From an uncultured Oscillibacter sp. (GTDB lineage Bacteria; Bacillota; Clostridia; Oscillospirales; Oscillospiraceae): a stretch of 32,347 nt of DNA. Below are positions 1 to 32,347 of this stretch, in pieces. Under the pieces are notes generated by a model, which made no database searches, was not told the DNA's origin, and saw only the letters and a program-made list of their open reading frames with translations. Within the stretch, counting starts at the first letter, position 1. Each line of letters opens with the position of its first letter. The stretch is from positions 1 to 32,347 of the forward strand of contig CAJOHW010000016.1 in the NCBI GenBank assembly GCA_905234565.1. Reading direction: 5' to 3'. The position numbers and the translations under genes are program-made.

Positions 1-6
1 AAACGC

Positions 7-2157
7 TTACTTTGCCCGCTGGCCCTGCTGTTCCTTGGCCCGGATCTCCCGCATGGCATCCCGGTGGGACAGGTTGATGCGGCCCTTCTCGTCGATCTCC
101 ATGACCTTGACCCACATCATGTCCCCCACCTTGCAGGCGTCCTCCACCCGCTCGATCCGGTGGTCCGCCAGACGGGAGATGTGGACCAGGCCGTCCTTGC
201 CGGGAGCCAGTTCCACGAAGGCCCCGAAAGCCATGAGCCGCACCACCCGGCCATAGTACAGGGAACCCACCTGGGGCACAAAGACGATGTCCTCAATGAA
301 CTTCTTGGCGGCGTCGCACCCGGCGGCGTCGGCGCAGGCGATATAGATGGAGCCGTCCTCGTTGATGTCGATTTTCGCCCCGGTGTCCGCCGTGATCTTC
401 TGAATCACGCTGCCGCCCTTACCGATGACCTCCCGGATCTTCTCCGGGTCGATGTGCATGGTCACCATCTTGGGGGCGAACCGGGAGACTTCCTTCCTGG
501 GCTCCGCAATGGCGGGGAGCATGATCTGGTCCAGGATCTCACACCGGGCGTCATAGGTGATGTCCAAAGCGTTGCGGATGATCTCCATGGTGAGGCCGTC
601 GTTTTTCAGGTCCATTTGAATGGCGGTGATGCCCTTCTTGGTGCCCGCCACCTTGAAGTCCATCTCCCCGTGGAAGTCCTCCACCCCCTGGATGTCGATG
701 AAGGTGGTGAAGGAGCCGTCGTCGTCCTGGATGAGGCCGCAGGAGATCCCGGCCACAGGGGCGGTAATGGGAACTCCGGCGTCCATAAGGGCCAGGGTGG
801 AACCGCAGACAGAACCCTGCGAGGTGGAACCGTTGGAGGAGAGCACCTCGCTGACCACCCGAATGGCGTAGGGGAAGGTATCCGTGTCCGGCAGGACGGG
901 GAGCAGGGCACGTTCCGCAAGAGCGCCGTGGCCAATCTCCCGCCGTCCCGGGGACCGGGCGGGCTTCGCCTCACCTACGGAGTAGGCGGGGAAGTTGTAG
1001 TGGTGCATATACCGTTTTTCCGTGTCCTCCCAGATGTTGTCCAGCTTTTGGTTCCCCGCCAGGGTATCCAGGGTGGCGATGGACAGCACCTGGGTCTGTC
1101 CCCGGGTAAAGAGACCGGAGCCGTGGACCCGGGGCAGGATCCCCACTTCCGCCGCTAAGGGACGGATCTCGTTTTTGGCCCGACCGTCCACCCGGTGGCC
1201 CTCTAAGAGCCAGGCCTTGACGATCTTCTTTTGCAGCTTATAAGTGAATTCTTCCAGATACTGTTCCAGTTCCGGGTGGGTGTCCTGGTAACGCTCCAGC
1301 CACTTGGCTACCATGGCGTTCCAGCGCTCCTCCCGGACGTTTTTGTCGTCCGTATCCATGGCGGCTTTCGCCTCGTCCAGGTACTCCGCCACGATGGCGT
1401 CAAACAGTTCCTGATCGAAGGCGGCGTGGGGATAGTCGAACTTAGGCTTGCCCACCTCCGCCACCATGCGGTTGATAAGCTCCACCTGCTTCTGGTTCTC
1501 CTCATGGGCCATTTGAATGGCCCGGAACATGGTGTCGTTGTCCACCTGATTGGCCCCGGCCTCGATCATGACCACTTTCTTTCCCGTGGACACCACGGTC
1601 ACGTCCAAGTCGGAGACTTTGCGCTGTTCACTGTTGGGGTTCAGCACCAGCTGTCCGTCCACCAGGCCCACTTTCAGGGCGCCCACCGGGCCGTTCCAGG
1701 GGATATCGGAAATCGCCAGGGCGGCGGAGGTGCCGATGAGGGCGGCGATCTCCGGGGAGCAGTCGTGTTCCACGCTCATGACCGTAGCCATGACGGACAC
1801 ATCGTTGCGGAAGTCGGAGGGGAACAGGGGGCGGATAGGCCGGTCAATGACCCGGGCAGTGAGAATGGCCTTCTCCGTGGGACGGCCCTCCCGGCGGGTG
1901 AAACTGCCGGGGATACGGCCTACGGAGTAGAGCTTCTCCTCAAAATCCACGCTCATGGGGAAGAAGTCGATGCCCTCCCGGGGCCGGGGGGCGGCGGTGA
2001 CGCACACCAGCACCCGGGTGTCGCCGTAGCCCACCATGACGGCGCCGTTGGCAAGTTCCGCCAGCTTGCCCACTTCCAGGGTCAAAGGCCGGCCCGCCAG
2101 GTCCATCTCATATTTTCTCTGGTTGGGGAAGGTTCTGTGTTTGATAATCGTTGCCAT
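7..2157 (-). CDS. pnp: Polyribonucleotide nucleotidyltransferase (PNPase)
   Basis: A 716-residue protein, full length for PNPase, the phosphorolytic 3'-5' exoribonuclease that degrades mRNA and releases nucleoside diphosphates. Visible in order are the first RNase PH-like domain (about 15-145), the helical linker domain, the second RNase PH domain (about 320-540, with FTRGQTQ and the [19 protein letters not shown] region), a KH domain (about 555-615, with [10 protein letters not shown]) and a C-terminal S1 domain (about 625-695, with [17 protein letters not shown] and GLVHIS). The ATG at 2157 follows AGGAGG at a good distance. The gene lies directly downstream of rpsO, the same order as in E. 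coli and Bacillus. The 239-base spacer holds two large hairpins that may control pnp by cleavage. The stop codon lies 6 bases inside the window edge, so the gene is complete. Confidence 0.97.
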
Positions 2158-2210
2158 GGAGATCCTCCTGTAAAGTAGAATTTCCGCCGCCCTTCCACAG
2201 CCGCCTTTTC

Positions 2211-2273
2211 GTATTTGAAACCGGGTCCGATGCGTCGGACAGCGTGCCTTGGTTCAGGCCCGGTTTCAAACAC
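2211..2273 (-). promoter_or_regulatory. Cloverleaf-like hairpin in the pnp leader
   Basis: Arms 2211-2225 and 2259-2273 pair over 15 bp with one G-U type mismatch. The enclosed loop holds two smaller hairpins: GTCCGA-TGCG-TCGGAC (2225-2240) and GCCT-TGGTTC-AGGC (2246-2259). No T-run follows on the minus strand, so this is not a simple terminator. In E. coli a long hairpin in the pnp leader is cut by RNase III and then used by PNPase for autoregulation; the position here allows the same role, which is inference. Confidence 0.55.
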
Positions 2274-2330
2274 AAAAAGGTACGGATGCCCGGAAAGACG
2301 GGGTTGAGAACAAAGGATAAGGATTCGCGG

Positions 2331-2365
2331 AACGGGACGGCGGAAGCGCTTTCCGCCGTCCCGTT
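2331..2365 (-). promoter_or_regulatory. Perfect 15-bp hairpin after rpsO
   Basis: Arms 2331-2345 and 2351-2365 form a perfect GC-rich 15-bp stem with a 5-nt loop, 31 bases after the rpsO stop. There is no T-run on either side on either strand. It may be a 3' end stabiliser, a weak attenuator between rpsO and pnp, or an RNase III site. Confidence 0.55.
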
Positions 2366-2396
2366 GAAACTGTGGCTGATAACCGTGGGAAAATGC

Positions 2397-2663
2397 TTAC
2401 TTGCGGATGCCCAGTTTCGCAATCAGGGCGCGGTAGCGCTCAATGTCCTTGCGCTGGAGGTAGTCCAGCAGACTCCGGCGCTTGCCCACCATCTTCAACA
2501 GGCCCCGGTTGGAGTGCTTGTCCTGGGGATTGCGGCGCATATGCTCCGTGAGCACATTGATACGCTCGGTGAGAATGGCCACCTGGACCTCCGGGGAACC
2601 GGTGTCCTTGTCGTGGGTCTTGTTGGCGTCGATGATAGCGGTTTTCTGCTCTTTGCGCAGCAT
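2397..2663 (-). CDS. rpsO: 30S ribosomal protein S15
   Basis: An 88-residue protein matching S15, a primary 16S rRNA-binding protein of the small subunit. The family signatures [16 protein letters not shown] (about 20-35), [25 protein letters not shown] (about 42-66) and the C-terminal [11 protein letters not shown] are present, and the length is the usual one. A GTG four codons upstream is open, but AAAGGTGG sits 8 bases before the ATG at 2663 and overlaps that GTG, so the ATG is the start. A sigma-A type promoter lies about 110 bases upstream. The next gene in the same direction is pnp. Confidence 0.97.
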
Positions 2664-2775
2664 GGGAAAGTCCACCTTTCTGAATCATATTTCCGCGAAG
2701 CCGCGTCCCGGGACAGAGTGGGATCCGCGAAACGCAGCTCTGGGTTCCTGCGCGGTTACGAAACGCGCATGACGG

Positions 2776-2804
2776 ATCATATCACAACTTGGACGGGTTG
2801 TAAA
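2776..2804 (-). promoter_or_regulatory. Sigma-A promoter for rpsO-pnp
   Basis: On the minus strand TTTACA (2799-2804) and TATGAT (2776-2781) are separated by 17 bases. The predicted start is near 2769, giving a leader of about 105 nt before rpsO. Confidence 0.65.
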
Positions 2805-2847
2805 GTAAAAAATTGAACTACGGGGAGAAGAAAAAGACAGCGTGAAA

Positions 2848-2875
2848 CGCCGGAGAAGCAAAAGCCTCTCCGGCG
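2848..2875 (-). terminator. Terminator after pfkA
   Basis: On the minus strand CGCCGGAGA pairs with TCTCCGGCG around a short GC-extended loop with one mismatch. It is followed by GTTTCACGCTGTCTTTTT, a T-rich but interrupted tail. It lies 46 bases after the pfkA stop. Confidence 0.6.
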
Positions 2876-2921
2876 CTTGTACGTGACAAATTGATCCCGG
2901 TTTTTTCGGGTATGTGCGTAC

Positions 2922-3980
2922 TTATCCCCTGGGCACCCGGTTTTGCAGGGCTTCCAGCACCTCATAGCGCTCCATCTGCACGGACTTGTTCATCTGCAGG
3001 GCGTCCTCAATGGGATGCTCCACGATCTTTCCGGCAGAGGTGCCGATGATAACATTGGGACGGCCCTCCGCAATGGCCCGGACCGCGCAGTATCCCATAC
3101 GGCTGGCCACTTCACGGTCCCGGGCGGAGGGCTTTCCGCCCCGCTGGAGATGCCCCAGCACCGTCACCGTGGGCTTGATGCCGATGGCCTCCTGCACCTT
3201 GGCCCCCAGGTCGAAGGTGGTCTTAATCTCCTCGCCCATCTTCCGGTCCATGCACACGCCCTCGGCCACCACCACCATAAAGTGGGTGTTGCCCACCAGC
3301 CGGGCCTGCCGGATGGGTTCGATGAGATCCCGCTCAAAGTCCAGATCCCGCTCCGGCAGCAACACTGCCGTAGCGCCTACGCTGATGCCCACATACAGGG
3401 CCAGGAATCCCGCCCGGCGGCCCATGACTTCCACCAGAGAGCAGCGCTCATGAGAGGACATGGTGTCCCGCAGCCGGTCCACACAGGTGATGGCGGTGTT
3501 GCAGGCGGTGTCAAAGCCGATGGTATAGTTGGAGCAGCCCACATCGTTGTCGATGGTGGCGGGGATCCCCACCACGGGCACTCCCAGGCGGGACAGTTCC
3601 AGGCCCCCCCGGAAGGTGCCGTCGCCGCCGATGGCGATCACGGCGTCCAGCCCCAGGAGGCGGCAGGTCCGCACGGCGTGCCGACGCCCCTCCTCCGTCA
3701 TAAACTCCTCGCTGCGGGCGGTATACAGCACCGTGCCGCCCCGGGACAGGATGTGGCTGACCTCCTGGCCGTGCATGACCACGAAGTCGCTGTTGATGAG
3801 GCCGTTCCAGCCCCGCCGGATGCCCACGCACTCAATGCCCCGGGTGATGCAGGCCCGGACCACTGCCCGGACCGCCGCGTTCATGCCCGGCGCGTCCCCG
3901 CCGCTGGTCAGTACCCCAACGCGCCGGATGCCGCTGGGATTGCCCCGGATGTCCTCGATCCTCGTGATTTCCTCGCTCAT
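2922..3980 (-). CDS. pfkA: ATP-dependent 6-phosphofructokinase
   Basis: A 352-residue protein that phosphorylates fructose 6-phosphate to fructose 1,6-bisphosphate in glycolysis. The nucleotide loop GVLTSGGDAPGMNA (about 22-35), GGDGTFRGG (about 117-125), PATIDNDV with the catalytic Asp (about 139-146), the VEVMGRRAGFLA substrate loop (about 183-194) and VLGHLQRGG (about 274-282) are all visible. Gly rather than Asp in GGDGT, and the absence of a TKTIDND motif, favour ATP over pyrophosphate as the phosphoryl donor. An N-terminal extension of about 18 residues precedes the usual start of the fold. ATG 3980 has AAGGGGAG upstream. It is the last gene of a minus-strand run that includes a nucleotide-kinase-like protein and signalling proteins. 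Being ~30 residues longer than the 320-residue E. coli enzyme is common in this family. Confidence 0.94.
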   Translation of the reverse strand: MSEEITRIEDIRGNPSGIRRVGVLTSGGDAPGMNAAVRAVVRACITRGIECVGIRRGWNGLINSDFVVMHGQEVSHILSRGGTVLYTARSEEFMTEEGRRHAVRTCRLLGLDAVIAIGGDGTFRGGLELSRLGVPVVGIPATIDNDVGCSNYTIGFDTACNTAITCVDRLRDTMSSHERCSLVEVMGRRAGFLALYVGISVGATAVLLPERDLDFERDLIEPIRQARLVGNTHFMVVVAEGVCMDRKMGEEIKTTFDLGAKVQEAIGIKPTVTVLGHLQRGGKPSARDREVASRMGYCAVRAIAEGRPNVIIGTSAGKIVEHPIEDALQMNKSVQMERYEVLEALQNRVPRG

Positions 3981-4075
3981 TCATAACTCCCCTTCCGTTG
4001 AATCAGCCGGATTCCTCCGGATTCTCTTCGCGCTTTTGCCTTGCGTGCGGAGGATAGCAGGACTTGCGCAAGTCC

Positions 4076-4732
4076 TTATCCCCTCTGTTCCGTGGGATCG
4101 GCCTCCGTGGGGCTGGGAACCGGGTGTTCCTTCTGGGCCACAATCGTGCGGATCAGTTCCACCGTGCCTCCCAGGCCAAGGGAACTGGAATTCAGGCAGA
4201 AGTCATAGCTCTCCACCGCCCCCCACCGCTGGGAGGAGTAGTACTCATAGTAGGAGGCCCGCCGACGGTCCGTCTTTTGAATCAGGACCCGGGCCTTTTC
4301 CGGCGTCAGATTCTGCCGTTTGGCAACCCGCGCCACCCGGTCTTTCATGGGGGCGGAGATAAAGAGGCTCAGGAGGTTGGGATCGTCCGCCAGGGCATAG
4401 TCCGCGCAGCGGCCGATAATGACGCAGGGGCCCTGGGACGCCAGCTGCCGGACTGTGTCGAACGTAGCCAGATACACCTGCTGTTCCAAAGAATCCCCCG
4501 CGCCGGTGCCGGGCAGGGAGAAGATGTAGGAGTCCATGGCGATGGAGTACAGCAGGCTCTTGGGACGCTCGTCGAAACTCTCGAAGATCTTCTCGGACAG
4601 GCCGCTCTTTTTCGCGGCCTCCTTCATCAGTTCCTTGTCATAGCAGGGGATTTGCAGTTCCTTGGCCACGCGGATGCCGATTTCCTTGCCGCCGCTGCCA
4701 AACTGCCGTCCAATGGTGATGACCGTGTTCAT
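4076..4732 (-). CDS. Cytidylate kinase-like family protein
   Basis: A 218-residue P-loop protein. The N-terminus MNTVITIGRQFGSGGKEIG holds the Walker A-like loop (about 8-17). Further on are IIGRCADYAL (about 107-116), the helix DRVARVAKRQNLTPEKARVLIQKTDRRRASYYEYY, which matches the LID-type Arg-rich segment of cytidylate-kinase-like proteins, and YDFCLNSSSLG near the end. This is the AAA/cytidylate-kinase-like family common in Firmicutes; its substrate is not well established, so CMP kinase activity is not claimed. An open frame extends 29 codons upstream, but GAAGGAGG sits 8 bases before ATG 4732. The upstream spacer holds one copy of a 68-bp dispersed repeat. An 18-bp palindrome (4061-4078) overlaps the stop codon. 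Confidence 0.85.
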   Translation of the reverse strand: MNTVITIGRQFGSGGKEIGIRVAKELQIPCYDKELMKEAAKKSGLSEKIFESFDERPKSLLYSIAMDSYIFSLPGTGAGDSLEQQVYLATFDTVRQLASQGPCVIIGRCADYALADDPNLLSLFISAPMKDRVARVAKRQNLTPEKARVLIQKTDRRRASYYEYYSSQRWGAVESYDFCLNSSSLGLGGTVELIRTIVAQKEHPVPSPTEADPTEQRG

Positions 4733-4765
4733 CCTTGGAAACCTCCTTCTCTCCATGTTATACTC

Positions 4766-4833
4766 GTGAGCGATAAGATTTACCTTCAGTTGCCGTGCCA
4801 GTGACCTAAAACGCGGCAAATCTTAAAGAGCGC
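4766..4833 (-). repeat. Dispersed 68-bp intergenic repeat, copy A
   Basis: Read on the minus strand, this runs from GCGCTCTTT to CGCTCAC and contains the core GGTCACTGGCACGGCAAC. It aligns without gaps to copy C (16023-16090) with about 10 differences in 68. Its arms AAGATTTGCC and GGTAAATCTT are inverted repeats around a 30-base centre. It lies between the hpt gene and the cytidylate-kinase-like gene. Confidence 0.85.
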
Positions 4834-4860
4834 GAGTAGAAAAGGGCGCGGGGAAAAACC

Positions 4861-5229
4861 TCAGCCCGCCGCGAACTCCCGGATCCCCGCGATGGTACGC
4901 TCGTACTGGGCTTTCAGTTCCGCGAACCGCCGGTCCAGTTCCTCCGGGGACATGGAGGGGGTGTGTCCGGGACGGAATTCCTCCGCGATGTCGCTGGCCA
5001 TTTGAGACAGGCGGTCAAACCCTAAATTGGCGCTGACGCCTTTCAGGGCGTGGGCCCCCTCAAACATCCCCGCGGGGTCCCCGGCCTCTTTGGCCGCCAG
5101 GAGCTTGTCACAGGACTTCTCGTCCAAAAATTTCACCACAAATTTTCCGATCAGGCGGTCCATCTGCAAAATTTTCTTGGCGCTGTCGTAATTCCCGCCG
5201 ATGTTCTCATACAGTTCCTGGGTTGTCAT
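4861..5229 (-). CDS. Hpt (histidine phosphotransfer) domain protein
   Basis: A 122-residue single-domain protein. The Hpt signature EGAHALKGVSANLGFDRLSQM is present, with phosphoacceptor His60. The chain is otherwise helical and matches the four-helix Hpt fold in length. It probably shuttles phosphoryl groups between a hybrid histidine kinase and a receiver domain. No kinase is encoded nearby; the gene directly upstream encodes a receiver-EAL protein that is the natural candidate partner. GGAGGAA lies just before ATG 5229; an upstream open extension (to 5292) would overlap the previous gene and lacks a clear ribosome site. The spacing to the upstream gene is 53 bases, consistent with co-transcription. 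Confidence 0.88.
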   Translation of the reverse strand: MTTQELYENIGGNYDSAKKILQMDRLIGKFVVKFLDEKSCDKLLAAKEAGDPAGMFEGAHALKGVSANLGFDRLSQMASDIAEEFRPGHTPSMSPEELDRRFAELKAQYERTIAGIREFAAG

Positions 5230-5282
5230 GGCAATTCCTCCACATTCTCCGGACAGAACCCTTCCGGATCCTCCCCTTGTAT

Positions 5283-6941
5283 TTACGCGCAATGGGCGGC
5301 CAGATATTCCTCAAACTCCCGCCCCGGCAGGGGTTTGGAGTAATAGTACCCCTGGATGTAGTCGCAGCCCAGCACCTTCAGCGCGGAGACCTGTTCCGCC
5401 GTCTCCACGCCCTCCGCCACGGTTTTCAGACGCATACCGTCCGCCAGGAGCGTAGCGAACCGGAGGATGCCGTAGTCATGGGTGGCGGTGGCCTGACGGA
5501 TGATGCTCATATCCAGTTTCATCACGTCCAGGGTCAGGGTGTTCAGGGACGTGAGGGAGGAGTATCCGGAGCCGAAGTCGTCCAGTTCAATGATAAAGCC
5601 GTTGTTGTGCAGGTCTTCCAGAGTTTTCGCAATCCGCCCGGGGTTGTCCCCGTAGATGGACTCCGTCAGCTCAATGTGCAGCAGGGAGTGGTCCAGCTCA
5701 TACCGGTCCGCCAAAGCCGCGATGTGCCCCGCAAGATCCGGCACCTCAAAGTCCATACGGGAGACGTTCACGGAGATAGGCACCGCCTTAAATCCGCCGT
5801 CCAGCAGACGCCGCAGCTCCCGGCACACCTCCTCCCAGATGTAGAAGTCCAGGCGGGTGATAAAGCCGTTGCGCTCAAAGAGGGGGATGAACATTCCGGG
5901 GCTGATGAAGCCCAGCTGGGGGTGGATCCAGCGGACAAGGGCCTCCGCGCCTCCGGTGGTGTCCGTGGCCAGGCTGTGCTTGGGCTGGTAATAGATCTGG
6001 AACTCCCCGTTCTGGATGGCGGGCTCCGCGTACTCCACGATCTGATGCTCTTGCAGCTGAATGCGGCGCATTTCGTCGTCATACACCGCCACGCTGACGT
6101 TGAAGCGGCCCTTGATCCGCCGCAGGGCCAGGGTGGCGTGGTCGCAGCTGCCGGACACCGGGGTGTCCCGGTCGATGTCCTGGATCACGCCGTATTTCAG
6201 GTTGAAGTGGATGGGCTGGCCCTCCTGCAAATCCGCTTGCAGCAGTTCCCGCCAGTCCCCCTCCTGGTGCTCCGCCAGAAACGCGAACACGTCCGGCCCA
6301 ATCCGCCCGCCAAACACCACGCCGGGGATGATCCCGGGGACCTTTTCGGCTAAGTACCGCAGGAAGTTGTCGCACTGGTCCCGGCCGTAGTGCTCGTTCA
6401 GGGTGCGGAAGTTGTCCACGTCGCTGCACACGATGTCGTAGTGCTTGTCCCCATTGCCTTGGAGCAGCAGTTCCACATTGTGGAAGAAGAACTCCTTGCT
6501 GTAAAGGCCCGTCAGGCTGTCCCGTTCCAAGCGGTTGAGCATGGCGGCGGATTCCCGCAGACGGATGACGCTCTTGATGCGGTTTTTCACCACCTCGATG
6601 TTGTAGGGTTTCGTCACGAAGTCCGTGGCCCCCATTTCCAGGCAGTGGATCTCGTCGTCCACAGAGTCGCTGGCGGTCATCATAATCACGGGCACAGAGT
6701 CAAACCGCCCGTCCTTCTGCCGCCGTTCCAAAAACTCAAAGCCATCGCACACCGGCATATACACGTCCAGCAGCACCGCGGAGACCTTGCCGTTGGCCTC
6801 CTCCAAGCGCTGCAATCCCACCAGGCCGTTTTCCGCTTGAAGAACCTCAAACTCGTCCATCAGGAGATCGCACAGGATCTCCCGGTTCATCTCGTTGTCC
6901 TCCACCACCAGGACGGTCCGCATTTCAGAAAAACTGTCCAT
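5283..6941 (-). CDS. Response regulator with degenerate GGDEF and intact EAL domains (likely c-di-GMP phosphodiesterase)
   Basis: A 552-residue three-domain protein. The receiver domain (about 7-125) has acidic pocket VEDN, phosphoacceptor Asp59 (LLDVYMP), the conserved Thr/Ser region MMTAS and Lys111 (TKPYN). A GGDEF-like domain (about 140-290) begins with the typical DSLTGLYSKEFF, but its active-site loop reads GRIGPDVF in place of RxGGDEF, so cyclase activity is unlikely. The EAL domain (about 300-550) keeps EALVRW (333-338), NVSR, ELTES, LDDFGSGYSSL, KLD, AEGVET and QGYYYSKPL, so c-di-GMP hydrolysis is expected. The degenerate GGDEF may be a GTP sensor or scaffold. The Hpt gene follows immediately, suggesting phosphorelay input. 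ATG 6941 follows GGGAGGG. A promoter lies about 170 bases upstream. Confidence 0.92.
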   Translation of the reverse strand: MDSFSEMRTVLVVEDNEMNREILCDLLMDEFEVLQAENGLVGLQRLEEANGKVSAVLLDVYMPVCDGFEFLERRQKDGRFDSVPVIMMTASDSVDDEIHCLEMGATDFVTKPYNIEVVKNRIKSVIRLRESAAMLNRLERDSLTGLYSKEFFFHNVELLLQGNGDKHYDIVCSDVDNFRTLNEHYGRDQCDNFLRYLAEKVPGIIPGVVFGGRIGPDVFAFLAEHQEGDWRELLQADLQEGQPIHFNLKYGVIQDIDRDTPVSGSCDHATLALRRIKGRFNVSVAVYDDEMRRIQLQEHQIVEYAEPAIQNGEFQIYYQPKHSLATDTTGGAEALVRWIHPQLGFISPGMFIPLFERNGFITRLDFYIWEEVCRELRRLLDGGFKAVPISVNVSRMDFEVPDLAGHIAALADRYELDHSLLHIELTESIYGDNPGRIAKTLEDLHNNGFIIELDDFGSGYSSLTSLNTLTLDVMKLDMSIIRQATATHDYGILRFATLLADGMRLKTVAEGVETAEQVSALKVLGCDYIQGYYYSKPLPGREFEEYLAAHCA

Positions 6942-6969
6942 CTTTTACCAGCCCTCCCGTTTTTTACCC

Positions 6970-7050
6970 GCGCTCTTAAAAGATTTGCCACATTTCAAGT
7001 CACTGGCACCGCACCTGATGGGAAATCTTATCGTTCTTACCGTTCACAAG
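6970..7050 (+). repeat. Dispersed intergenic repeat, copy B
   Basis: It shares the start GCGCTCTT, the core GTCACTGGCAC and the end GGGAAATCTTATCGTTC with copies A and C. It has one extra base near the left end and a small insertion near the right end that partly repeats CGTTC. It would lie in the 5' leader of the receiver-EAL mRNA, in antisense orientation. Confidence 0.8.
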
Positions 7051-7108
7051 TATTGAGCCGTCTGCCGTCCCACAGGAAAGCCGCTGCGCGGCAAACATAT
7101 TGGCAACA

Positions 7109-7137
7109 AGTATACCCCATCTTCTCCCAAAATGCAA
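7109..7137 (-). promoter_or_regulatory. Promoter for the receiver-EAL gene
   Basis: On the minus strand TTGCAT (7132-7137) and TATACT (7109-7114) are 17 bases apart. The predicted transcript would have a leader of about 160 nt that includes repeat copy B. Confidence 0.6.
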
Positions 7138-7197
7138 GCCACTCTTTCGCTTTTCCCTCCCCTTTCCCTGCAAAAAGTTTCGGCGTTCCTCTATCGT

Positions 7198-7255
7198 GGA
7201 AAAAACAGAAAAGCAACACGGGACACGCCGCTTTGACAGCATCGCGTCCCGTGTT
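7198..7255 (-). terminator. Terminator of the ATP synthase operon
   Basis: On the minus strand AACACGGGACGCG (7255-7243) pairs with CGTGTCCCGTGTT (7227-7215) with one G-U or mismatch, followed by GCTTTTCTGTTTTTT. It lies 26 bases after the atpC stop. Confidence 0.8.
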
Positions 7256-7280
7256 AAAAAATACCTCTTTGGATTTGCTT

Positions 7281-7690
7281 TTACAGATGCCGGTCCGCCG
7301 CTTTCAGGCGGTTCATGGCCCGGGACAGATTGGCCTGGGTCTGCAAGTACTCCTGCCAGCTCTGCTTGTGGAGCAGTTCTTCCCGGGCCTGTTCCGCCGC
7401 ACGGCGGGCCCGGGCCAGGTCGATCTCGTCCGGACGCTCGGCGCTGTCCACCAGCACCAGCACGTCGTTCTCCTTCACCCGGACCAGGCCGTGGCTCACC
7501 AGGGCCGTCAGCTGTTCCCCGTCCTCTTTCGTATAGCGCACCTCTCCCGGCACCACCGCCGTCACCAGGGGCACATGGCGGGCCAGAATCCCCACATCGC
7601 CGTCGATGGTGGGCAGTACCAGGGACACACAGGGGCCCTGATAGAAATTCCGGTCCGCTGAGAGGATGTGTACCTGGAACACCTCCGCCA

Positions 7691-7691
<1 letters not shown>
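7281..7691 (-). CDS. atpC: ATP synthase F1 subunit epsilon
   Basis: A 136-residue central-stalk subunit that couples gamma to the c-ring and can inhibit ATP hydrolysis. The N-terminal beta sandwich is recognised by FQVHILSADRNFYQG, the LPTIDGDVGILARHVPLVTAV motif and the HGLVRVKENDVLVLVDSAE stretch (about 67-85). The C-terminal helical hairpin (about 90-136) is present, so the inhibitory segment may be functional. The ATG shares its A with the atpD stop codon (TAATG), and GGAGG lies within the end of atpD, so translation is coupled. It is the last gene of the operon, followed by a strong terminator. Confidence 0.96.
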
Positions 7692-9989
<2,298 letters not shown>

Positions 9990-9990
<1 letters not shown>

Positions 9991-11888
9991 CAGGCGCCGC
10001 CTCCCTTGCGGCGGTCGCCTCCTTTACGGCGGTCCTCTCCGGAGCGGCGCTCAACGCCGCCCGGCGGCGGGGCGTTGGACACCCGCCGGTCCCCTTTGGC
10101 CTCCCGGCGGTCTCCGCCGCTGCGGCGCTCCGGTCCGCCCTCCGCCAGACGCTCCAAATACTCCTGGGCGCAGCGTTTCGCCGTCTCCAAGAGCTTGTCC
10201 CGGTCCTGGTCCGTCAGCTTGCCGTTGCGGTCGATGCGGCGGCACACGTCCCCGTTCTCCCGCTCCACCGTGTCCAAAAACGCCTTGCGGTAGTCCCCCA
10301 GGGCCTCCGGCGGGATCCGCTCCATGGTGTGGGCCAGGGCCGCCACCAGAAGGGCCACCTGCCGGTGGCGGGAGAGGGGGGCGTACTGGTTCTGGCGCAG
10401 AAGCATCATGAGCCCCTGGCCGTAGGCCAGCTGACGCTTGGTGGCCTCGTCCAAGTCGCTTGCGAACTGGGTAAAGACCTCCATCTCCCGGTACTGGGCC
10501 AGATCCAGCCGCAGAGAGCCGGAGGACTGCTTCATGGCTTTCGTCTGGGCGTCGCCGCCGACACGGGAGACAGACAGGCCCACGTTCACCGCCGGACGCT
10601 GTCCGGAGAAGAACAGGCTGCTCTCCAAATAGATCTGCCCGTCGGTAATGGAGATGACGTTGGTGGGGATATAGGCGGACACGTCCCCGGACTGGGTCTC
10701 GATGATGGGCAGGGCGGTCATGCTGCCGCCGCCCAGCTCGTCACACAGGTGGGCGGACCGCTCCAGGAGCCGGGAGTGGAGATAGAACACGTCCCCGGGG
10801 AAGGCCTCCCGTCCGGGGGACCGCTCCAAAAGCAGGCTCAGGGCACGGTAGGCAATGGCGTGCTTGCTCAGATCGTCATAGACGATGAGCACGTCACGGC
10901 CCATGTACATGAAGTGCTCTCCCAGGGCGCACCCGGCGTAGGGGGCGATGTACTGCTCTGACGCCGGGGCGCTGGCGGGGGCGTTGATGATGATGGTGTA
11001 GTCCATGGCCCCCTGGCGCTCCAAACTGGCGGCCAGCTGGGCCACGGAACTGGATTTCTGCCCGATGGCCACATAGATGCAGATGACCTTCTGGTCCTTC
11101 TGGTTCAGGATGGTGTCCAGGGCAATGGCGGTTTTGCCGGTCTGGCGGTCGCCGATGATCAGCTCCCGCTGGCCCCGGCCAATGGGGAACATGGAGTCGA
11201 TGCACAAAATTCCCGTCTCCATGGGCTTGTCCACGGGCTGGCGCTCCAAAATCCCCGGGGCGGGGATCTCAATGGGGCGGTAGCCGTCGTGGGCGATGGG
11301 GCCCTTGCCGTCGATGGGTTCCCCCAGGGCGTTGACCACCCGGCCTAAGAACTGGATGCCCACAGGCATTCCGGCGGTTTTCCCCGTGCAGCGGACCACG
11401 CTGCCGGCGGTGATGGTGCCGTCGTCGTTAAAGAGGACGCAGCCCAAATCGTCCTCCCGCAGATCCTGGACCATGCCCCGGATGCCGCCGTCAAATTCCA
11501 GAACCTCCCCGTACTCCGCGTCCGGCAGGCCCTTGATCCGGGCGATGCCGTCGCCTACGGTCAGGACTTCGCCCCGGACCTCCCGGACCACTCCGGGGGT
11601 GAACTTCTCCATGGTCTCCCGCAGCAGGGGCAGGACATTCTGGGGGCCCGGGGCGATCTCCGCCATGCGCTCGTGGAACTGGCGCATCCGGCCCTCCAAA
11701 CTCCAGTCGTACACGTCCGTGTCCACATGGAGCCGGAAGCCCCCCTCTAAATCCGGGGCCTCCTCCCACTCTAAGGGGACATCAAAGCCGTAGGTCCGGC
11801 GGATAAACGCCCCTACCCGGCGGCACTGTTCCTCCGTGGGCTTCCCGGGGCTTTGCAGCACCGCCCGGTGCTGTTGTGTCGTATTCAC
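9990..11888 (-). CDS. atpA: ATP synthase F1 subunit alpha with fused N-terminal delta-like domain and Arg-rich tail
   Basis: A 632-residue protein, about 130 longer than a usual alpha subunit. Residues 1-78 do not match alpha. They match the C-terminal domain of the delta subunit, with PTEEQ near 17-21, then [21 protein letters not shown] (46-66) where delta proteins have DPSLIGG...(I/Y)DGS. Alpha proper starts near 83 ([13 protein letters not shown]) and continues through [16 protein letters not shown], Walker A GDRQTGKT (247-254), [13 protein letters not shown] (336-348) and the SRVGGDAQ arginine finger (about Arg442). Residues ~585-632 form a tail with repeated ERRSG-x-DRR units. The start is GTG 11888, with GGAGG 6 bases upstream, in a GTGA overlap with atpF. 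No separate atpH exists between atpF and atpA, its normal place. If all copies are translated whole, each F1 would carry three delta-like domains. The delta N-terminal domain was not found in this window. Confidence 0.9.
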
Positions 11889-12370
11889 GTCTTGCCTCCG
11901 TCCCGTTCCGCTTCCGTCAGGAACCGGTCCAGCGCGTCCCCGCCGGAGCCGATCACCAGCTTCTCCACCATGCCTACCGCCAGGGCCCGGATCTCCTCAT
12001 GGGCGTCGTCCAGAATCTTCTGGGTCCGCAGTTCCGCGGTTTTCCGGGCGGTGTTGATGATCTTCCGGGCCTCTTTCCGGGCCTCTTCCAGCTGCTGGCG
12101 CTTCTCCGCCTCCAACTCCTCGCTGGCTTGTTCCTTCATCTGCGTGATCTCCCGCCGGGCGTCCCGGATCATCTCCTCATACTGCCGGCGCAGGGATTCC
12201 GCCTGGGATTCATTCCGGGCGGCCTCGGCCTCCCGCTCGTCATACTGCGTCTTCCGCCAGGCCATGAAGTTCTTCACCGGCTTGTACAGCAGGAAGTACA
12301 GTCCACAGGCTAAAATGGCGAAATTCAGCAGGTGCAGCAGGATTTGCTGCCAGTCAATGTTCAGCGGCAT
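11885..12370 (-). CDS. atpF: ATP synthase Fo subunit b
   Basis: A 161-residue peripheral stalk subunit. One N-terminal membrane segment (about 8-28, [19 protein letters not shown], followed by KPVKNFM) is followed by a long charged, Ala/Glu/Arg-rich helix to about 140 and a short tail ending [16 protein letters not shown]. It looks like an ordinary b subunit and is not fused to delta, unlike the mycobacterial b-delta protein. A GTG three codons upstream (12379) is open, but the AGGCAGGTG spacing favours the ATG at 12370. The stop overlaps the GTG of atpA by 4 bases. Only one b gene is present, so a b homodimer is expected. Confidence 0.94.
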
Positions 12371-12385
12371 TCCTTGCACCTGCCT

Positions 12386-12748
12386 TTACAGGACGAAGAT
12401 GACCAGAATGACCACCAGCAGGGCGTAGATAATGGCCGTCTCAATAAAGACCAGGCCCAGCATTAAGGTCGTGCGGATTTTATCGTTGGCCTCCGGCTGC
12501 CGGGCGATGCCCTCCGCCGCCTTGCCGGTGGCAAGGCCCATGGCAAGAGCGCCGCCTGCGGCGGCAATGCCGATGGCGATGCCGCTGGCAATGGCCTTGC
12601 CGGACACCGTCTGCCCCTGGGCCGTATCCTGGGCGGCGATCACCATGGGGGCGTCCTCCTCCGACGTATCCCCGGCCCACGCGCTTACGCTCAGTCCCAG
12701 GGCCAGCACCAGCAATACCAGAAGCGCGAATACCTTTTTGCCTCTCAT
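12386..12748 (-). CDS. atpE: ATP synthase Fo subunit c with N-terminal signal-like extension
   Basis: A 120-residue protein, about 40 longer than a typical c subunit. Residues 1-25 look like a signal peptide (basic MRGKK, hydrophobic LLVLLVLALGLSV, then SAWAG), followed by an acidic linker (26-50). The canonical hairpin follows: helix 1 (about 52-80) with a Gly/Ala-rich face, polar loop ARQPEAND (82-89), and helix 2 (about 91-119) with ion-binding Glu103 in FIETAIIYALL. Relative to the Na+ c-ring of Ilyobacter, as remembered, the Gln of helix 1 is replaced by Met, while Thr and Tyr follow the Glu; this favours H+ coupling but is not decisive. ATG 12748 has GGAGGAAA upstream. The leader may set topology and be cleaved. 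Confidence 0.93.
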   Translation of the reverse strand: MRGKKVFALLVLLVLALGLSVSAWAGDTSEEDAPMVIAAQDTAQGQTVSGKAIASGIAIGIAAAGGALAMGLATGKAAEGIARQPEANDKIRTTLMLGLVFIETAIIYALLVVILVIFVL

Positions 12749-12801
12749 AACTCTCTTTCCTCCATTTTTTGAAAAAAATACATTCTTTTGCCCCGGAGCG
12801 C

Positions 12802-13827
12802 TTACGCCTCCGAAACTTCCTCATAATAGATGCCCACCAGCATGGTCAGAACATAGGTCTGCACCACCGCGTGGAGCAGGGTAAAAATGACGCCCACAAT
12901 CACCGGCACCCCGTAGCGGAGGGCGGCGTAGTGATAGACCAGGTCCGTCACCAGCAGGCCGCTCAAAAGAGCGCCAAAGAGCCGGAAGCTCATGGAAATG
13001 GGCAGGGAAAACTCCTTCAAGGCCGCCTTGGCCCCCCGGAGCCCCGCGTGGCGTACGCCTCCAAAGACGATGACCAGATAGCTCAGGCAGCCCATGCAGA
13101 TGGCGGCGTTTACGTCGCTCAAGGGCGCGGGCAGGGTCACGGACCGTCCGGTGGTGGTGACGGCCTGAAAGCCCAGAAGTTCAAAGAGAGTGCTGGCAAA
13201 GATGTACACCCCCGCCGCAAAGACGTAGGCCCCCACAAAGGTCCGCATCCCCGGGTCCGGCACCTTGGCCTGGCCGTCCAGGAGGCCCACAATGGTCTCC
13301 AACACCAGCTGGAACCGTCCCGGCACCACCTTCATCCGGGGGATCACGAAGATCCGAATCAGCAGCGCCGCCGCCAGGAGGATTCCCGTCACCGTCACCG
13401 CTGCCAGGAGGCCGGGATTCACTTCCTTGCCTCCGAAAAAGCGGATCCGGTTCACGTCATGGAGTACGGCGTCCCGCATAGCGGTCTGCACGTCCTCCTC
13501 CCCGTGGGCCCCGGGGACCATGCCGGAGAGCAGAAACAGTCCCACAATGATACAGCCCCACACGGCGCACTCCTTCTTGTGGGCCCCGATGAAGCCCGCA
13601 ATGCCCCGGAGGATCCGGAAAAGCCCCCTTACGATGGCAGGGAACAGCCCGCCCAAGGCCCGGAGAACGCCTCCAATCCGGTCCGCTCCGCCGATCATCT
13701 GCTCCAGCACCAGTTGGAACCGCCCCGGCACCACTGTAAAGCGCGGAATCACCAGCACACGGATCCAGGCGGAAGCGGCCAGCAAAACCGCCGTCACCGT
13801 TACGGCAATCCGCAGGGAACCGCTCAC
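12802..13827 (-). CDS. atpB: ATP synthase Fo subunit a with duplicated N-terminal segment
   Basis: A 341-residue protein, about 100 longer than most a subunits. The normal a fold runs from about 108 to 341, with the first membrane helix and VIPRMKVVPGRFQLVLE (about 161-177), the stator arginine Arg282 in SMSFRLFGALLSG (usual RLFGN has Asn, here Ala) and the final helix with VVQTYVLTML. In front of it, residues 5-45 repeat residues 140-180: by hand 27 of 41 positions are identical, including VVPGRFQLVLE. A Gly/Arg-rich amphipathic stretch (50-85) and an extra hydrophobic helix (86-106) link the two. Two added membrane segments would keep the topology of the main fold. The start is GTG 13827, preceded by AAGGAGG at 7 bases and overlapping the stop of a small upstream open frame. 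Confidence 0.93.
   Translation of the reverse strand: MSGSLRIAVTVTAVLLAASAWIRVLVIPRFTVVPGRFQLVLEQMIGGADRIGGVLRALGGLFPAIVRGLFRILRGIAGFIGAHKKECAVWGCIIVGLFLLSGMVPGAHGEEDVQTAMRDAVLHDVNRIRFFGGKEVNPGLLAAVTVTGILLAAALLIRIFVIPRMKVVPGRFQLVLETIVGLLDGQAKVPDPGMRTFVGAYVFAAGVYIFASTLFELLGFQAVTTTGRSVTLPAPLSDVNAAICMGCLSYLVIVFGGVRHAGLRGAKAALKEFSLPISMSFRLFGALLSGLLVTDLVYHYAALRYGVPVIVGVIFTLLHAVVQTYVLTMLVGIYYEEVSEA
13288..13410 (-). repeat. Internal duplication in atpB, downstream copy (native position)
   Basis: Codons 140-180. The encoded peptide matches codons 5-45 at 27 of 41 positions, and similarity is also visible at DNA level (for example GTGGTGCCGGGACGGTTCCA against GTGGTGCCGGGGCGGTTCCA). Confidence 0.85.
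13693..13815 (-). repeat. Internal duplication in atpB, upstream (extra) copy
   Basis: Codons 5-45, the extra copy of the first membrane segment plus PGRFQLVLE motif. It lies before the position where a subunits normally begin, so this copy is taken to be the addition. Confidence 0.8.
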
Positions 13828-13934
13828 CCTCCCGCCTCCTTATCCATGTACCCTCCGCTTTGCGGAGGCTCTCCTCCCGCCGCCTCTGACGGCAGGACGC
13901 CGGGGAGCCCCGGCGCGTTTTTTTCCGGTCTCAT
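13824..13934 (-). CDS. Possible 36-residue upstream open frame coupled to atpB
   Basis: An ATG at 13934, preceded by AAGGGGG at 6 bases, opens 36 codons rich in Gly, Pro and Glu and ends in a TGA that overlaps the atpB GTG by 4 bases. It does not resemble AtpI, which often precedes atpB. The frame crosses two strong hairpins, so codons may be shaped by RNA structure rather than protein. It could be a leader whose translation opens the atpB start, or chance. Confidence 0.3.
   Translation of the reverse strand: MRPEKNAPGLPGVLPSEAAGGEPPQSGGYMDKEAGG
13898..13924 (+). terminator. Terminator-like hairpin facing into the ATP operon leader
   Basis: CGCCGGGG (13898-13905) and CCCCGGCG (13908-13915) pair perfectly, followed by CG and seven T. 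As a plus-strand terminator it would stop antisense transcription coming out of atpB. On the minus strand the same palindrome forms a hairpin in the ATP operon leader. Confidence 0.55.
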
Positions 13935-14090
13935 AACCATCCCCCTTGCCGCCTTTCGGTGCCTTTTTGTTCGCGTTCCTTCCGATTTGCCGCGTTACAG
14001 GCCGCTTACACGGCAAGGGACGGCAAAGCGTAGGCGCGCAAGACTGCGTGGATTCCGGCTGCCTGGTCCCCGAAAGGCAATTTGATGTAG

Positions 14091-14119
14091 ATTATACCAC
14101 TGCCCACATTTTTTTACAA
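14091..14119 (-). promoter_or_regulatory. Promoter of the ATP synthase operon
   Basis: On the minus strand TTGTAA (14114-14119) and a consensus TATAAT (14091-14096) are 17 bases apart. It would give a leader of about 250 nt before atpB. Confidence 0.75.
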
Positions 14120-14163
14120 GCCGTTTTTCTACAAACTTCTCCCCGGGTTTTTTTCAAAAGGGC

Positions 14164-14192
14164 TTGTAAAGATTGGAAGTCTCTGTTATACT
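14164..14192 (+). promoter_or_regulatory. Promoter of the CarD-like-ispD-ispF operon
   Basis: TTGTAA (14164-14169) and TATACT (14187-14192) are 17 bases apart. The predicted start lies near 14199, giving a leader of about 43 nt. It shares its -35 hexamer sequence with the divergent ATP operon promoter. Confidence 0.75.
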
Positions 14193-14241
14193 GTATTTGT
14201 ACTATTATAGGTATCGGTTGAGGCGGAGAGGAGGGACCGTC

Positions 14242-14751
14242 ATGTTCAGCATCGGGGACTTTGTGGTGCATCCTATGCACGGAGCCGGGAAAATCGAGGA
14301 CATTGTGGAGGAGAAAATTGCCGGGGTCAGAAAGGAATTCTACGTATTCAGTATGCCTGCCGGCGGCCTGGTGCTGAAAATTCCCACAGGCGGGGCCGGT
14401 TCCGCCGGAATCCGGTCCGTGATCAGCCAGGGAGAGGCGGACCGCCTGATGGAGGCCATCCCCGATCTGGCGGTGGAGTCCAACGCCAACTGGAACAAGC
14501 GCTATCAGGAAAATTTAAGCCGCATGAAAAGCGGGGACCTCTATGAGGTGGCCCGGGTGGTAAAGGCCCTGGTCCACCGGGAGCAGAAACGGGGGCTCTC
14601 CACCGGGGAGCGGAAAATGCTTTACAACGCCAAACAGATCATGATCTCCGAGATCGTGCTGGCCCAAAAGAGCGACTATGACGATGTAGAATCCCGGCTG
14701 ATGCGCGCCATGCGCCAGAAGCCGCCCAAGGGAAAGGAGCCAAGCGTATGA
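14242..14751 (+). CDS. CarD/CdnL/TRCF-domain transcriptional regulator
   Basis: A 169-residue protein. The N-terminal RNA-polymerase interacting domain (about 1-60) is recognised from FSIGDFVVHPMHGAGKIEDI and the strand FYVFSMPAGGLVLKIP; a helical domain (about 70-160) follows, with WNKRYQENLSRMKSGD and LSTGERKMLYNAKQIMISEI. CarD proteins bind the RNA polymerase beta subunit and stabilise open complexes, often at rRNA promoters. ATG 14242 is preceded by GAGGAGGG. An earlier in-frame start would lie inside the promoter. The stop overlaps the ispD ATG by 4 bases, an arrangement common in Clostridia. Confidence 0.9.
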   Translation: MFSIGDFVVHPMHGAGKIEDIVEEKIAGVRKEFYVFSMPAGGLVLKIPTGGAGSAGIRSVISQGEADRLMEAIPDLAVESNANWNKRYQENLSRMKSGDLYEVARVVKALVHREQKRGLSTGERKMLYNAKQIMISEIVLAQKSDYDDVESRLMRAMRQKPPKGKEPSV

Positions 14752-15467
14752 TCCCCTTCCTGCGCAGAAGAAAGCGCGTGTGTACCGCCCTGGTGCCGGC
14801 GGCGGGAGAGTCCCGGCGCATGGAGGGAGCGGCGAAACTGTTCCTGCGCCTGAACGGCGCGCCGGTGCTGGCCCGGACCCTGGTGGCCTTGCAGCTGGCC
14901 TCCCGGGTAGACGAGATCATCGTGGCGGTCCGGGAGGAGGACCTGGAAGCGGCCTCCCGGATCTGCAAGGAATACGCCATTACCAAGTGTCCCCAGGTCA
15001 TTGTGGGCGGGGACACCCGGGTCAAATCCGTGCAGCTGGCGGCCATGGCCGCCCGGCGGGACGCGGATCTCCTGGCCGTCCACGACGGGGCCAGGCCCCT
15101 GGTGACCCCGGAACTCATCGACCGGGTCATTGAGGCCGCCGAAAAGTACGGCGCGGCGGCCCCCGCCGTGGCGGCAAAGGATACGGTGAAACGGATCAAA
15201 CAGGACGGCACCGTGGACCGGACGTTGAACCGGTCCGCCCTGCGGTTGGTACAGACCCCCCAGGTCTTTGACGCGGATCTCTTGAAAGGAGCCTTGCAGT
15301 CCGCCATTGAGGCGGAGGCCCCCATTACGGACGACTGCTCCGCCGTGGAGCGCCTGGGCAAGGAAGTGCTTCTCATCGACGGGGAGGAGGAAAACCTGAA
15401 ACTCACCACCCCCCTGGACCTGGTGCTGGCCCAGGCGGTGTTGGAGAAACGGATGGCCGGAGAATGA
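14748..15467 (+). CDS. ispD: 2-C-methyl-D-erythritol 4-phosphate cytidylyltransferase
   Basis: A 239-residue enzyme that transfers CMP from CTP to methylerythritol phosphate in the MEP isoprenoid pathway. The CTP loop PAAGESRRM (about 17-25) with the downstream KLF lysine, GGDTRVKSVQLA (about 87-98), VHDGARPLV (about 107-115), KDTVK, and TPQVF followed by TDDCSAVE are all as expected. ATG 14748 overlaps the upstream stop (ATGA), and its own stop overlaps ispF by 4 bases, so the three genes form one coupled unit. An N-terminal FLRRRKR stretch adds a few residues to the usual start. Confidence 0.96.
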   Translation: MIPFLRRRKRVCTALVPAAGESRRMEGAAKLFLRLNGAPVLARTLVALQLASRVDEIIVAVREEDLEAASRICKEYAITKCPQVIVGGDTRVKSVQLAAMAARRDADLLAVHDGARPLVTPELIDRVIEAAEKYGAAAPAVAAKDTVKRIKQDGTVDRTLNRSALRLVQTPQVFDADLLKGALQSAIEAEAPITDDCSAVERLGKEVLLIDGEEENLKLTTPLDLVLAQAVLEKRMAGE

Positions 15468-15946
15468 CAACTTTACGCATCGGGCACGGATACGATGTCC
15501 ACCGGATCACAGACGGACGCCCCCTGATCTTAGGGGGCGTCGCCGTTCCCTGGGACAGGGGGCTCCTGGGCCACTCCGACGCGGATGTGCTGACCCACGC
15601 GGTCATGGATGCCCTTTTGGGGGCGGCGGGGTTAGAGGATATCGGGCACCTTTTCCCCGACACGGATCCCCAATACGCCGGGGCTTCCAGCTTAGGACTT
15701 CTGCGGGAGGTGGGGCAGCTTTTGGACGGCGCGGGCTGGGCCGTGGTGAATGTGGACGCCACGCTGGTGGCCCAGCGTCCCAAAATCGCCCCCTATAAAA
15801 AGGAGATGGCCGCCAATCTGGCGGCGGCTCTGGGCATCCCTGCGGACCGGGTGAACGTGAAGGCCACCACGGAGGAACACCTGGGTTTCACCGGGGACGG
15901 CTCCGGCATGGCCGCCCACGCGGTGGCCCTGGTGGAGAAGGGGTGA
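15464..15946 (+). CDS. ispF: 2-C-methyl-D-erythritol 2,4-cyclodiphosphate synthase
   Basis: A 160-residue enzyme, the usual length, that cyclises CDP-methylerythritol 2-phosphate and releases CMP two steps after IspD. The metal-binding signature GHGYDVHR (about 7-14), LLGHSDADVLTHAVMDALLGA with the conserved histidine (about 36-56), DIGHLFPDTDPQY (about 60-72) and the C-terminal KATTEEHLGFTGDGSGMAAHAVAL are present. The ATG overlaps the ispD stop by 4 bases. IspE is not in the window. A strong terminator follows 28 bases after the stop. Confidence 0.97.
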   Translation: MTTLRIGHGYDVHRITDGRPLILGGVAVPWDRGLLGHSDADVLTHAVMDALLGAAGLEDIGHLFPDTDPQYAGASSLGLLREVGQLLDGAGWAVVNVDATLVAQRPKIAPYKKEMAANLAAALGIPADRVNVKATTEEHLGFTGDGSGMAAHAVALVEKG

Positions 15947-15974
15947 GGCCGTCCGACGTGCCATAGCAAAATAA

Positions 15975-16005
15975 GGCCGGAACGATGCGTCGTTCCGGCC
16001 TTTTT
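15975..16005 (+). terminator. Terminator after ispF
   Basis: GGCCGGAACG (15975-15984) and CGTTCCGGCC (15991-16000) form a perfect 10-bp stem with loop ATGCGT, followed by five T. Confidence 0.9.
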
Positions 16006-16022
16006 CAGCCCAATTTTTATTT

Positions 16023-16090
16023 GCGCTCTTTCAGATCTGCCACATTCCAGGTCACTGGCACGGCAACCGACGGGAAATCTTATCGTTCAC
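16023..16090 (+). repeat. Dispersed 68-bp intergenic repeat, copy C
   Basis: From GCGCTCTTTC to GTTCAC, with the core GGTCACTGGCACGGCAAC and end GGGAAATCTTATCG. It has the same length as copy A and about 85 percent identity by hand. It lies between the convergent ends of ispF and proS. Confidence 0.85.
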
Positions 16091-16101
16091 AAGGATGGGA
16101 T

Positions 16102-17553
16102 TTAGTACGCAATCCCCCACACGATGTCCGTGGTGCAGGACTTGCCGCACACGGGACAGACCCCCTCCGTGCCGCTCTGCGCCAGGGGCATACACCGGGA
16201 CGAGACCCCCGCCCGCTCCTTCATGGCCAGCTCACACTCCACAGAGCCGCACCACTTGGACCGCAGGAATCCGCCCTTGCCATCCACAATGGCCTTGGCC
16301 TCCTCCGGCGTGGCGATGTCGAAGGTGTTGTCCTCCCGGTTCTTCAGGGCCATGGTGTAGAGATTGTCGTGGATCTGGTCCATCAGGGCCTTCACGCCGC
16401 TTTCCAACTCATCCAGAGGCAGGAAGGTCTTTTCCCCCGTGTCCCGCCGGGCGGCCACGCACTGGCCCTTCTCCATGTCCTTGGGGCCGATCTCAATGCG
16501 TACGGGCACCCCCTTCATCTCGTACTCCGCGAACTTCCAGCCGGGAGAGTTGTTGGAGTCGTCCAGCTTCACCCGGATCCCGGCCGCTTGCAGCCGGTCC
16601 CGGAGGGCGGCGGCGGCGTCCAGCACCCCGGGCTTGTGGGCGGCTACGGGGATCACCACCGCCTGGATGGGGGCCACCCGGGGGGGCAGGACCAGGCCCC
16701 GGTTGTCCCCGTGGGTCATAATCAGCCCGCCGATGGTGCGGGTGGTAATGCCCCAGGAGGTCTCAAAGGGCACGGTCTGGTGGTTCTCCTTGTCGGAGAA
16801 CCTGATGTCAAAGGCCCGGGCAAAGCCGTCGCCAAAATAGTGGCTGGTGCCGTTTTGCAGAGCCTTCCGGTCGTGCATCATGCACTCAATGGTGTAGGTC
16901 CGCTCCGCCCCGGCGAACTTCTCCTTGTCCGTCTTAATGCCCTTGATCACCGGCATGGCCAGCAGGTTCTCGCACACGTCCGCGTAAATTTCCAGCATCC
17001 GCTCCGTCTCCTCAATGGCCTCCTGAGCGGTGGCGTGGAGGGTGTGGCCCTCCTGCCAGAGGAATTCCCGGTGCCGCAGGAAGGGACGGGTGGTCTTTTC
17101 CCACCGCAGCACGCTGCACCACTGGTTCAAAAGCTGGGGCAGGTCCCGCCAGGAGTGGACCACCCGGCTCCAATGGTCGCAAAAGAGCGTCTCGGAGGTG
17201 GGCCGGATGGCCATGGGCTCATCCAGTTTCTCGCTGCCCCCCATGGTCACCCACGCGCACTCCGGGGCGAAGCCCTCAATATGGTCCTTCTCCTTTTGCA
17301 AAAGGGACTCCGGAATCAGCAGCGGCATGGACACGTTGGTGTGGCCCGCGGCTTTGAATTTTTGGTCCAGGGCCTGCTGGATGTTCTCCCAAATGGCGTA
17401 TCCATAGGGACGGAGGATGAACATCCCCTTGACGCTGGTGTAGCCGATGAGTTCCGCCTTAATGCACACGTCCGTGTACCACTGGGCGAAATCCGCCTCC
17501 ATATCCGTGATGGCCTCCACATTGGCCTGGCCCTTTTTTTGATCCTTTGCCAT
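16102..17553 (-). CDS. proS: Prolyl-tRNA synthetase, archaeal/eukaryal type
   Basis: A 483-residue class II synthetase that charges tRNA-Pro. It is the short form without the INS editing domain found in the ~570-residue bacterial type. Class II motif 2 is seen in RWEKTTRPFLRHREFLWQEGHT, and motif 3 in TIGGLIMTHGDNRGLVLPPRVAP. The anticodon-binding domain follows (AVVIPVAAHKPGVLDAAAALRDRL), then the C-terminal domain with Cys pairs (CGSVECELAMKER, then CPVCGKSC) and the typical C-terminal aromatic residue (GIAY). ATG 17553 is preceded by AGGATGGGAG; upstream in-frame ATGs at 17562 and 17616 lack proper spacing, and 17616 lies in the promoter. Without a cis-editing domain, a free YbaK/ProX deacylase would be expected elsewhere. 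Confidence 0.95.
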   Translation of the reverse strand: MAKDQKKGQANVEAITDMEADFAQWYTDVCIKAELIGYTSVKGMFILRPYGYAIWENIQQALDQKFKAAGHTNVSMPLLIPESLLQKEKDHIEGFAPECAWVTMGGSEKLDEPMAIRPTSETLFCDHWSRVVHSWRDLPQLLNQWCSVLRWEKTTRPFLRHREFLWQEGHTLHATAQEAIEETERMLEIYADVCENLLAMPVIKGIKTDKEKFAGAERTYTIECMMHDRKALQNGTSHYFGDGFARAFDIRFSDKENHQTVPFETSWGITTRTIGGLIMTHGDNRGLVLPPRVAPIQAVVIPVAAHKPGVLDAAAALRDRLQAAGIRVKLDDSNNSPGWKFAEYEMKGVPVRIEIGPKDMEKGQCVAARRDTGEKTFLPLDELESGVKALMDQIHDNLYTMALKNREDNTFDIATPEEAKAIVDGKGGFLRSKWCGSVECELAMKERAGVSSRCMPLAQSGTEGVCPVCGKSCTTDIVWGIAY

Positions 17554-17587
17554 AACTCCCATCCTTTTCTGCGCAGTTTGTGCCCCT

Positions 17588-17616
17588 ATTTTATCCGCGA
17601 AACCCCCTCTTGTCAA
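17588..17616 (-). promoter_or_regulatory. Promoter of proS
   Basis: On the minus strand a consensus TTGACA (17611-17616) and TAAAAT (17588-17593) are 17 bases apart, about 35 bases from the start codon. Confidence 0.75.
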
Positions 17617-17620
17617 CCGC

Positions 17621-17687
17621 GCTCTTTCGGAAACACTGATTAAATCCGCTCTTGCCAGATTTAATCAGTATTTCCTTTACGAAAGCA
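17621..17687. repeat. Long hairpin element between the proS and BMP promoters
   Basis: GGAAACACTGATTAAATC and GATTTAATCAGTATTTCC form an 18-bp inverted repeat with one mismatch around CGCTCTTGCCA. CTTTCG and CGAAAG extend the stem outside a 4-base bulge. It begins with GCGCTCTTTC, as copies A-C do, but the rest differs. The right outer arm overlaps the -35 hexamer of the BMP gene promoter. It could be a miniature transposable element or a regulatory site. Confidence 0.65.
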
Positions 17688-17704
17688 CTCTTTTATGGTA
17701 TAAT
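17676..17704 (+). promoter_or_regulatory. Promoter of the BMP-family operon
   Basis: TTTACG (17676-17681) and a consensus TATAAT (17699-17704) are 17 bases apart, about 43 bases before the start codon. The -35 region lies in the right arm of the hairpin element. Confidence 0.65.
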
Positions 17705-17747
17705 GGGGCTGTACAAGAAGAGAATGGAACAAAAAAGGAGGCGCAAA

Positions 17748-19658
17748 ATGGCGGATTCTTACTATCAGGACGCCCGGAAGAAGGCCCGGCGGGAATTTCA
17801 CGCCTGCATCGCCGCCGGGAAGTACCCCTACCTCCCCCGGCTGGACGAGTTTCTCCCCCCGGAAAAGCTGAACCATGGCACGGATTTGGGCATCGTCCAG
17901 ATCCCGTTGGAACTGGTATCGGGCACCCGCAGCGGCGGACGGACCCAGGCCTTCGCCCGGAACTTCCTGCCCCTGCTGCCCGTGGACAGCGAGTTCGCCC
18001 AGAAGTGGGAACACCTGTGCAAGGCCCAGCTGGACGAGGGCATCCGGGATCCCATTACGGTGTGGGAGTACTTAAACCGGTTCTACGTGGAGGAGGGAAA
18101 CAAGCGGGCCAGCGTACTCAAATACTTCGGCGCGGTGAACATCTACGCCCGCGTCAAGCGCATTCTGCCCGAACAGAACGGCGCGCCGGAGACGGTGCTG
18201 TACAACGCCTTTCTGGACTACTGGAAGCTCAGCCGACTGTACTTCCCGGAGTTCTCCAAACCGGAGAGCTATGGCCGGCTTCTGCGGCTTCTGGGCCAGG
18301 AGGAGCCCTGGTCCGAGGAGTTCCAGCGGGCTTTCTCCACGGCCTACTATCACTTCAAGAGCGCCTATGAGTCCAGCGGGGACCGGTCCGTCTCCACCGG
18401 AGACGCCATGCTGGCCTATTTACAGATCTACGGCTTCCAGAGCCTCCGGGACAGTGAGCCCGCCGCCATCCGCAAGGCCATTGCCAAGGCCCGGGAGGAG
18501 ATCGACCTCCAAGGGGAGGACCACCCTGTGGACGTGAAGCTGGATCCGGGGAAGGAGAAGAAAACCGGCATCCTGGGCATCACCCGGTATGCCTTTAAGC
18601 CCATCCAGGCGGCCTTCCTCCACGACAAGACCCCGGAGCGCTCCAGCTGGACCCGGGGCCATGAACTGGGCCGCCAGCACGTGGAACAGGTCTTTCAAGG
18701 CGAGCTGGATACCACCCCCTATTTTGACGTTTTAGACCAGGATCCCGGGGCGGTACTGGAACAGGCCATCCAGGAGGGGAACACCCTGATTTTCACCACC
18801 TCTCCCCGGCTTCTGCCCGCCAGTCTCCGGGCGGCGGTGGAGCACCCGGAAGTCACCGTGTTCAACTGCTCCCTCAACGCCTCCCACCGCTATGTCCGCA
18901 CCTATTACGCCCGGATGTATGAGGCAAAGTTTATCTCCGGGGCCATTGCCGGGTCCCTGTCCCGGGGGGAACCGGTGGGGTATCTGTGCGATTACCCTAT
19001 CTACGGCCAGATCGCCGGGATCAACGCCTTTGCCCTGGGCGTGGAGATGGTGAACCCCACCGCCCGGGTGTATTTGGAGTGGTCCTCCGTAGGGGGGCTG
19101 GACGCGGCCCTGAAACGCCTGACGGACCGGGGGATCCGGCTGATCTCCTCCCAGGACATCAAGAGCCTGAGCTGTCAGGAACATGAGGCCTACGGCCTGG
19201 CCATTCTGGACGGAGGCACGGCGGTGAACCTGGCCACGCCGGTGTGGAACTGGGGGGCCTATTATGAGGCGCTGATTCGGCGGATCCGGGATAAATCCCT
19301 GAAATCGGAGTACTCCGGCAGCAGCAAGGCCCTGAACTACTACTGGGGGATGTCCGCCGGAGTGGTGGAACTGCGCTGCTCCGACCGCCTGCCCGACAGC
19401 ACCCGCCGCCTTGCGGACCTGCTGACAGCGGCGGTGTGCGCGGGGATCTGCATCCCCTTCCGGGGGCCGCTGTACGCCCAGGGACACCAGCGCATGGAGG
19501 ACTGCGCCCAGTACGGCATGGAGCAGATCATCCGCATGGACTGGCTCAACGACAACATCGCGGGCACCATCCCCGCCTATCAGGATATGGACGAAACCGC
19601 CCGGGCCACCGTGGACATCGTAGGCGTGGAACCGGCGGCAAAAGAGAAAAAGTCATAA
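17748..19658 (+). CDS. Cytoplasmic BMP/PnrA-like ligand-binding protein with ParB-like N-terminal domain
   Basis: A 636-residue protein with no signal peptide or lipobox. Residues about 44-140 resemble the ParB/sulfiredoxin-like fold (GIVQIPLELVSGTRSGG..., ITVWEYLNRFYVEEGNKRAS, VNIYARVKRI). A helical linker follows. From about 272 the chain matches the BMP/PnrA periplasmic-binding fold (ILGITRYAFKPIQAAF, YYARMYEAKFISGAIAGSLS, GYLCDYPIYGQIAGINAFALGVEMVNP). BMP proteins usually bind nucleosides outside the cell for ABC uptake; here the fold would sit in the cytoplasm, so a sensing or regulatory role is inferred. AAAGGAGG precedes ATG 17748; an upstream open stretch starts inside the promoter. 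A metallophosphoesterase gene follows after 45 bases. Confidence 0.8.
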   Translation: MADSYYQDARKKARREFHACIAAGKYPYLPRLDEFLPPEKLNHGTDLGIVQIPLELVSGTRSGGRTQAFARNFLPLLPVDSEFAQKWEHLCKAQLDEGIRDPITVWEYLNRFYVEEGNKRASVLKYFGAVNIYARVKRILPEQNGAPETVLYNAFLDYWKLSRLYFPEFSKPESYGRLLRLLGQEEPWSEEFQRAFSTAYYHFKSAYESSGDRSVSTGDAMLAYLQIYGFQSLRDSEPAAIRKAIAKAREEIDLQGEDHPVDVKLDPGKEKKTGILGITRYAFKPIQAAFLHDKTPERSSWTRGHELGRQHVEQVFQGELDTTPYFDVLDQDPGAVLEQAIQEGNTLIFTTSPRLLPASLRAAVEHPEVTVFNCSLNASHRYVRTYYARMYEAKFISGAIAGSLSRGEPVGYLCDYPIYGQIAGINAFALGVEMVNPTARVYLEWSSVGGLDAALKRLTDRGIRLISSQDIKSLSCQEHEAYGLAILDGGTAVNLATPVWNWGAYYEALIRRIRDKSLKSEYSGSSKALNYYWGMSAGVVELRCSDRLPDSTRRLADLLTAAVCAGICIPFRGPLYAQGHQRMEDCAQYGMEQIIRMDWLNDNIAGTIPAYQDMDETARATVDIVGVEPAAKEKKS

Positions 19659-19703
19659 AAAAAACATAACAAGCAAAGAAAACGGCATAAGGTGGGCTGA
19701 GGA

Positions 19704-20294
19704 ATGCGGATTCTGGCGGTGGCGGACACGGAGTCCAAGTACTATTACGACTGCTATACCCCCGGGAAACTGGACGGGTTCGATCTGATCCTGTCCTGCG
19801 GAGATCTGAACCCGGAATACCTGGAATTTTTGGCCACTATGTCCTGCTGTCCGGTGGTGTACGTGCGGGGAAACCACGACGAGTGCTATGCCCAAAACCC
19901 GCCGGGGGGCTGTGAGTGCGCGGAGGACCGGCTGGTGGTCATAGACGGCCTGCGGATCCTGGGCCTGGGCGGGTCCCACCGCTACCGGAAAGGGGAAAAC
20001 CTCTATACCGAGGCCCAGATGCGGCGGCGGGTCCAGAAACTCAAGTTCCAGATCTGGCGGCACGGAGGCTTTGACCTGCTTTTAACCCATGCCCCCGCCC
20101 GGAACTTAAACGATCTGGATACCCCCACCCACCGGGGCTTCCAGTGCTTCCGGGACCTGCTGGACACCTGCCAGCCCAGATTCTTCGTCCACGGCCACGT
20201 CCACATGAACTACGGCGTCCACATCCCCCGGTGGAGCCGCTATCAGAACACCATCATCATCAACGCCTGCGATCACTATGAATTTGAGGCCTGA
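19704..20294 (+). CDS. Metallophosphoesterase family protein
   Basis: A 196-residue calcineurin-like phosphoesterase. The metal-binding blocks are GDLN (Asp34), GNHDE (Asn57, His58), THAP (His129) and HGHVH (163-167). The first block reads ADTES, so the usual D-x-H is D8-x-E10, an unusual ligand change. The substrate is unknown; it may act on cyclic nucleotides or phosphoesters. AAGGTGG lies upstream of ATG 19704. It sits between the BMP-like gene and a dipeptidase in what looks like one operon, with gaps of 45 and 29 bases and no terminator between. Confidence 0.85.
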   Translation: MRILAVADTESKYYYDCYTPGKLDGFDLILSCGDLNPEYLEFLATMSCCPVVYVRGNHDECYAQNPPGGCECAEDRLVVIDGLRILGLGGSHRYRKGENLYTEAQMRRRVQKLKFQIWRHGGFDLLLTHAPARNLNDLDTPTHRGFQCFRDLLDTCQPRFFVHGHVHMNYGVHIPRWSRYQNTIIINACDHYEFEA

Positions 20295-20323
20295 TTTTTT
20301 GCAATTTGAAAGGGAGCGTACCC

Positions 20324-21205
20324 ATGAGCCTTCCCTATTTTGACGCCCACTGTGATACCCTGAGCCGATGCCTCCGCACCGGGGAATCCCTCTTGGACGC
20401 CGCCGGACAGTGCAGCCTCCGGCGGCTGCGCGCCTATGAACCCTTCTGCCAGGTGTTCGCCATCTTTGCCGACAGCGCCAAGGTGCCAGACCCTTGGGAA
20501 ACTGCCTGCCGTCAGGCGGAACTCTTTCACGGGGAGCGGCTGCGGGAACCGGACCTCATGTCCCGGGCGCTGCTGTCCGTGGAGGGCGGGGAACTGCTGG
20601 GGTGTGATCCGGACCGGCTGGAGACAGCGGCGGCCTGGGGCGTCCGGTCCGTGAATCTGACGTGGAACCACGCCAACGCCCTGTCCGGCAGCAACGCGGA
20701 GGAACCGGACCGGGGGCTTTCGGACCGGGGCAGGGCCTTTGTGGAGCGGCTGGGAGATCTGGGCATTTTCCCGGACGTGTCCCACCTGTCGGACCGGGGC
20801 TTTTTCGATCTGGCGGACATGGGGGCTCCCCTCTTTGCAAGCCACTCCAACAGCCGCGCCCTGTGCCCCCACCGCCGGAACCTGACAGACGACCAGTTCC
20901 GCCTCCTCCGGGACCGGGGCGGCGTAGTGGGCATCAACCTTTACACCGCTTTTGTAGGGGGAGATACGTCCATGGAGGCCCTGCTGCGGCACTTCGACCA
21001 CTTCCTGGACTTAGGGGGAGAGCATACCTTAGCTCTCGGATCCGACTGGGACGGCAGCATCACCGGAGCGGGAGGCATCGGCGGCGTAGAGGACATGGGG
21101 AAACTGGCGGAGGCCATGGAGCGGCGGGGCTATGGCAAGGCGCTGATCCGGTCCATCTTCTACGACAACCTGGCCCGCTTTTTCGGCATGGACCCCGCCG
21201 CGTAA
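20324..21205 (+). CDS. Membrane dipeptidase family (peptidase M19)
   Basis: A 293-residue zinc dipeptidase homologue. The metal ligands line up with renal dipeptidase: His9 and Asp11 in DAHCDTL, Glu87 in VEGGE, His154 in DVSHLS and His174 in SHSNSRALCPHRRNL; ALGSDWDG follows near the end. There is no signal peptide, so it should be cytoplasmic, as are most bacterial members. It may cleave dipeptides, including D-residue or L,D forms. ATG 20324 has AAAGGGAG 7 bases upstream, while a TTG 18 bases earlier overlaps that ribosome site and is rejected. It is the last gene of the BMP operon; no clear terminator follows before the next promoter. Confidence 0.9.
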   Translation: MSLPYFDAHCDTLSRCLRTGESLLDAAGQCSLRRLRAYEPFCQVFAIFADSAKVPDPWETACRQAELFHGERLREPDLMSRALLSVEGGELLGCDPDRLETAAAWGVRSVNLTWNHANALSGSNAEEPDRGLSDRGRAFVERLGDLGIFPDVSHLSDRGFFDLADMGAPLFASHSNSRALCPHRRNLTDDQFRLLRDRGGVVGINLYTAFVGGDTSMEALLRHFDHFLDLGGEHTLALGSDWDGSITGAGGIGGVEDMGKLAEAMERRGYGKALIRSIFYDNLARFFGMDPAA

Positions 21206-21238
21206 CAGCCCACCGGATCGCCGGATCGGATTCTATGC

Positions 21239-21267
21239 GTGACATTTCCGACCCCGTATGGTATGAT
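21239..21267 (+). promoter_or_regulatory. Promoter of the DUF2325 gene
   Basis: GTGACA (21239-21244) and TATGAT (21262-21267) are 17 bases apart. The leader of about 60 nt holds the palindrome ATGTACAT and a near-palindrome around TCATGA. Confidence 0.6.
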
Positions 21268-21334
21268 GGAGGCGTTTCCAAGACTATACAACATGGATGT
21301 ACATCATGATACATGAATACAAAGGAGGCGGTAT

Positions 21335-23203
21335 TTGCCTATGAACCGAAAAAAAACCGCCGGAAAGCAGTGGCGTCTGGCGGGGGAAGCCGTCCACCCG
21401 GCCCCCCTCTCCCCCCAGGAAGAGCGCCTGTTTGACGAGTTCTTCGGCGCGGTCCTCCGGGACGGCGTCTCCGCCGACATCCCCGCGTCCGCCATTCGGA
21501 CCTGGGAAGCCGCCGCCCGGGCGTCTTTGGACGATTTCTGCCGCCGCTGTGAGGGGCGGTATGCCCGTTCCGAGGTGGCCGATGCCCTGGCTTTTGCCGT
21601 TTCCCTGCCCATCAGGGGGGCAAAACAATGCACGGATTCCGGCTCCGTGCTTCTGGGGGCCGCCTGCTGGTTTCTGGACTATGTGGTCCGGGCAGAACTG
21701 GAAGAACCATTCCTGCCGTTGCTGCCCTCCATCCGGGACGACACCCTGCCTCTGTTAGACGCACGGGATCTGACCCACTCCCGGGAGCGGATCCTGCAAA
21801 CCGCCCAGCTGCTGCGGACAAGGAAAACCACCGGACGCCGGGAGTTTCGCAAACTCCTGGGACTGGTGCGCCGGGACGATCTGGCCGCCCTGCGCGCTGC
21901 CTTCCGGGACGGCCTGACGGATTACTTTGAGCGCTTTCTGGAAGTGCGGGTCCGGGTACAGCCCGAAGAAATACAGCCGGAACCCCTGTCCCCCCTGGCC
22001 CCTGTGCCCGCTGCCCAGGATCTGTACAGTTCCTTCCCCTCCCTGCCCCGGAAGTCCCCGGACCCCTCCCGGGCCAATCCCGGGCTGAGCTTTCTCATAA
22101 AAACCCCCTCCCTCCTGGGGACGCCGGAGGAGGAGATGCGCTCTGAGCTCTTTTACCGCCGGTCCTCCGAACTGCTGTCCGGGTTCTCCCTGCAAGACCC
22201 CTATGCCGTCTGCGCCGCCTACGTGGTGCTGGATCAGGAGGGAGATCTGCTGGCAAACCTGAATACCCTGACCGCCGCAGTGCTCTCCTGCGCAGAGCGG
22301 CAGCTGCCCTGGTATTTCTCCGACACCCCCCCTTCCCTGTCCGGAACAACCGGCGATCCCCCGGATTACCGATTGCGCTATGTCTATCAGACCTCGGCGG
22401 AGGTCCCGGATCCGGACCTGGAAGGGCAGCTTCTCTCCGAACCCCAGCTCTTTTATCTGGCCTCCGGCTGTCTGCTCCCCCGGGACGGTCTGGCCCCGGA
22501 CAAGATTGAAACATGGCTGGTCCGGCAGGGGCTTCCGGCGGAACGGGCAGAGGTCCTGTCCTTCGCGGCGGCTATGGCCGCGAAAGCGGGAGAGGCCCGG
22601 GCCATGGAGGAGTGGGGAAGCACAAAGCCCTCCCGCCCGGAACCGGCCCCGGCTCCCCCGGCGGCGGAACCGGGGGACGCCGCCGCGGAGCGGATTGCGG
22701 AACTGAACCGGCAGCTCAAAGCCGCCCGGGCCGCCCTCCATGAGGTAGAACAGTCCGCCCGGCAGCTGCGGGAACAGTTACAGGAGGAGGAGAAACGGGC
22801 CCTGCAGGACCGCATGGAATTAAGCGGCCTGCGGGATACCCTCTTCCATATGAAACAGGACCAGGATCCGGAGGAGTGGATTCCGGAAAAGGAGATCCAG
22901 TTCCCCTGGCAGGTGCGGCGGCGGGTGCTGATCTTCGGGGGCCACGACACGTGGAGCAAGGCCATCCGGCCCCTGCTGCCCGGGGCCCGGTTCTTTGACC
23001 GGGAGTCCCTGCCGGATCTGAACGCCATCAAGGGGGCGGATGTGGTGTGGATCCAGTCCAACGCCCTGTCCCATAAGTTCTACTACCGCATCATTGACAC
23101 CGCCCGCAAAGAGGACATCCCCGTGCGGTACTTCGGCTTTGCCAGCGCCCGCAAATGCGCGGAACAGCTGGTGGAGAACGAGTGCTCAGAGGGCGGGGAG
23201 TGA
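21335..23203 (+). CDS. DUF2325 domain protein with coiled coil
   Basis: A 622-residue protein of unknown function. The last ~96 residues match DUF2325 (RRVLIFGGHDTWSKAIRP, ADVVWIQSNALSHKFYY, PVRYFGFASARKCAEQL), a small Rossmann-like domain of unknown role. A coiled coil, rich in Glu, Arg and Leu, spans about 455-510. A Pro/Ala-rich linker lies just before it (about 430-450). The N-terminal 200 residues are helical and unrecognised, and a 215-420 region with FYRRSSELL resembles nothing known to me. Two starts compete: TTG 21335 is 6 bases after AAAGGAGG, ATG 21341 is 12 bases after it; the TTG has the better spacing. It has its own promoter and stands alone. Confidence 0.75.
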   Translation: MPMNRKKTAGKQWRLAGEAVHPAPLSPQEERLFDEFFGAVLRDGVSADIPASAIRTWEAAARASLDDFCRRCEGRYARSEVADALAFAVSLPIRGAKQCTDSGSVLLGAACWFLDYVVRAELEEPFLPLLPSIRDDTLPLLDARDLTHSRERILQTAQLLRTRKTTGRREFRKLLGLVRRDDLAALRAAFRDGLTDYFERFLEVRVRVQPEEIQPEPLSPLAPVPAAQDLYSSFPSLPRKSPDPSRANPGLSFLIKTPSLLGTPEEEMRSELFYRRSSELLSGFSLQDPYAVCAAYVVLDQEGDLLANLNTLTAAVLSCAERQLPWYFSDTPPSLSGTTGDPPDYRLRYVYQTSAEVPDPDLEGQLLSEPQLFYLASGCLLPRDGLAPDKIETWLVRQGLPAERAEVLSFAAAMAAKAGEARAMEEWGSTKPSRPEPAPAPPAAEPGDAAAERIAELNRQLKAARAALHEVEQSARQLREQLQEEEKRALQDRMELSGLRDTLFHMKQDQDPEEWIPEKEIQFPWQVRRRVLIFGGHDTWSKAIRPLLPGARFFDRESLPDLNAIKGADVVWIQSNALSHKFYYRIIDTARKEDIPVRYFGFASARKCAEQLVENECSEGGE

Positions 23204-23235
23204 GCGTTTTCCGGGCCGCTGGATCCCTGTCCATA

Positions 23236-23282
23236 AAAAACACAGCAACCCCCCGCCGCCCTTTCGGGCGGCGGGGGGTTGC
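23236..23282 (-). terminator. Terminator after rubredoxin, shared with the converging DUF2325 gene
   Basis: A perfect 17-bp stem (23245-23261 with 23266-23282) with loop TTTC. On the minus strand it is followed by TGTGTTTTTT, so it ends the rubredoxin transcript; on the plus strand there is no T-run, though it may still slow polymerase. Confidence 0.8.
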
Positions 23283-23306
23283 GCTGAAAAATTGTAAAAT
23301 CAGTTC

Positions 23307-23468
23307 TTACTCCTCGGGCTTGAACTCGTCCTTTCCGGCGCCGCAGATGGGGCAGGCCCAGTCGTCGGGCAGATCCTCAAAGGCCGTGCCGGGCTCAATG
23401 CCGTTGTCCGGATCGCCCTCGGCGGGATCGTAGACGTAGCCGCAGGGATCGCACACATACTTCTTCAT
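23307..23468 (-). CDS. Rubredoxin
   Basis: A 53-residue electron carrier. Two CxxC knuckles ([10 protein letters not shown] and [11 protein letters not shown]) bind one iron; the spacing and the acidic [19 protein letters not shown] middle are typical of clostridial rubredoxin. It probably feeds electrons to oxidoreductases for oxygen or peroxide detoxification. AAAGGAG precedes ATG 23468; an open extension upstream has no ribosome site. A CGCGGC-ACA-GCCGCG hairpin (23488-23502) lies just before the ribosome site and may modulate access. It is 99 bases downstream of the DUF975 gene on the same strand. Confidence 0.95.
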
Positions 23469-23567
23469 AACGCATTCTCCTTTTATACGCGGCACAGCCG
23501 CGAATTTCCCCTTTTTACGAAAAGGAGGCAAAAACCAGGCGATGAAGCGGTTTTCTGTGACAGCGTC

Positions 23568-24422
23568 TTACAATTCGTTCCAGGGCTCATAGGGCGGGTC
23601 CTCCCGGGGCGGCTGGTCCTGCGCCGGCGGCGCGTCCGGGGAACCTCCCACGCCGGAGGCCCGTTTGGCGGAGTCGAAATAGGCCAGATTCACGCAGTAG
23701 TAGTTGGGCAGGTAGAACAGGGCGATTGCCAGCCCCCACACAGCGATTAGAATCTGCCACACCGGCCCCGGAACGCCAAACACCGTCTTGTCCACCAGAT
23801 CCGACACCATCCACAGGTCCGCGTAGTTCATGCCGTGGGTGAAAAGATACTCCTGCATCCGGGTTTGCAGGACCACATCATACACGATCTCCAGCAGGTC
23901 CCCCAGGAGAATCCAGGGGAGGTAGCTGAGATCCAGCAGAAAGAGCTGGCTCTTGTACCCCACCGTCTGCCGCTTGCTCCTGCCCAGGGCCTCCATAAAG
24001 TCCAGTTCCGGATCTTCCAGCAGGTTGTAGAGGGCGAAGCGGTAGCGGTACAGGGCGATGATGCCCGGGATCACAAAGAGCAGGGACCACAAAAACACAA
24101 ACAGCGCCTTCACCAGGGACAGCAGCACCACCTTGGCCGCCATGCCGAACCCGTCAAACAGGGTCAGGTATTCCGCCCGCTCTCCCCGGCGGACAGCCAT
24201 GCAGTAAAGAAGAAATCCGGCGTCCAGCACCAGGGACAAAAGCCCCGTCAGCACGGACAGGAACACGGAAAACACGTTGCCGTTTGCCCCCAGGCGCAGG
24301 GCGGAGAGCAGGATGCCCAGTCCTAAGTACAACGCGGTCATAGCCTTGGGGGACACCTGGGCGGTTTCCAGCAGGGCGGCGGTCTGGGCCTTCACGGCCT
24401 TGCGGTCCAGCAGTTCGATCAT
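23568..24422 (-). CDS. DUF975 family integral membrane protein
   Basis: A 284-residue membrane protein. It has about six hydrophobic segments, including ALYLGLGILLSAL, LSVLTGLLSLVLDAGFLLYCMAV, the ALFVFLWSLLFVIPGIIALYRYR segment and a final ILIAVWGLAIALFYLP. The motif VIPGIIALYRYRFALYNLLEDPEL, followed by EALGRSKRQTVGYKSQLF, is characteristic of DUF975, a Firmicutes family of unknown function. The C-terminal tail (about 255-284) is Pro/Asp-rich and likely cytoplasmic. ATG 24422 follows GGGAGGG at 7 bases; an upstream open stretch crosses the promoter. Confidence 0.85.
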   Translation of the reverse strand: MIELLDRKAVKAQTAALLETAQVSPKAMTALYLGLGILLSALRLGANGNVFSVFLSVLTGLLSLVLDAGFLLYCMAVRRGERAEYLTLFDGFGMAAKVVLLSLVKALFVFLWSLLFVIPGIIALYRYRFALYNLLEDPELDFMEALGRSKRQTVGYKSQLFLLDLSYLPWILLGDLLEIVYDVVLQTRMQEYLFTHGMNYADLWMVSDLVDKTVFGVPGPVWQILIAVWGLAIALFYLPNYYCVNLAYFDSAKRASGVGGSPDAPPAQDQPPREDPPYEPWNEL

Positions 24423-24486
24423 TCTCTTTCCCTCCCTCCGGAGGCGGCTCCGGCGTTCCGCGCCTCCGGCTTGATGCGTTTTCGAT

Positions 24487-24515
24487 AGTGTAACACGAAT
24501 TCCCTCCTGTGGCAA
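24487..24515 (-). promoter_or_regulatory. Promoter of the DUF975 gene
   Basis: On the minus strand TTGCCA (24510-24515) and TACACT (24487-24492) are 17 bases apart, about 65 bases before the start codon. Confidence 0.55.
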
Positions 24516-24548
24516 CAGAAAAATTCCGCAAGATCCCCTCCCCCCCAC

Positions 24549-24577
24549 TGGACATTTGGGGTTTGGTGGTGTACAAT
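24549..24577 (+). promoter_or_regulatory. Promoter of the rnf operon
   Basis: TGGACA (24549-24554) and TACAAT (24572-24577) are 17 bases apart. The predicted start is near 24584, directly before a perfect palindrome. Confidence 0.65.
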
Positions 24578-24587
24578 GCGTAAAGTG

Positions 24588-24602
24588 TACTATGTCATAG
24601 TA
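24588..24602. promoter_or_regulatory. Candidate operator at the rnf transcription start
   Basis: TACTATG and CATAGTA form a perfect 7-bp dyad around a single T. The site covers about +4 to +18 of the predicted transcript, where a bound dimer would block polymerase. It does not match the Rex consensus as I know it; the regulator is unknown. Confidence 0.5.
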
Positions 24603-24664
24603 TGCCCGGACGCGCCCTTTCGGGACGGGCCTGGGGAATCAAGAGGGAAAAATGAGGTGAAAGA

Positions 24665-26080
24665 ATGGCAAGCGCTTTTTTTGGCGGCGTTCATCCCCAT
24701 GACATGAAGGCCGCTACCAATGAAAAGCCGATCCAGCAGATCTCGCCGCCGGTGGAAGTCGTCATCCCCATGTCGATGCACTTCGGCGCGCCGTGTACCC
24801 CCCTGGTGAAAAAAGGGGACCACGTGAAGCTGGGCCAGAAAATCGGGGAGTTCCGGGGACTGGGCGCTCCCATCCACGCCAGCGTCTCCGGCACCGTGAA
24901 GGCCGTGGAGCCCCGGCCCTACTCCATGGGCGGGAACATGATGGCGGTGGTCATCGAGAACGACTTCCAGGACGAGCTCAGCGAGGAGGTCCAGGCCCCG
25001 GAGAACCCGGAGGCCCTGACGCCGGAGGAAATGGTGGAGGCCGTGAAAAACGCCGGCATCGTGGGCATGGGCGGCGCCACCTTCCCCACCCATGTGAAGA
25101 TCTCCAGCGGCATAGGCAAGGTGGACACGGTGATCATCAATGGCGCGGAGTGTGAGCCCTACATCACCGGGGACCACCGGACCATGCTGGAACGGCCGGA
25201 GGAAATCATCCACGGGGCCCGGTACTTAGGCAAAATGCTGAACGTGGACCGGATCGTCATCGGCGTGGAGGACAACAAGCAAAACGGCATCGACGAACTG
25301 AACCGGGTCATTCAGGAGACCGGGGCCAATGTAAAGGTCCAGCCCCTGCGGTGCCGGTACCCCCAGGGGGGAGAAAAACAGCTCTGCCAGGCCATTACCG
25401 GACGGCAGGTGCCTCCCGGGGGCCTTCCCAGCAACATCGGCTGCGCCGTGTTCAACATCAACACCACCTGCGCCGTCTACCGGGCCGTGGCCCAGGGGAT
25501 GCCTGTGGTGCGGAAAATCGTCACCGTCTCCGGCTCCGGCGTCATAGAACCGAAAAACATCGAGTGCCCCATCGGCACCCCCGTGTCCGAACTCTTCGAC
25601 GCCTGCGGCGGCTTGAAAGACGAGACCTATAAGCTGATTATGGGCGGGCCCATGATGGGTATGGCCCAGTACACGGCGGAGGTCCCTGTGGGCAAGGGCA
25701 CGGGAGCCATGCTGGCCTTCTGCGAGGACGAGGAGCAGAACTTAGACAACCCCCAGTGTATCCGCTGCGGCCGGTGCGTCTCCGCCTGCCCCATGCACTT
25801 AGAGCCCCTCTTTATGTACCAGTACGCCTCCAAAAACATGATGGAGGAACTGGAAAACGCCCACATCATGGACTGCATGGAGTGCGGGGCCTGTTCCTAC
25901 GCCTGCCCCGCCCGGATGCACCTGACCCATATGTTCAAGTACGGCAAACAGAAACTCCGGGACCACCAGATGGCCCAGAAAGCCGCCGCCGAGGCCAAAA
26001 AGGCCCGGGAACAGGCGGAGCGCGCCAGTCAGGCCGGAGGACAGGAATCCGGTTCCGTCAGAAAGGAGGCGGCTGTTTAA
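24665..26080 (+). CDS. rnfC: Rnf complex subunit RnfC
   Basis: A 471-residue peripheral subunit that takes electrons from or passes them to NADH in the ferredoxin:NAD+ oxidoreductase Rnf. The N-terminal barrel-sandwich (PLVKKGDHVKLGQKIGE, APIHASVSGTVKAV; about 45-80), the NADH/FMN region with GIVGMGGATFPTHVK (about 130-144) and INGAECEPYITGDHRTMLER, and two C-terminal 4Fe-4S motifs (CIRCGRCVSACP and CMECGACSYACP; about 365-420) are present. The tail is Ala/Lys-rich. ATG 24665 follows AGGTGAAAG. It is first in the order C-D-G-E-A-B, as in acetogenic Clostridia. Confidence 0.96.
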   Translation: MASAFFGGVHPHDMKAATNEKPIQQISPPVEVVIPMSMHFGAPCTPLVKKGDHVKLGQKIGEFRGLGAPIHASVSGTVKAVEPRPYSMGGNMMAVVIENDFQDELSEEVQAPENPEALTPEEMVEAVKNAGIVGMGGATFPTHVKISSGIGKVDTVIINGAECEPYITGDHRTMLERPEEIIHGARYLGKMLNVDRIVIGVEDNKQNGIDELNRVIQETGANVKVQPLRCRYPQGGEKQLCQAITGRQVPPGGLPSNIGCAVFNINTTCAVYRAVAQGMPVVRKIVTVSGSGVIEPKNIECPIGTPVSELFDACGGLKDETYKLIMGGPMMGMAQYTAEVPVGKGTGAMLAFCEDEEQNLDNPQCIRCGRCVSACPMHLEPLFMYQYASKNMMEELENAHIMDCMECGACSYACPARMHLTHMFKYGKQKLRDHQMAQKAAAEAKKAREQAERASQAGGQESGSVRKEAAV

Positions 26081-26081
26081 C

Positions 26082-27098
26082 ATGAAAGAGTACCAGTCTT
26101 TGAAGCTCATCGCCACCTCCTCCCCCCATATCCGGGCCCCCCAGACCACGAAAACCCTCATGCGGCACGTGGTGGTGGCTCTGCTGCCGGCCCTGGCCTT
26201 TGCCTGCGTCAACTTCGGGCTGCGGGCCCTGTGCGTGTCGGCGGTGTCCGTGGCGGGCTGCGTCTTTTTCGAGTGGGCCTACCGGACGCTGATGAAAAAG
26301 CCCGGGTCCATCGGGGATTTCAGCGCCGTGGTGACGGGACTGCTGCTGGCCTTCGTGTGCCCGGTGCAGATCCCCTACTGGATGATCCTCATCGGCGACT
26401 TCTTCGCCATCGTCATTGTCAAGCAGCTCTTTGGCGGCATCGGCTGCAACTTCGTGAACCCCGCCCTGGCGGGACGGGCCGCTTTGCTTGCCAGCTACGC
26501 CGGCGTCATGACCACCTGGGCGGAGCCCTTCTCCGACACCGTGCCAGTCATCGGCTCCCTGGCGGATGTGGCCACTACCGCCACCCCCCTGGCTATGCTC
26601 AAGGGCGGGGCTTTTGCGGAACTGTCCTCCCAGTACACGGTGCTGGATATGTTTGTGGGCGGCATTCCCGGCTCCTTGGGAGAGGTCAGCGCCCTGTGCC
26701 TCCTGCTGGGGGGACTGTACCTCCTGTGTATGGACGTGATCTCCTGGCATATCCCCGTGTCCTACATCGGAACCGTGGCGGTGTTGACCTATCTGTTTCC
26801 CCGGGGGGCGGAGAACCTGCCTTGGATGCTCTACAACGTCCTGGGCGGCGGGCTGATTCTGGGGGCCTTCTTCATGGCCACCGACTACGCCACCTCCCCC
26901 GTGACGAAAAAGGGACAGGTGATCTTCGGCATCGGCTGCGGCCTCTTTACGGTGCTGATCCGGTACTTCGGGGCCTATAACGAGGGCGTGTGCTACTCCA
27001 TCCTGGTGATGAACCTGTTTGTGGCCCTCATCGACAAGTACGCGAAACCCAAGCGCTTCGGCGCGGCGGAGGCCGGAAAGGAGGCGGCGGCGAAATGA
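26082..27098 (+). CDS. rnfD: Rnf complex subunit RnfD
   Basis: A 338-residue membrane subunit with about nine or ten helices that carries covalently bound FMN. The start SLKLIATSSPHIRAPQTTKTLM is typical. The flavinylation site is probably Thr168 in DVATTATPLAML, matching the S/T-x-A-T motif of RnfD and NqrB. GGIGCNFVNPALAGRAALLASY (about 118-139) and GGGLILGAFFMATDYATSPVT near the C-terminus are conserved. AAAGGAGG lies inside the end of rnfC, about 12 bases upstream. The stop overlaps rnfG by 4 bases. It forms part of the ion-translocating core. Confidence 0.96.
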   Translation: MKEYQSLKLIATSSPHIRAPQTTKTLMRHVVVALLPALAFACVNFGLRALCVSAVSVAGCVFFEWAYRTLMKKPGSIGDFSAVVTGLLLAFVCPVQIPYWMILIGDFFAIVIVKQLFGGIGCNFVNPALAGRAALLASYAGVMTTWAEPFSDTVPVIGSLADVATTATPLAMLKGGAFAELSSQYTVLDMFVGGIPGSLGEVSALCLLLGGLYLLCMDVISWHIPVSYIGTVAVLTYLFPRGAENLPWMLYNVLGGGLILGAFFMATDYATSPVTKKGQVIFGIGCGLFTVLIRYFGAYNEGVCYSILVMNLFVALIDKYAKPKRFGAAEAGKEAAAK

Positions 27099-27706
27099 CG
27101 GAGACGAAATCCAACATGGATCCGGTCTACATCCTGAGCCTTTCCCTGAAGCTCTTTGTCACCTGCGTGGTGGTGTCCGGACTGCTGGGGGCCGTGAACA
27201 TGGTGACCCTGCCCAACATCACCCGGATCAAGGCGGAACAGAAAAACGCCGCCATGCAGGCGGTGGTGACAGACGAGAACTCCACCTTTGAGGACGTGGA
27301 GGTGTCGGAGGAGGCGGCCAGCGCCGCGTCCGCCGCCGGAGCGAAACTCACCGGGGCCTCCGCCGTGCTCTTAAACGGCGAAAACGCCGGATACGCCCTG
27401 ACCGTAGTGGCCAGCGGCTCCCAGGGCACCATTGAGATGATGGTGGGCGTGGACGCGGAGGGGACCGTCACCGGCGTGTCCATCGTGGACAACTCCGAGA
27501 CCCCGGGCATCGGCTCCAAGGTCATGGGCAATGAGCCCACCGCCTCCGGCGTGGGGGTGCTGGACCAGTTCCAGGGCAAGAGCGCCGCGGACGGCACCCT
27601 GGCCGTCGGCTCCAACATCGACGGCATTACCGGGGCCACGGTCTCCTCCCGGGGCGTCACCGCCGGCGTGAACGCCGCCCTGGCCGCCGCCGCCGTTATG
27701 GCGTGA
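27095..27706 (+). CDS. rnfG: Rnf complex subunit RnfG
   Basis: A 203-residue subunit with one N-terminal membrane helix (about 12-37) and an extracytoplasmic flavin domain. The covalent FMN motif is TGATVSS near residue 180, preceded by DGI; VDNSETPGIGSKVM is also typical. ATG 27095 overlaps the rnfD stop (ATGA). A longer open frame runs upstream within rnfD and is not used. A flavin transferase (ApbE) gene is needed to load FMN on RnfG and RnfD; none is in this window. Confidence 0.95.
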   Translation: MTETKSNMDPVYILSLSLKLFVTCVVVSGLLGAVNMVTLPNITRIKAEQKNAAMQAVVTDENSTFEDVEVSEEAASAASAAGAKLTGASAVLLNGENAGYALTVVASGSQGTIEMMVGVDAEGTVTGVSIVDNSETPGIGSKVMGNEPTASGVGVLDQFQGKSAADGTLAVGSNIDGITGATVSSRGVTAGVNAALAAAAVMA

Positions 27707-27726
27707 GAGAGGAGGAACGAGCCAAT

Positions 27727-28434
27727 ATGAACTTTGGTACCCAGTTGAAAGAGGGTCTGCTGACCAATAACCCGGTGCTGGTCCAAATGCTGGGCCTGTG
27801 CTCCACCATGGCCATCTCCACGTCGTTTTTCAACGGCCTGGGCATGGGCCTGGCGGTGACGGTGATTCTCACTCTGTCCAACATCATCATCGCCGCCATC
27901 CGCAAAATTGTCCCCAACAAGATCCGCATTGCCATGTTCATCGTGGTCATCGCGGGGTTCGTCACCATGGTGGACCTGCTGCTGCAGGCCTATGTGCAGG
28001 CCCTGTCCAAGTCCCTGGGCGTGTTCATCCCCCTCATCGTGGTGAACTGCATCATCCTGGGCCGGGCGGAGTCCTTCTCCTATAAAAACGGCGTCCTGGC
28101 CTCCGCGGCGGACGGCATCTGCCAGGGACTGGGTTACACCCTGGTCCTGCTGGTGATGTCCATCGTCCGGGAGTTCCTGGGGGCGGGAACCTTTGGCGGC
28201 GGCATTCTGGGCCCCGGCGGCGTGCTGGAAGGCGGCGCTCTGGGCGCCGGCAAGGGCATTGCCATTCTGCCCTCCCAGTTCCCCATGGGCCTGATGACCC
28301 TGCCGGTAGGCGGCTTTTTGATGCTGGCGTTTTTGATTGCCGCCATGCAGTGGGCCCTTTCCCGGCCCAAGAAACAGTCCAACCCGGCGGAGGACTCTGA
28401 CGCCAGGCCGGAGAAACAGGAGGCGGCGGCATGA
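27727..28434 (+). CDS. rnfE: Rnf complex subunit RnfE
   Basis: A 235-residue integral membrane subunit with six predicted helices, homologous to RnfA and NqrD. GLLTNNPVLVQMLGLCSTMAI (about 10-30) contains the Cys shared by RnfA/E that binds the intramembrane iron-sulfur centre, and IPLIVVNCIILGRAESFS (about 104-121) holds the second. Near 152-182 are several Gly-rich loops. ATG 27727 follows GAGGAGG at about 11 bases; an upstream GTG at 27703 would overlap rnfG and precedes the ribosome site, so it is less likely. The stop overlaps rnfA by 4 bases. Confidence 0.95.
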   Translation: MNFGTQLKEGLLTNNPVLVQMLGLCSTMAISTSFFNGLGMGLAVTVILTLSNIIIAAIRKIVPNKIRIAMFIVVIAGFVTMVDLLLQAYVQALSKSLGVFIPLIVVNCIILGRAESFSYKNGVLASAADGICQGLGYTLVLLVMSIVREFLGAGTFGGGILGPGGVLEGGALGAGKGIAILPSQFPMGLMTLPVGGFLMLAFLIAAMQWALSRPKKQSNPAEDSDARPEKQEAAA

Positions 28435-29024
28435 ACGATCAGATTGCGAAACTGGCGGCCATTACCCTGGGCGCTATCCTCTCCAACAACTTCATCTTCT
28501 CCCAGTTCTTAGGGATCTGCCCCTTTATGGGCGTCTCCAAGAAGATCGACACCGCCACGGGCATGGGCCTGGCCGTCATCTTCGTCATGGGCCTGGCCTC
28601 CGCCATTACCTGGGTGGTGTACAAACTGATTCTGGTCCCCCTGAACCTGACCTATATGCAGACCGTGGCCTTCATCCTGGTCATCGCCTCCCTGGTGCAG
28701 TTCATCGAGATGTTCCTGCAAAAGTTTGTCCCCTCCCTGTACACGGCCCTGGGTGTCTACCTGCCCCTGATTACCACCAACTGCGCCGTGCTGGGCGTGG
28801 CCCTGCTGAACATCCAGGAGGACTACAACTTCATTGAGTCCGTGGTCTACGGCGTCACCGGCGGCATCGGCTTCCTGCTGGCCATCGTGCTGCTGGCCAG
28901 CGTCCGGGAGAAACTGGTGTTCGCGGACTATCCCAAGTCCTTTGAGGGCTTCCCCATCGCCCTGGTGGCGGCGGGGCTTATGGCCCTGGCCTTTATGGGC
29001 TTCTCTAACCTCCAAATCTGGTAA
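28431..29024 (+). CDS. rnfA: Rnf complex subunit RnfA
   Basis: A 197-residue integral membrane subunit, normal length, with six helices. GAILSNNFIFSQFLGICPFMGVSKK (about 14-38) and YLPLITTNCAVLGVALL (about 109-125) supply the paired Cys residues for the intramembrane cluster with RnfE. Inverted topology relative to RnfE is expected from the family. It begins in an ATGA overlap with rnfE and is followed by rnfB after 15 bases. Confidence 0.96.
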   Translation: MNDQIAKLAAITLGAILSNNFIFSQFLGICPFMGVSKKIDTATGMGLAVIFVMGLASAITWVVYKLILVPLNLTYMQTVAFILVIASLVQFIEMFLQKFVPSLYTALGVYLPLITTNCAVLGVALLNIQEDYNFIESVVYGVTGGIGFLLAIVLLASVREKLVFADYPKSFEGFPIALVAAGLMALAFMGFSNLQIW

Positions 29025-29039
29025 GGGAGGGATTGTACA

Positions 29040-29942
29040 ATGTTTGATTCACCGGAAGTGATGAATATTGTGTACGCCGTGGCGGTGCTGGGGATTTTGG
29101 GCGCGGTGTTCGGCTGTGTGCTGGCCATTGCCTCCAAGGTCTTTGAGGTGAAGAAGGACCCCCGGGAGGAAGAGATCCTGGGCCTTCTGGCCGGAGCCAA
29201 CTGCGGCGGGTGCGGGTATCCGGGCTGTTCCGGCTGCGCGGCGGCGATTCTGGCGGGGGACGCCCCCGTCACCGCCTGCGCCCCCGCCGGGCCCGACGCC
29301 GCCGCGAAAATCGCCGAGATCATGGGAGCGTCCGCCCCTACGGGAGAGCGGGAAGTGGCCTTCGTACGGTGCAACGGCGGCGTCAACGCCCAGCGGCGGT
29401 TTGAGTATGTGGGCCTCATGGACTGCGTGGCGGCGACGAAAGTGGCCGCGGGGCCCCTGGAGTGCGCCTGGGGCTGCCTGGGCTATGGCTCCTGCGTGTC
29501 CGCCTGCCAGTTCGACGCCATGCACATCGGTCCCAACGGCGTGGCGGTGGTGGATGAGGACAAGTGTACGGACTGCATGGCCTGTGCCGCCGCCTGTCCC
29601 CGGCATCTCATCGTCTCCGTGCCCGTGTCCAAGAAGGTCCGGGTCATGTGCCTGAACCAGGACAAGGGCAAGGCCGCCATGTCCGTGTGCGGCAGCGCCT
29701 GTATCGGCTGCGGCCTGTGCGAAAGGGAATGCCGGAAGGACGCCATTCATGTGGTCAATGGCATCGCCTCCATCGACTACGCCAAGTGTGTCAACTGCAA
29801 GCTCTGCACCAAGGTCTGCCCGCGTGACGCCATTACCCCCATTGCCACGGCGGAGGAGAAGGAGAAGTACAAGGAGATCAAGAAGAAGCAGGCGGAGAAG
29901 GCCGCGGCGGTGAAAAAAGCGGCGGCGGCCCCGGCGAAGTGA
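29040..29942 (+). CDS. rnfB: Rnf complex subunit RnfB (polyferredoxin)
   Basis: A 300-residue protein that accepts electrons from ferredoxin. It has one N-terminal membrane helix (about 9-31), then ANCGGCGYPGCSGCA (about 53-67) that binds a 4Fe-4S cluster. Later Cys clusters are CAWGCLGYGSCVSACQ, CTDCMACAAACP, CIGCGLCERECRK and CVNCKLCTKVCP, so about five clusters in all. The tail from about 278 is Lys/Ala/Glu-rich. GGGAGG precedes ATG 29040. It is the last rnf gene; the mRNA continues through a tandem repeat to a strong terminator about 150 bases on. Confidence 0.96.
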   Translation: MFDSPEVMNIVYAVAVLGILGAVFGCVLAIASKVFEVKKDPREEEILGLLAGANCGGCGYPGCSGCAAAILAGDAPVTACAPAGPDAAAKIAEIMGASAPTGEREVAFVRCNGGVNAQRRFEYVGLMDCVAATKVAAGPLECAWGCLGYGSCVSACQFDAMHIGPNGVAVVDEDKCTDCMACAAACPRHLIVSVPVSKKVRVMCLNQDKGKAAMSVCGSACIGCGLCERECRKDAIHVVNGIASIDYAKCVNCKLCTKVCPRDAITPIATAEEKEKYKEIKKKQAEKAAAVKKAAAAPAK

Positions 29943-29971
29943 GAGCAACGCCAGATCGGTATGAAACGGGT

Positions 29972-30070
29972 GCAATTGCGAACGCTTATTAAAAACGGCA
30001 AATCAGCAATTGCGAACGTTCTTCCAAAAACGGCAGAGCGACAGCCGCGACCATTCTTCTGAAAACAGCC
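29972..30070. repeat. Three degenerate tandem repeats of 34-35 bp after rnfB
   Basis: Units start at 29972, 30006 and 30041. The first two begin with the same GCAATTGCGAACG and both contain AAAAACGGCA; the third matches the second at about 20 of 30 positions. They lie between the rnfB stop and the terminator, so they would be in the mRNA 3' end. Confidence 0.65.
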
Positions 30071-30092
30071 AGGCAAGCCTGGAAACGACAAT

Positions 30093-30136
30093 GCAAGGGT
30101 TGTCTCACAAAGCTGTGAGGCAGCCCTTGCCTTTTT
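30093..30136 (+). terminator. Terminator of the rnf operon
   Basis: A 17-bp stem (30093-30109 with 30114-30130, two G-U pairs) with loop AAGC, followed by C and five T. It contains the core TTGTCTCAC, also seen at 31302. Confidence 0.9.
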
Positions 30137-30146
30137 CCGGGAAGCT

Positions 30147-30440
30147 CTATTCGGATTTCTCCTTGTGGCTTTGAAAATAGCGAAGCAGCCAGTACAGGAA
30201 CGCCGTCTCCTCCTGATCCAGTCCCTCCAAACTGATCTGCTGGGAGGTATCCAGTTCCAGCAGGTAATCCGTACTGACGTGAAAGAGTTTGGCAAGTTCC
30301 ACAAGATACACCGCAGTGGGGGCGGAAAGCCCACTCTCCCACGCGTTGACCGATGTGCGGGTGACGGAGAGCCTCCGGGCCAGTTCGGCCTGTGAAATGT
30401 TTGCCCTCTGCCTCAGCTCACGGATCCGGTCTCCGATCAT
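30147..30440 (-). CDS. XRE-family helix-turn-helix regulator
   Basis: A 97-residue DNA-binding protein. The first 60 residues form the Cro/cI-type HTH: IRELRQRANISQAELARRLSVTRTSVNAWE (about 6-35), with SQAELARRLSVTRTSVNAWE the recognition portion, then PTAVYLVELAKLFHVSTDYLL. A short helical tail (about 70-97) is likely a dimerisation region. GGAGGG precedes ATG 30440. The divergent spacer holds the near-palindrome TAGTTTACACTA (30461-30472), a candidate autoregulatory site. Divergently, two small unknown genes are read; it may control them. Confidence 0.9.
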   Translation of the reverse strand: MIGDRIRELRQRANISQAELARRLSVTRTSVNAWESGLSAPTAVYLVELAKLFHVSTDYLLELDTSQQISLEGLDQEETAFLYWLLRYFQSHKEKSE

Positions 30441-30460
30441 AATGATCCCTCCTATGTGTA

Positions 30461-30472
30461 TAGTTTACACTA
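30461..30472. promoter_or_regulatory. Candidate XRE operator
   Basis: TAGTTTACACTA matches its own reverse complement at 10 of 12 positions. It lies 20-32 bases upstream of the XRE start. Nearby, ATGATAA-ATAA-TTATCAT (about 30478-30495) is a second AT-rich perfect dyad. Confidence 0.35.
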
Positions 30473-30512
30473 CATACAATGATAAATAATTATCATGATA
30501 TGTATATTCTTG

Positions 30513-30541
30513 TTGACATCAGAGGAGAGATGAGTTATACT
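30513..30541 (+). promoter_or_regulatory. Promoter of the two small genes
   Basis: A consensus TTGACA (30513-30518) and TATACT (30536-30541) are 17 bases apart, with an 80-nt leader before the first gene. Confidence 0.8.
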
Positions 30542-30625
30542 GTCATTGTCGAGGAACCGTGCAGAGGTCAGATCCCGGCTGATCCCTTGCGGCGGATTGG
30601 ATGATGAGACCGGAAGGAGGCTCTT

Positions 30626-30832
30626 ATGGCAAAGATCTTTGGGCGTGAGGTTAATTTGGGGAATGTTGCGTCAATTGTGGCTGTCGTTGCGGGTGTGTTC
30701 AGCCTGAACACCGCGCAGGAGCGGCAGTTGGCAAACTATGTCAAACTGCACAACATGGAGTGGGTCGAGAAGCGGCGGAGGGATTCCGAAGTCGAGCAGA
30801 TGATCCGCGACAAGGTGCAGGAAATCAAGTAG
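30626..30832 (+). CDS. Small hypothetical protein (68 residues)
   Basis: Not recognised. It has a weakly hydrophobic stretch near the N-terminus (about 11-27, LGNVASIVAVVAGVFSL), too short to be sure of a membrane helix, then a charged helical half with WVEKRRRDSEVEQMIRDKVQEIK. AAGGAGG lies 5 bases before ATG 30626. It is preceded by a consensus promoter and followed after 29 bases by a second small gene, so both are likely translated. GC is lower than in the neighbouring operons. Confidence 0.7.
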   Translation: MAKIFGREVNLGNVASIVAVVAGVFSLNTAQERQLANYVKLHNMEWVEKRRRDSEVEQMIRDKVQEIK

Positions 30833-30861
30833 CGTGACGGAACGGACAGGAGGACAGCAGA

Positions 30862-31284
30862 ATGGGCTTTCTTGACTTTTTGGGGCCGCAGGAATCCCCG
30901 GCGGAGATTGATTCGCGTATCCGCAGCAGCGAAGCAGGGAAACTCTTTGCGCAGGAGTTTATCGCAATGCTCAATCCAGGCGATGATCATTATCAGTGGC
31001 TGATGGCGGGTAATCATCGGATGTACGAATTGAAAACGTTTCAAAATGGCGTACAGCTGATCAAAGTTGAGGTCACGCAAGAAAGACTGAAGGCAACAGG
31101 CAGTTATCACGTCGATGAAGAAGGCTGGGGGTTTGGTGCCTCCGGCTATCAGGACTTACCGAATAGAAAATATGTGGATGTTTTCCAGCGGTTTCTTCTG
31201 GAGCAGATCTCCGAGAACTGTCCCAATGTCATAGTGGACGAGAACTATATTAAATTGCGGCCTACCGCTAAAAAGGGCTGGTAA
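30862..31284 (+). CDS. Hypothetical protein (140 residues)
   Basis: Not recognised. It is soluble, mixed alpha/beta, starts with the hydrophobic MGFLDFLG and contains two aromatic-rich stretches (DDHYQWLMAGNHRMYELK at about 41-58 and EEGWGFGASGYQDLP). AGGAGG lies 8 bases before ATG 30862. It shares a promoter with the 68-residue gene and ends just before a perfect 14-bp inverted repeat. Codon use is less GC-biased than in the rnf genes, which fits acquired DNA. Confidence 0.7.
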   Translation: MGFLDFLGPQESPAEIDSRIRSSEAGKLFAQEFIAMLNPGDDHYQWLMAGNHRMYELKTFQNGVQLIKVEVTQERLKATGSYHVDEEGWGFGASGYQDLPNRKYVDVFQRFLLEQISENCPNVIVDENYIKLRPTAKKGW

Positions 31285-31297
31285 ATCCAATAGCAAT

Positions 31298-31331
31298 GGG
31301 GCTGTCTCACGGCTTTTCGTGAGACAGCCCC
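31298..31331. terminator. Perfect 14-bp inverted repeat, probable terminator
   Basis: GGGGCTGTCTCACG and CGTGAGACAGCCCC enclose GCTTTT. It lies 13 bases after the 140-residue gene. No good T-run follows, so ending efficiency is uncertain. It shares the CTGTCTCAC core with the rnf terminator. Confidence 0.5.
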
Positions 31332-31396
31332 GTGTTCCGTCTGCGCGGACGGCGGATTGGTGGGATTGAGATACGCGCACACCGGCGGGGGCGAAG

Positions 31397-32231
31397 TCAA
31401 TACCCCACGATCAGCCCCTTCTCCATGGCGTAGAAACTGTTCAGCCCCCGGCAGGAGACGATCTCCACGCTCTTCACCGGCAGATCCCGGAGGATCTGTT
31501 CTTTCAGCTTCACCGCCCCGGCCAGGTTCTCACAGTGGTGGATGAGCACCTGCACGCCGGTACAGTCCTTGCTCTTGCGCATGATACTGGTGAGGGCCTT
31601 GCGGGTCTTGGCCTCCCCCCGGGCCTTGTCCACCACCTGTATCTTGCCCTCCGCCGTGCCAATGGCCACCACATGGATGCCGAGGGTGTGCAGGAGCGTC
31701 CCCACCAGCGGGCGCATACGTCCGTTCTTGATGAGGTTGTCGAAATTTTCCAGCGTGAAGCAGGTACGAAGCGCCGCCTGATAGGTTCGCAGTTCCGTAC
31801 AGATCCGATCAAAGCCCTTGCCCAGGGCGTCCGCCTCCATCAACTCCCTGGCTTTCCGGATCAGCAGAACCAGTACACCGGCAGTGGATTTCGCGTCGAT
31901 GACGCAGATTTCCTTCTCCGGCGCTTCTTCCAGGGCAAGCTCCCTGCCTTTCACCGCCGCATTGTAGCTTCCGGAGAGGTTACCGGAGATTGTAAAGCAA
32001 ATTGTCTTGTCGCCCCGCAGAAACGCCCTGGGGGGAGGGGCAGGAGGTGGACGCTGCGGACTTCTCCGACGCCATAGCCGTCAGCATCTCCGGTACCCGG
32101 AGCTGATCGTTGTCCACAAAGTCCCGTCCCCCCACATGGATCCGCAGGGGCACCGACTCAAACCGGACCGTCGGGCTGTCGAAATCCGCCGCACGCAAAT
32201 CGCAGCTGCTGTCGCTCACAATGCTCCACAT
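31397..32231 (-). pseudogene. DegV family protein, frameshifted
   Basis: Two adjacent frames encode one DegV-like fatty-acid-binding protein. The first part (32231 to about 32025) reads MWSIVSDSSCDL, VPLRIHVGGRDFVDN and STSCPSP; the second continues in the +1 frame as AFLRGDKTICFTISGNLSGSYNAA, then CVIDAKSTAGVLVLLI and ALRTCFTLENFDNLIKNGR to VEIVSCRGLNSFYAMEKGLIVGY. The shift lies near 32025-32036, beside a CCCCTCCCCCC run, and corresponds to one extra base or a deletion of 3n+2. As remembered, related DegV proteins have a few more residues between PSP and this AFL, which favours a small deletion. The promoter and ribosome site (CAGGGAGTG) look intact, so inactivation is recent, or the base is a sequencing error. 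Confidence 0.85.
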
Positions 32232-32274
32232 GATGAAACACTCCCTGAAATATAGTTTTGAAAATCATATTGCT

Positions 32275-32303
32275 ATGATACTCCTCCCCTGCACGTTTGT
32301 CAA
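32275..32303 (-). promoter_or_regulatory. Promoter of degV
   Basis: On the minus strand a consensus TTGACA (32298-32303) and TATCAT (32275-32280) are 17 bases apart, about 43 bases before the start codon. Confidence 0.7.
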
Positions 32304-32314
32304 GCGCAACAGTA

Positions 32315-32347
32315 GAAGGGATTGCGGGGAAAGGGATTGCAGGGGAA
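32315..32347. repeat. Short direct repeat at the window edge
   Basis: AGGGATTGCGGGGAA is followed directly by AGGGATTGCAGGGGAA, two near-identical units of 15-16 bp that run into the end of the window, so the array may continue. Confidence 0.5.

What the first reader, a model, noticed from the sequence alone, without database searches (positions are those of the whole stretch)
11655..11888. Delta-subunit C-terminal domain fused to the N-terminus of ATP synthase alpha, with no separate atpH
The first ~78 codons of atpA encode a sequence that fits the delta C-terminal domain (PTEEQ, then DLEGGF...VYDWSLEG, matching delta DPSLIGG...YDGS). A full alpha follows, with Walker A at 247-254. atpF and atpA overlap by 4 bases (GTGA), so there is no room for atpH in its normal place. 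In known F1, one delta sits on top and joins b to the alpha N-terminus. A fusion to alpha would supply three copies of the b-binding domain per enzyme and no visible delta N-terminal domain. The known fusion I can name is mycobacterial b-delta; I know of no described delta-alpha fusion.
Basis: partly seen in the sequence, partly recalled or inferred. Interest (0 to 1): 0.85.

Follow-up and report, generated by a model that had tools for sequence, protein, structure and literature searches.

The report
Stator domain fused onto ATP synthase alpha
In this bacterium the small domain that normally anchors the single outer stalk of ATP synthase is joined to the alpha subunit, and no separate anchor gene was found; the same layout, built on purpose by others, gave ATP synthases with up to three stalks that work at low membrane energy.

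Summary
Residues 5-75 of the 632-aa alpha match the C-terminal domain (CTD) of delta (Pfam OSCP, 27.5 bits over a 22.3 cut-off); a complete alpha follows. No other delta was found in the genome (95.8% complete). The layout recurs in 80 of 80 named loci fetched with this protein, and a fusion to alpha is in at least 54 of 109 family genomes with an F-type alpha, the window's own included, so it is no assembly error. It is not undescribed: Ueno et al. 2025 (PMC12229609) built this fusion in Bacillus PS3, got up to three stalks and a-subunits and H+/ATP 5.8, and mention natural cases in Acidaminococcus. New here: breadth (15 families of the class in 343 genomes), a graded series (separate delta, whole delta-alpha, CTD-alpha, CTD-CTD-alpha), and relatives with b'-CTD-alpha in one frame, which would tie a membrane stalk to each alpha. 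An internal start giving bare alpha is not conserved beyond coding constraint, though the window has a candidate. Most likely each enzyme has three docking sites and often more than one stalk; stalk number is inferred, not shown.

The parts
11664..11876 (-). delta/OSCP C-terminal domain, residues 5-75 of the fusion; predicted elements E9-13, H19-33, E39-43, E52-55, E58-61, H64-77
   Evidence: Pfam PF00213 27.5 bits on the isolated segment; Foldseek; secondary structure
11640..11663 (-). linker, residues 76-83, leading into the alpha N-terminal helix (predicted H85-95)
   Evidence: domain bounds; model
10158..11639 (-). F1 alpha subunit, residues 84-577, Walker A at residues 246-253
   Evidence: TIGR00962 712 bits, model 6-501 of 503; alignment A1
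9993..10157 (-). C-terminal low-complexity tail, residues 578-632
   Evidence: outside the TIGR00962 match; printed
11885..12379 (-). atpF, subunit b, 164 aa, ends in GTGA overlap with atpA
   Evidence: PF00430 52.5 bits
12386..12748 (-). atpE, subunit c with a signal-like N-terminal extension
   Evidence: PF00137 55.3 bits on residues 53-115
12802..13827 (-). atpB, subunit a, 341 aa as listed, N-terminal stretch partly repeated
   Evidence: PF00119 60.7 bits on residues 150-335; two matches a1-53 and a125-345 of the open frame
9106..9990 (-). atpG, subunit gamma
   Evidence: PF00231 264.6 bits
7691..9109 (-). atpD, subunit beta
   Evidence: TIGR01039 771.8 bits
7281..7691 (-). atpC, subunit epsilon, with its C-terminal helix domain
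   Evidence: PF02823 and PF00401

Best explanation
atpA of this F-type ATP synthase encodes a natural delta(CTD)-alpha fusion that replaces delta. Shown from sequence: the CTD is on alpha, the delta N-terminal domain (NTD) is absent, and no separate delta or second F-type alpha was found in the genome. Inferred: in an ordinary enzyme the single NTD sits on the threefold axis of the alpha3beta3 crown and limits the enzyme to one b2 stalk. Here covalent attachment does the NTD's holding job, so the crown carries three equivalent b-docking sites. By analogy with the engineered PS3 enzyme, more than one b2 stalk, each with its own a-subunit, can bind, raising ions moved per ATP and letting the enzyme make ATP at a low ion-motive force, which would suit an anaerobe. 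Fusion identity: about 0.97. More than one stalk per enzyme on average: about 0.5.
For: OSCP CTD match and complete alpha in one frame; one OSCP match and one F-type alpha at E<=1e-100 in the genome. A profile of the junction finds PDB 9jc1 (engineered delta-alpha fusion, one entry, 3 chains) as best sequence match, E 2.5e-11, and the full-length model finds 9jc1 chain I first, E 4.5e-52, 47% identity over 572 columns. Ueno et al.: up to three stalks and a-subunits; a and b raised 2.2- and 1.8-fold; H+/ATP 5.8 against 3.0; equilibrium pmf 68 against 133 mV at Q = 2.5. Residues typical of the delta CTD (G50, F51, L53, Y60, D61, G66) are kept in at least 90% of 47 fused homologues. Relatives grade from separate delta to whole delta-alpha to CTD-alpha; 13 loci have b'-CTD-alpha in one frame. 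Good Shine-Dalgarno plus start in the linker region (energy <= -8): 26 of 109 CTD-alpha frames against 28.8 in synonymous shuffles; 0 of 10 b'-CTD-alpha frames.
Against: Stalk number was neither measured nor modelled. The full-length model is weak (mean pLDDT 66.8), and RMSDs of its alpha matches are 14.6-22.8. Only one atpB and one atpF lie in the operon. In the engineered study both the fusion and its wild-type control lacked the epsilon C-terminal domain, which the window's epsilon keeps, and particles with three stalks were very rare in cryo-EM. The window has a good Shine-Dalgarno before an in-frame ATG at residue 68 (-9.8, against -9.5 for the GTG start). Linker regions hold more start-plus-Shine-Dalgarno sites than other stretches of the same ORFs (26 against 15.5 expected at -8), and in whole delta-alpha fusions 5 of 9 pass -6 against 2.4 in synonymous shuffles (3 of 100 reach 5), so some bare alpha cannot be excluded.
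Confidence: 0.55

Rival explanations
1. Single-stalk enzyme. Fusion merely tethers the stator: one of the three CTDs binds the only b2, the other two are idle, and the NTD was lost because tethering made it redundant.
For: One atpB and one atpF in the usual operon order. Among three whole delta-alpha fusions and three separate-delta sisters, the NTD is about as conserved within either group (fusions N 45-49%, C 51-70%; separate N 45-71%, C 49-66%), so early fusion shows no clear release of the NTD.
Against: The engineered equivalent takes up extra stalks; the b'-CTD-alpha relatives leave no idle sites unless the protein is cut. Between fused and separate the NTD differs more than the CTD (N 28-41%, C 37-50%).
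Confidence: 0.3
2. Mixed alpha pool. Internal initiation or proteolysis makes bare alpha, so one fused and two bare alphas give the classical one-stalk stoichiometry.
For: In the window an in-frame ATG at residue 68 follows GGAGG. 56 of 109 distinct CTD-alpha frames have a start with Shine-Dalgarno energy <= -6 in the linker region, more than the 42.0 expected from other stretches of the ORFs; whole delta-alpha fusions 5 of 9 against 2.4 in synonymous shuffles.
Against: For CTD-alpha, synonymous shuffles give 50.1 +/- 4.1 at -6 (12 of 100 reach 56), 28.8 at -8 (26 observed) and 25.0 at -9 (23 observed): the excess is explained by the encoded residues. Of 92 fused frames with the G-R motif, 32 have a start codon at the residue-68 position and 3 of those pass -8. 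b'-CTD-alpha: 2 of 10 pass -6, 0 of 10 pass -8.
Confidence: 0.1
3. A complete delta is encoded in the missing 4% of the genome, and the N-terminal domain on alpha is an extra.
For: The assembly is 95.8% complete in 74 contigs.
Against: Separate delta normally sits between b and alpha; here b and alpha overlap by 4 bases. Six sampled genomes with a full delta and a fused alpha (G008, G043, G100, G148, G176, G178) have the full delta beside a second, unfused alpha.
Confidence: 0.03
4. Chance resemblance or a misread start: the N-terminal 78 residues are not a delta domain.
For: The whole-protein Pfam score is only 0.2 bits above cut-off.
Against: Isolated segment, profile, shuffle and fold tests agree; a relative with whole delta in the alpha frame scores 101 bits (G143).
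Confidence: 0.02

Closest known systems
Engineered Bacillus PS3 delta(deltaN)-alpha fusion FoF1, PDB 9jc1 (Ueno et al. 2025, PMC12229609; abstract, passages and Discussion seen)
   Same: delta CTD fused to the N-terminus of alpha through a short linker, NTD removed, no separate delta
   Different: Natural; 47% identical in the fold-search alignment; epsilon keeps its C-terminal domain; stalk number and ion ratio unmeasured
Natural fusion in Acidaminococcus fermentans and UniProt G4Q3K6, A0A1I2C5T3 (named in the same Discussion; Supplementary Fig. 9 not seen)
   Same: By the authors' description: delta fused to alpha, NTD missing, predicted multi-stalk
   Different: Sequences not compared here; the window's clade includes forms that keep the whole delta
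Mycobacterial b-delta fusion (e.g. PDB 7jg5 chain d)
   Same: A delta domain covalently joined to another stator subunit; homologous CTD (E 5e-6)
   Different: Joined to b; here joined to alpha
Chloroflexus aurantiacus ATP synthase (PDB 9itj and related)
   Same: Two delta chains per entry (6 entries, 12 chains). That it has two stalks and two a-subunits is recalled; one search found no paper on it
   Different: delta is a separate chain of 157 residues
N-ATPase (alternate F1F0; TIGR03321, TIGR03324)
   Same: Its b model ends in a stretch matched by the window's first 78 residues (TIGR03321 175-244 of 246, E 4.2e-5); absence of delta is recalled
   Different: Curated scores not reached; the delta-like part is on b
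[quoted passage not shown] PMC5709465, passages)
   Same: Gene order without a delta gene, as in this operon
   Different: The passages seen do not say that delta is fused to alpha; their supplement was not seen

Membership tests
F1 alpha subunit (TIGR00962) | Score over the curated cut-off of 484.45 bits with full-length coverage | tested here: met
   712.3 bits, model 6-501 of 503
delta/OSCP family (PF00213) | C-terminal domain | tested here: met
   27.5 bits over cut-off 22.3, profile 101-172; fold
delta/OSCP family (PF00213) | N-terminal domain that docks on the alpha crown | tested here: not met
   Match begins at profile 101 and four residues precede it; no other OSCP match in the genome
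delta(deltaN)-alpha fusion FoF1 (Ueno et al. type) | delta CTD directly N-terminal to a complete alpha in one frame, NTD absent | tested here: met
delta(deltaN)-alpha fusion FoF1 (Ueno et al. type) | No separate delta and no unfused F-type alpha in the genome | tested here: met
   One OSCP match and one alpha match at E<=1e-100 in a 95.8% complete genome
delta(deltaN)-alpha fusion FoF1 (Ueno et al. type) | More than one peripheral stalk and a-subunit; raised H+/ATP | not testable with these tools
   Needs purified enzyme
N-ATPase | Curated alternate F1F0 scores | tested here: not met
   alpha 612.8 against cut-off 750.5; beta 599.6 against 752
Mycobacterial b-delta | delta domain fused to b | tested here: not met
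   b is a separate 164-aa ORF without OSCP match at E<=1

The most novel reading that the evidence does not exclude
ATP synthases with several peripheral stalks and several a-subunits are a widespread natural design in anaerobic Bacillota. Joining the delta CTD to alpha happened repeatedly and was followed by loss of the NTD that enforces one stalk; in one clade b' was fused on as well (b'-CTD-alpha), which would fix three b' stalks per enzyme covalently. These enzymes would have a doubled or tripled ion/ATP ratio.
Probability: 0.4. Interest if true: 0.92.

Novelty: new member of a known kind. Interest (0 to 1): 0.7.

Why it matters
Most F-type enzymes are taken to have one stalk and one a-subunit, with the ion/ATP ratio set by c-ring size. 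The 2025 engineering study concluded that the delta NTD is what limits stalk number. The genomes surveyed here hold many natural versions of that edit, among them loci of named isolates (Faecalibacterium gallinarum, Flintibacter muris, Acutalibacter sp., Colidextribacter sp., Neglectibacter sp., Anaeromassilibacillus senegalensis). They make the question of whether nature varies the number of a-subunits directly testable, and the graded and triple-fusion relatives offer built-in comparisons. If confirmed, energy budgets of such anaerobes would need revision.

Tried and rejected
Internal translation start giving bare alpha as a conserved mechanism: for CTD-alpha frames not above synonymous shuffles, though above other stretches of the same ORFs; for the 9 whole delta-alpha frames above shuffles at -6 (5 against 2.4; 3 of 100 reach it) but not clearly at -8 (2 against 1.7). 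Not supported as a general mechanism, not excluded for single strains.

Chance match: rejected by shuffles, fold and profile tests.

Single origin: on 57 of the 159 tree rows, AU tests reject one clade for all fused rows (38 against 19, p 4.4e-40), for the window clade plus the b'-CTD-alpha clade (p 6.8e-65), and for the window clade's fused rows alone (p 7.8e-6). These used quick trees and LG+G4, and groups were named after a tree had been seen, so the p-values are rough. Changes of state cannot tell repeated fusion from later splitting.

Faster decay of the NTD after fusion: unclear. Within-group identities do not show it; fused-to-separate identities are lower for NTD (28-41%) than CTD (37-50%). 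NTD profile scores with clean seeds: 19 whole delta-alpha loci 0-34.1 bits, 42 separate deltas 22.5-129.9, but the five separate sisters nearest to the fusions score only 31.2-39.2, so the profile favours another group of deltas.

Profile errors of mine: the delta profile was contaminated with b-subunits and discarded. The one, used, had 4 of 31 seeds that are not deltas. Rebuilt from 30 clean seeds, the classification of all loci stays the same except L073, which falls between whole delta-alpha and CTD-alpha (Pfam sees profile 31-170 in it).

AlphaFold of the full fusion gave a mediocre model, used only for the fold search. A complex with b could not be predicted with the tools.

Rows dropped: of 80 loci L032-L111, 4 had no alpha frame and one (L108) no upstream part. 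The junction profile had 43 hand-picked rows, the structure alignments 60 and 47 of the loci at hand. In the large tree 8 of the 80 named loci and all but 8 near-identical others were used. In one search identical linker regions were counted once (114 CTD-alpha loci gave 109). Match lists were cut by the tool, so fused counts are lower bounds; the cut hid most fused rows, and I drew no count from them.

Full report
WHAT IS IN THE WINDOW. The minus strand carries an F-type ATP synthase operon in the order a, c, b, alpha, gamma, beta, epsilon (13827 down to 7281). No delta gene lies between b and alpha: atpF ends inside the start of atpA (GTGA, 11888-11885). The atpA product is 632 aa. Its first 78 residues on their own hit Pfam OSCP at 27.5 bits (cut-off 22.3), profile positions 101-172 of 172, i.e. 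the C-terminal domain (CTD) only; in the whole protein the score is 22.5. Residues 84-577 are a full alpha (TIGR00962, 712 bits). Walker A lies at residues 246-253.

IS IT MORE THAN CHANCE. A profile of 30 separate deltas scores the segment 22.3 bits; reversed it scores -2.9; the best of 1000 shuffles scores 4.6 (727 returned a score). A 47-sequence profile of fused N-termini finds delta, OSCP and b-delta chains in the PDB: the 20 best-ranked rows are all ATP synthase delta, OSCP or fusion chains. An AlphaFold model of residues 1-114 (mean pLDDT 67.6) gives 21 Foldseek matches at E<=1e-3, all to chains of ATP synthase entries.

IS THERE ANOTHER DELTA. The own genome (1.99 Mb, 95.8% complete) has one OSCP match, this one, and one F-type alpha at E<=1e-100. 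It also has a V/A-type ATPase: a B-subunit match of 756 bits on contig 13 beside an A-like frame of 606 aa (below that family's cut-off of 844.65). The two genomes marked same genus, G082 and G155, have no alpha match at E<=1e-100.

HOW WIDESPREAD. Of 200 genomes of the family (the window's own included), 109 have an F-type alpha at E<=1e-100. I fetched 80 stretches: 64 picked as fused or odd, 12 with a separate delta, 4 further partial contigs; about 35 more places with a separate-looking alpha were not fetched. Of the 80, 76 had a usable alpha frame. With the window this makes at least 54 of 109. All 80 of 80 named loci fetched with the window protein are CTD-alpha; that set is biased, since the window protein was the query and only the best 80 were kept. 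A junction profile over 343 genomes of the class lists 35 genomes with CTD and alpha in one frame without a stop, in 15 families (193 of 343 had any match). Over 398 genomes of the phylum it lists 24, of which 19 lie outside the class, in 9 families (336 of 398 had any match). These are my counts from the printed, cut lists (query start <=12, end >=148, no stop). Twenty-nine further stretches, picked as likely fused or odd, hold 21 CTD-alpha, 3 b'-CTD-alpha, 2 whole delta-alpha, 2 free CTD and 1 separate delta with two CTDs.

A GRADED SERIES. Whole delta fused to alpha can score like separate sisters (Pfam OSCP: G143 101 and G128 100 bits, against 96-105 bits in the separate deltas of G022, G064, G066, G078). 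Other whole fusions score lower, and CTD-alpha has lost the NTD. On an alpha tree of 159 rows the states are clustered (24 changes; shuffled mean 73.1; 0 of 200 as low), and fused against separate needs at least 9 changes, with free-CTD and b-CTD rows not counted. AU tests on 57 of these rows reject one clade for all fused rows. So delta and alpha have been joined, or parted again, several times; the tree cannot say which.

TRIPLE FUSIONS. Thirteen rows of the tree are classed b'-CTD-alpha: frames of 741-815 aa with about 155 to 240 residues before the CTD. By eye these begin with a hydrophobic, b-like helix. Profile support for b in this part: 6 of the first 10 with my b profile (L032-L035, L037, L039) and, of 8 scanned with Pfam, 5 over cut-off (L034, L035, L037, L039, L055), 1 below (L090), 2 none at E<=1e-3 (L032, L062); all 8 show OSCP and alpha domains over cut-off. 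So 7 of 13 have profile support for b. A separate b lies nearby in 12 of 13 (not found in L062). Eight of the ten family genomes concerned have a single F-type alpha. Unless the protein is cut, such an enzyme must hold three b'.

MECHANISM. Shown elsewhere: the PS3 study argues that the delta NTD on the threefold axis limits the enzyme to one stalk; deleting it and fusing the CTD to alpha gave up to three stalks and a-subunits, H+/ATP 5.8 +/- 0.4 against 3.0 +/- 0.2, and about half the equilibrium pmf (PMC12229609; passages, Discussion). Three-stalk particles were rare in cryo-EM, which the authors put down to loss during preparation. Inferred here: the window's enzyme has three docking sites and can bind more than one stalk. 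I tested the obvious escape, bare alpha from an internal start. Over 109 distinct CTD-alpha frames, 56 have a start with Shine-Dalgarno energy <= -6 in the linker region, against 50.1 +/- 4.1 in synonymous shuffles (12 of 100 reach it); at -8 it is 26 against 28.8. Other stretches of the same ORFs would give 42.0 and 15.5, so the region is richer than average, but its encoded residues explain that. Nine whole delta-alpha frames show 5 against 2.4 at -6 (3 of 100), a possible exception. The window itself has a good candidate at residue 68.

WHAT IS KNOWN. Ten searches of the open PMC library brought up one paper that I recognised as treating a delta-alpha fusion, Ueno et al. 2025, which also names natural cases. 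[quoted passage not shown] In the listings and passages seen I met no description of the whole delta-alpha, CTD-CTD-alpha or b'-CTD-alpha forms; the library lacks most subscription papers and preprints.

VERDICT. A genuine, conserved fusion; a new member of a kind described in 2025; its likely consequence, several stalks, is untested in this lineage. The relatives make the idea testable.

Noticed in passing
L071, L075, L076, L078 (gamma-beta frames of 767-770 aa): Gamma and beta lie in one open frame without a stop between them, with a strong Shine-Dalgarno (-10.3 to -11.7) and ATG at the start of beta; these loci also have b-CTD fusions and separate alpha. L047 shows a similar joined frame of 649 aa (TTG, -8.7).
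   Followed up: partly
L281:4902-5684 (-): A separate delta frame with one NTD and two CTDs in tandem, 261 aa, i.e. a delta with two apparent b-docking domains.
   Followed up: no
L048:3923-5965 (+): Alpha preceded by two CTDs in tandem; Pfam OSCP counts two stretches.
   Followed up: partly
L070, L077, L079, L080, L084, L091, L279, L280: Free-standing delta CTD in frames of 73-124 aa upstream of an unfused alpha, with no NTD found.
   Followed up: no
window 12802-13827 (-): The N-terminal stretch of subunit a appears twice (similar VIPR..VVPGRFQLVLE segments); L052 shows the same two-part match.
   Followed up: no
window 12386-12748 (-): Subunit c has a signal-like N-terminal extension of about 45 residues, also seen in L121, L159 and L044.
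   Followed up: no
window 9993-10157 (-): RRSGxDRR-type repeats at the alpha C-terminus, shared with L112 but not with the other 11 relatives printed, one of which (L118) is cut short.
   Followed up: no
G000 contig 13, about 68173-71303: The same genome carries V/A-type ATPase A- and B-like genes besides the fused F-type enzyme.
   Followed up: no
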